DNA of 64,000 bases, taken from positions 4,524,198 to 4,588,197 of the forward strand of contig NZ_AP023355.1 of assembly GCF_016865425.1 (NCBI RefSeq), written 5' to 3'. A program made the translations under genes and the position numbers. A model generated the notes under the pieces. The model did no database searches and was not told the DNA's origin. It was given only the letters and a program-made list of their open reading frames with translations. Below, piece after piece: positions 1-64,000 of this stretch; position 1 is the stretch's first letter; every line of letters starts with the position of its first letter. This DNA is from Actinocatenispora thailandica (GTDB lineage: Bacteria > Actinomycetota > Actinomycetes > Mycobacteriales > Micromonosporaceae).

Positions 1-27
1 GTCAATAGTGGGAAGCGTAGGCCACCC

Positions 28-1575
28 ATGAACGAACACCACGACGACGAACACCACGACGACGAACACCACGACGACGAACACCACGACGTGCTCATCG
101 TCGGCGCCGGGTTCTCCGGCCTCGGCGCCGCCGTCCGGCTGCGTCAGGCCGGCCGGCACGACTTCGTCGTCCTGGAGCGTGCCGACGACGTCGGCGGCAC
201 CTGGCGCGACAACGACTACCCCGGCGCCGCCTGCGACGTGCCGTCACACCTCTACTCGCTGTCGTTCGCGCCCAACCCGCGCTGGAGCCGGTCGTTCTCC
301 CCGCAACCGGAGATCCGCCAGTACCTTCGGGATCTGGTGGCACGCTACGACCTGACGCCGCACCTGCGGCTCGGCCACGACCTGCTCGAGGCGCGGTGGG
401 ACGAGGCGACCGCTCGCTGGCGGGTGCGAACCGGCCAGGGCAGCTTCACCGGCCGGGTGCTGGTGCTCGGTACCGGGCCGCTGTCCGCACCGAAGCTGCC
501 GGCGATCGACGGGCTCGACGACTTCGCCGGTACCACGTTCCACTCCGCGCGCTGGCGGCACGACCACGACCTGACCGGCCGGCGCGTCGCGGTGATCGGC
601 ACCGGCGCCTCGGCGATCCAGTTCGTGCCGCGCATCGCCGGGACGGTCCAGCGGCTGACCGTCTTCCAGCGCACCCCGCCGTGGATCATCCCGCGCAACG
701 ACCGGCCGATCAGCGGCCTGGAGCAGTGGCTGTACCAGCACCTACCACCGGCCCGGTTGGCGGTGCGCGCCGGCATCTACACCGCCCGGGAGACGCTGGC
801 GGTCGGCATGACGCTGCAGCCCCCGCTACTCGACGCCGTGGCCGCCCTCGCCCGCGGCCACCTCCGCCGGCAGGTCCCCGACCCCGCGCTGCGCGACCGG
901 CTGCGACCCGACTACCGGATCGGCTGCAAGCGCATCCTGCTGTCCGACGACTTCTACCCGGCCCTGGCCCGGGACAACGTCGAGCTCGTCACCGACTCGA
1001 TCGACCGGATCGAGCCGGACGCGGTGCGCACCGCCGACGGCCGCCGGCACCCGGTCGACACCATCGTGTTCGGTACCGGCTTCGAGGCGACCCGGCCACC
1101 GATCGCCGCGGCCGTCACCGGACGCGACGGGGTGCGGCTGGCCGACGCCTGGGCGGACGGGATGAGCGCCTACCGCGGCTCCACGGTGGCCGGCTTCCCG
1201 AACCTGTTCCTGCTCATCGGCCCGAACACCGGGCTCGGTCACACGTCGATGATCTACATCATCGAGTCCCAGCTCAACTACCTGGTGACCGCACTGTCCA
1301 AGATGGACCAGCACGGCGTCGCCGCGATGGAGGTCGACGCGGGCGCGCAGCACGCGTACAACGAGGCGCTGCAACGGCGGCTCGGCAGCACCGTCTGGAA
1401 CACCGGCGGTTGCGCCAGCTGGTACCTGGACGCGAACGGGCGCAACACCACCCTGTGGCCGTCGTTCACCTGGCGGTTCCGCCGGCTGACCCGCAACTTC
1501 GACCCGCGCGGCTACCACCTGCGCACCGAGCAGGAGGTGGCGGCCCGATGCACGCCGCAGACACCCGTACGGTGA
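28..1575 (+). CDS. Flavin-dependent monooxygenase, Baeyer-Villiger/MymA type
   Basis: A 515-residue FAD/NADPH monooxygenase expected to insert one oxygen atom into a ketone or lipid-like substrate in the cytoplasm. The FAD Rossmann motif GAGFSG is at residues 26-31, the NADP-binding motif GTGAS near 191-195, and the Baeyer-Villiger fingerprint FxGxxxHxxxW at 166-176, where the usual following Pro or Asp is Arg. The two downstream genes (hydrolase, dehydrogenase) overlap it or each other, so it heads an operon resembling mycobacterial mymA-lipR-sadH (Rv3083-Rv3085). Residues 3-21 are EHHDD repeats just before the FAD strand. No clear ribosome binding site precedes the ATG. The substrate cannot be told. 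Confidence 0.88.
   Translation: MNEHHDDEHHDDEHHDDEHHDVLIVGAGFSGLGAAVRLRQAGRHDFVVLERADDVGGTWRDNDYPGAACDVPSHLYSLSFAPNPRWSRSFSPQPEIRQYLRDLVARYDLTPHLRLGHDLLEARWDEATARWRVRTGQGSFTGRVLVLGTGPLSAPKLPAIDGLDDFAGTTFHSARWRHDHDLTGRRVAVIGTGASAIQFVPRIAGTVQRLTVFQRTPPWIIPRNDRPISGLEQWLYQHLPPARLAVRAGIYTARETLAVGMTLQPPLLDAVAALARGHLRRQVPDPALRDRLRPDYRIGCKRILLSDDFYPALARDNVELVTDSIDRIEPDAVRTADGRRHPVDTIVFGTGFEATRPPIAAAVTGRDGVRLADAWADGMSAYRGSTVAGFPNLFLLIGPNTGLGHTSMIYIIESQLNYLVTALSKMDQHGVAAMEVDAGAQHAYNEALQRRLGSTVWNTGGCASWYLDANGRNTTLWPSFTWRFRRLTRNFDPRGYHLRTEQEVAARCTPQTPVR
34..90 (+). repeat. 15-bp tandem repeat encoding EHHDD
   Basis: Almost four in-frame copies of GAACACCACGACGAC, the last lacking its final codon, lie between the start codon and the first beta strand of the monooxygenase. 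They add an acidic, histidine-rich N-terminal tag. The copies are nearly identical, which suggests recent replication slippage. Confidence 0.9.
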
Positions 1576-2462
1576 TCGCACCGGATGGCACCCGGCTCGC
1601 CGCGTACGTCAGCGGCCCGGCGGACGCCGGCACCACGCTGGTACTCGCGCACGGCTGGACCCTCACCTCCGTCGCCTGGCGCCCGGTGATCGCCCAGCTG
1701 CACCGGATCGCGCCACACCTGCGCGTCGTCGCGTACGACCAGCGACACCACGGCGACTCCGGCCGTGGCGACTCGACGCTGTCGATCGACCTGCTCGGTG
1801 CCGATCTCGGTGCGGTCGTCGACCAGCTGGCGCCGGACGGCCGGCTGCTGCTCGGCGGTCACTCGATGGGCGGCATGACGGTGCTGGCGCTCGCCGCCGC
1901 CCACCCCGAACTGATCGACGACCGGGTCGACGGGGTGCTGCTGGTCGGCACCTCCGCCGGCGACCTGGCCGGCGACCGGGGCGGGCTACTGGCGCTGTTC
2001 GGCGGCCCGGTCGGCGCCGCGCTGGCCACCTGTTCGTCCCTCGTGGACGGTGCCCGGAGGTTCGCCGCGCCGGTGCTGCCGGCGTACCGGCGGGCGCTGG
2101 GGCCGTTGCTGTTCGGCCCGATCGCCGCGCCGGAGGTGGTCCGGGTCGGCACCGAGCTGATCTTCGGCTGCCGGATCCGTACCGTGGTCGAGTTCGTCCC
2201 GGCGCTGCGCGGCCACGACAAGCGCAACGCCCTCGGGCCCCTCGCGGCGGTCCCGGTGCACGTGTTCGTCGGCCGGTACGACCGGCTCACGCCGCCGCGG
2301 CACGCCCGGTACCTCGCCGAGCACATCGACGGCGCGCAGCTCACCGTGCTGCCGCACTGCGGGCACATGCTCACCCTGGAGTGCCCGCAGCTGCTCGCCC
2401 GAACCATCGCCGCACTGGTGCAGCGGCGGGAAGGAGACCGGGATGCGTCGATCCCTGCGTGA
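1548..2462 (+). CDS. Alpha/beta hydrolase (LipR-like esterase)
   Basis: A 304-residue alpha/beta-hydrolase fold protein. The nucleophile elbow GHSMGG places the catalytic Ser at residue 106. A late Asp lies in GRYDRLTPP and the catalytic His in HCGHMLTLE. The ATG at 1548 overlaps the end of the monooxygenase gene by 28 bases, so translation is probably coupled; longer readings upstream lie in a frame already used by that gene. In the mymA-like arrangement the hydrolase would act on an ester or lactone linked to the monooxygenase product, but that is inference from context. No signal peptide is seen, so it is probably cytoplasmic. Confidence 0.86.
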   Translation: MHAADTRTVIAPDGTRLAAYVSGPADAGTTLVLAHGWTLTSVAWRPVIAQLHRIAPHLRVVAYDQRHHGDSGRGDSTLSIDLLGADLGAVVDQLAPDGRLLLGGHSMGGMTVLALAAAHPELIDDRVDGVLLVGTSAGDLAGDRGGLLALFGGPVGAALATCSSLVDGARRFAAPVLPAYRRALGPLLFGPIAAPEVVRVGTELIFGCRIRTVVEFVPALRGHDKRNALGPLAAVPVHVFVGRYDRLTPPRHARYLAEHIDGAQLTVLPHCGHMLTLECPQLLARTIAALVQRREGDRDASIPA

Positions 2463-3315
2463 CGCCGTCGTGCTCGTCACCGGACCGGCCCGCGGCATCG
2501 GCGAGCGCGTCGCCCGGCTCGCCGCCGCCCGCGGCGCCCGGCTGGCGCTGGTCGGGCTGGAGGCCGCCCGGCTCGCCGCCCTCGCGGCCGAACTCGGTGA
2601 CCGGCACAGCTGGTACCGCTGTGACGTGACCGACCAGGCCGAGCTGGACGCCGCGGTGGCCGGCACGATCGACCGGTACGGGCGGATCGACGTCGTCGTC
2701 GCCAACGCCGGCATCGCCAACAACGGCACGGTCGCGGTCAACCCGGCGGACGCGCTCGCCCGCACCGTGGAGGTGAACCTGATCGGCGTGATGCGTACCG
2801 TCTCGGCGACCCTGCCGGCGCTGCGGGAGAGCCGCGGTTACGCGTTGCTGGTCTCCTCCGCCGCGGCGTTCACCGTGCTGCCCGGCATGGCGGCGTACTG
2901 CGCGTCCAAGGCCGGCGTCGAGCAGTTCGGCAACGCGCTACGGCTGGAGGTGGCGCACCACGGCGTGGCGGTCGGCACCGCGCACCCGATCTGGGTGGAC
3001 ACCGACCTGGTCCGCGACCAGCAGCACGACCTGCGCACCTTCCGCGCGGTGGTGCGCAGGCTGCCCTACCCGCTCAACACCACCATCACCGTCGAGAAGT
3101 GCGCACTGTCCATCGTGGACGGTATCGAGCGCCGTGCCCGCCGGGTGTACGCGCCGCGTTCGCTCGCCGCCGTCCAGGCGCTGCGCACCATCTACACCGG
3201 GCCGGTCGCCGGCGCGGTGCTCGCCCGCGGCGCCCGCACCAGAGTGCCGGAGCTGGAGGCCGAGGTACGCGCGCTGGGCCGCTCTTTCGGATCCCGCAGC
3301 GCCGCGGACCGCTGA
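2443..3315 (+). CDS. Short-chain dehydrogenase/reductase (SadH-like)
   Basis: A 290-residue NAD(P)-dependent oxidoreductase of the classical SDR family. The cofactor loop is TGPARGIG at residues 13-20, with Pro where Ala or Gly is usual. NAG appears in VVANAGIA, and the catalytic YxxxK is Y152/K156. Its start overlaps the hydrolase gene by 20 bases, making it the third gene of the mymA-like operon. A role in interconverting an alcohol and a ketone for the monooxygenase is plausible. A GC-rich hairpin follows the stop codon. Confidence 0.87.
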   Translation: MRRSLRDAVVLVTGPARGIGERVARLAAARGARLALVGLEAARLAALAAELGDRHSWYRCDVTDQAELDAAVAGTIDRYGRIDVVVANAGIANNGTVAVNPADALARTVEVNLIGVMRTVSATLPALRESRGYALLVSSAAAFTVLPGMAAYCASKAGVEQFGNALRLEVAHHGVAVGTAHPIWVDTDLVRDQQHDLRTFRAVVRRLPYPLNTTITVEKCALSIVDGIERRARRVYAPRSLAAVQALRTIYTGPVAGAVLARGARTRVPELEAEVRALGRSFGSRSAADR

Positions 3316-3322
3316 GCATGGC

Positions 3323-3358
3323 GCCGCGGCCGGCCGGGAGGGGGAGGCCGGCCGCGGC
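3323..3358. terminator. Bidirectional hairpin terminator
   Basis: Perfect 13-bp arms GCCGCGGCCGGCC and GGCCGGCCGCGGC enclose a 10-base loop. The hairpin sits 8 bases after the dehydrogenase stop and just past the stop of the convergent amidase gene, so it can end both transcripts. There is no T-run. Confidence 0.7.
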
Positions 3359-3366
3359 ACCGGTCA

Positions 3367-4539
3367 TCAGGCCATCAGCGCGGTGCGCAGGATGCCACCG
3401 GACAGCGCGCACCAGGTGTTGGTGCCGACGAGGCCGTTCACCGTCACGTGGTGCAGCCCCTGCAGGTTGGCGATCGCCGCCGCGGTGGCGGTGTCGAAGG
3501 TCCCGGTCGCCGACACCTGGTCGTACCCCTTGTGCTGGAGCAGCTGCTGCACGCCGACCACCCGCTCCCCGGTGTCGCCCGGCCCGAGCGGCGCCACCAG
3601 CGTCTCCCAGGTCTTCGTGGTCAGGGTGGCGTCCTGGTCGACCGGCAGCGAGTTCCTCGCCTGCCAGTCCTGCACCGCCGCCACCGTGTCGGCGCCGAAG
3701 ACACCGTTCGCGGTGAGCTGGTAGCCGCGCGCGTTGAGCAGGTGCTGGGCCAGCTTGACGACCGGCCCACCGACGAACTTCCAGATGTCCGGCCAGCGCC
3801 GCTCCGGCGCCGCCGACGCGGTCTCTCCCAACCCGTCCAGCACCGAGCGGCGGATGCCGGGGAACATCCGGTAGAACGCGATGCCGGGGCAGTCGGTGTC
3901 CCGGAAGTCCCAGTGCCCGAAGATGTCGTACGCGTGCAGCCCGTACTGCTGGCAGACGGTGACGCACAGCGCGGTCAGCGAGCTGACCAGGGCGGCCGGC
4001 GGCGTCACGGTGACGTAGGTGCCCTCGTTCTCGATGCCGATCGCGTTGCCGTTCTCGCCCGGGCAGTGCGCCGCGACCACCTGCTGCTTGCCGGCGGTCA
4101 GCGTCTCCAGGCTGCGATGCCGGCCCTCCAGCACGTACCCGCCGCGGCTGACGGTGAAGTGCTGCCCGGTGTCCGCCCAGCCGTTGGTGTCCATGTGCAG
4201 GTCCTGGCAGTCCCGGGCGAGCTGCTCGGCGTGCGCCTGGGAGTAGTCGGTGACGTTCGGGAACGCCATGTGGTGCACGATGATCTTGTTGGTGACGTTG
4301 CCGCTGAGCTGGATCGTACTGGACGGTGGCCGGGCACCCCACTCGTCGCACCCGATGATCGTGTCCAGCTCGCTGTTCGGGCGCAGCCGCGCGGCCCTCG
4401 CGCGGGGCGTCGCCGGATCGGCGCCCGCGGCGGCCGCACCGGCGAGCCCCAGCCCACCGCCGACCACGGCGACGGTCGCGGTACCCAGGGTGGCCTTCAG
4501 CAGCGTCCGGCGGTCCAGCTCGGCTCGGTCGTGCGACAT
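3367..4539 (-). CDS. Tat-exported N-acetylmuramoyl-L-alanine amidase with two peptidoglycan-binding domains
   Basis: A 390-residue exported cell-wall hydrolase. The N-terminus carries a twin-arginine signal (DRRTLLK, residues 9-15) followed by a hydrophobic Ala/Gly stretch to about residue 40. The PGRP/amidase_2 domain spans roughly 55-235, with candidate zinc ligands H89 or H90, H209 and C217; the eight-residue H-to-C spacing matches T7 lysozyme-type amidases. Two peptidoglycan-binding repeats follow (about 250-310 and 315-385). It should cut the lactyl-peptide bond of peptidoglycan outside the membrane. The gene is transcribed alone and diverges from the beta-helix gene at 4970. Confidence 0.9.
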   Translation of the reverse strand: MSHDRAELDRRTLLKATLGTATVAVVGGGLGLAGAAAAGADPATPRARAARLRPNSELDTIIGCDEWGARPPSSTIQLSGNVTNKIIVHHMAFPNVTDYSQAHAEQLARDCQDLHMDTNGWADTGQHFTVSRGGYVLEGRHRSLETLTAGKQQVVAAHCPGENGNAIGIENEGTYVTVTPPAALVSSLTALCVTVCQQYGLHAYDIFGHWDFRDTDCPGIAFYRMFPGIRRSVLDGLGETASAAPERRWPDIWKFVGGPVVKLAQHLLNARGYQLTANGVFGADTVAAVQDWQARNSLPVDQDATLTTKTWETLVAPLGPGDTGERVVGVQQLLQHKGYDQVSATGTFDTATAAAIANLQGLHHVTVNGLVGTNTWCALSGGILRTALMA

Positions 4540-4969
4540 GCCGCCTCCACACGTAGGTAAGAGTTTGCAGAAATGTCGGATCCGACCGAAGAATATTGCC
4601 AGCTACGCCGTGGCGCTACCCGGGAAACCACTCGAATCGGGCGGCGGGCGAGCTCGGTCTCGTCTCGACCACGCGGGTGCGCACCGCCAACGTGATCGAC
4701 GCCGGAGTCACGATCCGCACCCGGGCCGGACCGCACCCGGTCGACACGACCGTGCCGGACGATCGTGGCCGGTACTCAGCGCCGCGCCGGGTTGCGGCGC
4801 CGACGCAGGTGCAGCTCGATGACCAGGACGTTCGGGACCCCTGCGCCGCGCCGCACACGCCACCGTCTCCGGCCGCGTCTTCCCCGAGAACAAGTTTGAT
4901 ACATCTTCGGCTAGCCAAAAGAACATATCAAACTCGGGCGGTTCGTGACGTCCGTCGTACGCTCGGTGG
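4540..4969. promoter_or_regulatory. Divergent intergenic region with an AT-rich inverted repeat
   Basis: This 430-bp gap separates two divergent genes and holds no credible gene. Its only notable element is an AT-rich stretch near 4890-4935 with 9-base arms AGTTTGATA (4893-4901) and TATCAAACT (4926-4934). That stretch is where a promoter and operator for the gene starting at 4970 would lie. No convincing -35/-10 pair could be fixed. Confidence 0.45.
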
Positions 4970-5566
4970 GTGTTGTTGGAGCATCGAGGGGCCCGGCCGG
5001 TCGTACCGGAGTCCGCGTACGTGGCACCGACCGCCGTGCTGTGCGGGGCCGTGGTGCTCGGCGAGCGCGTCCGCGTCCTGCACGGCGCGGTGCTGACCGC
5101 CGAGGACGGCGAGGTGCAGGTCGGTTCGGACGTGGTGGTGATGGAGAACGCGCTGGTCCGCGGGCGGGCCGGGCACCCGGCAGTGGTCGGCGACGCGGTG
5201 CTGATCGGCCCGCACGCGCACCTGAACGGAGCGCGCGTCGAGGACGAGGTGTTCGCCGCCACCGGCGTGTCGATGTTCCCGGGCGCGGTCGCCGGGACCC
5301 GGTCGGAACTGCGCATCAACAGCGTGCTGCACGTCAACTCCCGGCTGGCCGCCGACGCGGTGCTGCCGATCGGCTGGATCGCGGTCGGTGACCCGGCGCA
5401 GCTGTTCCCGCCGGACCGGCACGGCGAACTGTGGAAGATCCAGCGCGGTCTCGACTTCCCCGGCACCGTGTACGGCGCCGACCGCGACACGTCGATGCGG
5501 TCGCTGATGGCCCGGCAGGTCGAGTTCTACGGCGCGCACCGCGACGACCGCCGCCTCGACGAGTGA
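4970..5566 (+). CDS. Gamma-carbonic-anhydrase-like hexapeptide-repeat protein
   Basis: A 198-residue left-handed beta-helix protein of the gamma carbonic anhydrase/PaaY group, translated from GTG. Hexapeptide turns run through residues about 15-125 (for example VAPTAVLCGAVVLGE). The motif GPHAHLNGARV keeps one His-rich turn. The other canonical His ligand positions are not obvious, so carbonic anhydrase activity is uncertain and an acyl-binding or assembly role is possible. The C-terminal helix region (GELWKIQRGLDFPGTVYG) is unlike the family's catalytic core. It is a single gene that converges on hrpA. Confidence 0.72.
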   Translation: MLLEHRGARPVVPESAYVAPTAVLCGAVVLGERVRVLHGAVLTAEDGEVQVGSDVVVMENALVRGRAGHPAVVGDAVLIGPHAHLNGARVEDEVFAATGVSMFPGAVAGTRSELRINSVLHVNSRLAADAVLPIGWIAVGDPAQLFPPDRHGELWKIQRGLDFPGTVYGADRDTSMRSLMARQVEFYGAHRDDRRLDE

Positions 5567-5624
5567 GGCGCCCGGCGGCCCGGCGAGCGGTGCCGGGGAG
5601 GGCCGACACCGCGGCGGCCGGGGG

Positions 5625-8600
5625 TCACAGGGCGTCGAGGGCGCGTTCGATGCGGCGGTCGGAGATCGGGTACGGGGTGCCGAGGCTCTGCGCGAAGTAG
5701 GAGACGCGCAACTCCTCCAGCATCCACCGGATCGCGGTCAGCTCGGCGCTCGGCGGGCGCTGCGCGCGGACGTCGTCGTACTCGGCGGTCAGCTCGCGGA
5801 CCCGGGTCATCTGCTCCCGGTCGCGCTGCGGGTTGGCGGGCAACCGATCCAGCCGTTTGTCCACAGCGGACAGATAGCGCGGCAGGTCGGCGAGGCGCTG
5901 CCAGCCGGTCTCGGCGACGAACCCGGCGTGTACCAGCCCGGCCAGCTGCTGCTTGATGTCGGCGAGCGCGCCGACCAGCAACACGTTGTTGGTGTTGGCG
6001 ACCCGGGCGAGCACCCGCCGGTGCGCGGCGAGGATCTTCTCCACCGCGGTCAACGCGCCGAGCACCATCGGGTTCAGGTTGGCGCGGACCGCGTCGCGCA
6101 GCCGGCCGAACCCCGCCTCGTCGTAGCCGGGGCCGCCGGCGTCGGCGATCAGCTTGTCCGCGGCGCAGTCGGTACAGTCGGCGAGCAGCGCGGCGACGCT
6201 GCCGTCCGGGTTGGTGGACAACGCCAGCTTGCTGGTGTTGGACAGGTTGGCCAGCACGTACTTCGCCGGCGACGGGATGGACAGCAGAATCAGCCGGCGG
6301 GTGCCGCGCCACATCTGCTCGCGCTGCGCGGCCGGGGTGTCGGCCAGCCGTACCGACACCGTGTCGCCGTCGTCGTGCAACGTCGGGTAGGCCCGGACGT
6401 GCTGGCCGCCGACGCTCTGCTCGTACAGCTGGGGCAGTTCGCCGATCGTCCAGTCGGTCAGGCCGGTGCGCTCGATTCCCTGCACCGAGGCGGTGAGCGC
6501 GCTGCGCGCCTGCTCGGCGAGCTGGTCCTTGAGAGCGCCGAGGTCGCGGCCGGTGGCGACCGGGTCACCGCCGCCGTCCTCGACGACGTAGTGCGGGCGC
6601 AGGTGCGCCGGCAGCGCGTCCAGCTGCCAGGCCTCGCGCGGCACGTGCACCCCGAGCATGTCGCGCAGGCCGCGCTCGATCGCGGTCAGCAGCGGGCCGT
6701 CGGCCGGCGAGATGCGCGCCAGCAACGCCCGGGCGGTGTCCGGTACCGGCACCAGCGAGCGGCGCAGCTGCTTCGGCAACCCCTTGAGCAGCGCGGTGAC
6801 CAGCTCCTCGCGCAGCCCGGGTACCTGCCAGTCGAGCTGCTCGCCGCGCACCTGGCCGAGCACGGCGAGCGGCACGTGCACGGTGACCCCGTCGTCCGCG
6901 GTGCCGGGCTCGAACGCGTACGACAGCGGCAGCCGCAGGCCATCGGAGTGCCACTCGTCCGGGTACGCCTCGGCGCTGACCGCGCCCGCCGCGTCGGTGA
7001 CGAGCATGTCCGGGGTGAAGGTCAGCAGCTCCGGCTGCTCGCGCCGGGTCTTCTTCCACCACGCGTCGAAGTGCCGGCCGCTGACCACCTCGGCGGGGAT
7101 CCGGGCGTCGTAGAACTCGTACAGGGTGTCGTCGTCGACCACGATGTCCCGGCGCCGGGACCGGTTCTCCAGGTCGGCGACGTCCTCCCGGAGCCGCTGG
7201 TTGGCGGCGAAGAACTGGTGGTGCGTCTCCCAGTCGCCGTCCACCAGGGCGTGCCGGATGAACAGGTCGCGGGCCACCTCGGGGTCGATCCGGCCGTAGT
7301 TCACCTTGCGGCGCGGCACGATCGGCACCCCGTAGAGGGTGACCTTCTCGTACCCGACGACCGCGGCCTGGCGTTTCTCCCAGTGCGGCTCGGAGTACGT
7401 GCGCTTGACCAGGTGCCCGGCCAGCGCCTCCACTGTGGACGGATCGATGCCGGCGACCACCCGGGCCCACAGCCGGGAGGTCTCCACCAGCTCGGCGGCC
7501 ATCACGAACTGCGGCTGCTTGCGCGCCAGCGCCGACCCCGGGAAGATGGCGAACTTCGCGCCCCGGGCGCCCAGGTACTCCACCGGGCCGCGGGCCTTCT
7601 GCTGCTTCTTGCGTTCGGTGTCCTTGAGCCCGATGTGCGACAGCAGGCCGGACAGCAACGCGGTGTGCACCCGGTCGGCCGGTGCGTCGGTGCTGTTGCG
7701 CTCGATGCCCATCCCGCGGATCACCTGGCGCAGCTGGGCGTGCAGGTCCTGCCACTCCCGTACCCGGAGGTAGTTGAGGTACTCGGCCCGGCACAGCTTG
7801 CGGAACTGGTTGCCGGACAGCTCCTTCTGCTTGTCCCGGAGGTACCGCCACAGGTTCAGGTAGGCGAGGAAGTCCGACTCCTTGTCGGCGAACCGGGCGT
7901 GCGCCTGCGAGGCCTGCTGCTGCGCGTCCGCCGGCCGCTCCCGCGGGTCCTGGATGGACAGTGCCGCCGTGATGACCAGCACCTCGCGCACGCAGTCGTT
8001 CGTGTCGGCCTCGATGATCATCCGGGCCAGCCGCGGGTCGATCGGCAGCTCGGCGATCCGCCGGCCGAGCTTGGTCAGCTCGCCGCCGGAGCCGAGCGCG
8101 CTCAGCTCCTCCAGCAACTGCACGCCGGCCCGCACCTGCCGGGAGTCCGGCGGATCGATGAACGGGAAGTCCCCGATGTCACCCAGCCGCGCGGCGGCCA
8201 TCTGCAGCAGCACCGACGCCAGGTTGGTGCGCAGGATCTCCGGATCGGTGTACTCGGGCCGGGAGGCGAAGTCGTCCTCGTCGTAGAGCCGGATGCAGAT
8301 GCCGTCCGAGGTGCGCCCGCAGCGGCCCATCCGCTGGTTCGCCGACGCCTGCGAGACCGGTTCGATCGGCAGCCGCTGCACCTTCAGCCGGTGACTGTAG
8401 CGCGAGATGCGCGCCGTCCCGGTGTCGATCACGTAGCGGATGCCCGGCACCGTCAGCGACGTCTCGGCGACGTTGGTCGCGAGCACCACCCGGCGGCCGC
8501 GGTGCGGCTGGAACACCCGGTGCTGCTCGGCCGACGACAACCGCGCGTACAGCGGCAGCACCTCCAACGTCTCGGTACCGGGTCTGCTGCCGCGTTGCTG

Positions 8601-9983
8601 CTCGCGCTTGGCCAGCGCGTCCGCCGCATCCCGGATCTCCCGCTCCCCGGACAGGAACACCAGGATGTCGCCGCCGCCCTCGGCCCGCAGCTCGTCGACC
8701 GCCGCGCCGATCGCGCTCACCTGGTCGCGATCCGGATCCTCGGCGGTGATCGGCCGGTAGCGCACCTCCACCGGGTAGGTCCGGCCGGACACCTCGATCA
8801 CCGGTGCCGGCGCCTCGTCGGTACCGAAGTGGCGGGCGAAGCGCTCGGTCTCGATCGTCGCCGACGTGATGATCACCTTCAGGTCGGGGCGGCGCGGCAG
8901 CAGCCGCTTCAGGTACCCGAGCAGGAAGTCGATGTTGAGGCTGCGCTCGTGCGCCTCGTCGATGATGATCGTGTCGTATCGCCGGAGCATCCGGTCGCGC
9001 TGGATCTCGGCCAGCAGGATGCCGTCGGTCATCAGCTTGACCAGGGTGTTCGGCCCCACCTGGTCGGTGAACCGGACCTGGTAGCCGACCGCGCCACCGA
9101 GCGGCGAGTCCAGTTCCTCGGCGATGCGCTCGGCCACCGTACGGGCGGCGATCCGGCGCGGCTGGGTGTGCCCGATCGTGCCGTGGATGCCGCGCCCCAG
9201 CTCCAGGCAGATCTTCGGGATCTGCGTCGTCTTGCCGGACCCGGTCTCCCCGGCGACGATCACCACCTGGTGATCTCGGATAGCGGCGGCGATCTCCTCC
9301 CGGTGCTCGCTGACCGGCAGCTCCGGCGGGTACTTCACCGCCGGCACCGCGGCCCGCCGGTTCGCGATCCGCTGCTCGGCCGCCGCGACCTGCTCCGCCA
9401 GCCGGGCCAGCTCCGCCGGGTCCACCGTGCCGCGCGCCTGGTCCAGCCGCCGGCCGAGCCGGTACCGGTCGAGCACGCTCAGGGCACCGACCCGCGCCCG
9501 CAACTCTCGCACCGCCCGCTCGTCCGGACCGTGCCGCCGCGACCGACCGCCGGCCGGTGCGGACGGGCTGCGGCCCGACCCTCGGGGGGTATCCCCCTCC
9601 GTGCCCGACCTGCTCCCGCCGTCCCGGCCGTCGCCGTCCGCTCGGCGTCGCCGCGGGCCACGGTTGCGGCCCGGGCGCCCCGGTAGGGCCGCGCGGGCGT
9701 TCCGGGACGCGGCCGGCTCCGGGGTCGCCGGGTCAGGGGTTGCCGGGTCAGGGGTCGCCGGGTCCGGGGTTGCCGGGTCAGGGGTCGCCGGGTCCGGGGT
9801 CGCCGGGCTCATCGGCGCGGCGGAACCGGACATCGGGTCGGAATGCGGGGAGTCGCCGCCCGCGGGCACGGTGCGGTGGGTGGCGGGCGGGGTATCCATC
9901 TCGCGCACCAGGATAGGCATGCCGTCGGCCGATCCGCCTCCCGGTTTTCGCCGGGCCGCGGCGCCGGCACCGCCCGTGGGCAA
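5625..9983 (-). CDS. hrpA: ATP-dependent RNA helicase HrpA
   Basis: A DEAH-box helicase of 1452 residues from the first possible start. Walker A GETGSGKTT begins at 251, DEAH is at 347-350 and SAT at 379-381; HA2, OB-fold and the long C-terminal DUF3418-type region typical of HrpA follow. The family remodels RNA or ribonucleoprotein complexes; in Escherichia coli HrpA acts on collided ribosomes. The first 160 residues are low complexity with a TPDPA tandem array. Starts at 9983, 9920 and 9899 are all possible and none has a good ribosome binding site. The common family length is about 1300, so a later start is likely. Confidence 0.92.
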   Translation of the reverse strand: MPTGGAGAAARRKPGGGSADGMPILVREMDTPPATHRTVPAGGDSPHSDPMSGSAAPMSPATPDPATPDPATPDPATPDPATPDPATPEPAASRNARAALPGRPGRNRGPRRRRADGDGRDGGSRSGTEGDTPRGSGRSPSAPAGGRSRRHGPDERAVRELRARVGALSVLDRYRLGRRLDQARGTVDPAELARLAEQVAAAEQRIANRRAAVPAVKYPPELPVSEHREEIAAAIRDHQVVIVAGETGSGKTTQIPKICLELGRGIHGTIGHTQPRRIAARTVAERIAEELDSPLGGAVGYQVRFTDQVGPNTLVKLMTDGILLAEIQRDRMLRRYDTIIIDEAHERSLNIDFLLGYLKRLLPRRPDLKVIITSATIETERFARHFGTDEAPAPVIEVSGRTYPVEVRYRPITAEDPDRDQVSAIGAAVDELRAEGGGDILVFLSGEREIRDAADALAKREQQRGSRPGTETLEVLPLYARLSSAEQHRVFQPHRGRRVVLATNVAETSLTVPGIRYVIDTGTARISRYSHRLKVQRLPIEPVSQASANQRMGRCGRTSDGICIRLYDEDDFASRPEYTDPEILRTNLASVLLQMAAARLGDIGDFPFIDPPDSRQVRAGVQLLEELSALGSGGELTKLGRRIAELPIDPRLARMIIEADTNDCVREVLVITAALSIQDPRERPADAQQQASQAHARFADKESDFLAYLNLWRYLRDKQKELSGNQFRKLCRAEYLNYLRVREWQDLHAQLRQVIRGMGIERNSTDAPADRVHTALLSGLLSHIGLKDTERKKQQKARGPVEYLGARGAKFAIFPGSALARKQPQFVMAAELVETSRLWARVVAGIDPSTVEALAGHLVKRTYSEPHWEKRQAAVVGYEKVTLYGVPIVPRRKVNYGRIDPEVARDLFIRHALVDGDWETHHQFFAANQRLREDVADLENRSRRRDIVVDDDTLYEFYDARIPAEVVSGRHFDAWWKKTRREQPELLTFTPDMLVTDAAGAVSAEAYPDEWHSDGLRLPLSYAFEPGTADDGVTVHVPLAVLGQVRGEQLDWQVPGLREELVTALLKGLPKQLRRSLVPVPDTARALLARISPADGPLLTAIERGLRDMLGVHVPREAWQLDALPAHLRPHYVVEDGGGDPVATGRDLGALKDQLAEQARSALTASVQGIERTGLTDWTIGELPQLYEQSVGGQHVRAYPTLHDDGDTVSVRLADTPAAQREQMWRGTRRLILLSIPSPAKYVLANLSNTSKLALSTNPDGSVAALLADCTDCAADKLIADAGGPGYDEAGFGRLRDAVRANLNPMVLGALTAVEKILAAHRRVLARVANTNNVLLVGALADIKQQLAGLVHAGFVAETGWQRLADLPRYLSAVDKRLDRLPANPQRDREQMTRVRELTAEYDDVRAQRPPSAELTAIRWMLEELRVSYFAQSLGTPYPISDRRIERALDAL
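9721..9807 (-). repeat. 15-bp minisatellite encoding TPDPA in hrpA
   Basis: Nearly six tandem copies of the 15-mer GGGGTYGCCGGGTCM (plus-strand sense) lie in the disordered N-terminal coding part of hrpA and give a run of Thr-Pro-Asp-Pro-Ala. The unit is in frame, so copy-number change would alter length without breaking the protein. Confidence 0.92.
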
Positions 9984-10039
9984 CCGCGACGTGGTGCCCG
10001 ACGAAGTCTTCGGTTGTTCGCCCGCGAGGGCGCCGACGT

Positions 10040-10184
10040 GGCCGGACCCATTTAGGGGATTTTATTCGAATAGGGTCTTCTTTGTCTTTATTGTCGGACG
10101 TAGGCTACCCCGATCCCTGGTTCGCGGGGTCCCCTCTACCAGCGCCGGTCCCAGCTTCCACACCGGCGAAGAACGGAGTGTGTC
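10040..10184 (+). promoter_or_regulatory. AT-rich promoter region of the lysozyme-like gene
   Basis: An unusually AT-rich block at 10050-10095 in the hrpA/lysozyme divergent spacer contains the perfect 10-base palindrome TATTCGAATA (10063-10072). A GGAG ribosome binding site (10175-10178) lies 6 bases before the GTG. The exact promoter elements could not be assigned. Confidence 0.4.
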
Positions 10185-10793
10185 GTGTTCAGATCCGGTA
10201 AAGCACGCATCGCCATCCTCGCCGCGACGGCGGCCGGCGCCCTGGCGCTGGCCGGTACCGCGGCGCCCGCCTACGCCGGCACCGGTCAGGGCACCACGGT
10301 CACGGCCGGTTCCGGCAGCCACGGCGGGATGAGCCCGAACAACTCGCCGGTCGCCCCGTCGGTGATCACCCAGAACGAGCAGGCCGCGTTCAACTACTTC
10401 GTCGGCAAGGGCCTGACCGCGGAGCAGTCCGCCGGCATCATCGGCAACCTCGACCAGGAATCCGGGATGGACCCGACCATCTGGCAGTACGGCGGCGGTC
10501 CCGGCCGGGGCATCGCGCAGTGGAGCGCCGGCGGCCGGTGGGACACCGACCCGGGCGACAACGTGGCCGAGTTCGCCGCCGGCGGCAACGTCTACGACCT
10601 GACACTGCAGCTGAACTTCATCTGGTTCGAGCTGACCAGCTTCCCCGGCTACGGGCTCGGCGATCTGCAGGCGGCGGGCACCATCGACGACGCCGTCCTA
10701 GCCTTCCAGGACAAGTACGAGATCTGCGGCGCGTGCAACAGCACCAACCGGATCAACTTCGCCCACGCCGCCTACGACGCGTACGCCGGCTGA
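10185..10793 (+). CDS. Secreted phage-tail-type lysozyme domain protein
   Basis: A 202-residue exported protein with a classical signal peptide (residues 1-31, cut near AYAG). A short Gly/Ser-rich spacer precedes a compact domain from about residue 60. The segment IIGNLDQESGMDP, with likely catalytic Glu at 92, then GRGIAQWS and a C-terminal helical segment match phage tail lysozyme / bacteriophage endopeptidase-like domains found in many actinomycete secreted proteins. It probably cuts cell-wall glycan or peptide bonds outside the cell. It starts with GTG after a good GGAG site and stands alone. Confidence 0.8.
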   Translation: MFRSGKARIAILAATAAGALALAGTAAPAYAGTGQGTTVTAGSGSHGGMSPNNSPVAPSVITQNEQAAFNYFVGKGLTAEQSAGIIGNLDQESGMDPTIWQYGGGPGRGIAQWSAGGRWDTDPGDNVAEFAAGGNVYDLTLQLNFIWFELTSFPGYGLGDLQAAGTIDDAVLAFQDKYEICGACNSTNRINFAHAAYDAYAG

Positions 10794-10867
10794 GCAGCGC
10801 GGCACCCCGTCCGCCCCGCCGCGCCGGCGCGCCCGGCGATGTCGGGGGTACCGGTTAGCGTGTCGGG

Positions 10868-11491
10868 ATGGGTGACTGGTTGGCACGGACCCGCGCCTCG
10901 TACGACGCGGACGCACCGCGCTACGCCGAGGTGGTGCGCGACATCCTGGGTGGGCGGCTGCCGCACCTGAACGCGGCGCTCGACGTGTTCGTCGGTCAGG
11001 TGCGGGCGGCCGGTGACGGGCCGGTGGCCGACGTCGGTTGCGGCCCCGGTCACGTCACCGCACACCTGCACGACCTCGGCATCGACGCGTTCGGCATCGA
11101 CCTCTCGCCGGGCATGGTCGGGCTCGCCCGGTCCGACCATCCCGGCCTGCGGTTCGAGGTCGGTTCGATGACGGACCTGCCGCTGGCCGCCGACTCGGTG
11201 GCCGGCCTGCTCGCCTGGTGGTCGCTCATCCACGTGCCGGACGACACGGTGCCCGCGGTGCTGGGCCAGTTCCGCCGGGTGCTGCGCCCCGGTGGGCCGT
11301 TGCAGGTCGGCTTCCACGTCGGCGACTCCACCCGGTCGGCCCCGGACGACGGCGGGGATGCGCCGGTGCACCGGCGCCGTCCGGAGCGGGTCGCGGGCTG
11401 GCTGCGCGACGCCGGGTTCGCGGTGCAGGCGCGGTGGGAGTTCAACATCGACACCGACCGGCCGGGCGCGATCCTGTTCGCGCGCGGCTGA
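10868..11491 (+). CDS. Class I SAM-dependent methyltransferase
   Basis: A 207-residue methyltransferase with a UbiE/Methyltransf_11-like core. Motif I DVGCGPG is at residues 55-61, the acidic ribose-binding residue lies in FGIDLSPGM, and the post-motif LPLAADSVAGLLAWWSLIHVPD follows at about 100-120. The protein is small, with no extra substrate-recognition domain, so the substrate is unknown. It lies 75 bases after the lysozyme-like gene and converges on the TAXI gene. Confidence 0.82.
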   Translation: MGDWLARTRASYDADAPRYAEVVRDILGGRLPHLNAALDVFVGQVRAAGDGPVADVGCGPGHVTAHLHDLGIDAFGIDLSPGMVGLARSDHPGLRFEVGSMTDLPLAADSVAGLLAWWSLIHVPDDTVPAVLGQFRRVLRPGGPLQVGFHVGDSTRSAPDDGGDAPVHRRRPERVAGWLRDAGFAVQARWEFNIDTDRPGAILFARG

Positions 11492-11530
11492 TCCGGGCAC
11501 GAAGGCGCGCCCGCGGGCCGAGTCGCCGAC

Positions 11531-12487
11531 CTACGGGGACTTCTGTTCGCGGTAGAAGCGCTCGGCGCCGGGATGCAGCGGGACCGGATAGGTGCCGAGT
11601 GCCGAGCGGGGATCCAGCTGGCGACCCTCCGGGTGCGCCGCGGACAACCGGGGCTTGGCCACGAACAGCAGCCGGGTCAGCTGGTACGCCGCGGTCTCGC
11701 TCATCGTCGCGGGCACCGCGAGGACGTTCGCGATCGCCACGGTGCTGACCGAGGTGAGGGTGTAGATCGAGTTCGGGATCCAGCCGGTGCTGTACACCTC
11801 GCCGTACTGGCTCTGCAGGGTCGGCACGTAGCCGCTCAGGTCGGTGAGGCCGACGTCCAGATCGCCGGAGGCGACCAGGCCGGCGATCGCGGTGCAGGGT
11901 AGCCCGCTGGAGAAGAAGAACGCGTCGATGATGCCCGCGCGAAGCGCCGCGATCGAATCGCGCAACCCCAGCTTGTGCTGCTCGAACCCGCGCAGCGTGA
12001 TCCCGGCCGCGGCGAGCAGCCGGGTCGCCACCACCTCGGTACCGGAGCCGGCCGCGCCGGTGGAGACGGGCCGGCCGGCGAGCCCGTCCACGCCGTACGC
12101 GCCACGGTTGGTGGCGATCACCAGGTGCACGTGGTCGGCGTACAGCTCACCGAGCGCGCGCAGCTGGTCCTTGGAGCCGAACGAACCGAGCCCCTCCAGG
12201 TCCTGCGCGGCGACGTCGACGCTGGTGAACGCGAGCTGCGCGCGGCCGGTGCGGAGCCGTTCCAGGTTCTCCACCGAGCCGGCCGTGGCAGCCGCCTCGG
12301 CCCGCCAGCGGGAGCCCAGGGTGGTACCGAGCGCCCGCCCCAGCGGCTGGTAGACGCCGCCGTTCTCGCCGGTCGCGATCGCCAGCCGCGGCCGGGGGCC
12401 GGGGTCCTCGGTGCAGCCGGCGAGCACCGGCGCGACGCCGGCGAGCGAGGCGCCGGCCAGCGCGGTGAGCACGCCGCGGCGCCTCAT
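11531..12487 (-). CDS. TAXI-family solute-binding lipoprotein
   Basis: A 318-residue periplasmic-type binding protein of the TAXI (TRAP-associated extracytoplasmic immunogenic) family. The signal ends in a lipobox LAGC with the lipidated Cys at residue 25, so it is anchored on the outer face of the membrane. The mature part contains the family features ATGENGGVYQPLG near 38-50, SVENLERLRTGRAQLAFTS, and GSGTEVVATRLL. The ATG overlaps the histidine kinase stop as ATGA, so the two are co-translated. No TRAP permease gene lies nearby in the window, so a sensory role with the kinase is the simplest reading. Confidence 0.87.
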   Translation of the reverse strand: MRRRGVLTALAGASLAGVAPVLAGCTEDPGPRPRLAIATGENGGVYQPLGRALGTTLGSRWRAEAAATAGSVENLERLRTGRAQLAFTSVDVAAQDLEGLGSFGSKDQLRALGELYADHVHLVIATNRGAYGVDGLAGRPVSTGAAGSGTEVVATRLLAAAGITLRGFEQHKLGLRDSIAALRAGIIDAFFFSSGLPCTAIAGLVASGDLDVGLTDLSGYVPTLQSQYGEVYSTGWIPNSIYTLTSVSTVAIANVLAVPATMSETAAYQLTRLLFVAKPRLSAAHPEGRQLDPRSALGTYPVPLHPGAERFYREQKSP

Positions 12488-13875
12488 TCGACCGGCTCCG
12501 TGGCGCGCGCGGGGGCGGCGGCCAGCCGTACCCCGGCCTCCAGACCGCCGGCGGCGGAGCGGTGCAGCCGGAGCGTTCCGCCGGACGCGGTGACCAGAGC
12601 GTTCGCGATGGCGAGGCCCAGGCCGGCGCCGGCCTGCCCGCGGTCCGGCTGCCGCCAGAACGGCCGCATCGCCTGCGCCATCTGCTCGTCGGTCATCCCC
12701 GGTCCGTCGTCGCAGACCGCGACCCGCACCCCGTCGGCATCCCCGTCCACCAGCACCTGCACCGTCGCGCCGGCGCCACCGTTCTTGATCGCGTTGTGTA
12801 TCAACACGTCCAGCACCTGGTCGAGGGTCTGTGCGGCGGCCCGCGCGGGGGCGCTGTCGACGCCGGCCCGGGTCAGCCGCACGCCAGCCGCGTCCGCCAT
12901 CGCCTGCCACGCGACGACGCGGTCGTCGGCGATCCCGCCGGCGTCGATGTCGGTCAGCTCGGCCGATTCGGTGTCCGCCCGGGCGAACGTCAACACCGCC
13001 TCGAAGATCGCCGACAGCCGGTCCACCTCGTCGACGACCAGCCGGTACTCGGCGGCGTCGGCCGGCGGTGCCGCGTCGGCGAGGTTCTCCACCCGCAGCC
13101 GCACCGAGGCGAGCGGGGTGCGCAACTGGTGGCTCGCGTACGAGATGAAGCCGCGCTGCCGGTCGATCAACGCGCTCAGCCGCGCCGCCATGATGTTGAA
13201 CGAGCTGGCCAGTCGGCGCAGTTCCGGCGGCCCGACGTCGTCGTGCACCCGTTCGGTCAGCTCGCCGCGGCTGATCGCGTGCGTCACCTCGTCCAGTTCG
13301 TTGAGCGGGCGGGCGAACCAGCGGCCGATCGGGATCGCGAGCGCCGCACCGACGGCGAGCAGCATCAACCCGATCGCGGCCAGCACCGCCCACTGCTGGC
13401 CGATCGAGGTACGCAACCCGTCGGTCGGTGACACCGTCACCACCGCACCGTCGATCGCACCCGAGTTCCCGATCGGTTCGGCCACCACCATCGGCCGGTG
13501 CTGCCACGGCCAGATCACCCCGGCCGGCTGCGCGCGGGATCCGGACAGCGCGGCGCGGACCTCGGCGCGCAGCAGCGGCTCGTCCGGGTCGATGCCGGCG
13601 CGGGAGGCGATGCGCACCACGCCGTCGGGCAGCACCACCGCGACACCGATCCCGTACAGCCGGTCGTACTCGGCGATCTCGCTCTGCAGGGTGGACAGCC
13701 GGCCGCCGCGCAGCCAGGTACCGGCGACGGTGGCGAACCGGGTGGTGTCGTCGACCCGGTCGATGAACATGCCCTGGTTCTCCCGGGACGCGATCGTCAC
13801 CGACAGCGGCAGCAGGAACGCCACGACCGCGACGCCCAGCAGCGACAGGTAGGTGATCAGCAGCCGCCGGCGCAC
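12484..13875 (-). CDS. Membrane sensor histidine kinase
   Basis: A 463-residue two-component kinase. Transmembrane segments lie at about 6-28 and 162-183 with a roughly 130-residue extracytoplasmic sensor between them. HAMP follows (184-236), then the phosphoacceptor box ASHQLRTPLASVR with H249, the N box HNAIKNGG, and G boxes CDDGPGM and GAGLGLAIAN. The GTG start at 13875 shares a base with the regulator's TAG stop. It is sandwiched between the response regulator and the TAXI lipoprotein in one coupled transcript, which suggests the lipoprotein presents the ligand to the sensor domain. Confidence 0.92.
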   Translation of the reverse strand: MRRRLLITYLSLLGVAVVAFLLPLSVTIASRENQGMFIDRVDDTTRFATVAGTWLRGGRLSTLQSEIAEYDRLYGIGVAVVLPDGVVRIASRAGIDPDEPLLRAEVRAALSGSRAQPAGVIWPWQHRPMVVAEPIGNSGAIDGAVVTVSPTDGLRTSIGQQWAVLAAIGLMLLAVGAALAIPIGRWFARPLNELDEVTHAISRGELTERVHDDVGPPELRRLASSFNIMAARLSALIDRQRGFISYASHQLRTPLASVRLRVENLADAAPPADAAEYRLVVDEVDRLSAIFEAVLTFARADTESAELTDIDAGGIADDRVVAWQAMADAAGVRLTRAGVDSAPARAAAQTLDQVLDVLIHNAIKNGGAGATVQVLVDGDADGVRVAVCDDGPGMTDEQMAQAMRPFWRQPDRGQAGAGLGLAIANALVTASGGTLRLHRSAAGGLEAGVRLAAAPARATEPVE

Positions 13876-14531
13876 TACGACTCCCGCGGATCGAAGCGGT
13901 AGCCGACGCCGTGCACGGCCTCGATCCGGCCGGCCGCGGCGATCTTGCCGCGCAGCGAACCGACGTGCACCTCCAGGGTGCGGGCGGCGCCGGGCCAGGT
14001 GGACCGCCACACCTCCATGATCAGCCGCTGCCGCGGAACCACCGCGCCGGCCTGCCGGGCCAGCACCACGAGCAGCTCGTACTCCTTGGGGCGCAAGGCA
14101 ACCGGTTCGGTGCCGATCTGCACCTGCCGCGCCTCGGTGTCGATCCGCAGGTCACCGACGGTGACCGGGCCGGCGGGCCGCGGCCGGTGCCGGCGCAGCA
14201 CCGCCTCGATCCGGGCGGTCAGCTCCGCCATGCTGAACGGCTTCACCAGGTAGTCGTCCGCGCCGGTGCGCAGTCCGAGCACCCGATCGCGCTCCTCGCC
14301 GCGCACGGTCAGCACGATGACCGCCACGTCCGAGCGTTCCTGCAACTGCTTGCACACCACCAGGCCGTCCATGTCGGGCAGCCCGAGGTCGAGCAGGACC
14401 AGGTCGCAGTTCGGCGCGGCGAGCGCCGCTTCGCCGGTACCGGCGTGGGTCACGCCGTAGCCGCGGCGGTGCAGCGCCACGCACAGCGCGTCGGCAAGGC
14501 GCGGGTCGTCCTCCACCACAAGGATCTCCAC
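13875..14531 (-). CDS. OmpR/PhoB-family response regulator
   Basis: A 218-residue regulator with an N-terminal receiver domain (acidic pair D8/D9, phosphoacceptor D48, conserved K97) and a C-terminal winged helix (about 125-215, ending in VHGVGYRFDP). It is first in the three-gene operon with the histidine kinase and TAXI lipoprotein. Upstream, two CTCAA half-sites 11 bases apart (14574-14578 and 14585-14589) have the spacing of PhoB-type binding sites and could mediate autoregulation or control of the divergent gene. Confidence 0.93.
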   Translation of the reverse strand: MEILVVEDDPRLADALCVALHRRGYGVTHAGTGEAALAAPNCDLVLLDLGLPDMDGLVVCKQLQERSDVAVIVLTVRGEERDRVLGLRTGADDYLVKPFSMAELTARIEAVLRRHRPRPAGPVTVGDLRIDTEARQVQIGTEPVALRPKEYELLVVLARQAGAVVPRQRLIMEVWRSTWPGAARTLEVHVGSLRGKIAAAGRIEAVHGVGYRFDPRES

Positions 14532-14706
14532 GTCACCCTCCGTCTGCGTGCAATCACCATGCTCGCCGGCTCCTCAATGTTTGCTCAACGATCCTCGCCG
14601 AGCGGCGCCGAGCAGTCCAGACCGACCTATCGTCACGCACACCTGCCCTGCGCGATGCGGCGGACCCCCGGCGACCCACCACGCAGCCTGAGAGAGGGAG
14701 GACACC

Positions 14707-15450
14707 ATGCTTCCGGATCTGACGGCGTTGCGGCGACGACTGCAGCTCGGACCGATCGATCACCGTACCGCCGGCGCCGAGATGGCCGTGCTGCACCGTG
14801 CGGTGACCGTACCGACACCGACGGCGCGGCACCGCAACAACGGCGGCGGCGTCGGCGTACTGACCGAGGCGGACACTCTCACGTCGTTCGACACCATGGC
14901 CGCCGCCGCCCGCTTCGCCGGCACGCTGCATGCCGCGACCGGTATCGCCGCCGAGATCGACACCCGCACTCTGGGTATCCGGCACCGGCACGAGATGCAC
15001 TTCGTCCTGGTTCCCCCGGCCGAGCAGGACGCCGTGCTCGGCGCGCTCGCCGCCGGCTGGCACGCCGCGCGCGCCGCGGTCGCCGGACCGGCCGGCAGTA
15101 CCGCGACCGGACCGGCCACCGCGGCGGCGATCTGGCGCGCCCTGCTGCTGACCACCGCGCCGGTGCGCAACACCGCCGACCTGCGGCTGCGGATCCGCGA
15201 CACCGAGCTGCTCGCGCTCGCGGTGCGCTCCGCGCAGGTGCTCGGAGTGCCCACGCAGGCACGCGCCACCGGCACCCTCGGCGTACTGAGCGTCTCGGCC
15301 ACCGACGGCGTGTACCGCCTGCTGGACCGGTTGGTGCCCCGGCTGCCCGCGGCGCGCCGCCCGGTGCCCGGCAGCCGCCCCACCGGGATGACCAGGCCCG
15401 CCCGGGCCGGCGCGGCCGCCGGGCCGCGCCGGCCGATGCCCATCCACTGA
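14707..15450 (+). CDS. WhiA-like protein lacking the helix-turn-helix half
   Basis: A 247-residue protein with a strong GGAGG site before its ATG. Residues 60-215 read like the LAGLIDADG-type N-terminal half of the sporulation regulator WhiA: RFAGTLH at 69-75, AEIDT at 82-86, AIWRALLLT at 141-149 and VRSAQVLGVPTQARA at 173-187 fall in the WhiA order. The C-terminal WhiA HTH is absent; the protein ends in a basic Pro/Arg tail. It diverges from the two-component operon. The relationship is my reading of motif order; a role as a partner or antagonist of full WhiA is speculation. Confidence 0.6.
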   Translation: MLPDLTALRRRLQLGPIDHRTAGAEMAVLHRAVTVPTPTARHRNNGGGVGVLTEADTLTSFDTMAAAARFAGTLHAATGIAAEIDTRTLGIRHRHEMHFVLVPPAEQDAVLGALAAGWHAARAAVAGPAGSTATGPATAAAIWRALLLTTAPVRNTADLRLRIRDTELLALAVRSAQVLGVPTQARATGTLGVLSVSATDGVYRLLDRLVPRLPAARRPVPGSRPTGMTRPARAGAAAGPRRPMPIH

Positions 15451-15517
15451 CCGCCGCGCGCCGGTCCCGCGAGGACGATAGTCTGCCCTGTTGCCCACAT
15501 CGCGGGAGGACTTCAGG

Positions 15518-17311
15518 ATGCGACATCGACGTACGGTCGCGGCGCTCGCCACGGCATGTTGCCTGACCGGAGCCGTGCTGAGCGCCGCGGCCGCGCCGGC
15601 GGCCGCGGCGCCCAAGGACGTCACGCTGACCGTGCTCGGCACCAGCGACGTGCACGGCCACGCACTCGACTGGGACTACTACAAGGACAAGCCCTATTCC
15701 GACGCGGCCGGCAACTCGGTCGGGCTGGCGCGGGTGTCCACGGTCGTCGACCAGGTGCGCCGGCAGAACCCGAACACGCTGCTGGTCGACGACGGTGACG
15801 TCATCCAGGGCACCCCGCTCGACTCGTACTACGCGACGGTCGAGCCGATCACGAAGACCGGCGCCACGCATCCGATGGCCGCCGCGATGAACCAGATGGG
15901 CTACGTGGCCGGCGCGGTCGGCAACCACGAGTTCAACTACGGCGTCGACTATCTCGACGCGTACCGCAAGCAGCTCGACTTCCCGCTGCTCGCCGCGAAC
16001 GTCACCGACCACCGCACCGGCGCGCCGGCCTTCCAGCCGTACGTCATCCGTACCGTGAAGCCCGCGCACGGCGGCAAGCCGGTGCACGTCGGGTTCCTCG
16101 GCCTGACCACGCCCGGCTCGGCGATCTGGGACAAGCCCCGGGTTTCCGGCCGCCTCGACTTCACCGGCGTACTGGAGTCGGCGAAGCGCTGGGTGCCCCG
16201 GGTCCGGGCGGCCGGCGCCGACGTGGTCGTGGTGCTCGCGCACTCCGGCATCGAGACCAGCTCCTCGTACGGCGACGCGCTGCCCTGGCCGGAGAACGAC
16301 ATGCGCCAGGTCGCCCAGCAGGTACCGGGGATCGACGCGATCCTGTCCGGGCACACGCACCGGAACAACCCCGAGGTGGACGTCACCAACGAGCAGACCG
16401 GCCGCACGGTGGTCATCTCGCAGCCCGGACTGTGGGGCGAACGGGTCTCCCGGTTCGACCTGAAGCTCCGGCTGGTGCGCGGCCACTACCAGGTGGCGGG
16501 CGCCAGCTCGTCGCTGCTGGACCCGGCAGCCGCCCGGCCCGACCCGAAGGTGGTCGCGGCGACGAAGGCGCAGCACGCCACCACGGTGTCCTACGTCAAC
16601 TCGGTGATCGGGCAGTCCACTGCGGACATGCCGGCCGGGCCGTGCCGCTGGTCCGACTGTGCCGCACTGGATTTCATCAACCAGGTGCAGACCGCGACCG
16701 TCCGGAACGCGCTGACCGGTGACGAGGCCGAGCTGCCGGTGCTGTCGGCGGCGGCACCGTTCAACCGGGACGGCGGGATCACCGCGGGCGACGTGACGGT
16801 ACGCGACATCGCCGGCATCTACGAGTTCGACAACACGTTGCTCGGCATCGAGCTGACCGGCGCCCAGGTCAAGGCGTACCTGGAGAAGTCGGCGGAGTAC
16901 TTCAAGCAGGTGTCGGGTACCGGCCCCTACCCGGCCGACGACGTCACGAACGCGCCGACGACCGACTCCCCGAACGGCACCCCGGACTACCTGTACGACG
17001 TGCTGTCCGGCGTCAGGTACGACATCGACATCGCGAAGGCGCCCGGCAGCCGGATCGAGAACCTGGCGTACGACGGGAAGCCGGTCACCGACGACCAGCG
17101 GTTCGTGCTGGCGATCAACAACTACCGGCAGTCCGGCGGCGGGAACTTCCCCGGGGTCACCAGCGCACCGGTGGTGTACGACCAGCAGGTCGCGATCCGC
17201 GAGTCGCTGATCGACTGGGTGCAGCGGGCCGGCACCATCGACCCGTCGCAGTACTCGACAGACGACTGGAAGCTCGTCGCGAACGGCCAGCCGGTCCAGA
17301 TCACCGGCTGA
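15518..17311 (+). CDS. Secreted 5'-nucleotidase / bifunctional metallophosphatase
   Basis: A 597-residue exported phosphoesterase. A signal peptide covers about residues 1-35. The calcineurin-like metallophosphatase domain carries GTSDVHGH, DDGDVIQG, GNHEFNYG and SGHTHRN metal-binding motifs. A C-terminal 5'-nucleotidase domain contains NRDGGITAGDVTVRDI, which binds the nucleoside, and NYRQSGGGNFPG. It resembles 2',3'-cyclic phosphodiesterase/3'-nucleotidase and UshA-type enzymes that salvage extracellular nucleotides. The ATG at 15518 follows GGGAGGA and starts the signal peptide directly; a TTG nine codons upstream would extend through that site and is unlikely. Confidence 0.9.
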   Translation: MRHRRTVAALATACCLTGAVLSAAAAPAAAAPKDVTLTVLGTSDVHGHALDWDYYKDKPYSDAAGNSVGLARVSTVVDQVRRQNPNTLLVDDGDVIQGTPLDSYYATVEPITKTGATHPMAAAMNQMGYVAGAVGNHEFNYGVDYLDAYRKQLDFPLLAANVTDHRTGAPAFQPYVIRTVKPAHGGKPVHVGFLGLTTPGSAIWDKPRVSGRLDFTGVLESAKRWVPRVRAAGADVVVVLAHSGIETSSSYGDALPWPENDMRQVAQQVPGIDAILSGHTHRNNPEVDVTNEQTGRTVVISQPGLWGERVSRFDLKLRLVRGHYQVAGASSSLLDPAAARPDPKVVAATKAQHATTVSYVNSVIGQSTADMPAGPCRWSDCAALDFINQVQTATVRNALTGDEAELPVLSAAAPFNRDGGITAGDVTVRDIAGIYEFDNTLLGIELTGAQVKAYLEKSAEYFKQVSGTGPYPADDVTNAPTTDSPNGTPDYLYDVLSGVRYDIDIAKAPGSRIENLAYDGKPVTDDQRFVLAINNYRQSGGGNFPGVTSAPVVYDQQVAIRESLIDWVQRAGTIDPSQYSTDDWKLVANGQPVQITG

Positions 17312-17318
17312 ACCCGCG

Positions 17319-17350
17319 CCGGGCGGTGCGGCTCGTACCGCCCCGCCCGG
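17319..17350 (+). terminator. Hairpin after the 5'-nucleotidase gene
   Basis: Arms CCGGGCGG and CCGCCCGG extend inward to GCGG/CCGC through one mismatch, with a short loop. The hairpin begins 8 bases past the stop codon. It has no T-run, as is common in this high-GC sequence. Confidence 0.55.
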
Positions 17351-17406
17351 GTACCACGCGGCGGGCGCCCCCGCTGTCAGAAAACCGCGTGCGGCTAAAT
17401 CATGAA

Positions 17407-17434
17407 ATGACCGACATCGATCTTCACTTAGAGT
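17407..17434 (+). promoter_or_regulatory. Probable promoter of the CWWW leader RNA
   Basis: A -35-like ATGACC (17407-17412) and -10-like TAGAGT (17429-17434) are separated by 16 bases. They lie in a locally AT-rich stretch about 58 bases before the leader peptide start, giving a leader of roughly 50 bases. Confidence 0.45.
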
Positions 17435-17491
17435 AGGTTCGCAAGTACCGACGGTGACTTACCGCGGTACACCTCTCTCAAGGAGACGATC

Positions 17492-17551
17492 ATGCTGGCG
17501 ATCTTCACCGATGGTCTGGCCGTCATCATCAGCCACTGCTGGTGGTGGTAG
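17492..17551 (+). CDS. 19-residue leader peptide ending in Cys-Trp-Trp-Trp
   Basis: A short frame encoding MLAIFTDGLAVIISHCWWW begins with ATG five bases after a strong AAGGAGA site (17480-17486) and stops immediately after three Trp codons. Tandem Trp codons next to a GC-rich hairpin are the hallmark of ribosome-mediated trp-type attenuation leaders in actinobacteria. The Cys-Trp codon stretch GCTGGTGG (17538-17545) is exactly complementary to CCACCAGC (17586-17593) in the loop and 3' arm of the next hairpin. No tryptophan gene or any other plus-strand gene follows before the converging pgi, so the element is an orphan or controls a small RNA. It could instead be a secreted or arrest peptide. 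Confidence 0.6.
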   Translation: MLAIFTDGLAVIISHCWWW

Positions 17552-17574
17552 GCCGCTCCTGCACCGCAGCGCAC

Positions 17575-17603
17575 CGGGCGCCCGGCCACCAGCCGGGCGC
17601 CCG
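17575..17603 (+). terminator. Attenuator-like hairpin after the leader peptide
   Basis: Twelve paired bases, GGGCGCCCGGC (17576-17586) with GCCGGGCGCCC (17592-17602) plus one outer C-G pair, close a CACCA loop. It starts 24 bases after the leader stop. There is no T-run. Part of its 3' arm can pair instead with the leader's Trp codons. Confidence 0.65.
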
Positions 17604-17639
17604 ACGCATTCGTCCCGATCCATACCGTGCCGTACCCGC

Positions 17640-17661
17640 CTGCCGGTCCCGAGACCGGCAG
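17640..17661 (+). other. Short perfect hairpin in the leader transcript
   Basis: CTGCCGGTC and GACCGGCAG form a 9-bp stem with a CCGA loop between the two large GC hairpins, suggesting that the non-coding part of the leader transcript is structured. Confidence 0.5.
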
Positions 17662-17780
17662 ATCTTGCGGAAATCCACGGCAACGTGGGCGGTCCCGACG
17701 TAACGTCGAGTCAGACGGACGGAGTCGCGCTCCGCACGTCTACCCACACCCCGGTCGAGGGCCATCGGTCGGAGTGGCTG

Positions 17781-17809
17781 GGCGCCCGGCAGCCAGCCGG
17801 GCGCCTTTT
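17781..17809 (+). terminator. Second copy of the GC hairpin, with T-run
   Basis: GGCGCCCGGC and GCCGGGCGCC pair around an AGCCA loop and are followed by TTTT, a textbook intrinsic terminator in the plus direction. The stem is the same as that of the hairpin at 17575-17603. It defines a transcript of about 370 bases that carries only the leader peptide. Confidence 0.75.
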
Positions 17810-17873
17810 CGCACCCACGGCCCGCTCACCGGACCACCGGTCACCGGACCGCGGCCCGGTGACCGGACCGGCA

Positions 17874-19496
17874 CTAGCGGCCGCGCTGGGTGCGGTAGCG
17901 CGCGATCAGCGCCGCCGTCGACGGGTCGGTGTCGCCCGGCTCCCCGGCCAGCAACGGCGCGAGCTGCTTGGCCATCTCCTTGCCGAGCTCCACACCCCAC
18001 TGGTCGAACGAGTCGATGCCCCAGATGGTGCCCTCGGTGAACGTGATGTGCTCGTACAGCGCGACGAGCTGACCCAGCGTCGCCGGGGTCAGCTTCGGCG
18101 CCAGGATCGAGGTGGTCGGGTGGTTGCCCGGCATCACCTTGTGCGCCACCACGTCCGCCGCGACACCGGTGGCCTCGACCTCCGCGGCGGTACGGCCGAA
18201 GGCCAGCGCCGCGGTCTGCGCGAAGAAGTTCGCCATGAACGCGTCGTGCATCTCGTCGACCTCGTAGTTGGGCTCGGCGAACCCGATGAAGTCGGCCGGG
18301 ATGATCTTCGTGCCCTGGTGGATCAGCTGGTAGAACGCGTGCTGCCCGTTCGTGCCCGGCTCACCCCAGAACACCTCGCCGGTCTGGTACGTGACCGGGG
18401 CGCCGTCCCGGGTGACCGACTTGCCGTTCGACTCCATCGTCAGCTGCTGCAGGTACGCCGGGAACCGGTGCAGCAACTGGGAGTACGGCAGCACCGCGTG
18501 CGTCTGCGCGCCGAGGAAGTTGTCGTACCAGACGTTCAGCAGGCCGAGCAGGACCGGCACGTTCTGCCCGATCGGCGCGGTCCGGAAGTGCTCGTCCACC
18601 ACGTGGAAGCCGGCCAGCATCTCACCGAAGGCGTCGCGCCCGATCGCGAGCATCAGCGACAGCCCCACCGCCGAGTCGAACGAGTACCGCCCGCCGACCC
18701 AGTCCCAGAAGCCGAACATGTTGTCGGTGTCGATGCCGAACTCGCCGACCAGCTTCGCGTTGGTGCTCACCGCGACGAAGTGCTTCGCCACCGCCGCCGG
18801 GTCGTCGCCCAGCCCGGACAACAACCAGGCCCGCGCCTGCCGCGCGTTGGTCAGCGTCTCCAGCGTGGAGAACGTCTTCGAGGCGACCACGAACAGCGTC
18901 GACGCCGGATCCAGGTCGGCCAGCGTCAGGCTCAGGTCGGTCGGGTCGATGTTGGAGATGAAACGGCAGGCGATGCCGGCGTCCCGCCACGGCGCGAGCG
19001 CCTCGTACGCCATCACCGGGCCCAGATCCGAGCCACCGATGCCGATGTTGACCACGGTACGGATCGGGTCGCCGTGATGCCCGCGCCAGTCACCGGACCG
19101 GACCCGCTCGGCGAAGTCACCCATCCGGTCCAGCACCGCATGCACGTCGGCCACCACGTCCTGCCCGTCCACGACCAGTTCCGCGGAGCGCGGCAGCCGC
19201 AGCGCCGTGTGCAGCACGGCCCGATCCTCGGAGGTGTTGATGTGCTCACCGGCGAACATCGCCGCGATCCGGTCGGTCAACCCGGCCCGCCGCGCCAGCG
19301 CCGTCAGCAGCTCGATCGTCTCGTCGGTGACCAGGTTCTTGCTGTAGTCGACGAACAGGTCGCCAGCCTGTGCGGAAAGCCGCTCCGGTCGCTTCGGGTC
19401 CTGTTCGAACTCGGCTCGCAGCTGCAGCGCCCGCGCCTGCTCGGCGTGCGCCGCGAGGGCGCGCCACTCGTCGGTCGTGGTGATGTCCGTGCTCAT
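17874..19496 (-). CDS. pgi: Glucose-6-phosphate isomerase
   Basis: A 540-residue cytoplasmic enzyme interconverting glucose 6-phosphate and fructose 6-phosphate, close to the usual 545-550 residues. The phosphoglucose isomerase signature GIGGSDLGP is at 152-160; [16 protein letters not shown] and the C-terminal catalytic region [10 protein letters not shown] follow. The ATG at 19496 has GGAG eight bases upstream. The gene stands alone, with its 3' end facing the leader-peptide locus and a perfect long inverted repeat upstream of its promoter side. Confidence 0.96.
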
Positions 19497-19546
19497 CGAT
19501 CGCTCCAAGATCTCATCGACCGCTCCCCCGGCACCTCGCACCACGA

Positions 19547-19608
19547 TCCTTTGCTCTGCGCACCCAGGCGCACCACCGGTGGCACGCTCAGGTGCGCAGA
19601 GCAAAGGA
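19547..19608. repeat. 62-bp element with perfect 18-bp inverted repeats
   Basis: Left arm TCCTTTGCTCTGCGCACC (19547-19564) and right arm GGTGCGCAGAGCAAAGGA (19591-19608) are perfect complements. The 26-base centre holds its own palindrome CCACCGGTGG. It lies between the 5' end of pgi and the 3' end of the GNAT gene, both on the minus strand. It could terminate the GNAT transcript or be a dispersed palindromic element. Confidence 0.85.
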
Positions 19609-19704
19609 CGGAAACGACTGGTCGCCACCCCCGGGCCGCAACGCGTTCGGTACCGCAACATTCCGATCATGCCTCATCGACGACGCGGCCCGAACGCAAC
19701 GGGG

Positions 19705-20640
19705 TCAGGCCGTCGCCACCGGGGCCGAGAGCACGAACCGCACCTCGGTGTTGCGGTACCCGGCCCGCTCGAACGCGCGCTGCATCGGCACGTTGACCAT
19801 GTCGGTGGTGGCGGTGATCCGCTCCGCGCCGGCCGCGGCGTGGAACCGGGTGATGTCCGCCAGCACCTCCCCGATGTACCCGTTGCCGCGCTGCTCCGGC
19901 AGCACCCCCAGGTACCCGACATTGCGCCCGTACGGGTTGCGCCACGGGATGCCGAACCCGACCAGCGTGCCGTCCCGCGTGTACGCCAGCCGCCACCAGC
20001 CGCGCGTGTCCGGCACGCTGGCGTAGATCGCGAGTTCCTTCCCGGCCGCCCGCTCGGCGCCCAGCGCCGCCACGTTCCGGCGGCTGGTGGTGTCCAACGA
20101 GCCGACCGCCACCCGGCGGAACACGTCGAGGAACGCCGCGTCGTCCGGCTCCGGCCGGAACAGCAGCCGCTCCCCTGCCGTCGGCAGCCCGGACGCCGGC
20201 GTCCAGGCGTACTGCAGGCGTTCCAGTTCCTCGGTCAGGCCGGCCCGGGCCGCCGCCTGCCGGCGCCACTCCAGCGCGGCCACCGCGGCCGGGCGGTGCC
20301 GCCAGCCGACCGGCAACCGCAGCTCGAAGTCCGGTCGCGCGCCCAACATCCGGTGCGCCGCCGCCAGCAACTCGGCCGCCGCCCCGACCCGGTCGCCGAC
20401 CGACGCCGCCACCCACAGATGGTCCAGCGCCAACGGGACGGGTTCACCCGCACGCGACCACCACACCGCCAGTGCCACCGGGACACCGGCGTCCTCGGCG
20501 AGCCACACCCACTCCGGCCGGTACTGGCCGGCGGCCAGCTCGGTGCGAAACTGCGCGGCGTCGACCCAGCTCGCCGGGTCCGCCTCGAACAGCTCCGCCA
20601 CCTGGTCGAGCTCCGCCTCGACCACACTGCGAAACAACAC
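19705..20640 (-). CDS. GNAT-family N-acetyltransferase
   Basis: A 311-residue protein translated from GTG after an AGGAGG site. The C-terminal half is a GNAT fold with the acetyl-CoA binding stretch YLGVLPEQRGNGYIGEVL near 265-285. The N-terminal half is a second, degenerate GNAT-like domain (GQYRPEWVWLAEDAGVPVALAVWW). Tandem GNAT proteins of this size in actinomycetes include mycothiol synthase-like and aminoglycoside-modifying relatives. No feature here fixes the substrate. It is a single-gene unit. Confidence 0.78.
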   Translation of the reverse strand: MLFRSVVEAELDQVAELFEADPASWVDAAQFRTELAAGQYRPEWVWLAEDAGVPVALAVWWSRAGEPVPLALDHLWVAASVGDRVGAAAELLAAAHRMLGARPDFELRLPVGWRHRPAAVAALEWRRQAAARAGLTEELERLQYAWTPASGLPTAGERLLFRPEPDDAAFLDVFRRVAVGSLDTTSRRNVAALGAERAAGKELAIYASVPDTRGWWRLAYTRDGTLVGFGIPWRNPYGRNVGYLGVLPEQRGNGYIGEVLADITRFHAAAGAERITATTDMVNVPMQRAFERAGYRNTEVRFVLSAPVATA

Positions 20641-20966
20641 GTCGATGCCTCCTGTACCGAAGGCGCCGCCGCGCGGTCAGGACCTGCCGTCCCGCCCCGG
20701 AAGCGCCGAGAATCCGCTGGTCATCACCGGTGCCTCCCTCCTCGTCACGGTCGCCGACCGGTCGCCGGCGAACCCGCGCAGACGGTACGCGACCAGCCCG
20801 GCCGGCGGCAAACGCGTTGCTGCGTGACCCGCCGCGGTCGCTGCCCGCGCGGTGGTCGGTGCCGCCCGCGGCAGCCCACGGCCGCCGGACTCGAGCACCG
20901 TGGCGGAACGCGCCGCGGGCCGGCCGCGCACGGCCGGTGTCGTACCCGGCTGGTAGATCTGCTGGC
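20641..20966. other. Intergenic spacer, no gene seen
   Basis: This 326-bp gap lies between divergent genes (GNAT minus, SnoaL-like plus). Apart from the AGGAGG of the GNAT gene at its left edge I see no coding potential, clear promoter or long inverted repeat. Confidence 0.5.
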
Positions 20967-21329
20967 ATGAACGACCCGGCAGAGTTCCTTCGTCGGTACG
21001 AGCGGGCCACCAACAGCCACGACGTCGCCCGGCTGGCGCCGCTGATCGCGGCGGACGCGAGCTACTGGTTCACCGACGGCTCGCACCACGGGCGAGACGA
21101 CGTGCTCGCCGCCATCGAGCGCACCTTCCGCACGATCACCGACGAGACGTACTCGCTGACCGACGTGACCTGGCTGTACCGCGGCACCGACCACGCGGCC
21201 TGTCGCTACCGGTTCCGGTGGTCCGGCACCGTCGACGGTCGGCCCGCCAGCGGCGCCGGCCGCGGCACCGCGGTGCTGGTCCATACCGACCGCGGCTGGC
21301 AGGTCCAGCACGAACACCTCAGCCGCTGA
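20967..21329 (+). CDS. SnoaL-like / NTF2-fold protein
   Basis: A 120-residue protein with the NTF2-like cone fold pattern: an N-terminal helix (FLRRYERATNSHDVARLAPLI), then alternating strands ending in GRGTAVLVHTDRGWQVQHEHLS. This matches SnoaL_3/DUF4440 proteins that bind or isomerise small molecules. The ATG begins the conserved helix; longer upstream readings lack a ribosome binding site. Function cannot be assigned. It converges on nrdJ across a strong hairpin. Confidence 0.75.
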   Translation: MNDPAEFLRRYERATNSHDVARLAPLIAADASYWFTDGSHHGRDDVLAAIERTFRTITDETYSLTDVTWLYRGTDHAACRYRFRWSGTVDGRPASGAGRGTAVLVHTDRGWQVQHEHLSR

Positions 21330-21378
21330 CCGGCCGGTCCGGCGTGACCGGCCGCCGACGACCGGTCCCGGCACGAAC

Positions 21379-21418
21379 GACGACGGGGTGCCGGCGTGTT
21401 CGCCGGCACCCCGTCGTT
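21379..21418. terminator. Strong bidirectional hairpin before nrdJ 3' end
   Basis: A perfect 17-bp stem (21380-21396 with 21401-21417) closes a TGTT loop, with an outer G-T pair. It sits between the convergent SnoaL-like and nrdJ stops, 17 bases from the latter. Confidence 0.8.
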
Positions 21419-21434
21419 CAGGGGGCCACCTGGA

Positions 21435-24299
<2,865 letters not shown>

Positions 24300-24604
24300 C
24301 TCTTCCCCCTCTGCGTGACACCCACACCGGGCGCCACCGCGTCGTGTCGCCCACCCCGTCGTACCGGCCGGGCGGGCCGCTGGCCGCTGTGCTCGTGCGT
24401 TCCCCGGCGCCGCGCGTCGTCGCCGACGGGCACCGGTAGCGACCACGCCCGGTCACCGCGGTCGATGCCGCGGTCCGTTCGCCTCGGTCGTCTGTGCTCT
24501 GGCTGTGCTGTCGGGGTCGAGCCCCGTCGCCTGTGCTTCCCGTGCGCGAGTCGGCGCCGTGCGCGACTCGGCCGGGTCGGTTGCGTCGGTGCGTCCGCGC
24601 CGGC
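24300..24604. other. nrdR-nrdJ spacer
   Basis: About 305 bp between nrdR and nrdJ. I see no cobalamin riboswitch consensus and no independent promoter; GC content is as in the rest of the window. Continuous transcription from nrdR is likely. Confidence 0.4.
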
Positions 24605-25177
24605 TCAGTCGCCGCCCACCCGCACCCGGGCGCCGCCCGGGGCGTCCGCCGAGCGGCCGACCGACGCTCTGCGCCGGGTCGCGTCGGGCTCCGCCGGGCC
24701 TTCCCGCTCGCCCGAGCCGCCACCACCGCCGTCCCGCGACTCGCGCAGGCTGGAGATCTCCTTCTCGAAGTCGTCCAGCGTGTCGAACGCGCGGTAGACG
24801 CTCGCGAACCGCAGGTAGGCCACCTCGTCCAGGTCGCGCAGCGGGCCGAGGATCGCCAGCCCCACGTCGTGGCTGGGCACCTCCGCCGCGCCGCGACCGC
24901 GGACGCCGTCCTCCACCCGCTGGGCGAGCAGCGCCAGGTCGTCGTCGTCGACCGGCCGTCCCTGGCAGGCCTTGCGCACCCCGGACATCACCTTCGCCCG
25001 GCTGAACGGCTCGGTGACCCCGCTGCGTTTGACGACGGCGAGGACCGCCTCCTCGACCGTGGTGAACCGCTTGCCGCACTCCTGGCAGGCGCGCCGCCGC
25101 CGGATGAGCTGGCCGTCCTCCGCCTCGCGGGAGTCGACCACCCGGGACTCGGTGTGCCGACAGTACGGACAGCGCAT
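24605..25177 (-). CDS. nrdR: Transcriptional repressor NrdR
   Basis: A 190-residue repressor of ribonucleotide reductase genes. It opens with the zinc ribbon MRCPYC, the second Cys pair being ACQECGKRF, followed by an ATP-cone domain (about 50-140) that senses ATP and dATP. The ATG at 25177 lies nine bases after AGGAGG; the GTG next to that site is too close to be used. The C-terminal 40 residues are a Gly/Arg/Ala-rich extension beyond the usual 150-170 length. It heads the nrdR-nrdJ unit. Confidence 0.95.
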
Positions 25178-25314
25178 GTCGAACACCTCCTGACGATCTG
25201 CGCGACCAACCGGTCACCGGCGATTCGCGGGCAGCGCGAAGCGACCCGGCGAGGGCTCGACGACCTGTGTACGGAACGAACCGGTGAGGCCACTAACCCC
25301 AACCAGTGCCCATC

Positions 25315-25328
25315 TTACAGCGCTGTAA
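25315..25328. promoter_or_regulatory. Perfect 14-bp palindrome TTACAGCGCTGTAA
   Basis: A perfect palindrome directly beside the NrdR-box-like site, in the predicted 5' untranslated region of nrdR. It may be a second operator or an extension of the first. The regulator is unknown. Confidence 0.5.
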
Positions 25329-25344
25329 CTACTAGATGTTGGGT
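25328..25344 (-). promoter_or_regulatory. NrdR-box-like operator
   Basis: On the minus strand the site reads ACCCAACATCTAGTAGT, close to actinobacterial NrdR boxes (CCCAACATCTAGTGT-like). It covers the predicted start of transcription of nrdR. A partial second half (CCCCAAC...AGTG, about 25297-25308) is present, but its spacing does not match the usual 31 bases. Confidence 0.55.
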
Positions 25345-25347
25345 CTG

Positions 25348-25376
25348 ACGCTATTCCGTCGGCCCGGTTATCGCAA
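25348..25376 (-). promoter_or_regulatory. Promoter of nrdR-nrdJ
   Basis: On the minus strand a -35 TTGCGA (25371-25376) and -10 TAGCGT (25348-25353) are 17 bases apart. The start point would fall at about 25341, inside the NrdR-box-like site, consistent with repression by NrdR. Confidence 0.6.
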
Positions 25377-25468
25377 GCTGATCGACAGTTCGGCGTGTCA
25401 CTGTCGCCCGGCCAGGGGAACCCGACAGGAGGGTCCACATCGCGACCCAACGGCGACCGAAGGCGCCA

Positions 25469-26506
25469 TCAACCGCCGGCCGGGACGTTCAACTCCTGCC
25501 CCGGATAGATCGTGTATCCGGACAGGTGGTTGAGGTGCCGGATTCGCTCGATCGTGGCCACCGGATCGCGGGAGGCAGAGTACCGGTCGGCGATCGACCA
25601 GAGCGTGTCGCCCCGGTGCACCTCGACCCGCCGCACCGGCGGCTCGGCACCGCCCGAACTGGCCACCGCGGCCCCCAACCCCGCTGCCAGCAGCAGCACC
25701 ACCGCGGTACGCACCAGCCGGCCGCGTCGCGTGAGCCGGACCGGCCGGTGGAGGCCCGAACCCGGCACCGCCGTCCGCCGGACCGAGGGGTTGGCGCGGG
25801 AGCGGCCGGCGCGCGAGACGGACCGGGAACGAGGCGCAGCGGGCCGGACATTCGAGGTGTCCTGGCCACTCCGACCGTCCGCCGCCCCCCGGGCAGCCCG
25901 GGCACCCCGGGACGCCCGCTCACTCCCGGCGGCCCGATCCCCACGGACACCCCGGGCGTCTCCTGCAGCCCGGGTCGAGCCGGCCCCGGTCGAGCGGGTG
26001 TCCGGCGAGCGCGGCCGTGACCCGTCCGACGTGGCCGCCGGATCGGCGCCGCCCCGGATCAGCCGCAACCGCGGGCGGTCGTCCAGCGAAGTGGCGCCGC
26101 GGGCCGGCATCGCCTGCCGGACGCCCAGCGCGCGGCCGGTGAACCATCCGGTGACCGCCCTCGCCGGCACCGCCTTCCCGCTCGCCGCCGACACGACCAC
26201 GCCCGCCCTCGGCACCACACGACCACGCGGGGCCGCGCCGCCGCCCGCGGGCACCGCTGCACCGCGGTCGATCCCGGCGGAACCCGGCCCGCCCGAATCG
26301 GTCCCGGCGGACTCGGCCCCGCCGGGATCGTCCCCACCGAGCCCGGCCGCGCCGGGCTCGGCCGCGCCGGGCTTGGACGCGCCGGGCTCGGCCGCGCCGG
26401 GCTTGGTCTCGCCGGGCTTGGTCTCGCCGGGGTCGGGTTCTCTCCGGCCGCCTCCGGTCGCCTCGAATCTGGTCGAACTGCGCCGTGCCGTCACTGTTGC
26501 CCCCAT
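25469..26506 (-). CDS. LysM-domain membrane protein, ChiZ/YneA position
   Basis: A 345-residue protein ending in one LysM peptidoglycan-binding domain (about 295-345, GDTLWSIADRYS) after a single transmembrane segment (about 268-288). The long N-terminal part is disordered, Ala/Gly/Arg-rich, and carries KPGxx-type pentapeptide repeats. A LysM protein beside and divergent from lexA is the arrangement of mycobacterial chiZ (Rv2719c) and Bacillus yneA, which are SOS-induced cell-division inhibitors. The ATG at 26506 keeps both LexA boxes upstream; a start at 26611 would overlap one. An internal ATG at 26110 is another option. Division inhibition is inferred from context. Confidence 0.75.
   Translation of the reverse strand: MGATVTARRSSTRFEATGGGRREPDPGETKPGETKPGAAEPGASKPGAAEPGAAGLGGDDPGGAESAGTDSGGPGSAGIDRGAAVPAGGGAAPRGRVVPRAGVVVSAASGKAVPARAVTGWFTGRALGVRQAMPARGATSLDDRPRLRLIRGGADPAATSDGSRPRSPDTRSTGAGSTRAAGDARGVRGDRAAGSERASRGARAARGAADGRSGQDTSNVRPAAPRSRSVSRAGRSRANPSVRRTAVPGSGLHRPVRLTRRGRLVRTAVVLLLAAGLGAAVASSGGAEPPVRRVEVHRGDTLWSIADRYSASRDPVATIERIRHLNHLSGYTIYPGQELNVPAGG
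26349..26438 (-). repeat. 15-bp minisatellite in the LysM gene
   Basis: Six tandem 15-mers of the form GCGCCGGGCTYGGHC (plus-strand sense) encode the Lys/Glu-Pro-Gly pentapeptides near the N-terminus of the LysM protein. Confidence 0.85.
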
Positions 26507-26585
26507 GTGTCGCACGCCATCGCGGGCGGCCCACCGCGGCGAACGCGCGGTGACGGGCCGACCCGAAGGAACGACTGCCGTCGGA

Positions 26586-26601
26586 TCGAACACAAGTTCG
26601 A
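26586..26601. promoter_or_regulatory. LexA box 1 (perfect)
   Basis: TCGAACACAAGTTCGA matches the actinobacterial SOS consensus TCGAAC-N4-GTTCGA exactly. It lies 80 bases before the LysM gene start and is placed to control that gene. Confidence 0.9.
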
Positions 26602-26665
26602 TCGAACGCACGTACGATTCATACCAGCGGATCGGGCCGATTTCGAGAGCTTGCCGGCGTGTCTA

Positions 26666-26681
26666 TCGAACACATGTTTGG
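26666..26681. promoter_or_regulatory. LexA box 2
   Basis: TCGAACACATGTTTGG matches the SOS box with two mismatches in the right half. It overlaps a possible lexA -35 (TTTGGT, 26677-26682) that has a GATACG -10 at 26700-26705 after a 17-base spacer, so it would mediate autorepression. Confidence 0.85.
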
Positions 26682-26844
26682 TGTCTCGCCCGGTTGGCCG
26701 ATACGGTCAACGGTGACAAGGATGCGCGGGCGTTGCCGTTCCGGTCGTGATCGGCCCGACCGCGCGGGTCGCACGCCGGGCTGCGCCCCGGGCGTGTCGG
26801 CGCAGCCCCGCGGCCACCGCGGGGCCGACCGAAGGGATGCCGTT

Positions 26845-27891
26845 GTGGACGCCGACCAGAGCCACCAGACCAGCACCGGCCGGAGCCGCCGGCCGAGCAC
26901 CGGCGGGCGCGGCGGCGTGACTCCGCTACCGAAGGCGGGCGATCGCGGCAGCGCCCGAGCGGCCACCAGGCCGCAACGGGGCGCCGGGAAGCGCACCACC
27001 GAGCCGGGTCCCGACGACACCGGGACCCCGTCCGGGCTGGCCGAGCCGACCAGCACGGCCGGGACCACCGGAAAGGCCGACACGACGGCGAAGGCCGGGG
27101 CGAGCGGCAGAGCCGGTGCCGCCGGCGAGGGCGGCGCGGCCCGGCGGCGGGGCGGTGCCGCCGGGCGGACGAGCGGCCGCACCCGAAAGAGCGGCGAGCC
27201 CGCAACTGCGGCCACCACCGTGGTGGCGACGTTCCCGGACCAGCCGGAGGCCGACCTGACGGTGCGGCAGCGGCGCATTCTCGACGTGATCCGCGACTCG
27301 GTGGAGCGACGTGGATACCCGCCGAGCGTGCGCGAGATCGGCGAGGCCGTCGGGCTCACCTCGCCGTCCTCGGTGGCGTACCAGATGGGCATCCTGCAGC
27401 GGCGGGGTTACCTGCGCCGCGACCCGAACCGACCGCGGGCGCTGGACGTGCGACCGCCGCGCGAGGAGCCGCGGTCCGGCGAAGCGGCGGACGGCAGCCC
27501 GCTCAGCTCGATGCCGGAAGCGACGTACGTGCCGATGGTCGGCCGCATCGCGGCCGGCGGGCCGATCCTCGCCGAGCAGGCGATCGAGGACGTCTTCCCG
27601 CTGCCCAAGGAACTCGTCGGCGAGGGCACCCTGTTCCTGCTGCGGGTCACCGGTGATTCGATGATCGACGCGGCGATCTGTGACGGCGACTGGGTCGTGG
27701 TGCGCCAGCAGCCGGTCGCCGAGACCGGCGACGTGGTGGCCGCGATGATCGACGGTGAGGCGACGGTGAAGACCTACCGGCGCCGCGACGGCCACGTCAC
27801 GCTGGTCCCGCACAACCCTGCGTACGAACCGATTCCCGGCGACGAGGCCACCATCCTCGGCCGGGTGGTGACGGTGCTGCGCCGGATGTGA
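26845..27891 (+). CDS. lexA: SOS repressor LexA with a long N-terminal extension
   Basis: A 348-residue LexA. The winged helix-turn-helix lies at about 135-200 ([15 protein letters not shown], then [12 protein letters not shown]). The S24 self-cleaving domain has the A237-G238 cleavage bond in GRIAAGG, nucleophile S272 in GDSMID and base K309; the Ser-Lys spacing of 37 equals that of Escherichia coli LexA. RecA-stimulated self-cleavage would de-repress SOS genes. The GTG at 26845 follows GAAGGGA and leaves a roughly 130-residue Ala/Gly/Thr/Arg-rich extension with coding-type third positions. Without it, from a GTG near 27220, the protein would have the usual size of about 225. Confidence 0.93.
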
Positions 27892-27978
27892 CCCGCGGCT
27901 GCTACCGGCCGGCCCGCTGGACCGTTCTGCCGGTGGCAGTGCCGTGCGGCTGGTGGGGTCGGCCCGGCCGGGCGCTGC

Positions 27979-30021
27979 TCAGCGGAGGTCGTCGAGCCAG
28001 TCGATCTCGTGGTCGTCGTCTCGCGGACGCCGCGACCGGCCCGCCGGCGGCGGCTTCTCCCGCCCCCGGTCCGCCGGGGGCTGCGGCCGGGTCCGCCCAT
28101 GATCCTGCCGGGAGCGAGGATCGACCGGCGGCGGTCCGGCCGGGCCACGACCGCGCGGCGGGTCGTCGCGCACCTTGTCGATGACCGCGGTGTCCACGTC
28201 GGACACCTCGCCGGGGTCGGCGCGGCGGCGGGACCGCGGCGGCAGCGTCGGGTCGTCGTCCGACCGGCCGTGCTGGCGCGACCGCGGTGGAAGGGTCGGC
28301 TCGTCATCCGCGTCGTACCGCCGGCGCGCCGGCTCGTCGTCCGGCCGCCGACCGTACTGCCGGGACCGGGCCGGCTCGTCGTCCGGCCGGCCACCGTACT
28401 GCCGGGACCGGGCCGGCTCGTCGTCCGGCCGGCCACCGTACTGCCGGGACCGGGGCGGCAGCGTCGGCTCGTCGTCCGCGTCGTACCGGCGCCGGGCGCC
28501 TCGGGCGGGCTCCTCCGGCCGGCCGTGCGGCCCCGACCGGGGTGGCAGCGTCGGCTCGTCCGCCGCGTCGTACCGGCGCCGGGAGGTCGGCGGCAGCGTC
28601 GGCTCGTCCTCCGGGCCGTTGCGCCGGCGGCCGCGCATCGACGCCTCCACCGGAGGCACGTACGGCCGGGCCCGGGACGGTTCGGGCGGCTCGTCGGCGT
28701 ACGGCGGCTGCTGCGCGCGCGGCGGGGTGCGGCGGTCCGGCGGTTCGCCACGCAGCCGGCTCTCCCGGGCCTCCTCGACCCGGGGGATGTACGCGGTCTC
28801 CGCGTCGTCGTCGGCCGGGCCCCGCCGGCGGTCCGGCCCGGGTCCGGACGGGCGCGGCCGGTCGTCTCGCCGGTCGCCGTCCTCGGGGCCGGGAGGCCCG
28901 CCGCGCCGGCGGGCCCGCCGGATCCCGACGATGCCGACGACGACCAGCGCCAGGCCGAGCACGCCGACCACGATGACCAGTTCCTTGATGTCGCTCAGGT
29001 TGATGTTGCCGGAGAGCAGCCCGCCGCCGCCGCTGCCGGCGGTGCTCTTGGCCGCCGCCGACCGTTTCGTCGGCGCCGGCGCCACGGCCGGCGCGTACTT
29101 GAGGATCTTCGGCGCGGCGCTGGTACCGGAGGTGTCGGAGACGGTCAGGAACGATCCGCCGTCGGCGCTGTAGGTGATGGCCTCGCCGGACGGCTCGTTC
29201 GGCAGCGGGGTGCGCACCGGCTTGCCGGACACGATGCTCTTCGCGACGTCGCCGCCGGAGATCTTCCACTCGTAGGCGTCGGTGAAGGTACGCAGCACCG
29301 CCCGGGTGCCGTCCGGGGACACCGCACCACCGGTGAACACCCGCTGCGCGGCCGGGCCGACCGAGCCGCCGGGGGTACCGGTCGCGGCGAGCTTGATCGA
29401 ACCCATCGACTTCAGCGGGGTGGTGGCGTTGGCGGACAGCTTGGCGGTCGGCTCGTACACCTTGCCCACGCCGGCCTGGTAGGTGACCACGATCGGGGTG
29501 CCGTCCGGCTGCATCAGCAGCGACCGGGCGTCGACCGGGCCGGCGCCGGACGGGTAGCTCATCCGGTACAGCTGGGTGGGGCTGTTGCCGGCGGGGATCT
29601 TCCAGACGGCGATGGTGTCGCGGGACTTGTCGGCGTCGCCGGTGTCGGCGACCCACAGCGTGCCGTCCTTGGTGGCGCCGATGTCCTGCGGCGAGGACGC
29701 ACCACGGCCCTGCGAGTCGGTCAGCGTACCGGTGACGTTGCAGTGCGAGTCGAGCTGGTAGATGGCCAGCGGTTCGCCAGGGCCGACGTTGTTGACCACC
29801 GCGTAGCCCTTGGCGGTGGCGGTCAACCCGGTGATCGCGTCGATGCGCTGGTCGGAAATGGTGCACACCTTGTGCCCCGGGCTCGCGGACGGCTTCGGTG
29901 ACGGCGCGGCCAGCGCGGGCGCGGTACCCACGGCGGCGAGCACCAGGCCCGCCAGCGCCGACCCGAGCACCCTGCGACCGCGGGTGCGCGGCGATCGCGG
30001 CGCGCCCGGCGAGCGGAACAT
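27979..30021 (-). CDS. Exported beta-propeller membrane protein with repeat-rich cytoplasmic tail
   Basis: About 680 residues. A signal sequence (to about residue 38) leads an extracytoplasmic domain (about 50-320) of WD/NHL-like repeats (GTLWVADTGDADKSRDTIAVWKI, AVSPDGTRAVLRTFTDAYEW) predicted as a beta-propeller. One transmembrane helix (about 345-370) follows, then a 300-residue Arg/Pro/Asp-rich tail. The tail has five PTLPP motifs, mostly DEPTLPPRS, and three RQYGGRPDDEPARS-like repeats. These Thr-Pro motifs look like possible Ser/Thr-kinase or FHA targets, which is inference. The ATG at 30021 fits the GAGGGG site; a GTG at 30045 is the alternative. I recognise no gene name. Confidence 0.75.
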   Translation of the reverse strand: MFRSPGAPRSPRTRGRRVLGSALAGLVLAAVGTAPALAAPSPKPSASPGHKVCTISDQRIDAITGLTATAKGYAVVNNVGPGEPLAIYQLDSHCNVTGTLTDSQGRGASSPQDIGATKDGTLWVADTGDADKSRDTIAVWKIPAGNSPTQLYRMSYPSGAGPVDARSLLMQPDGTPIVVTYQAGVGKVYEPTAKLSANATTPLKSMGSIKLAATGTPGGSVGPAAQRVFTGGAVSPDGTRAVLRTFTDAYEWKISGGDVAKSIVSGKPVRTPLPNEPSGEAITYSADGGSFLTVSDTSGTSAAPKILKYAPAVAPAPTKRSAAAKSTAGSGGGGLLSGNINLSDIKELVIVVGVLGLALVVVGIVGIRRARRRGGPPGPEDGDRRDDRPRPSGPGPDRRRGPADDDAETAYIPRVEEARESRLRGEPPDRRTPPRAQQPPYADEPPEPSRARPYVPPVEASMRGRRRNGPEDEPTLPPTSRRRYDAADEPTLPPRSGPHGRPEEPARGARRRYDADDEPTLPPRSRQYGGRPDDEPARSRQYGGRPDDEPARSRQYGRRPDDEPARRRYDADDEPTLPPRSRQHGRSDDDPTLPPRSRRRADPGEVSDVDTAVIDKVRDDPPRGRGPAGPPPVDPRSRQDHGRTRPQPPADRGREKPPPAGRSRRPRDDDHEIDWLDDLR
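28316..28455 (-). repeat. 42-bp tandem repeat in the tail of the beta-propeller protein
   Basis: Three in-frame copies of a 42-base unit encode the 14-residue repeat RQYGGRPDDEPARS and variants in the cytoplasmic tail. Confidence 0.8.
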
Positions 30022-30353
30022 CGACACAGCCCCTCGCAGATTCACGGCGCAAGTGTGGCAGAGCCGGCCGCCGTTCGGGCAGGTGGCCCGCCGTGACCAA
30101 CCGTCGGTTTATCGGGAATTGACCGAGTGTCGTTACCAACAGGTAGCTACGAGGATGGTCACAGTACACGAACCGTGTCCGCGCGGATGCGCATCGACAC
30201 CGACGAATTCCCGTCCGCGCTGACGACGGCAAGACGCCGGCAAACGCGACGTGGCCGCGCCGGAGGGTTCGGACCGGGTGGGCGCGACTTCGACCCCGGA
30301 ACGTCCGTTTCCGGGCGTTCGGGTTCGAGTCGGGCCTGCGGCTCCGCGCCGGG
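30022..30353. other. Spacer between hflX and the beta-propeller gene
   Basis: A 332-bp gap on the downstream side of hflX. A 7-bp hairpin (CCCGGAA 30295-30301, TTCCGGG 30309-30315) about 40 bases past the hflX stop is a possible terminator. The AT-richer part at 30090-30180 probably carries the promoter of the beta-propeller gene, but I could not fix its elements. Confidence 0.45.
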
Positions 30354-31937
30354 TCAGCCGGCCGGCGCCGGCTCCGCCAGGGCGAACGGGGCCAGCTCCG
30401 CGGCGAGCATCGGGTCGACCCGTACCCGCAGCACGGTGCCGTCGGCGGTGTGCTCGATGGCGAGTATCTCGCCGTGCTCGCGGGCCCGGTTGATCAGCTC
30501 GCCCCGGTCGTACGGAACGCGAACCAGCATCGGCACCGGCGGCCGGGGCAGCCGCGCCTCCACCGCCGCCCGCAACTCGTCGATACCGGCGCCGCTGTGC
30601 GCCGAGCAGAACACCGCGTCCGGCCAGATGCGGCGCAGCCGCAGCAGCGTCTCCGGATCGGCGGCGTCGACCTTGTTGACCGCCAGCAGCTCCGGCCGGC
30701 TCGCCGCGTCGATCTCGGCGAGCACCTCCCGGACCGCGGCGACCTGCGCCTCCGGGTCCGGGTCCGAGCCGTCCACCACGTGCAGCACCAGGTCGGCGTC
30801 GGCCACCTCCTCCAGCGTGGAGCGGAACGCCTCCACCAGCTGGTGCGGCAGATGCCGGACGAACCCGACGGTGTCGGACAGCGTGTAGATGCGGCCGTCG
30901 CCGGTGCGGGCCCGCCGGGTGGTCGGGTCGAGGGTGGCGAACAGCGCGTCCTCCACCAGCACCCCGGCACCGGTGATCCGGTTCAGCAGGCTGGACTTGC
31001 CGGCGTTGGTGTAGCCGGCGATCGCCACGCCCGGCACGTCGTGCCGGCGCCGGTCGGCCCGCTTGGTGTCCCGGGCCGCCCGCATCGCCTTGATCTCGCG
31101 GCGCAGCTTCGCCACCCGCTGCCGGATGCGCCGGCGGTCGGTCTCCAGCTTCGTCTCACCGGGACCACGGGTACCGACCCCGCCACTGGCGCCGCCGGCC
31201 CGGCCACCGGCCTGCCGGGACAGGCTCTCGCCCCAGCCGCGCAGCCGCGGGATCAGGTACTCCAGCTGGGCCAGCTCGACCTGCGCCTTGCCCTCCCGGC
31301 TCTTCGCGTGCTGGGCGAAGATGTCCAGGATCAGCGCGGTGCGGTCGATGACCTTGACCTTGACCCGGGTCTCCAGGTTGCGCAACTGGCTCGGGGACAG
31401 CTCGCCGTCGCACACCACGGTGTCGGCGCCGCTGTCCACCACCACGTCGCGCAGCTCGTCGACCTTGCCGCGGCCGACGTAGGTGGCCGGGTCGGGACGG
31501 CCGCGACGCTGGATCAGCCCCTCCAGCACCTGCGAGCCGGCGGTCTCGGCGAGCGCCGCCAGCTCGGTCAGCGACTGCTCGGCCGAGGCCAGCGTGCCCT
31601 CGGTCCAGACACCGACCAGCACGACCCGTTCCAGCCGCAGCCGCCGGTACTCGACCTCGGTGACGTCGGTGAGTTCGGTGGACAGGCCGGCGACCCGCCG
31701 CAACGCCTGCCGGTCGGCGAGTTCCAGCTCGCCCACCGTGGCGTCCTCGGCGAACGCCGGATCACCGAGCAGCGCCGGGCCGGCGAGCTCGGGGTCGGCG
31801 AGGGTGGCGTCGGCGGTGAGCTCCGGATCACCGGGCCGGACGCCGGCCGGGGCGGAATCGGTCTCGTACCGCTCGTCGTCGGGCGCCCCGCCCCGGAGCT
31901 GCCCGTCGAGTGCGGCGTGGGAATGTGTTTCAGCCAT
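30354..31937 (-). CDS. hflX: Ribosome-associated GTPase HflX
   Basis: A 527-residue GTPase that in other bacteria splits stalled or hibernating ribosomes. The N-terminal HflX domain (about 95-270, with GLIQRRGRPDPATYVGRGK) precedes a coiled region and the G domain: G1 GYTNAGKSSL, G3 DTVGF, G4 NKVD. The first 85 residues are an acidic extension, longer than in most HflX. It sits in the conserved actinobacterial neighbourhood with lexA, nrdR, dapF and miaA. The ATG at 31937 is divergent from malic enzyme. Confidence 0.95.
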   Translation of the reverse strand: MAETHSHAALDGQLRGGAPDDERYETDSAPAGVRPGDPELTADATLADPELAGPALLGDPAFAEDATVGELELADRQALRRVAGLSTELTDVTEVEYRRLRLERVVLVGVWTEGTLASAEQSLTELAALAETAGSQVLEGLIQRRGRPDPATYVGRGKVDELRDVVVDSGADTVVCDGELSPSQLRNLETRVKVKVIDRTALILDIFAQHAKSREGKAQVELAQLEYLIPRLRGWGESLSRQAGGRAGGASGGVGTRGPGETKLETDRRRIRQRVAKLRREIKAMRAARDTKRADRRRHDVPGVAIAGYTNAGKSSLLNRITGAGVLVEDALFATLDPTTRRARTGDGRIYTLSDTVGFVRHLPHQLVEAFRSTLEEVADADLVLHVVDGSDPDPEAQVAAVREVLAEIDAASRPELLAVNKVDAADPETLLRLRRIWPDAVFCSAHSGAGIDELRAAVEARLPRPPVPMLVRVPYDRGELINRAREHGEILAIEHTADGTVLRVRVDPMLAAELAPFALAEPAPAG

Positions 31938-32225
31938 TGGTTCGATCGTGGCACGCGGAACGGGTCGATCGCACCCCCATTAGCGGCGCGTCGGCGGGCC
32001 TACTCGCCGGTACCCCGATGAGGCCGCAAGACCGATCCGCATGGCCCGCCCCGCAGGGCCCCCGGGGCGATCGCGCAGAGATACTGTCCGGATCAGGGAG
32101 TTCGGCACGAACCGGCGGGTGCGCGCCGGGCACCGGACACCAGCACGCAGTACGTGTCAACGACGACATGGTGCGGTCGCGCCGAGGCGCATCGGGGCGA
32201 CCGCGACTCGGGAGAGGACCCATCC

Positions 32226-33665
32226 GTGACCACCCGTAGCCTGCCGAGCGCCGGCTTCTCGATCACCGTGCGGGTTTCGGTACCCGCCGACTCCACCTCG
32301 ATCGGCCGGCTGACCACCGCGGTCGGCGACGCCGACGCCATCGTCACGGCGCTCGACGTCGTCGACTCCGACCACCAGACCGTCACGGTCGACCTCACCT
32401 GCGACACCGCGGACGCCGCGCACGCGGAGAGCGTCGTGCACCATCTCGAATCGCTCGACGGCGTGCAGGTACGAAAGGTCTCCGACCGGACTTTCCTGCT
32501 GCACCTGGGCGGCAAGATCGAGGTGTCCTCCAAGGTGAACCTGCGCAACCGGGACGAACTGTCCCGGGCGTACACGCCGGGTGTGGCCCGGGTGTGCATG
32601 GCGATCGCGGAGAACCCCGAGGACGCCCGCCGGCTGACCATCAAGCGCAACACGATCGCGGTCGTCTCGGACGGCTCCGCGGTGCTGGGCCTGGGCAACA
32701 TCGGCCCGGCGGCGGCGATGCCGGTGATGGAGGGCAAGGCGGCGCTGTTCAAGCGGTTCGGCCGGGTCGACGCCTGGCCGGTGGTGCTGGACACCCAGGA
32801 CAGCGACGAGATCGTGTCGATCGTCAAGGCGCTCGCCCCGGCGTACGGGGGGATCAACCTGGAGGACATCGCCGCGCCGCGCTGCTTCGAGATCGAGGCC
32901 AAGCTGCGCGAGGCGCTCGACATCCCGGTCTTCCACGACGACCAGCACGGTACGGCGATCTGCGTGCTGGCCGCCCTGACCAACGCGCTGCGGGTGGTCG
33001 GCAAGCGGATGAGCGACGTGCGGGTGGTCGTGTCTGGAGCCGGCGCGGCCGGCACCGCGATCATGAAACTCCTGCTCAAGCAGGGCGTCGGCGACATCAT
33101 CGCGTGCGACCGGCCGGGCGCGCTGCACCGTGGCATGCCCGGCCTGACCGGCAGCTGGGAGTGGCTGGTCGAGCACACCAACTCGGCGAACTACGCCGGT
33201 CCGCTCGCCGGCGCGCTGGCCGGCGCCGACGTGTTCATCGGGGTGTCCGCGCCGAACCTGTTGGAGGGCAAGGACATCGCCACGATGAACCCGGACGCGA
33301 TCGTGTTCGCGCTGGCCAACCCGGACCCCGAGGTCGACCCGCGGGAAGCCCGGCAGTACGCCACGGTCGTCGCCACCGGCCGCTCCGACCAGCCGAACCA
33401 GATCAACAACCTGCTCGCGTTCCCCGGCGTGTTCCGGGGTCTGCTCGACGCGCAGGCGCCGAAGTGGACCGACGACATGGCGCTGGCCGCCGCGAAGGCG
33501 ATCGCCGACTCGGTCGGCGAGGAGCGCCTGAACGCCAGCGTCATCGTGCCCAGCGTGTTCGACCCGAAGGTCTCGCCGGCGGTGGCGGCCGCCGTGCGGG
33601 CCGTCGCCAAGGGCGCCGAGGATTCGGACCCGGACAGCGAGCAGGCCCCGCTGGCGCTGCGCTGA
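32226..33665 (+). CDS. NAD(P)-dependent malic enzyme with N-terminal ACT domain
   Basis: A 479-residue enzyme that oxidatively decarboxylates malate to pyruvate. An N-terminal ACT-like regulatory domain (about 8-85) is followed by the malic domain, with the catalytic Tyr in SRAYTPGVA, metal and substrate residues in FHDDQHGTA, and the dinucleotide motif SGAGAAGTA. The GTG at 32226 follows GGGAGAGGA; an upstream ATG at 32154 lacks a site and would add an unrelated extension. It is monocistronic and ends at a long palindromic terminator. Confidence 0.94.
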   Translation: MTTRSLPSAGFSITVRVSVPADSTSIGRLTTAVGDADAIVTALDVVDSDHQTVTVDLTCDTADAAHAESVVHHLESLDGVQVRKVSDRTFLLHLGGKIEVSSKVNLRNRDELSRAYTPGVARVCMAIAENPEDARRLTIKRNTIAVVSDGSAVLGLGNIGPAAAMPVMEGKAALFKRFGRVDAWPVVLDTQDSDEIVSIVKALAPAYGGINLEDIAAPRCFEIEAKLREALDIPVFHDDQHGTAICVLAALTNALRVVGKRMSDVRVVVSGAGAAGTAIMKLLLKQGVGDIIACDRPGALHRGMPGLTGSWEWLVEHTNSANYAGPLAGALAGADVFIGVSAPNLLEGKDIATMNPDAIVFALANPDPEVDPREARQYATVVATGRSDQPNQINNLLAFPGVFRGLLDAQAPKWTDDMALAAAKAIADSVGEERLNASVIVPSVFDPKVSPAVAAAVRAVAKGAEDSDPDSEQAPLALR

Positions 33666-33688
33666 CCGCCCGGCCCGGCGCCGGGAGC

Positions 33689-33734
33689 CCGGTACCGGGA
33701 GCCCCGGTGCCGGCACCGGGGCTCCCGGTACCGG
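33689..33734. terminator. 46-bp perfect palindrome, bidirectional terminator
   Basis: A loop-free palindrome centred between 33711 and 33712, beginning CCGGTACCGGGAGCCCC and mirrored exactly. It lies between the convergent malic enzyme and TIM-barrel genes, 23 bases after the malic enzyme stop. Confidence 0.85.
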
Positions 33735-33777
33735 CACCGGTCCGGCGCCGTCTCGATCCCGAAGCGTCGGAAACGGC

Positions 33778-34806
33778 TCAGCCGGCGTAGCTGTCGGCGA
33801 CGGCGGTGAAGGCGAGCTTCGGCTCCCAGGGCAGCCCGGGGTAGGCGTGGCCGGACCCGTCCGCGAGCACCTTGACCACGCCCAGGCTGGCCAGGTCGAG
33901 ATCGTCGCGCGGGTCCCCGTCCGGCCGGTGGGGCAGGTTGTCGAGGGCGAACAGGTGCACGAACGTGCTGTCGACCCCCTCGGCGTCGAACACCTCCAGC
34001 AGCTCGCGCAGGTATTCCGCCTGGCCTGCTTCGTCGCGTTCGAGGGCCTCGGTGAGCCGGAGCGCACCGGTCGCCGGATCGCTGGCCAGGACCTGCATGC
34101 TGCGGGCCGCGACGTCGCCCGACCCGCGCCACGTCGCGGTGCCGAACCCGGTGATCGCCAGCGGCTTGGGCTGCGCGACGAGGGTACGCACGCCGTCCCG
34201 GAACCGGTCGGCCACCTCCGCGGAGCGGATCAGTTCGACGGTGACGATGTCGAACCGATCCCAGTCGACGCCCTCGTACTGGATGGCGGCGTACGTGACG
34301 CGGCCGTGGAAGGCGGCCCGGACCGCCGGTACGAGGTCGCGCAGGAACCGCTCGAACCGGTCGCGCACCTCGGCGATGCGGGCCGGGCGGCGGTCCGGAT
34401 CCGCGAACAGGTACCGGAGGCGGTCGGCGACGGTGTCGCCGTCGAGGAACCCGCGGTTCAGCATGGTCAGCTCGACCCCGGCGACGAACACCACCTGGGC
34501 GCCCGCGGCGCGCAGCCGTTCGGCCCGGTGCGCGCAGTCGAGCAGCAGTTCCCGGATCGGGCCGGGGGCAAGTTCCAGCGGGTACGGCGAGAACCACACC
34601 TCCAGGCCCAGCTCCGCGGCACACCGGGCGGTGAGTTCGAGCCGGTCCGGGTCGCCGCCGACGACCTGGACCGCGGTGCAGTGCAGGTCGTCGCGGATGA
34701 TCGTCAGCTCCCGCCGGACCAGGTCGGCGTCGAGGTGCAGCCGGGACGAGGTGCCCCGGTCGACGTCCAGGAAACCGGTGTCGTAGCAGATCCCCTTGGC
34801 TCGCAT
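33778..34806 (-). CDS. TIM-barrel-like protein of unknown function
   Basis: A 342-residue cytoplasmic protein from an ATG eight bases after AAAGGAG. The pattern of strands and helices suggests a TIM barrel resembling sugar isomerase or glycosidase folds: LHCTAVQVVGGDPDRL, GLEVWFSPYPLELAPG, GAQVVFVAGVELTMLN, YAAIQYEGVDWDRFDIV, LAITGFGTATWRG. The end has DSTFVHLFALDNLP and a C-terminal PKLAFTAVADSYAG that looks like a family-conserved terminus. I do not recognise a function; I recall similar proteins being loosely labelled abortive infection, a label I do not trust. It diverges from a TetR gene that probably controls it. Confidence 0.65.
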   Translation of the reverse strand: MRAKGICYDTGFLDVDRGTSSRLHLDADLVRRELTIIRDDLHCTAVQVVGGDPDRLELTARCAAELGLEVWFSPYPLELAPGPIRELLLDCAHRAERLRAAGAQVVFVAGVELTMLNRGFLDGDTVADRLRYLFADPDRRPARIAEVRDRFERFLRDLVPAVRAAFHGRVTYAAIQYEGVDWDRFDIVTVELIRSAEVADRFRDGVRTLVAQPKPLAITGFGTATWRGSGDVAARSMQVLASDPATGALRLTEALERDEAGQAEYLRELLEVFDAEGVDSTFVHLFALDNLPHRPDGDPRDDLDLASLGVVKVLADGSGHAYPGLPWEPKLAFTAVADSYAG

Positions 34807-34854
34807 GACGTGCTCCTTTCGCTGGGTCGGTCGAGCCGAACCCAACCACGAAAA

Positions 34855-34875
34855 GTGCGCGCACGCAAGTTTGCG
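34855..34875. promoter_or_regulatory. Candidate TetR operator
   Basis: Two overlapping palindromes, GTGCGCGCAC (34855-34864) and CGCAAGTTTGCG (34864-34875), lie in the 99-bp spacer between the TIM-barrel and TetR genes. This is the position expected for an operator that controls both. Confidence 0.45.
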
Positions 34876-34905
34876 GGTACGCATGTTCTGTGTGAGGATG
34901 GGCGG

Positions 34906-35526
34906 GTGACGACGAGGCGTACCGGGCTGCGGGAGCAGAAGAAGCAGGCCACCCGCGACGCGTTGAGTGCCGCGGCGCTGCGGCTGGCCCTCGCCCACGG
35001 GCCCGACCAGGTGCGGGTGGACGACATCGCCGAGGCCGCCGGCGTGGCACCGCGCACGTACAACAACTACTTCGCCAGCCGGGAGCAGGCGATCGTCGCC
35101 GCGATCAGCGCCGGCCGGGAGGCCCGCGTCGCCGCGACGGTCGCCGGTCGGCCGGCGGGAGTGCCGCTGTCCGAGGCGATCACCGACGCGGTGGTCACCG
35201 AGTACACCGAGACCGCCGACGACCGCCGCGAGGCGCTGCTGATGATCACCACCCGGCCGGCGCTGCGGCAGGCGTACCTGGACACCGCGGCGGCGATCGA
35301 GTCACCCCTCACCGGCGTGCTGCGCGACCGGCTCGGCGACGGGGCCACCGCCCGGGTGCTCGCCGCGAGCGTCGCCGCCGCGGTCCGCGTCGCCCTCGAC
35401 CGCTGGGCCCGGCCCGCCGACGGGGCGGCGGCCGGCGGGCTGGTCCTGGTGCGCGGCTCGCTGCCCGACGAACTGCGCGCCGCGCTCGCACCGCTCGCCC
35501 CCGCCCTCGACGCCGCCAGCGGCTGA
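34906..35526 (+). CDS. TetR-family transcriptional regulator
   Basis: A 206-residue regulator. The N-terminal helix-turn-helix spans about residues 10-55 (RDALSAAALRLALAHGPDQ, then IAEAAGVAPRTYNNYFASREQAI) and an all-helical ligand-binding half follows. It begins with GTG, and the poor ribosome binding site and short spacer to the divergent TIM-barrel gene suggest weak autoregulated expression. The ligand is unknown. Confidence 0.9.
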   Translation: MTTRRTGLREQKKQATRDALSAAALRLALAHGPDQVRVDDIAEAAGVAPRTYNNYFASREQAIVAAISAGREARVAATVAGRPAGVPLSEAITDAVVTEYTETADDRREALLMITTRPALRQAYLDTAAAIESPLTGVLRDRLGDGATARVLAASVAAAVRVALDRWARPADGAAAGGLVLVRGSLPDELRAALAPLAPALDAASG

Positions 35527-35565
35527 CCCCGGCCCCACGGCCGGCACACCGGACGCGGGTACGGA

Positions 35566-36414
35566 TCAGGCGAGGGTGCCGGTGGCGACGATGACGGCGG
35601 GACCGGCGAGGACCAGCGAGTCGCCCTCGACCGTGGCGGTCAGCCGGCCACCGGGTACGTCGACCGCGACCGTCCCGGCGGTCTCGCCGGCCTCGGCGAG
35701 GACCACGGCGGCGACCGCGCACACCCCGGAACCGCAGGAGCGCGTCTCGCCGGCGCCCCGCTCGTACACCCGCATCGCGACGTGCCGGTCGGCGCCGGGC
35801 ACCGGGTCGTCCAGGTCGGCCACGAACTCGACGTTGGCGCCACGCGGGAACACCGCGGGGTCGATCGCGGGCGGGGCGGTCAGGTCCAGCCCGGCCAGTT
35901 CGGCGGCCGGCACCGGGCAGACCAGGTGCGGGTTGCCGGCGTCGGCGGCGACGCCCGGGTAGCCGACCCCGCCGAGCTGCGCGCCGGTGGTGCCGACCAG
36001 CGTCGGGGTGCCCATCTGCACCGCGATCGTCTCCCCCAGCCGCCCGGTCCGCAGGCCGGACCGGGTGGCGATGGTGATCTCGGCGCCGGCGGTGGCGTCC
36101 ACCAGGCCGGTCTCGGCCAGGTAGCGCAGGAAGACGCGGATGCCGTTGCCGCACATCTCGGCGATGGAGCCGTCCGCGTTCCAGTAGTCCATGAACCACT
36201 CGGCCGCCTCGGCGTAGCCGGCCGCGTCCGGGTGCTTGGCGCTGCGCACCACCCGCAGCACCCCGTCGGCGCCGAGCCCGGCGCGCCGGTCGCACAGCGC
36301 GGCGACCCGCTCCGCGGTCAATGGCAGCGCGCCGTCCGGGTCGGGCAGGATCACGAAGTCGTTCTCGGTACCGTGCCCCTTGGCGAACGCGGCGCCGGCC
36401 AGCGTCGTACCCAT
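35566..36414 (-). CDS. dapF: Diaminopimelate epimerase
   Basis: A 282-residue enzyme converting LL- to meso-diaminopimelate for lysine and peptidoglycan synthesis. The opening KGHGTENDFV is typical. The two catalytic cysteines are C88 in EMCGNGIRVF and C227 in RSCGSGVCAV. The ATG at 36414 follows GAGAGGGGG and starts the first conserved strand. The gene belongs to the conserved dapF/miaA/hflX neighbourhood, although here miaA lies 8 kb away, separated by accessory genes. Confidence 0.96.
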   Translation of the reverse strand: MGTTLAGAAFAKGHGTENDFVILPDPDGALPLTAERVAALCDRRAGLGADGVLRVVRSAKHPDAAGYAEAAEWFMDYWNADGSIAEMCGNGIRVFLRYLAETGLVDATAGAEITIATRSGLRTGRLGETIAVQMGTPTLVGTTGAQLGGVGYPGVAADAGNPHLVCPVPAAELAGLDLTAPPAIDPAVFPRGANVEFVADLDDPVPGADRHVAMRVYERGAGETRSCGSGVCAVAAVVLAEAGETAGTVAVDVPGGRLTATVEGDSLVLAGPAVIVATGTLA

Positions 36415-36626
36415 CGCACCCCCTCTCCCCCACTCTGACACGACATCCTGGCACGACCGCGCCGGTCACGCCGGGGGCGGGGCGCGCCGGGCCACCCAGG
36501 TCCGCCGGACTGCGCATTCCGGATGGACGGTCGCGGACAAGACTTCGGGTTTTCTTTCGGTGCCAGCCGGTCAGGTCGCTGCCAGACTTGCGTCGGCCGC
36601 GGATCGGCGGATCGTCAGGAGGACGG

Positions 36627-38003
36627 GTGGAGCTTGCGCACTGGCTGTCCCGGGCCGTGTCCGCGACCGAGGAATGGTCCGCCCGCTTCGGGCCGCACGC
36701 GCCGCACCCCGCCAACGAGGTGGGTGACGAGGACTTCGACGCGGCGTTCACGGAGTTCAGTTCCCGGCTGGCGGACAACTACCCGTTCTTCCATCCCCGC
36801 TACGCCGGGCAGATGGTCAAGCCGCCGCATCCGGCGGCGGTGGTCGGCTACCTGGCCGCCATGCTGCGCAACCCGAACAACCACGCGCGGGAGGGCGGCC
36901 CGGCCACCTGCGACATGGAGATCGAGGTCGTCGCGCAGCTCGCCGGCATGTTCGGCCTGAACGCGCACCTGGGCCACCTGACCGGCGGCGGCACGATGGC
37001 CAACCTCGAAGCGCTGTACGTGGCCCGGCAGAGCCACCCGGACCGGGGCGTCGCGTACAGCGCGGACAGCCACTTCAGCCACGCGCGGATGTGCCAGGTA
37101 CTGCGGATGGCCGGGCATCCGGTCGCGGTCGACGCGGCGGGCCGGATGGACCTGGCCGCGCTGAGTGCGGTGCTGCGCGACGAGCGGATCGGTACGGTCG
37201 TGGTGACCGCGGGTACCACGGGTACCGGCGCGGTCGACCCGATCCACGAGATCGTCGAGCTGGCCCGCCGGCACCGGGTCCGGGTGCACGTCGATGCCGC
37301 GTACGGCGGGTTCTTCGCCCTGCTTGCCGGCACCGAGGGCATCGCTCCGGAACCCTGGCAGGCGATCCCGCGGTGCGACTCGGTGGTGGTGGACCCACAC
37401 AAGCACGGCCTGCAACCGTACGGGTGCGGCGCGGTGCTGTTCACCGATCCGGAGGTGGCGCGGCACTTCCGGCACGATTCGAGCTACACCTACTTCACCC
37501 CGGCCGACCTGCACCTGGGCGAGATCAGCCTGGAGTGCTCGCGCGCCGGCGCCGCGGCTGCCGCCCTGTGGCTGACCTTCCGGGTACTCCCGCCGACGCG
37601 CGACGGGCTGGGCCGGATCCTCGCGGCGTCTCGACGGGCCGCGACCGGCTGGGCCGAGCTGATCGACGGCTCGTCCCGGCTGCGCCTGTACCAGCGACCC
37701 GACCTCGACATCGTGACCTACCTGCCGACCCGGTCGACACTGTCCGAAGTGGACACCGTGACCGAGCGGATGTTGCGCGAGGGGATGACCGACCCGGACG
37801 ACCCGGTGTACCTGAGTGTGCTGCGCGCCGACGCGGACGCGTTCCGACGACGCCATCCGGACCTGGTCCGGGACCGGCCGGACGCCCGGGTGCTGCGCAG
37901 CGTCCTGATCAAACCCGAAGCCGAAACCCACCTGGCCGGGCTGCACGAGCGGATCGAGCGGCTGGCCGGCGAGAGGAGCACCCGATGCCCGACACCAGCG
38001 TGA
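36627..38003 (+). CDS. Group II PLP-dependent amino acid decarboxylase
   Basis: A 458-residue fold-type I decarboxylase. The PLP Lys is K259 in VVVDPHKHG; the ring-stacking and phosphate residues lie in GGGTMANLEAL and HVDAAYGGFF. Family members act on glutamate, diaminobutyrate, lysine or aromatic amino acids. The N-terminal stretch (PRYAGQMVKPPHP, NPNNHAREGGPAT) is nearest the tyrosine/aromatic and aspartate decarboxylase branch, but the substrate is not settled. A GTG after AGGAGG starts it. It heads a tightly overlapping operon with a GNAT acyltransferase and an unknown protein. Confidence 0.87.
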   Translation: MELAHWLSRAVSATEEWSARFGPHAPHPANEVGDEDFDAAFTEFSSRLADNYPFFHPRYAGQMVKPPHPAAVVGYLAAMLRNPNNHAREGGPATCDMEIEVVAQLAGMFGLNAHLGHLTGGGTMANLEALYVARQSHPDRGVAYSADSHFSHARMCQVLRMAGHPVAVDAAGRMDLAALSAVLRDERIGTVVVTAGTTGTGAVDPIHEIVELARRHRVRVHVDAAYGGFFALLAGTEGIAPEPWQAIPRCDSVVVDPHKHGLQPYGCGAVLFTDPEVARHFRHDSSYTYFTPADLHLGEISLECSRAGAAAAALWLTFRVLPPTRDGLGRILAASRRAATGWAELIDGSSRLRLYQRPDLDIVTYLPTRSTLSEVDTVTERMLREGMTDPDDPVYLSVLRADADAFRRRHPDLVRDRPDARVLRSVLIKPEAETHLAGLHERIERLAGERSTRCPTPA

Positions 38004-38587
38004 CCGACACCGCCGTTCCTGCCCTGGCCGCAGACGAGCAGGTGCTGGTCGACCTGCTCACCCGGGTGTTCGAGACCGACCCGATAGCGGAGTGGGTGTT
38101 CCCGGACGCCGACCGGCGGCGCGCTGTGCTCCCGCGGTTCTTCGGGATCCTCTACTCCGCGGCGGTCGGCAACGGCGGCGCCTACACCAACGCCGCCCGT
38201 ACCGGGGTGCTGCTGTCGCTGCCGGCCGGCGCGACCGAACCGCCGGAGCTGATCGGGCAGCTGCTGGAGGCGGTCGGCGAGGACGCCGCCCGGTTCGGCG
38301 CGGTGGCCCAGGCGCAGGCCGAGCGGCGACCGGACCGGGCACACCAGTACTTCACCTTCGGCGGGCTGGAGCCGTCGGTGCGCGGCCAGGGGGTGGCCGG
38401 CGCGCTGTTCGCCTCGGTACTGCGGCAGTGCGACGCCACCGGCGTCGGTGGCTACCTGGAAGCCAGCTCGCCGGCCGGGCTCGCGCTCGCGCACCGGTAC
38501 GGGTTCACCGAGTTCGGCGACGAGATCCGGATGCCCGACGGGCCGGCGCTGCAGCCGATGTGGCGAGACGCCCGTGCCCTCGACTGA
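37985..38587 (+). CDS. GNAT-family N-acetyltransferase
   Basis: A 200-residue acetyltransferase whose ATG lies inside the end of the decarboxylase gene (19-base overlap). The acetyl-CoA binding loop is LEPSVRGQGVAGALF at about 125-140, and the C-terminal strand AHRYGFTEFG is typical. Its coupling to an amino acid decarboxylase suggests that it acylates the amine product; this is inference. Confidence 0.85.
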   Translation: MPDTSVTDTAVPALAADEQVLVDLLTRVFETDPIAEWVFPDADRRRAVLPRFFGILYSAAVGNGGAYTNAARTGVLLSLPAGATEPPELIGQLLEAVGEDAARFGAVAQAQAERRPDRAHQYFTFGGLEPSVRGQGVAGALFASVLRQCDATGVGGYLEASSPAGLALAHRYGFTEFGDEIRMPDGPALQPMWRDARALD

Positions 38588-39230
38588 TCCGGGTCACGAC
38601 GATCCTCCGCTCTGGTCGGCGGCGGACATCGACGCCGGTCTCGTCGACGACGAGCGGCTGCGTACCGTGCTGGCCTGGAGCCGCCGGTTCCTCACCGCGG
38701 GGCACGCCGAGCTGGGCCGCCCCGGCCCGGTCTGCCCGTACGCGGGTCCGTCGCTGCGTCGTGACCTGTTCCGGCTGTCCGTGGTGCCCGGCGTGGTCGA
38801 CGCCGGGCAGGTGGCCGGGCTCCTCGACCGGTGCCGGGAGCGCTTCGGGCACCTCGCTGCCGCTGTACCGGAGCGGGACGCGGAGCTGGTCGCGATACTG
38901 GTGGTGCTGCCGGACTTCGATCACGACGACTCCGGCCCACTCGACGACCTGCAACGCTCGGTCAAGCACCGCTTCGTGTCGGACGGGCTGATGGTAGGTC
39001 AGTTCCATCCGCGCTGCCCCGAGCCGGGGCTGTGGCGGCGAAGCTTCCGGCCGCTGCGCTCACCGGTGCCGCTGATCGCGATCCGCCGGATGATGGCCGG
39101 CGACATGCCGTTCATGCTGCGTTCCGAGCAGCACCTGGCCGCCTACCTGGCCCGGTTCGCACCGCAGTTGCCGGCCCGGATCCGCGACCAGCTCAGCGCC
39201 GCCGCGGTGCAGGGCCCGCCGGCCGGCTGA
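38574..39230 (+). CDS. Protein of unknown function coupled to decarboxylase and GNAT
   Basis: A 218-residue protein starting with GTG inside the end of the GNAT gene (14-base overlap). Notable features are CPYAGPSLRRDLFRLSVVPG at about 49-68, a strand-rich middle (LVAILVVLPDFDH), and a C-terminal RSPVPLIAIRRMMAGDMPFM. The composition suggests a soluble alpha/beta protein; it may belong to an actinobacterial domain of unknown function (DUF6875-like by memory, not checked). Since it is the third gene of the operon, a role as a synthetase-like or tailoring partner is possible. Confidence 0.7.
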   Translation: MPSTDPGHDDPPLWSAADIDAGLVDDERLRTVLAWSRRFLTAGHAELGRPGPVCPYAGPSLRRDLFRLSVVPGVVDAGQVAGLLDRCRERFGHLAAAVPERDAELVAILVVLPDFDHDDSGPLDDLQRSVKHRFVSDGLMVGQFHPRCPEPGLWRRSFRPLRSPVPLIAIRRMMAGDMPFMLRSEQHLAAYLARFAPQLPARIRDQLSAAAVQGPPAG

Positions 39231-39549
39231 GGGCCGCCGACGCGACCGCTGCCGGGGCAGGGGCGGGGTGCGCCGCCACCGTGGGCACCGGCCGGCGGGC
39301 CGGGGCGACGACCGCGACGGCCCGCGCCCGGCCAGCCCGCACGCGAAGCCACGAGGACGGCCGGCGCGGACGTCGAGACGGGACCTGGGCCATGTCTTCG
39401 TGGCCAGCCACCCGGCTGCGCCGGGCCCGTTCGCCCGCTCGCGGCGTGGTCGGCACGGGCGCCCACGACACCGGCATGCACCCGCACCTGCGCCTTGCGA
39501 GCGAACAAACGGACTCCGGCTCGCCCGGGCGGAGCCACGAAGACACGCC
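39231..39549. other. Convergent spacer, no gene seen
   Basis: A 319-bp gap between the decarboxylase operon and asparaginase, both ending into it. Several open frames cross it but none has a ribosome binding site or domain-like sequence. No strong hairpin was found. Confidence 0.5.
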
Positions 39550-40530
39550 CTAGCGGCGGGCGGCGAGCTGCGCCTCGATGGCGGCACCGTCGGCGCCCGC
39601 GGCGAGCAGGGTGCGCAGCAGCACCCGGGCCCGGTACGGGGAGAGCAGCCCGCCGTTGAGCAGCCCGCGCCGCGCCAGGTCGGCTTCCGAGCCGACCGCA
39701 CCGTAGGTGTGCGCCAGCACCGATCCGCCGCCGGTACGGGAGGTCAGCACGACCGGGATGCTCCGGGCGACCGTGCCGAGCACCGGCGCCAGCGCGCCCG
39801 GGACGTGCCCGACCCCGTACCCGGCGACGACCAGGCCCTGGTAGCGGTCCGCGAGGCCGGCCAGCAGCCCGCCGTCGTCGTCCAGCGTCGCGGTGTACAG
39901 CCCGACCCGGGCGCGGTCGAATCCGGCAGGGTCGACGGTCAGCGCCGGCAGCCGCGCCGGCCGGGTCAGCACCCGTACCGCGCCCTCGATCACGTGGCCG
40001 ATCGGGCCGGCGTCCGGGGAGGTGAAGGCGCCGGTCGCGGTGGCGTGCGCCTTGCGCACGAAGCGGGCGGCGTGGATCTCGTCGTCGAGGACGGCGAGCG
40101 CGCCGAGCCCGCGGGCGGCGTCGGAGGTCGCGACCCGTACCGCGGCCAGCAGGTTGGCCGGGCCGTCCGGGCCGGCGAGCGTCGGGTTGCGCATCGCGCC
40201 GGTGAACACCAGCGGCTCGTCGCGGTCCCAGAGCAGGTCCGCGAGGTAGCAGGTCTCCTCCAGGGTGTCGGTGCCCTGGGTGACGACCACGCCGGCGGCA
40301 CCCTCGCGTACCGCGGTGTCGGCGGCGGCGACGAGTTCGGCGATCCGGCGGAAGGTCAGGTCGGCGCTGGGCACCGGCTCGGTGTCCTGCACCGCGAGCT
40401 GGACACCGATCTCGGCCAGCCCCGGTACCGCGGCGGTCAGCTCGGCGCCGCCGAGCCGGGCGACGACGCCGCGTCCGCCGGCGCCGGCCATCGCGATGGT
40501 GCCACCCAACGTGTACAGAACGATCCGCAC
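39550..40530 (-). CDS. L-asparaginase
   Basis: A 326-residue amidohydrolase of the bacterial asparaginase family, converting asparagine to aspartate and ammonia. The first catalytic Thr is T11 in TLGGTIAMAG; the second Thr and Asp are in VTQGTDTLEETC. There is no signal peptide, so it is probably the cytoplasmic type. It starts with GTG. A GATCATG-type palindrome lies upstream, between it and the GH92 gene. Confidence 0.93.
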   Translation of the reverse strand: MRIVLYTLGGTIAMAGAGGRGVVARLGGAELTAAVPGLAEIGVQLAVQDTEPVPSADLTFRRIAELVAAADTAVREGAAGVVVTQGTDTLEETCYLADLLWDRDEPLVFTGAMRNPTLAGPDGPANLLAAVRVATSDAARGLGALAVLDDEIHAARFVRKAHATATGAFTSPDAGPIGHVIEGAVRVLTRPARLPALTVDPAGFDRARVGLYTATLDDDGGLLAGLADRYQGLVVAGYGVGHVPGALAPVLGTVARSIPVVLTSRTGGGSVLAHTYGAVGSEADLARRGLLNGGLLSPYRARVLLRTLLAAGADGAAIEAQLAARR

Positions 40531-40610
40531 CGTGCCCCCCGAACGACGTCGCCGGACGCGACGCTACCCAACGCCGCGGAACCGCCCGCCCCGGGTATCG
40601 GCGGGAAAGC

Positions 40611-40667
40611 CGATCACGGGGGTGGCTGGACGGAGACCGACGTCTCCGCCAGCCAACCCCATGATCG
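40611..40667. repeat. GATCATG palindromic element, copy A
   Basis: Imperfect inverted repeat: the left arm begins CGATCACGGGGGTGGCTGG and the right arm ends CCAGCCAACCCCATGATCG, with GGAGAC/GTCTCC next to the centre. It starts 16 bases past the GH92 stop (minus strand). It shares its ends with two further copies at 47.4 and 49.4 kb. Confidence 0.75.
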
Positions 40668-40682
40668 ACTATGCAACGGCGG

Positions 40683-43600
40683 TCAGGCGAGGCCGATCGC
40701 GAAGATGTGCATCGTCGCGGACGGGTTGGGCAGGGTGACGCTGGCGACGGTCTTGCCGGCGGTCAGCGCACCGGAGGTGGCGAACACGTACGTGTCCACG
40801 TTCTCCTTCGAACCGGAGGTGGAGTTGCGGTACGGCATCGACGCGACGGTGGTGTCACCGGGCAGCGGGTCGTAACCGCCGGCGCCGAGGGTCCAGTCGC
40901 TGAACCCGAGCGTCAGCTTCTGCGTGCTGCCGTCGGTGTAGTGCACGACCAGGTCGCCGACCGCACCGGATTCGTCGGCGTTGGTCGCCGAACCCAGGAT
41001 GCCGAGCTGCTTCGCCCCGTCCGGTACCACCAGCGGGATGGTCTGGCCGGCCGCCTCGATGTTGTCCAGCTCGCCGGACGCGGCGTCCGGCCAGGTGTAG
41101 CCGATCCCGTTCACCGTCACCGGCTCGCCGGCCTTGAGACCGTCGGCGGCGAGCGCCTGCGCGGAGTACGCGTAGCCGCTGGTGTCCAGGCTCGCCGAGC
41201 TGGGCTTGCCGTCGTCGGAGATGCCGGCGTTGGTGTAGTAGGGCCACAGCTCGCCCGGCTTGGCCACCGACAGGTGCGCCGACGCCGGGTCCAGCTGGGT
41301 GCCGTCGGCGGTCTTCAGGTCGAACGACACCGTGTACCGGCCCTCGGTCTGCCCGGCGGTCACGGTGACCGGCGCGCTCGCCGTGGACCTGGCCGCGACG
41401 TCCAGGCTGCCCGAGGCCGGCGACACGCCGACCCCGTCGTCGCCCTTGCCGGTCCAGCTCACCGAGATCGGCTGGTCGGACACGTTGGTGACCTTGACCT
41501 GGAACTGGCCGGTGCCGCCGGGCTCGATGACGGTGCCGTCCGACGGGCTCACCGAGGTGAACGTGGCCTGCTGGCCGGTGCCGTCCGACGGCGGCGCGTC
41601 GGCCGGGTCGGACCCCCAGCTCTTGTTCGGGATGCTGGTCAGGTCGTAGTTCAGGGTGCCGCCGTCCGCCAGGTCGCGGTAGCGCAGCCACGGCTTGTCG
41701 ACCGACCTGCCGCCCAGCTTCAGCCCGTTCACGTACGCGTTCTCGACCGAGGCGTTCGGCGCGGTGATCGTCAGCTTGTCGCCGCCGGGCAGCGCGACGA
41801 CCGCCTTCTGGAAGACCGGGCTGCCCAGCGCGAGCACGTCGGTACCGGGCGTCTCCGGGTACATGCCCAGCTCGCTGAACACGTACCAGGAGCTCATCGC
41901 GCCGAGGTCGTCGTTGCCGAACTGGCCGACCGGGGCGTCGAAGTACAGCTGCTGCTGCGCCTCGCGGACCACCCGCTGGGTCTTCCACGGTGCGCCGACG
42001 TAGTCGTACTCCCAGGGGATCTCGATGCTGGGTTCGTTGGACAGGTCGGCGTTGGTCGGGCCGGGGTGGTCGATCGAGGTGAACAGGCTGTCCAGGTACT
42101 TCTCGTACCCGGCGGCGCCGCCCTTGGCCAGGATCAGCGCGTTCAGGTTGTGCGGCACCATCGGGGTGTACTGCGCAGCGGTGCCCTCGACCATGCCGGT
42201 ACCGGTGCCCGGCGAGAAGCCCGGCACCCACTCGCCGTTGGACTGCCGCGCCTGCACGTACCCGGAGCCGGCGTTGAAGGTGTGCTGCCAGTTCTGCGAC
42301 CGGGTGGCGAACCTCGTGTAGGTGTTCTTGTCCCCAACGACTTCGCGAACGCGGCGATCGCGTAGTCGGCGCTGTCGTACTCCAGCTGGGTGGACACCGG
42401 GCCGTAGAAGTTGCAGCAGCCGTACTTCAGGTCGTACGGCAGGTAGCCGTACTTGTCCAGGGTCGCCTGGCCGGGCCGGATGTTGCTGGGGTTGCTGGCC
42501 TCGTCGACCATCGCGGAGAGCGCGTGCTGGTGGTCGAAGTCGCGGGCGCCGAACGCGTACGCGTCGGCGATGATCGCGTCGGCCGGGTCACCGACCATCA
42601 CGTAGCTCTCCCCGTTGGCCAGCGACCACTTCGGCAGCATCCCGGACTGGTCGTAGTCGTTGAGCATCGACCGGATCGAGTCGCTGGTCTGCTTCGGCGC
42701 CACGATCGACGCCAGCTGCACCTGCGACCGGTAGATGTCCCAACCGGAGTAGTTGGCGTACTGCGCGTGCCCGCGCGCCGCCGTGTGCACCTTGCCGTCC
42801 ATCCCGGCGTACTGGCCGTTGACATCGGAGAACACGTTCGGGTGCAGCAGCACGTGGTAGAGCGCGGTGTAGAACTGCTGCTGCTGGGCGGCCGAGCCGC
42901 CGCTGATCCGGATCCGCTCCAGCAGCGCGTTCCAGTCCGCGTGCGTCCGGTTGCGCACCTTGTCGAAGTTCCAGCCGTGGATCTCGCTGGCCAGGTTCTT
43001 CTTCGCGTTGGCGTTGCTGGTGAACGAGATGCCGACCTTCGCGGTGACCCGCTGGTCGTTCGACGCGTCGAACGTCAGGTACACGCCGCCGGGGCCGGTC
43101 GTCGCGGCCGGCTGGGTGCCGCCGTGCACGGTCGGCGCCTGGTGCACCGAGCTGGCCGACGGCTTCGCGCTGCCGTGGAAGGGCTTCGCCGCCTTGCCCT
43201 TCGCGGTGGCCGCGGCCGGCGGCGTCGGCGTGCTGCTGGCCTTCTTGCTGGCGTGCTGGCGCAGCGTGCTCGACCCCGCGGTGGTGCCGCTGGCGTCCCA
43301 GGTGCCGTAGCCGCTGAACGAGCGGCTGAACTGGATGTCGAAGTGCAGCGTGTAGTCGTTCTCCGCGTCGCTGGACTGGCCGCAGAAGTGGCCGGAGGTC
43401 ACCGACCCGGTGACCTCGTGGTCGCTGACCACGGTGGCCGACGTCCCGTCCACCGTGCTGGCCGAGCCGGCCACCTTCAACAGCAGGTTCGCCTTGCTGG
43501 TACGCGGGAAGTCGAAGGTGCCGATCCCCGACCGGGTGCGCGCGGTCAGCGCCGTGGTCACCCCGGACCCCTGCGTCACCGTGTAGTAGCCGGCGTCGGC

Positions 43601-44005
43601 CTTCTCGTTGATGTGCGAGTAGGTGTCGGTGGCCGAGCCCGGCTTGGTACCGATGTCGCCGACGGTCGGCAGGATCGGCACGTCGCCGAGCGCGCCGCAG
43701 CCCGGCCCGGAGATGTGCGTGAGGCTGAACCCGGTCAGCGTCGAATCGTTGTACTCGTAGCCGCCACCCGGCGTGCGGTGCGGGCTGGTGTCCGGGCTCC
43801 ACTGCAGCATGCCGAACGGTGCGTCCGCGCCGGGGAACGTGTCGACCGCGCCGGAGGTACCGATCAGCGGGTTGACCAGCGACGCCGGGTCGGACACCGG
43901 CTGCGGCGCGGCGAACGCCCGGCCGGCGAACGGTACCGCCGCGGCGAGTACCGCGACGATCGCCGTCGCGGCGCGTGCCGCGCGACGGTGGGGTGGGTGT
44001 TTCAT
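40683..44005 (-). pseudogene. GH92 alpha-mannosidase, frameshifted
   Basis: A secreted glycoside hydrolase family 92 (calcium-dependent exo-alpha-mannosidase) of about 1107 residues, split by a frameshift at the four-base C run 42332-42335. Upstream part: signal peptide, then NPLIGTSGAVDTFPGADAPFGMLQW and GWDIYRSQVQL. Downstream part in the other frame: QNWQHTFN, YDYVGAPWKTQ, GQFGNDDLGAMSSWYVFSELGMYP, then two C-terminal beta domains that may bind sugar. Adding one G restores a full GH92. This could be a sequencing error in a homopolymer, phase variation or a real pseudogene. A LacI-type operator lies upstream at 44105-44118. Confidence 0.85.
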
Positions 44006-44104
44006 TGCCCGTCCTTTCCGGTGGCCGCGGGACGGCCCGCGGCCCGAGGGGTCCGAGGAGCAGGCCCGGGCGCGCGAGCTGGGGTGCGGCCCGGGTGGTA
44101 CCGA

Positions 44105-44118
44105 TGACATCGTTGTCA
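44105..44118 (-). promoter_or_regulatory. LacI-type operator upstream of GH92
   Basis: On the minus strand TGACAACGATGTCA, a near-perfect palindrome with central CG, matches the common actinomycete LacI-family operator TGACAACGTTGTCA. It lies about 100 bases before the mannosidase start, a natural place for sugar-responsive repression. Confidence 0.65.
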
Positions 44119-44193
44119 GGCGGGAAAGCGCCACCCGACTGAAACCGGATGCTAGGCCCCTGACGTACCCGGTATCAAGATCTGTCCGACTTG

Positions 44194-44225
44194 GGGGTCG
44201 TGACTGGAACGCCGGTCACGACCCC
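44194..44225. terminator. Hairpin after miaA
   Basis: GGGGTCGTGAC (44194-44204) and GTCACGACCCC (44215-44225) form a perfect 11-bp stem with a 10-base loop, 13 bases beyond the miaA stop (minus strand). Confidence 0.7.
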
Positions 44226-44238
44226 GTTGCGGCCCTGG

Positions 44239-45174
44239 TCACCGAGAAGAGGCCCCCCGCACCAGTTCGATCGCCGCGGCGGTCAGGTCCGGCCGGTCGG
44301 CGGACAGCCAGTGAATCCGCCGGTCCCGGCGGAACCAGGACCGCTGCCGCCGGACGAACCGCCGGGTCGCGCGCACCGTCTCGGCGCGGGCCGCCGCCTC
44401 GGTGCACTCGCCGGCCAGGAACCGCAGCACCTGCTGGTAGCCGAGCGCCCGGCTGGCGGTACGGCCGTCGGCCAGTCCCCGCGCCGCGAGCGCGCGTACC
44501 TCGTCGACCAGCCCCGCCGCCCACATCCGGTCCACCCGGCGCTCGATCCGCTCGTCGAGCACCTCGGTGGGCAGCTCCAGCCCGATCCGCACCGCGTCGT
44601 ACACCGGGGTCGCCTCGGCCGGCAACGCCGCGACGAACGGCCCGCCGGTGAGCGCGATCACCTCCAGCGCCCGAACGATCCGCCGGCCGTTGCTCGGCAG
44701 GATCCGCTCCGCCGCGACCGGGTCGCGCTCGCGCAGCCGCCGGTACAGCGGGTCCGGCCCGTGCTGCGCCAGCTCCTGCTCCAGCTCGGCCCGCAACGCC
44801 GGATCGGTGCCGGGGAACTCCATCGCGTCCAGCACCGCCTGCACGTACAGCCCGGAGCCGCCGACCAGCACCGGGATACGGCCGGCCGCCAGCAGCCCGT
44901 CGACCGCGGCGCGGGCCAGCCCCTGGTACTCCGCGACGCTCGCCGGCTCGGTCACCGGCCAGATGTCGAGCAGGTGGTGAGGCACCCCGGCCGCCTCCGC
45001 CGCGGTCACCTTGGCGGTACCGACGTCCATTCCCGCGTACAGCTGCATCGAGTCGGCGTTGACCACCTCGCCGCCGAGTGCCCGCGCCAGCGCGACACCC
45101 AGCGCCGACTTGCCCACCGCGGTCGGCCCGACCACCGCCACCACCAGCCCGGCGGGGCGCCCCGGGTCGGTCAC
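44239..45174 (-). CDS. miaA: tRNA dimethylallyltransferase
   Basis: A 311-residue enzyme adding a dimethylallyl group to A37 of tRNAs that read UNN codons. The P-loop GPTAVGKS is at 16-23; VNADSMQLYAGMDVGTAK, GGSGLYVQAVLD and LGYQQVL are MiaA family blocks. The GTG start overlaps the stop of the upstream LigB-like gene as GTGA, so the two are co-translated, as in the mycobacterial Rv2728c-miaA pair. Confidence 0.95.
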   Translation of the reverse strand: MTDPGRPAGLVVAVVGPTAVGKSALGVALARALGGEVVNADSMQLYAGMDVGTAKVTAAEAAGVPHHLLDIWPVTEPASVAEYQGLARAAVDGLLAAGRIPVLVGGSGLYVQAVLDAMEFPGTDPALRAELEQELAQHGPDPLYRRLRERDPVAAERILPSNGRRIVRALEVIALTGGPFVAALPAEATPVYDAVRIGLELPTEVLDERIERRVDRMWAAGLVDEVRALAARGLADGRTASRALGYQQVLRFLAGECTEAAARAETVRATRRFVRRQRSWFRRDRRIHWLSADRPDLTAAAIELVRGASSR

Positions 45175-45875
45175 CGTGGCCGCCAGGTCGCGACCAGGTA
45201 GGTCACCTCGGCCGGCGCGCCCGCGTAGTGCAGCCGGGCCGCCCAGCGCTGCTCCGCCAGCGCACCGGCCAGGACCTGCCACGGCGCCCGGCCGACCGCC
45301 GACAGCGCCCGCGCGCGGTCCGGGTCCAGCGCACGCAGCGCGGCCGGGTCGCCGGCCGCGAACGCCTCCCGCACCGCCGCGTCGAACTCGTCCGCCTCGG
45401 CGTCGACCGCGCCGGGCTCGGCCAGCGCCCGGCGGGCCGCCGCGTCACCCATCACCAGCAGGCCGATCGGACGGTTCCCGCTGTCGGCCGCGATCCGGCG
45501 CCCGGTCGCCAGGCACTCGTCGGTGGACGCCGTCGCCGGCACCGTGACCGCCAGCCGCGGCACCGGCACGTCCGCCAGCAGCCGCGCCGCGACCAGCAGG
45601 GACAGGTCACCGAACGTGCGCCCGCTGCGATCGCCGCCGAAGTCGACCGGCAGTTCCCGCCCGTAGCGGGCGAAGCTGCCATGATCGTTCGGGCCCCAGC
45701 TGTCCGCCCGGGCGCCGGCGCCGACCACCAGCACCTGCTCGACCGGCTGGCGCACCAGCTCGCGCACCGCGCTGGCGCAGGCGGCCCGTACCGGGGCGAG
45801 GTCGGCCGCGGCGCCGGTCGCCAGCTCGGGCAGCAGCAGCGGCGGCTGCGGGCAGGCCGCGACGGAGACGATCAC
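45171..45875 (-). CDS. Class III extradiol dioxygenase-like (LigB superfamily) protein
   Basis: A 234-residue protein beginning VIVSVAACPQPPLLLPEL. The stretches VEQVLVVGAG, WGPNDHGSFARYG and PIGLLVMGD match the LigB/MEMO-like fold found beside miaA in many actinobacteria (Rv2728c). Metal ligands of true dioxygenases are not obvious beyond a few His, so enzymatic activity is doubtful. The GTG at 45875 is chosen because it begins the conserved first strand; longer readings run into unrelated sequence. It is coupled to miaA. Confidence 0.75.
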   Translation of the reverse strand: MIVSVAACPQPPLLLPELATGAAADLAPVRAACASAVRELVRQPVEQVLVVGAGARADSWGPNDHGSFARYGRELPVDFGGDRSGRTFGDLSLLVAARLLADVPVPRLAVTVPATASTDECLATGRRIAADSGNRPIGLLVMGDAAARRALAEPGAVDAEADEFDAAVREAFAAGDPAALRALDPDRARALSAVGRAPWQVLAGALAEQRWAARLHYAGAPAEVTYLVATWRPR

Positions 45876-46130
45876 GCACCAACGGTAGCGGCGGGGCCGG
45901 TCGCACCGGCCGTACCCTCCCTGCCGGGGCGGCGCCGGGTCCCGCGGTGCGGGAGCATCCGGACGGCGGACCGGGCTGTAACGCTCGCCAGGGTCACGGT
46001 TCGGCGTCGACCCGTTCCCGCAGGGCTGGACACACCTGTGACAATGCTCCGAGACACACGAGACTGTTGAGCCGGTACATGCGGCGGGCGGCCCGGGACG
46101 ACACGGTGCCGGGACCGGAAGGATCTGAGG

Positions 46131-47360
46131 GTGGATTCGATGAGCGGTGACGGGCGCGACTGGACGACATTCGGTCGGGTCGACGCGAACGGCACGGTCT
46201 ATGTCAAGACGGCCGCCGGCGAACGGCCGGTCGGTTCCTGGCAGGCCGGTACACCCGAGGAGGGGCTCGCCCTGTTCGCCCGCCGGTTCGCCGATCTGGT
46301 GACCGAGGTCGAGCTGCTGGCGAACCGGCTGTCCTCCGGCAAGGCCGACGCGGCGCACTCGGTGGCGACGATCCGGCGGCTGCGCAACGAGCTGTCCACC
46401 GCGCACGTGGTGGGCGACCTGGACATGCTGGCCGGCCGGCTGGACGAGCTGTCGGTGGTCGCGCAGAAGAAGAGCGAGGAGGCCAAGGTCGCCCGCGAGG
46501 AGGCCAAGGCCGCCGCCGTCGAGCGCAAGCAGCAGCTGGTCGCCGAGGCCGAGCAGCTCGCCACCGAGTCCACCCAGTGGAAGGTGGCCGGCGACCGGCT
46601 CAAGGAGATCGTCGAGGAGTGGAAGACGATCCACGGCGTCGACCGCAAGACCGACGGCGAGCTGTGGAAGCGGTACGCGGCGGCCCGGGACGCGTTCGCC
46701 CGCCGCCGCGGTACCCACTTCGCGAGCCTCGACGCCGGCCGCAAGGAGGTGCAGACGGTCAAGGAGAAGCTCGTCGTCGAGGCCGAGTCGCTGGCCGGCT
46801 CGGACGACTGGGGCCCGACCGCGGCGCGGCTCAAGCAGCTGATGGCCGACTGGAAGGCCGCCGGCCGCGCCTCCAAGGAGGCCGAGCAGCGGCTCTGGGA
46901 GCGGTTCCGCGGCGCCCAGGACGCGTTCTTCTCCCGGCGCAGCGAGGTGTTCAGCGCCCGCGACGCCGAGCAGCAGCAGCACCTGACCGCCAAGCGGGAA
47001 CTGCTCGCCGAGGCCGAGGCGATCGACGTGGACGCCGACCCGAAGGTCGCGCAGCAGAAGCTGCGGGACATCCAGGGCCGCTGGCACGAGATCGGCCGGG
47101 TACCGCGGGACGCCGTGTCCGGGCTGGAGCGCCGGCTGCGCGCGGTGGACGAGAAGGTGCGTGCCGCGATGGACACCGCCTGGCGGCGCACCCCGATCGA
47201 GCAGAACCCGCTGCTGGTGCAGATGCGCGAGCAGGTCGCCGAGGCCGAGGAGCGGTTGGAGCGGGCGCGGGCGGCGGGCGATACCCGGCGGATCAAGCAG
47301 GCCGAGGAGTCGCTGGAGAGCAAGCGCCGGTTCCTGCAGCTGGCCGAGCACACCGGCTGA
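46131..47360 (+). CDS. DUF349-domain coiled-coil protein
   Basis: A 409-residue, largely helical protein with three or four DUF349 repeats between about 130 and 380, marked by spaced Trp residues (STQWKVAGDRLKEIVEEWK, SDDWGPTAARLKQLMADWK, QGRWHEIGRV). It corresponds in position to mycobacterial Rv2731 near miaA. DUF349 proteins have been linked to stress and nucleic-acid roles but lack a settled function. Start alternatives are GTG at 46131 and ATG at 46140. Confidence 0.88.
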   Translation: MDSMSGDGRDWTTFGRVDANGTVYVKTAAGERPVGSWQAGTPEEGLALFARRFADLVTEVELLANRLSSGKADAAHSVATIRRLRNELSTAHVVGDLDMLAGRLDELSVVAQKKSEEAKVAREEAKAAAVERKQQLVAEAEQLATESTQWKVAGDRLKEIVEEWKTIHGVDRKTDGELWKRYAAARDAFARRRGTHFASLDAGRKEVQTVKEKLVVEAESLAGSDDWGPTAARLKQLMADWKAAGRASKEAEQRLWERFRGAQDAFFSRRSEVFSARDAEQQQHLTAKRELLAEAEAIDVDADPKVAQQKLRDIQGRWHEIGRVPRDAVSGLERRLRAVDEKVRAAMDTAWRRTPIEQNPLLVQMREQVAEAEERLERARAAGDTRRIKQAEESLESKRRFLQLAEHTG

Positions 47361-47398
47361 CGCCGCCGCGCGGTTGTCGACCACGGCGCCGGAACGCT

Positions 47399-47458
47399 GT
47401 TGATCATGGCGTTGTCTTCCCTGGCAAGCGCTTCCTGGCCAGATAACCCATGATCAAC
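47399..47458. repeat. GATCATG palindromic element, copy B
   Basis: Perfect 10-base terminal inverted repeats GTTGATCATG and CATGATCAAC bound a 60-bp element 39 bases past the DUF349 stop. The inner sequence pairs only partly. Confidence 0.82.
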
Positions 47459-47510
47459 TCGGCACTGCGGGCGAACGGGACTGTCCGACCCGGACGGTAG
47501 GTTGTACGGC

Positions 47511-48251
47511 ATGGATCGGGATCGATACGTGCCGTTCACGACCGTCTTCAACTTCCGCGATCTCGGCGGCTACCCGACCGACGAGGGTCGCCGGGTGCGC
47601 AGCGGCGTGCTCTACCGTTCCGACGGGCTGCACCGGCTGGCCGAGACCGACTTCGGCCGGTTCGCCGCGCTCGGCGTTCGCCGGGTCGTCGACCTGCGCC
47701 GCACCGACGAGGTCGCCAACTACGGCCGGGTCCCCGACTCGCCGGGCCTGGACTACCACAACGTCTGCCTGCAGACGCAGGCCTGGACCGCGGCCGAGGT
47801 GGCGCCGGGCGAGCTGGCCGGCTACCTCACCGCGCGGTACGCGGAGATCGCCGACGAGGCGGTCGGCGGCGCGATGGCACGGGTGCTGCGGCTGATTGCC
47901 GAGGACACCGCCGGCGGCACCGTGTTCCACTGCATGGCCGGCAAGGACCGCACCGGCGTGGTGGCGGCGGTGGTGCTCTCGCTGCTGGGGGTGGGCGACG
48001 ACACGGTCGCCGACGACTACGCGGCGAGCCGGTTCTCCGAGCAGCGCTACCTGGCCTGGCGGGCGACGGTCGCGCCGGACGCCCCGAAGTACCTGCCGTC
48101 GACGAGCGATCCGGCGCCGGCCGAGACGATGCTCGCCTTCCTCGCCGACCTGCGCTCCCGGTACGGCTCGGTCACCGGTTACCTGGACGCGGCCGGCTTC
48201 GGCCCGGCCGACCGGGCGCTGCTGCGCACCCGCCTGCTCGCGCCGAACTGA
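47511..48251 (+). CDS. Tyrosine/dual-specificity protein phosphatase (PtpB-like)
   Basis: A 246-residue phosphatase of the Y_phosphatase3 family. The P-loop CMAGKDRTG, with catalytic Cys at 141, is the atypical CxxxKDRTG form seen in Mycobacterium PtpB and lipid phosphatases. FNFRDLGGYPT at 14-24 and DLRRTDEV are family blocks. There is no signal peptide; it could act on protein or phosphoinositide substrates. The ATG at 47511 lacks a strong ribosome binding site. Confidence 0.9.
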   Translation: MDRDRYVPFTTVFNFRDLGGYPTDEGRRVRSGVLYRSDGLHRLAETDFGRFAALGVRRVVDLRRTDEVANYGRVPDSPGLDYHNVCLQTQAWTAAEVAPGELAGYLTARYAEIADEAVGGAMARVLRLIAEDTAGGTVFHCMAGKDRTGVVAAVVLSLLGVGDDTVADDYAASRFSEQRYLAWRATVAPDAPKYLPSTSDPAPAETMLAFLADLRSRYGSVTGYLDAAGFGPADRALLRTRLLAPN

Positions 48252-48372
48252 CCGGCGCCGGGAGGTTCCCCGAACCGTTTTCCCGAACCGGCCGGCACCG
48301 CACCAGGCACCTGACCGCACCGGGAGCGGCGCCGGGCACCGCGGGCTGCCCGGCGCGGGCTACGGTGACGGG

Positions 48373-49422
48373 GTGGCAGGGGCGGCAGGCGAGCGGCGGG
48401 CGCCGACCATCGCCGACGTGGCCCGGCTGGCCGGGGTCTCCACCGGCGCGGTGTCCTACGCGATGAACGACCGCCCGGGGGTCAGTGCGCGCACCCGGGA
48501 GCGCATCCGGCAGGCCGCCGCGCAGCTCGGCTGGGAGCCGAGCGGCGCGGCCCGGGCGCTGATGCGGCAGAGTTCGCAGGCGGTCGGGCTGGTCGTGGCG
48601 GCCACCCACCTGATGACCGGCAACGACTTCTTCGCCGCCTTCGTCACCGGGCTGGAGCAGGCGCTGTCTCGCCGCGACTTCGCCCTGCTGCTGCGCGCGG
48701 TGGGCGCCGAGCCGCAGGCGGAGCTGCTCGCGTACCGGCGGATGTGGCAGCAGCACCAGGTCGACGGCGTGATCGTCGGCGACGTGCGGACCGACGACGC
48801 CCGGCTGGCGTTCCTGGCCGAGGTGGGCATGCCGGCAGTGGTGGTGGACCGGTTGACCGCGGGCCCGGCCGGGTTCCGCACCCTCGACTCGGATCATCCG
48901 GCCGGTGTCCGGCACGCGGTACGGCACCTGGTCGGGCTGGGGCACCGGCGGGTGGCGTTCGTGGGTGGCCCGCCGCGGCTGCGGCACGTGGCCGACCGGT
49001 ACGGGGCGTGGCGCGCGGCGCTGGCCGGGGCCGGCGCGGAGCCGGGCCCGGTGGCGTACGAGGAGGCGACGGAGCGCGGCGGCATCCGGGCGACCCGGGC
49101 GGTGCTCGCCGCCCGGCCGCGGCCCACCGCGATCGTGTACACGTCCGATCTGATGGCGATCGCCGGGCTCGGCGCGATCCGGTCGGCCGGCCTCGCGGTG
49201 CCGGACGACGTGTCGGTGGTGGGGTTCGACGACGTGCGGCTCGCCGCCTACCTGACCCCGCCGCTGACCACGGTGCGGGTCGACTACGTGCGGCTCGGCC
49301 GCTCCTGCGCCGAGTTGCTGCTCGCCGTCCTGGCCGGCGAGGATCCACCGGAACCGCCGCCGGTCCCCGCCGACCTCGTCGTCCGCGGCTCCACCGCCCC
49401 ACCACCGACCGCGCCGCGTTGA
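48373..49422 (+). CDS. LacI-family transcriptional regulator
   Basis: A 349-residue sugar-type repressor: helix-turn-helix at about 9-55 (TIADVARLAGVSTGAVSYAMN) and a periplasmic-binding-like sensor domain with VVGFDDVRLAAYLTPPLTTV near the end. It starts with GTG. It directly precedes a secreted glycosidase gene on the same strand and is the obvious candidate to control it, and perhaps the GH92 gene whose operator is of LacI type. The stop codon lies within palindromic element C. Confidence 0.9.
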   Translation: MAGAAGERRAPTIADVARLAGVSTGAVSYAMNDRPGVSARTRERIRQAAAQLGWEPSGAARALMRQSSQAVGLVVAATHLMTGNDFFAAFVTGLEQALSRRDFALLLRAVGAEPQAELLAYRRMWQQHQVDGVIVGDVRTDDARLAFLAEVGMPAVVVDRLTAGPAGFRTLDSDHPAGVRHAVRHLVGLGHRRVAFVGGPPRLRHVADRYGAWRAALAGAGAEPGPVAYEEATERGGIRATRAVLAARPRPTAIVYTSDLMAIAGLGAIRSAGLAVPDDVSVVGFDDVRLAAYLTPPLTTVRVDYVRLGRSCAELLLAVLAGEDPPEPPPVPADLVVRGSTAPPPTAPR

Positions 49423-49480
49423 TCATGGTGTCATCTCGGCTGCCAAACGTTTTCCCAACCCGATGACCCCATGATCGACG
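49417..49480. repeat. GATCATG palindromic element, copy C
   Basis: CGTTGATCATGG (49417-49428) and CCATGATCGACG (49469-49480) pair with one mismatch, continuing inward as GTCATC/GATGAC. The element contains the LacI gene stop codon and could end that transcript. Confidence 0.8.
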
Positions 49481-49493
49481 TGGCGGGAGGGGC

Positions 49494-49524
49494 TTGACAG
49501 AGCGGCTACTTAAGCCCTTAAGTA
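49494..49524 (+). promoter_or_regulatory. Glycosidase promoter with overlapping operator
   Basis: A consensus -35 TTGACA (49494-49499) is followed by the perfect inverted repeat TACTTAAG-CC-CTTAAGTA (49507-49524), which covers the -10 position. A repressor bound there would block the glycosidase gene; the neighbouring LacI protein is the first candidate. Confidence 0.7.
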
Positions 49525-49553
49525 TGGCGAAGTCGTCAAGCTCTGGAGGACGA

Positions 49554-52091
49554 ATGCCCTTCCCCGAAAGAGACCGCCGGCGTCGGCGGCTCCGACTGTT
49601 CGGCGCCGGTACCGCCGGTGTCCTGCTCGCCGCCGCACTGGTCGCCGCCGGCACCGCACCCGCCACCGCGGCGCCGGCCTGCTCCGTCGGTACCGTCTGC
49701 CAGGCCGAGACGGCGCAGCTGTCCGGCGGCGCGCACGCCAACACCAACCACAGCGGCTACACCGGCAGCGGCTTCGTCGACGGGTACGGCACCCAGGCGC
49801 ACCCGGTCGTCGGCGCCGACACCCGCTGGTCGGTGACCGGTACGGCGGCCGGCGACCACGTCGCGACGGTCCGGTACGCCAACGCCGATCCCGGTGACGG
49901 CAGCTCCGCCGCCCGCACGATCGGCATCTACGCCGACGACACCCGGCTCGGTACCCTCACCCTGCCCCCGACCGGCAGCTGGGACAGCTGGGCCACCGCG
50001 CAGGCCACCGTGTCGTTGCCGGCGAACACCGGTACCGTCGCGCTGCGCTGCGGCGCGACCGACTCCTGCATGGTCAACCTCGACTACCTGGCGCTGTCCG
50101 CCCCCGGCGCGCCGGTACCGACGCCGCCCGAGCAGTGCACCGCGCGTGGCGGCAGCTACACCGACGCCGGCCTGATCGGCTGGGAGGGCGACAAGGACGG
50201 CGTCGTCGTCTGCCAGAACGGCTCGTTCTACCTCCGCGACGGCAGGAACGTCGCGGAGGGCTTCGGCGTCGCCGCCGCACCGAGCCGGCTCACCTGGTCC
50301 AACGTGGACGGGTACCTGCCGGCGCTGGCGACCGCGTTCGACACCGCGGGCGGCGCCCGGGTGACCGTCACCGACTTCGCCGACAAGCTGACCATCGGCG
50401 GCCACGACTACGTCGCGGTGTACAGCAGGGTCGCGGTGCACAACCCGACCCGCGCCACGCTGACCGTCGACCCGGCGCCGACCGACGACCTGCTGGCCCT
50501 CGACCACCACACCAACACGGTGCCGCCGGGCCACACGGTCACGCACGACTACGTGGTGGCGGCGGACCGGTTCGGCGCCGACGTGGCGTGGCCGTCGGCC
50601 GCGCAACTCACCGGCGCCGGCGGGTACGCGCGACACTTCGGCCACATGAAGCGCTACTGGGACTCCCGGCTCGACTCGCTCGCCCAGCTGGACGCGCTGC
50701 CGGACCGCAGCCTGGTCGACGCGTACAAGTCGGGCTACGTGTACACGCTGATCGCCAAGGACGGGGTGCGCCTCAACACCGGCGAGAACGGGTACGACGA
50801 GGAGTACAGCCACGACACCATCGGCATCCTGGCCACCCAGTTCAGCCTCGGCGACACCACCGACGCCACCGCGCTGCTGCTCCGGCTGCGCGACCTGATC
50901 GGCGGCCAGCCGCAGTACGTCGACGGGGTCTGGAAGTACTCCTGGCCGTGGGCGGTCTACCTGGCCAAGACCGGCGACCTGGACACCGTCCGGGCGCACT
51001 TCGACACCGAGGGGCCGGCCGGCGCCAGCCAGCCGTCGATCGCCGACACCGCGCACCAGATCGCCGCCGACCGCACCGGTCCCGGCGGGATCATGAAGAT
51101 GACCAACGACATCGACTCCAACGGGTACTGGACCATCGACGACTACTCGGCGCTGATGGGGCTGGCGTCCTACCGGTACCTCGCGCAGCGGCTCGGCGAG
51201 CGGGCCGAGGTCGACTGGGCCGACCGGCAGTACGACGCGCTGCTCGCCGCGACCAACGCCACCCTGGCGAAGACGATGGCCGACAACGACCTGGACTACC
51301 TGCCCTGCTCGATGCTGGAGCCCAACACCGCCAACCGGTGCAAGGTCGCCGCCGACGCGAACTGGGCGGCGCCGTTCCTGTTCGGCCGCTGGGCCTGGGA
51401 CGGCTACCTGTTCGGTGCGCGCCAGGACGGGCCGGCTCTCACCGCGATCGACCCGACCTACGCGTACGGGTTCGACCGGATCGGCGACAGCCTGCCGGCG
51501 CACGACTTCGGCGGGTACCCGGGCAACCTCTACGCCTCGGCGTACAACGCCGGCTACGGTGCGGCCGGGCTGCGCGGCAGCGCGTACCGCGACGAGCCGA
51601 TCCGGGCCTACCAGATGATGATCGAGTACACCCAGTCCGGACCGTACTCGTGGTGGGAGTCGGCGTCCGCACCGAACCCGGACCAGCCCTGGGTGGGCTC
51701 GCATCCGGCGCACGGCAACGGATCCGCGCCGCACGCGTGGGGCATCTCCACCGCCAACAAGGCGCTGCTGGAGTCGCTCGTCGCGCAGCGGGTGAACGGT
51801 GACCTGCTGGTCGGCCGCGGGGTGCCCGACTCGTGGCTGGGCAAGCCGATCCGGGTGTCGAACGTACCGACGCTGGACGGTGGCCGGGTCGCGGTGACCA
51901 TCACCGGGCGCGGCCGGCACGTGACGCTGACGGTGACCGGCGCCGGGACCTCCCGGGTGCTGTTCCAGCTGCCGGCGTTCGCGGGCAACGTCGCCGCGAC
52001 CACCGCCGGGCACGCCGACTCGGCCGGTACGGTCACGCTGCCCGCCGGTACCCGGCACGTCACGGTGACGCTCCGGCACAGCGTCTCCTGA
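49554..52091 (+). CDS. Secreted six-hairpin glycosidase with N-terminal carbohydrate-binding module
   Basis: An 845-residue exported protein. The signal peptide runs to about residue 40, then a CBM6/35-like beta sandwich (about 45-185, starting CQAETAQLSGGA) precedes a large helical catalytic part (about 350-770) with YDEEYSHDTIGILATQF, WKYSWPWAVYLAKTGD and SNGYWTIDDYSALMGL. This fits an (alpha/alpha)6 barrel hydrolase; I cannot name the GH family. The ATG at 49554 follows GGAGGA and fits the promoter; a TTG at 49494 would lie within the promoter. It probably degrades an extracellular polysaccharide under LacI control. Confidence 0.82.
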   Translation: MPFPERDRRRRRLRLFGAGTAGVLLAAALVAAGTAPATAAPACSVGTVCQAETAQLSGGAHANTNHSGYTGSGFVDGYGTQAHPVVGADTRWSVTGTAAGDHVATVRYANADPGDGSSAARTIGIYADDTRLGTLTLPPTGSWDSWATAQATVSLPANTGTVALRCGATDSCMVNLDYLALSAPGAPVPTPPEQCTARGGSYTDAGLIGWEGDKDGVVVCQNGSFYLRDGRNVAEGFGVAAAPSRLTWSNVDGYLPALATAFDTAGGARVTVTDFADKLTIGGHDYVAVYSRVAVHNPTRATLTVDPAPTDDLLALDHHTNTVPPGHTVTHDYVVAADRFGADVAWPSAAQLTGAGGYARHFGHMKRYWDSRLDSLAQLDALPDRSLVDAYKSGYVYTLIAKDGVRLNTGENGYDEEYSHDTIGILATQFSLGDTTDATALLLRLRDLIGGQPQYVDGVWKYSWPWAVYLAKTGDLDTVRAHFDTEGPAGASQPSIADTAHQIAADRTGPGGIMKMTNDIDSNGYWTIDDYSALMGLASYRYLAQRLGERAEVDWADRQYDALLAATNATLAKTMADNDLDYLPCSMLEPNTANRCKVAADANWAAPFLFGRWAWDGYLFGARQDGPALTAIDPTYAYGFDRIGDSLPAHDFGGYPGNLYASAYNAGYGAAGLRGSAYRDEPIRAYQMMIEYTQSGPYSWWESASAPNPDQPWVGSHPAHGNGSAPHAWGISTANKALLESLVAQRVNGDLLVGRGVPDSWLGKPIRVSNVPTLDGGRVAVTITGRGRHVTLTVTGAGTSRVLFQLPAFAGNVAATTAGHADSAGTVTLPAGTRHVTVTLRHSVS

Positions 52092-52470
52092 CCGGGTTGC
52101 GCGACCGCTGCCCGCCCGGGTCCGCTCGGGCGCGCGGGAGAAAGGCCACCTCTGTTCGCTGTTTTCACCCCGCGTTGGGGAACGTGGGGAGGGGACATCG
52201 CCCCTCCCCACACCCCGTGAAGGGGGCCGTCGCCCCCTTGACAATCCCCCGCCGGGAACCAGTGACGAGGTCCGGACGCCGCCTGGCCCACCACGAAGCA
52301 GCGGCGAGTCGGTGCGGCATGTGCCTCGACGCCGAGTTCGCCACGACCGCCAACCCGCGCCCTCGACGGGCACAAGGCGGTGAGAACGGCGAGGAGCGGG
52401 TGGCGGGCGGCGGCCCGGTGGGCGGCTGGCGGGCGGCGGCCCGGTGGGCGGCTGGCGGGCGTGCAAGCAT
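52092..52470. other. Spacer with tandem hairpins and a 26-bp duplication
   Basis: A 379-bp gap after the glycosidase. Two hairpins lie at 52184-52211 (GTGGGGAGGGG/CCCCTCCCCAC) and 52220-52239 (AAGGGGGC/GCCCCCTT). Further on, a 26-base unit is directly repeated at 52408-52433 and 52434-52459, just before the mannosyltransferase. No gene is seen. Confidence 0.55.
52184..52239 (+). terminator. Double hairpin downstream of the glycosidase
   Basis: An 11-bp stem with a six-base loop and an 8-bp stem with a CGTC loop follow each other closely, the second ending in CTTGACA. They lie about 100 bases past the glycosidase stop and may terminate its transcript. Confidence 0.5.
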
Positions 52471-54012
52471 GTGCGGGTGGGGCAGGGCGAGCCGCTGACG
52501 CGCGGCGATGAGCGCGGACGGTGGCGGCTCGGCACCCCGGCCGCGGGCCGGTCGATCGGGCTGGCCGGCGCGGTGCTGCTCGCGGTGGCGGCGTACACGG
52601 TCGGCGCGGTGCCGGGCGGCGTCCCGTACGGGCGGCTGCCGTCGGCGCAGCTGCTGGCCCAGCCGCGGTACTCGATCGGCATGGCGTGCTGGGTGCTCGG
52701 CCTCGCCGGCCTGCTCGCCGGTTGGTTGGTGCTGCGCCGCCCGGCCCGCGACGGGCTGCTGCGCGCACGCTGGGTCGTCGTCACGACGCTGCTGTGGGCG
52801 GTCCCGCTGCTGATCGCGCCGCCGCTGGCCAGCCGGGACGTGTACGCCTACGCCGCGCAGGGTGAGCTGTACGCGCACGGACTCGACCCGTACCACTCCG
52901 GTCCGGCGGCGCTGCCGTCGCACTGGCTCGCCGACATGTCACCGTCGTGGCGGGACAGCCCCGCACCGTACGGGCCACTCGCGCTGCTGATCGCCCGGCT
53001 CGCCGCGGTCGTCGCGGCGGGCCACCTCACCGTCGCGCTCGCGGTACTGCGGATCGCGGCGCTGGCCGGCGTGCTGCTGCTCGCGGGGTACCTGCCGCGG
53101 CTCGCCCGGCTGGCCGGCGTCGACGCGGGCGCGGCCTGTTGGCTGGGGCTGGCGAGCCCGCTGGTCGCGATCCATCTGGTCTCCGGCGCGCACAGCGACG
53201 CGCTGATGCTCGGGCTGCTGGTGGCCGGGCTGACCCTCGCGGCGCAACGGCGGTTCGCCGGGCGTGTAGCGGGCTCCCGGATCCCGGCCCCGGCCCTGAC
53301 GGCGGCCACGGCCCTGCTCGCCGGGGCGGCGCTGGGACTGGCCGCGGCGGTGAAGGTGACCGCGCTGCTCGCGGTGCCGTTCGCGGTGCTGCTGATCCTG
53401 CCGGTGCTGTCCGGTCGGTGCCGGCTGGTGCGGGCGGCGGTGGCGGTGGTCGCCGGGGTGGCGGTGGCGTTCGGGGCGGCCAGCGCGGCGGCCGGGCTCG
53501 GGTTCGGCTGGGCGTCGGCGGCGTTCGGCGCCGAGGCGAGCGTGCAGTGGACGTCGCTGTCCACCGGCGTCGGCACGGCGCTGGGGTTCCCGCTGCGGCT
53601 GCTCGGGCTGCCGGGCGCGGGCGGGGTGCTCGCGGTCGCTCGGGACCTCGCGCTGTTCGTCGTGCTGCCGGCGGTGCTGGTGGCGCTGTGGTGGCCGGTC
53701 CGGCGCGGCGCCGAGCCCCGGGCCGTGCTGGTGCGTACCGGCTGGGCGTTCGCGGCGCTGCTCGCGGCCTCGCCGGCGGTGCACCCGTGGTACGTGCTGT
53801 GGCCGGTCGTGATCCTCGCCGCCGCGGCGACCGACCGGCGGGTGGTGACCGGCATGGTGGCGGTCACCGTCCTGATGACGGTGCTGGTGTTGCCGGACGG
53901 GTACAACCTGGCCCGGGTCACCGGCTGGGTCGGCGCGCCGCTGGACCTGGCGATCGTGCTGGGGCTGGGCTGGCTCGCGGTGCGCCGGCTCCGGCGGGTG
54001 ACGGCGGTATGA
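52471..54012 (+). CDS. Polytopic alpha-(1,6)-mannosyltransferase, MptA/MptB type
   Basis: An approximately 513-residue membrane protein with about a dozen hydrophobic segments. SRDVYAYAAQGELYAHGLDPY near 120-140 is the signature extracytoplasmic loop of GT-C polyprenol-phosphomannose-dependent mannosyltransferases (MptA/MptB) that build lipomannan or related glycans. In Mycobacterium mptA (Rv2174) lies next to Rv2175c and pknL, the same relation as here. The start is uncertain (GTG at 52444, 52471 or 52477), since no ribosome binding site is evident. Confidence 0.85.
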   Translation: MRVGQGEPLTRGDERGRWRLGTPAAGRSIGLAGAVLLAVAAYTVGAVPGGVPYGRLPSAQLLAQPRYSIGMACWVLGLAGLLAGWLVLRRPARDGLLRARWVVVTTLLWAVPLLIAPPLASRDVYAYAAQGELYAHGLDPYHSGPAALPSHWLADMSPSWRDSPAPYGPLALLIARLAAVVAAGHLTVALAVLRIAALAGVLLLAGYLPRLARLAGVDAGAACWLGLASPLVAIHLVSGAHSDALMLGLLVAGLTLAAQRRFAGRVAGSRIPAPALTAATALLAGAALGLAAAVKVTALLAVPFAVLLILPVLSGRCRLVRAAVAVVAGVAVAFGAASAAAGLGFGWASAAFGAEASVQWTSLSTGVGTALGFPLRLLGLPGAGGVLAVARDLALFVVLPAVLVALWWPVRRGAEPRAVLVRTGWAFAALLAASPAVHPWYVLWPVVILAAAATDRRVVTGMVAVTVLMTVLVLPDGYNLARVTGWVGAPLDLAIVLGLGWLAVRRLRRVTAV

Positions 54013-54044
54013 AAATCTTCACCGCCGCCATGCGCGAAGAGTAG
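54009..54044 (+). CDS. 11-codon frame overlapping the mannosyltransferase stop
   Basis: ATG overlaps the mannosyltransferase stop as ATGA and opens MKIFTAAMREE before a TAG and the terminator hairpin. Its codons are AT-richer than the neighbourhood. Coupled translation is possible, but the frame is too short to call a gene with any certainty. Confidence 0.2.
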   Translation: MKIFTAAMREE

Positions 54045-54058
54045 TCAGCCGGATGCAC

Positions 54059-54086
54059 AGCGCCGGCCCGCGGGCGGGCCGGCGCT
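54059..54086. terminator. Bidirectional hairpin terminator
   Basis: A perfect 12-bp stem, AGCGCCGGCCCG with CGGGCCGGCGCT, and a CGGG loop between the convergent mannosyltransferase and Rv2175c-like genes. Confidence 0.75.
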
Positions 54087-54111
54087 CGAAGGCGACGCGG
54101 CAGGTCAGCGG

Positions 54112-54459
54112 TCAGAAGCCGAGGGCCTGGGCGCGCCGCTTGACCTCGGTGGCCCGGTTGTCACGCAGCGCTTCCGCGGGTGCACCTGGGAGGGAATCGT
54201 CCGGGGTGTACAGCCACCGGAAGGCCTCCTCGTCGTTGTACCCCGCGTCGTGCAGCAGGGTGAGCACCCCCGGGAGGTGTTTGAGCACCATGGGCGAGTC
54301 GATCAGGTCAGCCGGCGTCTTCAGCACGCCCTCGCGTCGCAGCGCCAGCAGCCTGCGCTCCCGGATCATCTGCCGCACCCGGGTGACGGGCATGTCGAGT
54401 CGCTCCGCGACGTCGGGCAGGGGCAGCCAGGAGGCCGGTTCGTTCGGTGTATCGGTCAC
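54112..54459 (-). CDS. Rv2175c-like DNA-binding protein
   Basis: A 115-residue protein with an N-terminal winged helix-turn-helix (LPLPDVAERLDMPVTRVRQMIRE) and a C-terminal helical domain (DSPMVLKHLPGVLTLLHDAGYNDEEAFRWLY), the two-part architecture of mycobacterial Rv2175c, a substrate of the kinase PknL. The GTG at 54459 is chosen as it opens the acidic N-terminal tail; a longer start at 54504 is possible. The pknL-type kinase lies 2 kb away in this window, so phosphorylation by it is a reasonable inference. Confidence 0.85.
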   Translation of the reverse strand: MTDTPNEPASWLPLPDVAERLDMPVTRVRQMIRERRLLALRREGVLKTPADLIDSPMVLKHLPGVLTLLHDAGYNDEEAFRWLYTPDDSLPGAPAEALRDNRATEVKRRAQALGF

Positions 54460-54693
54460 CCGCACAGACTGCCACGGTCGTACGGGATTTCCCGCGCACC
54501 CCACCGACGGCTATCGTCTTGCCGGGCGAATCAGGCATCCGTCGTACCGGTACAACTCCGGCACGGCCGGTTGGCCCTTCCGGAGCACCCCCCGGACCCT
54601 GACCATCGACGCGGCCGAGCTCGGCCGCGGCAGCCGTTGCGCGGTCACCCCCACCGCCACCCCTGCGGGTTCCGCGCCGACGAAGGGACACAG

Positions 54694-55296
54694 GTGAGTT
54701 TCTGGCAGGCAGCACGCCGCGAGGCGTCCGGCGCGCTGCGTTCGGTCCGATACGACTTCGTCCAGGTACTGTTCGGCGAGTCCGGGTCCCGTCGCGTCAT
54801 GGCGGTCACCGGCCTCACCGCGCTGGTCGCGGCCGGCGGCGTCGGTACCGCGTTCGCGGTCGCCGACAACCATCACGCGCCGCCCGGCCGGCCGCCGGCC
54901 GCGGAGTCCAGCGCCACGCCGGGCACCGTCGCCGACACGCTGAGCCCCGCGCCGAGCGGCGAATCCCCCAGCGCCCGGTCCAAGTCGCCGTCACCGTCGG
55001 CCTCGGCGAGCCGGAGCACCGGCCAGTCGACACCGACCGGCACGGGCGCCACGCCCTCGAAGGAGCCGACGCACAAACCGAGCCACCGGCCGACACCCGG
55101 CCCCGGGCCGACGTCGAAGAAGCCGTCCCCGGCTCCGACGAGCAAGTCGCCGTCGCCTTCGCCGTCGCCGTCGAAGAGCGACCCGCCGCCGAGCGAGAGC
55201 GTGTCGCCGAGCGAGTCGAAGACCGGGAGCGTCTCGCCGAGCGTGTCGATGACCGACAGCGTCTCGCCGAGCACGTCGGGCAGCACCCAGCAGTAG
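54694..55296 (+). CDS. Membrane-anchored Ser/Pro/Thr-rich protein
   Basis: A 200-residue protein from a GTG after GAAGGGA. A basic N-terminal region (residues 1-38) is followed by one transmembrane segment (MAVTGLTALVAAGGVGTAFAV, about 34-54) and an outside tail made almost wholly of Ser, Pro, Thr and Lys, ending in SVSPS-type repeats. Such tails span the cell wall and are often O-mannosylated, which would suit the nearby mannosyltransferase, but no domain is present and no function is assigned. Confidence 0.7.
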   Translation: MSFWQAARREASGALRSVRYDFVQVLFGESGSRRVMAVTGLTALVAAGGVGTAFAVADNHHAPPGRPPAAESSATPGTVADTLSPAPSGESPSARSKSPSPSASASRSTGQSTPTGTGATPSKEPTHKPSHRPTPGPGPTSKKPSPAPTSKSPSPSPSPSKSDPPPSESVSPSESKTGSVSPSVSMTDSVSPSTSGSTQQ

Positions 55297-55423
55297 CACG
55301 GCACACCGGCCGCGGTTCCTCGAATCCGGGGAGCCGCGGCCGTCGCACGCCGGCCCGGCGATCGCGGCGCCGGCACGCCCGGTGGTACCCGCAAGATCGG
55401 GACTGGTCGTAGGGTCGGTGGCC

Positions 55424-56209
55424 ATGACGCCGTCGACCAGCGATCGGAACATCCTGCGGACCGAGGCGTACGCGGACGGCCGCAACCTGGCCACCCGCGC
55501 CTCGATCTACCGGTACCGGCGGCCGCCACTGGACCTGGCGGCCGCGGTGCTGGCGGAGCTGCCGGCGCGGCGCGGGCTGGCGGTCGACGTCGGCTGCGGC
55601 AACGGCATGTACACCACCCGGCTGCGGGCCGAACGGCCCGAACTGGACGTGCTGGGGCTCGACCTGTCCGCCGGCATGGCCGGTACGGTCGGCGCACCCG
55701 CGGCGGTCGCCGACGCGACCCGGCTGCCACTGCCGGACGGTGTCGCCGCCGGCGTGATCTGCGCGCACATGCTCTACCACGTGCCGGATCCGGCCGCCGC
55801 GGTGGCCGAGCTGGCCCGGGTACGGGCGGCCGACGGCACGGTGCTGATCACCACCAACGCGGCCGACGACAAGGCCGAGATCACCGCGCTGTGGCGGGCC
55901 GCGGCGGCTCGGGCCACCGGTACCGACCACGAGATCCCGGACGTCACCCAGCACTGCGACCTGGACCGGGCGCAGCGGCTGGCCGAGGCGGTGTTCACCG
56001 AGGTGCGCCGGATCGACCTGGCCGGCGAGGTGGTGGTACCGGAACCGGCGCCGGTACTGGCGTTCCTGCACTCGCAGCGGTCCATCACCGGCCGCGGCCT
56101 GCCGGTGGACGAGGTCCTCGCGGCGGCGGGCGAGCTGGTGACCGACACGATCGCGGCGACCGGCACCTACCGGTTCGGTACCCACGTCGGCATCCTGGTC
56201 TGCCGCTAG
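55424..56209 (+). CDS. SAM-dependent methyltransferase
   Basis: A 261-residue class I methyltransferase. Motif I VDVGCGNGMYT lies near 60-70, with the acidic residue in VLGLDLSAGMAG and post-motif DGVAAGVICAHMLYHVPDP. The C-terminal half (VLAFLHSQRSITGRGLPVDE) resembles UbiE-like enzymes of unknown substrate. The ATG at 55424 is the best of several; an upstream ATG at 55382 has no ribosome binding site. Confidence 0.82.
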   Translation: MTPSTSDRNILRTEAYADGRNLATRASIYRYRRPPLDLAAAVLAELPARRGLAVDVGCGNGMYTTRLRAERPELDVLGLDLSAGMAGTVGAPAAVADATRLPLPDGVAAGVICAHMLYHVPDPAAAVAELARVRAADGTVLITTNAADDKAEITALWRAAAARATGTDHEIPDVTQHCDLDRAQRLAEAVFTEVRRIDLAGEVVVPEPAPVLAFLHSQRSITGRGLPVDEVLAAAGELVTDTIAATGTYRFGTHVGILVCR

Positions 56210-56411
56210 CGGCCCGCGGTAGCAGCCGGCTCACCGTGAGTGCCTGGTCGCGGGCTGTGCGGGTCGCCACATCGGGGTCGCCAGGTCGGGGGCAGACCGG
56301 ACGCCCGGCACCCGCCGCGACCGGCCGCACCGCCTGCGAAGGGCACGAAACGGTCACCGCCGTCGTGTCCGGCGGTGGTTGCGCCGCCACTCACTCGTAG
56401 ACTCGCGGGCG

Positions 56412-58271
56412 ATGGACGCGACGACGGCCGACCCGCTGGTGGGCGTGCTGCTGGACGGGCGATACCGGATCCGACGCCGGATCGCCCGCGGCGGCATGGC
56501 CACCGTCTACCAGGCGATCGACACCCGCCTGGAACGCATCGTCGCCATCAAGATCATCCACCCGGAGTTCGCCGGCAACGAGGCGTTCCGGTCCCGGTTC
56601 GACCGGGAAGCGAAGACGATCGCCGCGCTGACCCACCCCAACGTGGTGGCGGTGTTCGACTCCGGCCGGCACGACGGCCTGCCCTACCTGGTGATGGAGT
56701 ACGTGCCGGGCCGCACGCTGCGCGACGTGCTCACCGCCCGCGGCCGGCTGTCGCCGGTCGAGGCGGTGGAGGTGGCGGAGCCGATGCTTGCGGCGTTGGC
56801 CGCCGCGCACCGCGCCGGGCTGGTGCACCGGGACGTCAAACCGGAGAACATCCTGATCGGCGAGCCGGACGGCCCGGTCGACGGCCCGCTGCACGAGCCG
56901 GTGGTCAAGGTCGCCGACTTCGGGCTGGCCCGCGCCGTGGAGCAGACCAGCGAGGACACCGGCGGCCAGCTGATGGCCACCGTCGCCTACGTGCCGCCCG
57001 AGCTGGTGCGCACCGGCCACGCCGACACCCGCTCCGACGTGTACTCCGCCGGCATCGTGCTGTTCGAGCTGGTCACCGGCTCGGTCCCGTTCCGCGGCGA
57101 CGATCCGACCGCGGTCGCCTACCAGCACGTCGAGCGAGACGTCCCGGCGCCGTCGAGCCTGCTACCCGGGCTGCCGCCGGCGCTGGACGAGGTCATCGGC
57201 CGGGCCACCCGGCGCGACCCGCAGCAGCGCCCGGCCGACGCCGGCGCGTTGCTGTCCCGGCTGCGGGCGGCCCGCGGCGACATCGAGGCCGGGGTACGGA
57301 CCGTGGCGCACCACACCGTGCTGCTGCCGACCGCGCGCCGGCCGGACCGCGAGTCCGAACCGGTCCAGGCGTGGCAGCCGCGCCGCCCCCGGATCCGCCG
57401 CGGCGCACTGGTCGCCGCGATCGTCGTGGTGGTGCTCGGCCTGGTCGCCGGGGTGGGCGGCTGGTGGCTCGGCGCCGGCCGGTACACCCAGGCACCGTCG
57501 CTGCTCGCGGTCGGCAAGCAGACGGCCGAACACCGCGCCCGGCAGAAGGGTTTCCAGCTGCGCTGGGCGCCGGCGCGGTTCTCCGAGACGACCCGCCGCG
57601 GGACGGTGCTCAGCCAGGACCCGCAACCGGGCGGCCGGGTGCTCTCCGGCGGCACGATCACCGTGGTGCTGTCCAAGGGGCCGGAGCGGCACACCATCCC
57701 GCAGCTCGCCGGCACCGACGCCGGTGACGCGGCCCGTCAGCTCGGCGGCTGGCACCTGACCGTGCACCGCAAGGAGGCGTACTCGTCCTCGGTCGACGTC
57801 GGTGACGTGATCTCGGTGCAGCCCAAGCCCGGCACGGTGGTACGGCCGGGCGCCTCGGTGACGCTGACCGTGAGCAAGGGCGCCGCGCCCGCGACGGTCC
57901 CGGACCTGACCGGGATGAACTCCGACGACGCCAGCAGCGAACTGTCCGACATGCACCTGGACGTCAAGGTGGTGCAGAAGCAGAGCGAGAGCGTCGCCGA
58001 GGGCGACGTGATCAGCCAGCGTCCGAAGCCGGGTACCGGCGTCGAACTCGGCGCCACCGTCACGATCGTGGTCAGCTCCGGCCCGCCGAAGGTCGAGGTG
58101 CCGGACGTGACCGGGATGAAGTACGGCGAGGCGAAGAAGAAGCTGTCCGACGCCGGGTTCGAGGTGCGCGGGCTGGGCATCGTCCGGGACGGTGCGACGG
58201 TGCGCAAGCAGACTCCGGACGGCGGTTCGCAGCAGCCGAAGGGCAGCACCATCACGCTGTGGGTGATCTGA
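56412..58271 (+). CDS. pknL: PASTA-domain Ser/Thr protein kinase (PknL-like)
   Basis: A 619-residue transmembrane kinase. The Gly-rich loop is at 27-32, ATP-binding K47, catalytic D141 in HRDVKPEN, and DFG at 169-171 (activation loop with Thr/Ser). The transmembrane segment is at about 333-355 and four PASTA repeats (about 360-619) face the cell wall and sense muropeptides or lipid II. The ATG at 56412 begins the kinase; an upstream start adds only a few residues. Gene order with MptA/B and an Rv2175c homologue supports the pknL assignment over pknB, as no division-cluster genes are near. Confidence 0.88.
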   Translation: MDATTADPLVGVLLDGRYRIRRRIARGGMATVYQAIDTRLERIVAIKIIHPEFAGNEAFRSRFDREAKTIAALTHPNVVAVFDSGRHDGLPYLVMEYVPGRTLRDVLTARGRLSPVEAVEVAEPMLAALAAAHRAGLVHRDVKPENILIGEPDGPVDGPLHEPVVKVADFGLARAVEQTSEDTGGQLMATVAYVPPELVRTGHADTRSDVYSAGIVLFELVTGSVPFRGDDPTAVAYQHVERDVPAPSSLLPGLPPALDEVIGRATRRDPQQRPADAGALLSRLRAARGDIEAGVRTVAHHTVLLPTARRPDRESEPVQAWQPRRPRIRRGALVAAIVVVVLGLVAGVGGWWLGAGRYTQAPSLLAVGKQTAEHRARQKGFQLRWAPARFSETTRRGTVLSQDPQPGGRVLSGGTITVVLSKGPERHTIPQLAGTDAGDAARQLGGWHLTVHRKEAYSSSVDVGDVISVQPKPGTVVRPGASVTLTVSKGAAPATVPDLTGMNSDDASSELSDMHLDVKVVQKQSESVAEGDVISQRPKPGTGVELGATVTIVVSSGPPKVEVPDVTGMKYGEAKKKLSDAGFEVRGLGIVRDGATVRKQTPDGGSQQPKGSTITLWVI

Positions 58272-58310
58272 TGCCGGCGCGGCGCGGCCCGCGGCCCGCG
58301 ACAGGCCCAG

Positions 58311-58348
58311 CGGCCCGGTTCGGCACGGCCCGGTTCGGCACGGCCCGG
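58311..58348. repeat. Direct repeat CGGCCCGGTTCGGCA
   Basis: Two and a half tandem copies of a 15-base unit lie in the short spacer between the kinase and endonuclease IV genes. No function is evident. Confidence 0.7.
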
Positions 58349-58359
58349 TGGGGTCGCTG

Positions 58360-59202
58360 ATGCGGTTCGGTGCGCACGTCACGACCGGCGGCGCACTCGC
58401 GACGGTGCCGTACCGGGCGGCGGAGATCGGCGCCGAGTGCGTGCAGATCTTCGTGGGCAACCCGCGCGGGTGGCGGTTCGTACCGCCGAGCGACCAGGCG
58501 ATCGAGGGTTTCCGGAAGGGCTGCGCGGAGACCGGCGTCGAGCCGTTCGTGCACTGCATGTACCTGGTGAACTACGGCACCGCCGACGACGCGCTACGGG
58601 ACCGGTCGATCGCCGCGCTGGCCGAGACGATGCGGGTGGCCGACGAGCTGGGCGTCACCGGGGTGGTGACGCATCTCGGCTCGCACAAGGGCACCGGCTT
58701 CGCCAGCGTGCTGGATCGGCTCTGCGACGGGCTTTCCGCCGGCCTCGCGGCGAGCCGGCACACCCTGCTGCTGCCGGAGAACTCGGCCGGGCAGGGCGAC
58801 ACGGTCGGCTCGATCGCCGAGCTGGGCGCGATCGTGGGCCGGCTCGACGACGAGCGGGTCGGCGTCTGCCTGGACACCGCGCACCTGCTCGCCGCCGGAC
58901 ACGAGATCCGTACCCGGGCCGGGTTGGACGCGCTCGCCGCCGAGTTCGACGCCGCGGTCGGGCTGTCCCGGCTGCGGGTGCTGCACCTCAACGACTCCAA
59001 GACCGACCTCGGCTCGCGGGTCGACCGGCACCAGAACATCGGCGACGGCTGCATCGGTACCGCGGGGTTCGCCGAGTTCGTGCACCATCCGGCGTTCGCG
59101 GGGCTGCCCGGCGTGCTGGAGGTGCCGGGCCTGGCCGGCAAGGGCCCCGACGCCGCCAACCTGGCGCGGCTGCGCGAGCTGCGCCGGCCCGACCCCGCCT
59201 GA
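58360..59202 (+). CDS. nfo: Deoxyribonuclease IV (AP endonuclease)
   Basis: A 280-residue TIM-barrel endonuclease cutting DNA at abasic sites in base excision repair. The metal-binding stretches THLGSHKG, LPENSAG, CLDTAHLLAAG, LNDSKTDLGSRVDRHQNIGDG and a final E in GVLEVPG all match endonuclease IV. The ATG at 58360 is preferred; an upstream GTG at 58348 adds four residues. It is 88 bases downstream of the kinase and may share its transcript. Confidence 0.94.
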   Translation: MRFGAHVTTGGALATVPYRAAEIGAECVQIFVGNPRGWRFVPPSDQAIEGFRKGCAETGVEPFVHCMYLVNYGTADDALRDRSIAALAETMRVADELGVTGVVTHLGSHKGTGFASVLDRLCDGLSAGLAASRHTLLLPENSAGQGDTVGSIAELGAIVGRLDDERVGVCLDTAHLLAAGHEIRTRAGLDALAAEFDAAVGLSRLRVLHLNDSKTDLGSRVDRHQNIGDGCIGTAGFAEFVHHPAFAGLPGVLEVPGLAGKGPDAANLARLRELRRPDPA

Positions 59203-59265
59203 CGCCGCCAACCTGGCGCGAGCTGCGCCGGCCGGCCTGCCCCGGCCGCGGCGGCGGAGCGCCGT

Positions 59266-59667
59266 TCACGGCACCGGCTGGCTCCGATCCGTCCGGTCGT
59301 GCGCCTGCTGCGACGCCGACACGTGGGCCAGGTGCACGATCGACCATTCCTCCAGTGCCCGCAGCGGCTCGCGGAGGGTGCGGCCCGCCTCGGTGAGCGA
59401 GTACTCGACGCGCACCGGGACCTCGGGGTGCACGGTGCGCTGCACCAGCCCGTCCCGTTCGAGCGCGCGCAGCGTCTGGGTGAGCATCTTCTGGGAAACG
59501 CCCTCGACGCGGCGGCGAAGGTCGGAGAACCGGACGCTGCCGTCCCCGAGGGCCCCCACGATGAGCACCGTCCAACGGTCGCCGATGCGATCGAGGATGC
59601 GGCGGGTCGGGCAGTCCGCGCGGTAGGGGCTGCCGCGGAGCACCGAGCCGTCCTGACCGGTTACCAC
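59266..59667 (-). CDS. HxlR-family transcriptional regulator
   Basis: A 133-residue winged-helix regulator: CPTRRILDRIGDRWTVLIVGAL with redox-capable Cys at 19, the recognition helix GVSQKMLTQTLRALERDGLV and the wing VRVEYSLTEAG. HxlR proteins often sense thiol or aldehyde stress and repress a divergent oxidoreductase gene, as here. The GTG at 59667 follows GAAGG with six-base spacing; a TTG at 59685 is the alternative. Confidence 0.9.
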   Translation of the reverse strand: MVTGQDGSVLRGSPYRADCPTRRILDRIGDRWTVLIVGALGDGSVRFSDLRRRVEGVSQKMLTQTLRALERDGLVQRTVHPEVPVRVEYSLTEAGRTLREPLRALEEWSIVHLAHVSASQQAHDRTDRSQPVP

Positions 59668-59711
59668 AAAGTGCCTTCTTCCCAATGGAGAGCTGCACTC
59701 TTACGGTAACC
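59659..59711. promoter_or_regulatory. Candidate HxlR operator, nested inverted repeats
   Basis: GGTTACC (59659-59665) pairs with GGTAACC (59705-59711), and AGTGC (59670-59674) with GCACT (59695-59699). Both pairs centre at about 59685, in the divergent spacer of the HxlR and oxidoreductase genes. Confidence 0.6.
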
Positions 59712-59755
59712 AGAGGGCGTCGTCCGGCGCCACTCGCTCCGAGGAAAGGCATCCC

Positions 59756-60403
59756 GTGTCCCGCATCACCGTCATCGGAGGTACCGGCTACGCCGGTTCG
59801 GCCATCGTCGCGGAGGCCGCCTCGCGCGGTCACCAGGTCACCGCGCTGAGCCGCTCGCTGCCCGATGCACCAGTCCGGAACGTGACGTACGTCCAGGGCG
59901 ACGCCACCGACGCCGCAACGCTGTCGGCCGCCATCGACGGCGCCGACGCCGTCGTCGCCGCGCTCGCCCCGCGCGGCCCGCTGGCCGACACGTTCCGCGA
60001 GGTGAACCGCACCATCGCGCGGCTCACCGAGGCCGCGGGCGCGGCCCTGTTCGTGGTCGGCGGCTACTCGTCGCTGCGCCCCGCGCCCGGAGCGGACCGC
60101 TTCGTCACCGACCTCAGCCAGGTCCCCGCGGAACTGCACCAGGAGATCCTCGCCGGGGCGGCGCTGGTGATCGAGGACCTCCCGGCAACACCAACCACCC
60201 TCGACTGGGTCTTCGTCAGCCCGGCGCTCCGGTTCGGCGCACACGTCCCCGGCGAGCGGCTCGGCCGGTACCGGCTCGGCGACGACGTCGCCGTCGCGCC
60301 CGGGGACGGCGGCGCGATCTCCGCCGCGGACTACGCCCTGGGATTCGTCGACCTGATCGAGCACGGCGACCGGCACCGGACGCAGGTCAATCTCGGTCAC
60401 TGA
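59756..60403 (+). CDS. NAD(P)-binding NmrA/SDR-a5-type oxidoreductase
   Basis: A 215-residue atypical short-chain dehydrogenase with the Rossmann motif VIGGTGYAGSAIVAEA at 6-21, strand DGADAVVAALAPRG and the block FVVGGYSSLRPAPGADRFV. It resembles small NADPH-binding proteins induced with HxlR regulators. GTG start after AGGAAAGG. Divergent from the HxlR gene, which probably controls it. Confidence 0.87.
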   Translation: MSRITVIGGTGYAGSAIVAEAASRGHQVTALSRSLPDAPVRNVTYVQGDATDAATLSAAIDGADAVVAALAPRGPLADTFREVNRTIARLTEAAGAALFVVGGYSSLRPAPGADRFVTDLSQVPAELHQEILAGAALVIEDLPATPTTLDWVFVSPALRFGAHVPGERLGRYRLGDDVAVAPGDGGAISAADYALGFVDLIEHGDRHRTQVNLGH

Positions 60404-60505
60404 GGTCGTCGCCGGACCGGGTCCGCGGTGCCGCCGCCCGCACCTCGCCCGGTCCGTATCGCCGCAACCGTGCGGTGGCCGCGCCACCGGCCGCCGCGCG
60501 GCCCG

Positions 60506-61362
60506 TCACGCCAGGCTGGCCAGCTCCGCGTCGGTCAGCCGCAGCCCGCCGGCCGCGACGTTCTCGGCCAGGTGCGCCAGCGAACCGGTACCCGGGATCG
60601 GCAGGATGTTGGGCGACCGGGCCAGCAGCCAGGCCAGCGCCACCTGCGGCACCGTGGCGTCGTGCCGGGCCGCGATCGCGTCCATCCGCTCGGCGGTGAC
60701 GGGACGGAAGCCGCCGACGGGAAAGAACGGGACGTACGCGATGCCGGCCTCGGCGCAGGCGTCGACGAGCGGGTCGTCGTCCCGCGCCGCCACGTTGTAC
60801 ATGTTCTGGACGCAGGCGATCGGCGCGATCGTGCGGGCCTCGGCGACCTGCTCGGCGGACACGTTGGAGACGCCGAGGTGCCGGATCAGCCCCTCGTCGC
60901 GCAACGCGAGCAGCGTCTCCAGCGGTTCGGCGACGGAGGCGTCGGTGTGCCCCCGGTCGCCCATCCGCAGGTTCACCACGTCGATGCGGTCCACGCCGAG
61001 CGAGCGGAGGTTGGCCTCGACGCCGCGGCGCAGCCCGTCGGGCGTCAACCCGCGCTGCTCGGACGGTGCCAGCCCGATGTCCGGCCCTCCACCAGCGCAC
61101 CGACCTTCGTCACGAGCACCAGGTCGTCCGGGTACGGGTGCAACGCGGCCCGGATCAGTTCGTTGGCGGCCACGCCGTCCCGGGCGTAGTAGTTCGAGGT
61201 GTCGATGTGGTTGACCCCGAGCTCGACCGCCCGCCGCAGCACCGCCAGCGCGGTGTCCCGGTCCGGCCGGTCCCCGCGCGGCCAACCGGTCAGCTTCATC
61301 GCCCCGTACCCGATGCGGCCCACCGGCAGGTCGCCGCCCATCGCCCAACGCGCGTCACTCAT
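60506..61362 (-). pseudogene. Aldo/keto reductase, frameshifted
   Basis: A single aldo/keto reductase read in two frames that meet near the C run 61085-61087. Upstream frame: GRIGYGAMKLTGW, GVNHIDTSNYYARDG (catalytic Tyr) and DLVLVTKVGA with the catalytic Lys. Downstream frame: LRSLGVDRIDVVNLRM, YVPFFPVGGFRP and LPIPGTGSLAHLAENV. Restoring one G on the minus strand joins them into a protein of about 285 residues. It is adjacent to, and 11 bases downstream of, the N-acetyltransferase gene. Sequencing error or true disruption cannot be separated. Confidence 0.85.
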
Positions 61363-61373
61363 GGTCACCGAGC

Positions 61374-62276
61374 CTACGGCCGGCCGCGGACCGGATCCGT
61401 GGCAGGCAGGCCCGGCTCCCGGCCGTCACGGGACGCCTGCCAGTCGCGATGGGCGCGGCGGGTCTTCGCCCACAGCCGGTCACGGGTCGGCGCGTCCAGG
61501 TCACCGAGGTTCAGCCCGAACAGGCCGGTGAGCGTGGCGTACCACTCCTCCGCGGTGTCGATCTCGCGGGCGGTCTCGCCGGCGGCGTCGGTGCGGCGCA
61601 GCACGCAGCCGCGCAGCACGTCGGTGCCGCCGGCGTCACGCCGCTGCGCGGTGAGGGTACGGACGAACCCGGACTCGGGTGAGGTGGCGAACCACGCGTG
61701 GACGTCGGCGAAGTCCTCCGGCAGCCAGGCCGGCGCGGTGTCGAACTCGAACATCCGGAACGAGCCGCGCGGGTCGTGGGTGAACCGCCAGCCGGTGCCG
61801 GTGCGACCGATCGTGTAGGTGTACGGCCCCTGGGGGTAGCTGCCGGGGCGCAGCGGCAGCGGCTCGTGGATGCCGTCGCCGAGGCCGACGTCGGCGAGGT
61901 AGAGCAGGCCGTCGGCGACCACGGTGAGGGCGAGGTGGTGGTCCGGCTCCAGCGGTCCGTCGGCGGCGTGCCGGACCGCGGCCCGGTGCCGGGTGACCGC
62001 GAAGCCGAGGTGGCCGAGCAGCTCCGAGAACGCGCCGTTGAGGTGGAAGCAGTACCCGCCGCGCCCGGCGGCGAGCCGGGCCACCGAGTCGGGGGCGGCG
62101 AGCGGCGTCGCTCGGGGCACGTGGTGGTCGATGCACTCGTAGGCGATCCGCTCGACGTGTGCCCGGTGCAGCGCGGCGAGGGTGTCGTAGGTCGGCGGCA
62201 GCGCGGCGCCGTCGAAACCGAGCCGGGCGAGGTAGCCGGTCAGGTCCGCGGCGCGGGTGTGGGGTCGAAGGGCCAT
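61374..62276 (-). CDS. Arylamine N-acetyltransferase
   Basis: A 300-residue cysteine-dependent acetyltransferase. The catalytic triad is C76 in GRGGYCFHLN, H114 in DHHLALTV and D129 in LADVGLGDG; the usual Glu or Gln after the Cys-Phe is His here. It transfers acetyl or propionyl groups from CoA to arylamines or hydrazines, or may belong to amide synthases of natural product pathways, though no such cluster is present. It lies 11 bases before the aldo/keto reductase and probably forms an operon with it. Confidence 0.92.
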   Translation of the reverse strand: MALRPHTRAADLTGYLARLGFDGAALPPTYDTLAALHRAHVERIAYECIDHHVPRATPLAAPDSVARLAAGRGGYCFHLNGAFSELLGHLGFAVTRHRAAVRHAADGPLEPDHHLALTVVADGLLYLADVGLGDGIHEPLPLRPGSYPQGPYTYTIGRTGTGWRFTHDPRGSFRMFEFDTAPAWLPEDFADVHAWFATSPESGFVRTLTAQRRDAGGTDVLRGCVLRRTDAAGETAREIDTAEEWYATLTGLFGLNLGDLDAPTRDRLWAKTRRAHRDWQASRDGREPGLPATDPVRGRP

Positions 62277-62386
62277 CGGCCACCTTCCTGGGTCTGCCGG
62301 CGAGCCGGTCGGCTCGGGTGCCGGGCACCGTGCGGTTCCGGGCGCTGGCGCACGCGGCCCCGGCCGTGCCGGGTCCGTCCGGCCGG

Positions 62387-63376
62387 TCAGCCGGGGAGCA
62401 GCGCGGTGAGGACCTCGATGGTGCGGGTGATGTCGTCGTCGGTCACGTCGTAGTGGGTGACCAGCCGGGCCGCGGTCGCGCTGATCGCACCGAACCGGAC
62501 ACCCTGCTTCGCCGCCGCCGCGGACAGCTCAGCCGCGTTCGGCACCGCCAGCACCACGATGTTGGTCCGCACCTCGCCGCGCACGTACGGCCGGAGCGCG
62601 TCGGCCAGCCGGGCGGCCTTCGCATGGTCGTCGGCGAGCCGCTCGACGTGATGCGCCAGCGCGTACCGGCCGGCCGCGGCGAGAATGCCGACCTGCCGCA
62701 TGCCGCCGCCCAGCCGCTTGCGGATCACCCGCGCCCGCCCGATGTTGTCCGCCGAGGACAGCAACAGCGAACCGGCCGGCGCCCCGAGCCCCTTGGACAG
62801 GCACACCGACAGCGTGTCGAACAGCCGGCCGTACTCGGCGAACGCGACCCCGTCCGCGACGTGCGCGTGCCAGATCCGCGCCCCGTCGCAGTGCAGCCCC
62901 AGCTCGTACGAGTCGGCCAGGTCGCGCATCGCCCGCAGCTGCGCGAGCGGCAGCACCGTACCGCCCCGCATGTTGTGTGTGTTCTCCACCGCCAGCGCCG
63001 CGGTCGGCACGCTGTACCCGCCGGGCGGCGAGACGAGCGGCTCGATGTCCGGCACCGACAGGTCCGGCCAGGTGCGGGTGGTGATCCCGCCGTACGCCGC
63101 CGCCGCGCCCATCTCGTACCGGGCGACGTGCGCCTGCACGTCGCACAGCAGCTCCTGGCCGGGCTGCACGAGCAGTTGCAGGCCGATCTGGTTGGCCATC
63201 GAGCCGGTCGGCGTCCACAGCGCCGCCTCGTGCCCGAACGCCGCCGCGACCTCGCGCTCCAGCGCGTTCACGGTCGGATCCTCGCCGTACACGTCGTCGC
63301 CGACCTCGGCGTTCGCCATCGCTTCCCGCATACCGGGGGTCGGCCGGGTCACCGTGTCGCTGCGCAGATCGATCAT
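62387..63376 (-). CDS. Low-specificity L-threonine aldolase
   Basis: A 329-residue PLP enzyme cleaving threonine or allo-threonine to glycine and acetaldehyde. It opens with the typical [20 protein letters not shown]; the PLP Lys is K195 in [12 protein letters not shown], with HCDGAR contacting the cofactor. The ATG at 63376 begins the first conserved strand. It is 110 bases upstream of the N-acetyltransferase on the same strand and may be co-transcribed. Confidence 0.94.
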
Positions 63377-63677
63377 CCCTCGATCCTGCCAGCCGCTTCC
63401 CCGGCCGGAAACCACGTACCACCCTCGGCACCGATGACCCGCGCCACCGGCCTGCGCCGCCAGGCCGGGTCGCGCGACCGCGGGCATCCCTCCGGCCCCG
63501 CGCGTTCGCCCGTCCGTGGTCCTCCGAACGCCGTGCCGCGACGGGCCGTTCCGCCGGTCCGGGCGGGTTCGCTCGCCGGCGACACCCCGGCCGGGGAGGG
63601 TCGAGGTAGGCGAGCTGGACGAGGTACCCGCGCGCCGACTGCGCCGGGCGGGCCAGCCGCCTCGGCGAGGAGGGAAC
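63377..63677. other. Divergent spacer, no gene seen
   Basis: A 301-bp gap between divergent threonine aldolase and SnoaL-like genes. It has GC-rich sequence without a long inverted repeat. The only clear element is the GGAGGGAA ribosome binding site at its right edge. Confidence 0.5.
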
Positions 63678-64000
63678 ATGACACCGGAGGAACGCAAGGC
63701 CGCGATTCGCCGTCTCAACGACGAGCTGTGGAACAAGGGCAACGTCGACGCCTGCGACGAGATGTACGCCGAGCACTGCACGATGCACGACCCGGACCTC
63801 GAACTCGACGGGGTTGCCGGGCTCAAGCAGCGCGTGCGGGAGCTGCGCGCCGCCCACCCGGACGTGCACATGAACACCGACGAGGTGCTGTGCGACGGTG
63901 ACCTGTGCGCGACGCGCTGGACCATGGGTGCCACCGCGCGACACGACTTCCAGGGCATCCCGGGGACCGGCAAGGCGTACGTGATGACCGGGATGGGGAT
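63678..64000 (+). CDS. SnoaL-like / ester cyclase protein, cut by the window end
   Basis: The first 107 codons of a gene that runs off the window. The N-terminal pattern (EERKAAIRRLNDELWNKGNVDACDEMYAEHCTMHDPD) and the strands around VHMNTDEVLCDGDLCATRW belong to the SnoaL polyketide-cyclase-like/ester cyclase NTF2 fold. ATG after GGAGGGAAC. The function is unknown, and no polyketide genes are visible. Confidence 0.85.
   Translation, partial: MTPEERKAAIRRLNDELWNKGNVDACDEMYAEHCTMHDPDLELDGVAGLKQRVRELRAAHPDVHMNTDEVLCDGDLCATRWTMGATARHDFQGIPGTGKAYVMTGMG

What the first reader, a model, noticed from the sequence alone, without database searches (positions are those of the whole stretch)
17407..17809. 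Orphan leader RNA with a CWWW peptide and attenuator-like pairing
A well-placed promoter, an AAGGAGA site and a 19-codon frame ending Cys-Trp-Trp-Trp-stop are followed by a 12-bp GC hairpin. The Cys-Trp codons (17538-17545) are exactly complementary to bases 17586-17593 of that hairpin, so translation of the Trp codons could switch its folding. In known trp-type leaders an operon follows; here the transcript ends at a T-run hairpin and only antisense pgi lies beyond. It may be a stand-alone Trp- or Cys-sensing small RNA, an arrest peptide, or a remnant.
Basis: partly seen in the sequence, partly recalled or inferred. Interest (0 to 1): 0.75.

Follow-up and report, generated by a model that had tools for sequence, protein, structure and literature searches.

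The report
Stand-alone Trp-tailed mini-protein gene pair
The short reading frame ending in Cys-Trp-Trp-Trp looks like a real, conserved gene for a 19-residue greasy peptide that stands on its own, with a sister gene elsewhere in the same genome, rather than a leftover switch that senses tryptophan.

Summary
In detail: an SD, a 19-codon ORF (17492-17551, MLAIFTDGLAVIISHCWWW*), a 12-bp GC hairpin, a second hairpin with TTTT, then convergent pgi. The genome is an Actinocatenispora. Two of three congeners keep the ORF letter for letter; the third has a diverged homologue (MIAIFSHGFAFFLRSWWL*) at the same spot. Phytomonospora has MLVSIGLGITVIGGWYGWHCWWW* elsewhere. A profile search exposed a second locus in all four Actinocatenispora genomes (MLIGIGVGIAIIIGACPWW*), where the G002 orthologue differs by an in-frame codon and a swapped stop. 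At all nine loci the next gene is convergent; none leads an operon. The complement of the Trp codons shrinks to 5-6 nt at seven of the eight other loci, is matched in 58 of 2000 shuffles, and costs 18.7 kcal/mol to form. Best reading: a small family of stand-alone genes for 18-23 residue hydrophobic, Trp-tailed peptides, on structured mRNAs whose Shine-Dalgarno may be hidden in a mini-hairpin. Function (membrane peptide, toxin-like peptide, dual-function RNA) is inferred; so is translation. No Rfam match at gathering score; the two members long enough to scan have no Pfam match.

The parts
17407..17434 (+). promoter-like ATGACC-16 nt-TAGAGT (weak match to consensus)
   Evidence: sequence; 17411-17430 identical 20 of 20 in G000/G003/G001; scan requiring 9 of 12 found no promoter
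17445..17470 (+). 5' UTR hairpin GUACCG...CGGUAC
   Evidence: fold of 17441-17491: z -3.51, 0 of 200 shuffles as good
17474..17486 (+). mini-hairpin UCUCU-CAA-GGAGA that would cover the Shine-Dalgarno
   Evidence: motif CACCTCT-N2-6-GGAG-N3-6-TCATG shared with G002 and Phytomonospora
17492..17551 (+). sORF MLAIFTDGLAVIISHCWWW*
   Evidence: homologues in G001, G003, G002, Phytomonospora and at sister locus B
17575..17603 (+). 12-bp GC hairpin, 23 nt after the stop codon, no T-run
   Evidence: counterpart in G002; the motif GGCGCCCGG-N4-9-CCGGGCGCC occurs in G000 only here and at 17781-17805
17697..17809 (+). second conserved structured block ending in a near-copy of the hairpin (17781-17805) and TTTT; 3' part of the transcript or a separate small RNA
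   Evidence: 18-20 of 20 identical per 20-base bin from 17711 to 17810; 96-97% in G001 and G003, absent beside G002's sORF; z -2.79 for 17690-17812
17874..19670 (-). pgi (phosphoglucose isomerase), convergent neighbour
   Evidence: PF00342 E 1.7e-206

Best explanation
17407-17809 is a stand-alone gene for a 19-residue peptide, hydrophobic in its first 14 residues and ending in a Trp-rich tail. It belongs to a small family: two loci (A beside pgi, B between an MR/MLE-type gene and a GH15 gene) in each of four Actinocatenispora genomes, and one in Phytomonospora. Shown by comparison: reading frame, start, hydrophobic character and Trp tail are kept; the genes sit singly before convergent genes, with a GC hairpin or structured RNA behind the stop codon. 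Inferred: the peptide is made, sits in or on the membrane with its Trp tail at the interface, and acts as a peptide; its translation is damped by the mini-hairpin over the SD; the structured 3' RNA stabilises or ends the transcript and may have a role of its own. The Trp run is part of the product, not a sensor read out by an operon.
For: Locus A: G001 and G003 encode the identical peptide; G002's diverged homologue sits at the same place next to pgi; alignment of the two peptides is matched by 1 of 5000 shuffles, and by 2 of 5000 for the part before the last five residues. Phytomonospora: HCWWW* sORF with the same 5' motif. Locus B was found by a profile (A3) that did not contain it (E 0.15-0.25 per genome, full length 1-19); its G002 orthologue was then found at E 0.0018 by a profile that did not contain that sequence and lies behind the same MR/MLE-type gene. 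Within the locus B ORF the G002 orthologue has one 3-nt in-frame insertion and TAA for TGA, while the noncoding part behind it has a 12-nt deletion and a 20-nt insertion. Without the last five residues, Phytomonospora versus B_G000: 9 of 5000 shuffles; A versus B_G000: 71 of 5000. Next gene convergent at 9 of 9 loci. 5' UTR z -3.51.
Against: No transcript or translation data. The E-values of locus B against profile A3 are weak (0.15-0.25 for one genome, and 354 genomes were searched). The codon-substitution test of locus A against G002 is not significant (1900 of 20000 randomised cases as good, 1626 of 20000 without the ATG). Without the last five residues, A versus Phytomonospora (1191 of 5000) and A versus B_G002 (941 of 5000) are not significant; whole A_G002 against Phytomonospora (472), B_G002 (319) and B_G000 (89 of 5000) is weak. 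A and B show no shared 3' sequence that I could see. Zero changes in the locus A ORF among three genomes hints at constraint on the RNA too, although 10 of 553 and 31 of 570 pgi windows of 19 codons are also unchanged in the two pairwise comparisons. The family is tiny: 5 of 354 family genomes. Asp7 and His15 argue against a full transmembrane helix in A. SD pairing is easily predicted in GC-rich RNA and I ran no control for it; in G002's locus A the best fold pairs the SD with another partner.
Confidence: 0.55

Rival explanations
1. Dual-function or trans-acting RNA: the sORF transcript (about 370 nt at locus A if it runs from 17441 to 17809; length at B not determined) works mainly as a small RNA, with the short ORF as a translation-dependent control or second product, in the manner of attenuator-derived rnTrpL/peTrpL.
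For: Noncoding stretches behind both ORFs are about as conserved as the ORFs among three genomes and fold better than shuffles (z -2.79 at A; -3.29 and -1.90 at B); in the B terminator stem of G002 one A-U pair is replaced by G-C, though the next pair is lost (by eye).
Against: G002's locus A lacks the second block; no attenuator parent operon; no Rfam match at gathering score.
Confidence: 0.25
2. Type I toxin-like peptide: a small hydrophobic toxin whose mRNA is structured and SD-hidden, held down by an antisense RNA.
For: Length and hydrophobicity (GRAVY 0.93-2.0), two paralogues at intergenic sites, possible SD-covering hairpin, conserved untranslated parts.
Against: No antisense promoter identified (consensus scan only); fixed loci in four genomes rather than mobility; no Pfam match for two members.
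Confidence: 0.15
3. Ribosome-mediated trp/cys attenuator or its remnant.
For: Trp-rich short ORF followed by a GC hairpin; exact 8-nt complement in G000 and G001.
Against: Next gene convergent at 9 of 9 loci; complement not kept; costs 18.7 kcal/mol; Cys lost in G002.
Confidence: 0.05
4. Precursor of a modified or secreted signalling peptide whose core is the Cys/Trp tail.
For: Short Cys/Trp C-terminus in most members; very short RiPP precursors that escape annotation are in print, with an Actinocatenispora rupis P450 among the enzymes tested (PMC13417212: start of abstract, two passages).
Against: No P450, radical-SAM or transporter domain among six neighbouring proteins scanned (genes further out not scanned); Cys lost in G002.
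Confidence: 0.06
5. Conserved noncoding or terminator DNA in which the ORF is accidental.
For: Strong conservation covers noncoding bases as well; coding test for A not significant.
Against: In-frame insertion and stop swap at locus B; preserved ends and peptide similarity across loci with different flanks.
Confidence: 0.07

Closest known systems
trp-type ribosome-mediated attenuators of actinobacteria (recalled; e.g. Streptomyces trp genes and trpRS1)
   Same: short SD-led ORF with a Trp run followed by a GC hairpin
   Different: no regulated gene behind it at 9 of 9 loci, no conserved alternative pairing, the product itself is conserved, stop directly after the Trp run in most members
Sinorhizobium peTrpL / rnTrpL (PMC7298713: abstract and section list seen)
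   Same: short leader-type peptide and RNA that act away from an operon
   Different: peTrpL comes from a transcription attenuator; here no such parent exists
Polycysteine leaderless sORF attenuators of mycobacteria (title only, seen in the reference list of PMC9094748)
   Same: actinobacterial short ORF with a regulatory-looking residue run
   Different: those are leaderless and control an operon; here there is an SD, at most one Cys and no operon
Small hydrophobic type I toxins such as the Ibs class (recalled)
   Same: about 19 residues, hydrophobic, intergenic paralogues, structured mRNA
   Different: no antisense RNA or toxicity shown; Trp-rich tail; fixed loci

Membership tests
trp/cys ribosome-mediated attenuator | short leader ORF with a run of the regulatory codon | tested here: met
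   HCWWW* in A; WW kept in G002 and in locus B
trp/cys ribosome-mediated attenuator | mutually exclusive terminator and antiterminator involving the codon region, conserved in relatives | tested here: not met
   forced pairing 18.7 kcal/mol worse; complement 8, 8, 5, 6, 5 nt at A of G000, G001, G003, G002 and in Phytomonospora, and 6, 6, 6, 5 nt at B
trp/cys ribosome-mediated attenuator | co-directional regulated gene downstream | tested here: not met
   next gene convergent at 9 of 9 loci
rnTrpL/peTrpL-type trans-acting attenuator product | released from an attenuator in front of amino-acid genes | tested here: not met
   the neighbours scanned are 5'-nucleotidase, pgi, MR/MLE enzyme, GH15, helicase, acyltransferase
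rnTrpL/peTrpL-type trans-acting attenuator product | acts on trans targets | not testable with these tools
   no target data
type I toxin-antitoxin | small hydrophobic peptide | tested here: met
   18-23 aa, GRAVY 0.93-2.0
type I toxin-antitoxin | antisense RNA antitoxin | tested here: inconclusive
   no consensus promoter on either strand of 17300-17900; expression unknown
type I toxin-antitoxin | toxicity on over-expression | not testable with these tools
   needs experiment
RiPP precursor | modifying enzyme encoded nearby | tested here: not met
   six neighbouring proteins from three contexts scanned with Pfam, none a RiPP enzyme; genes further out not tested
any described RNA family | Rfam match at gathering score | tested here: not met
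   none in the window; lowest sub-threshold E 0.32 for 17311-17880

The most novel reading that the evidence does not exclude
A new family of peptide-plus-RNA genes: each unit makes an 18-23 residue membrane-seeking peptide with a Cys/Trp-rich tail from an mRNA whose SD is hidden and whose 3' half is a conserved regulatory RNA, so that peptide and RNA act together as a stress or envelope regulator that owes nothing to attenuation.
Probability: 0.25. Interest if true: 0.65.

Novelty: new variant of a known kind. Interest (0 to 1): 0.42.

Why it matters
It turns a suspected orphan attenuator into a testable small-protein family that ordinary annotation would probably miss, with two loci per genome in Actinocatenispora and orthologues that show which parts are under selection. 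It also warns that a Trp-rich short ORF plus a GC hairpin does not make an attenuator: the check is what follows it in relatives and whether the pairing is kept.

Tried and rejected
Attenuation in cis: rejected (next gene convergent at 9 of 9 loci, pairing not conserved, energetically poor). CAYTGYTGGTGGTGGTRR in 250 family genomes: 9 matched; 4 are the sORF (3 Actinocatenispora, 1 Phytomonospora), the other 5, read, look incidental. CWWW with GGAG and ATG before it in 394 class genomes: 3 matched, the own genome and 2 in another frame by eye. AIF...WW pattern in 354 family genomes: 5 matched; the sORF in the 4 Actinocatenispora genomes; one further genome and a second place in the own genome look incidental. 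5' motif in 354 family genomes: 32 places in 30 genomes; 30 places were read, 5 carry the sORF; 2 places had no locus and were not read. Profile A3 in 354 family genomes: 63 genomes at E 1 or better; 5 confident, all in the model or identical to it; 19 weaker places were read, 3 of them locus B. Profile A4 in 197 class genomes: 15 at E 0.2 or better, 14 besides the own; 7 of these 14 were read and none is an SD-led short ORF. Viral pattern scan: stopped at its limit with 120 stretches, no frame filter; not followed up, so it says nothing for or against. Block 17690-17812 in 61 genomes at E 1: all 61 'match' because the limit was loose; only the own genome, G001 and G003 match over most of the query, the other listed places being pieces of about 60 bases or less (the list was cut). 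Locus B 3' part in 18 genomes: the 4 Actinocatenispora genomes; other listed hits are short. Phage and plasmid tblastn with the 20-aa B peptide of G002: none. Pfam: none for the two members of at least 20 aa. NCBIfam: one sub-cutoff hit for the Phytomonospora peptide, PFE_CTERM, 16.7 against a cutoff of 24 bits, taken as a hydrophobic-helix coincidence; none for the other. Paper search for four peptide strings: 186 papers, 10 listed; the listed ones hold only 'cpww' and none of the other three strings; the remaining 176 were not seen, so I make no claim that the family is absent from print.

Full report
What is there. The sORF runs from 17492 to 17551 (MLAIFTDGLAVIISHCWWW*), preceded by AAGGAGA (17480-17486), with a 12-bp hairpin at 17575-17603 and a second hairpin plus TTTT at 17781-17809; pgi lies convergent beyond. 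The promoter is weak by consensus, but bases 17411-17430 are invariant in the own genome, G003 and G001. GCTGGTGG (17538-17545) and CCACCAGC (17586-17593) are exact complements; shuffles of the next 100 nt reach 8 nt in 58 of 2000 cases.

The genome and its relatives. Of the three other genomes held for the genus, G001 and G003 match the 441-bp query at 86-87% identity and G002 does not match at DNA level. In 20-base bins, 17451-17610 is 18-20 of 20 identical in G000/G003/G001, while 17311-17410 and 17811-17870 fall to 4-14 of 20. G002 has at the same spot, beside pgi, an 18-residue homologue, MIAIFSHGFAFFLRSWWL*, with one GGGCGCCCGG hairpin and without the second block. Upstream of G002's copy lies another gene (a 369-codon open frame; no DNA match to the window's part before pgi), so linkage is to pgi only.

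A second genus and a second locus. Phytomonospora endophytica (L013/L030, G028) encodes MLVSIGLGITVIGGWYGWHCWWW*, with the motif CACCTCT-N5-GGAG-N5-TCATG before it and a GC hairpin behind it, pointing away from a UvrD-type helicase and towards an acyltransferase. A profile of three peptides (A3), searched in 354 family genomes, gave five confident hits (members and identical copies) and, among weak ones (E 0.15-0.25), full-length short frames in G000, G001 and G003: MLIGIGVGIAIIIG[AT]CPWW*. A profile with two of these added found the G002 orthologue, not itself in the profile, at E 0.0018: MLIGIGVGIGLIIIGTCPWW*, behind the same MR/MLE-type gene. In G000, G001 and G003 locus B is convergent with a GH15 gene; in G002 another minus-strand ORF lies in between.

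Is it translated? At locus B the G002 orthologue differs within the ORF by point changes, one 3-nt insertion in frame and TAA for TGA, while the noncoding part just behind has a 12-nt deletion and a 20-nt insertion. Peptide similarity beats shuffles for A against G002 (1 of 5000), A against B_G000 (0 of 5000) and Phytomonospora against B_G000 (0 of 5000); with the last five residues removed, A-G002 (2), Phytomonospora-B_G000 (9) and A-B_G000 (71 of 5000) remain, A-Phytomonospora does not (1191 of 5000), and G002's A peptide is only weakly similar to the others. A substitution test of A against G002 alone is not significant (1900 of 20000). I regard translation as likely and unproven.

Why not an attenuator. 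At all nine loci (A in four genomes, B in four, one in Phytomonospora) the next gene is convergent. The longest complement of the last five codons within the next 100 nt is 8 nt in G000 and G001, 5 in G003, 6 in G002, 5 in Phytomonospora and 6, 6, 6, 5 at locus B. Forcing the pairing costs 18.7 kcal/mol against the free fold. The Cys is not kept in G002's locus A.

RNA features. The 5' UTR 17441-17491 folds better than all 200 shuffles (z -3.51), with a stem at 17445-17470 and a 5-bp mini-hairpin over the SD (17474-17486). The SD is predicted paired in all seven leaders folded, though with another partner in G002's locus A; there was no control for this. Behind the ORFs the RNA is structured: z -2.79 for 17690-17812, -3.29 for B in G000, -1.90 for B in G002. 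The GGCGCCCGG-N4-9-CCGGGCGCC hairpin occurs in G000 and G003 only at locus A, twice each, and in G002 at three places including locus A (G001 not searched), so this exact hairpin is not a common terminator there; the two copies at locus A look like a local duplication.

Verdict. The peptide, not the switch, is what is conserved. I commit to a stand-alone gene family for hydrophobic, Trp-tailed peptides of 18-23 residues, with a dual-function RNA as the strongest rival and a type I toxin next. Distribution is narrow: 5 of 354 family genomes, and nothing further recognised in class samples of 394 (CWWW pattern only) and 197 genomes (7 of 14 outside hits read). Papers seen: PMC7298713 (abstract and section list), PMC13417212 and PMC9094748 (passages), the others as search listings with the starts of abstracts.

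Noticed in passing
17697-17809: Second block as conserved as the ORF in three genomes of the genus, highly structured, ending in a near-copy of the first hairpin plus TTTT; absent beside G002's copy. Could be a separate small RNA.
   Followed up: partly
17575-17603 and 17781-17805: The hairpin GGCGCCCGG-N4-9-CCGGGCGCC exists in this genome only at these two places, which suggests a local duplication around an inserted stretch.
   Followed up: partly
L253-L259 (Phytomonospora G028, contigs C5, C6, C7, C20): Dispersed near-identical repeats containing GGCGTCTTGGGTTCCCGGT[GC]TTGGTGG; they caused weak false hits of the peptide profile.
   Followed up: no
L060, L063, L064, L070, L072, L076: ORFs beginning MRQNP[NH]RGRVYRCCACRDS in several Micromonosporaceae share an inverted repeat (ggtagaggtg...CACCTCTACC; interrupted in L063) that overlaps their Shine-Dalgarno, possibly an SD-hiding hairpin. 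They look like integrases by eye; no domain search was made.
   Followed up: no
L075 and L078 (Micromonosporaceae): A 40-residue ORF (MSGRRLGRL.GSLLLF.ALAGVAVVDSG...IWM) behind the same leader motif appears in two genomes; perhaps another small membrane protein.
   Followed up: no
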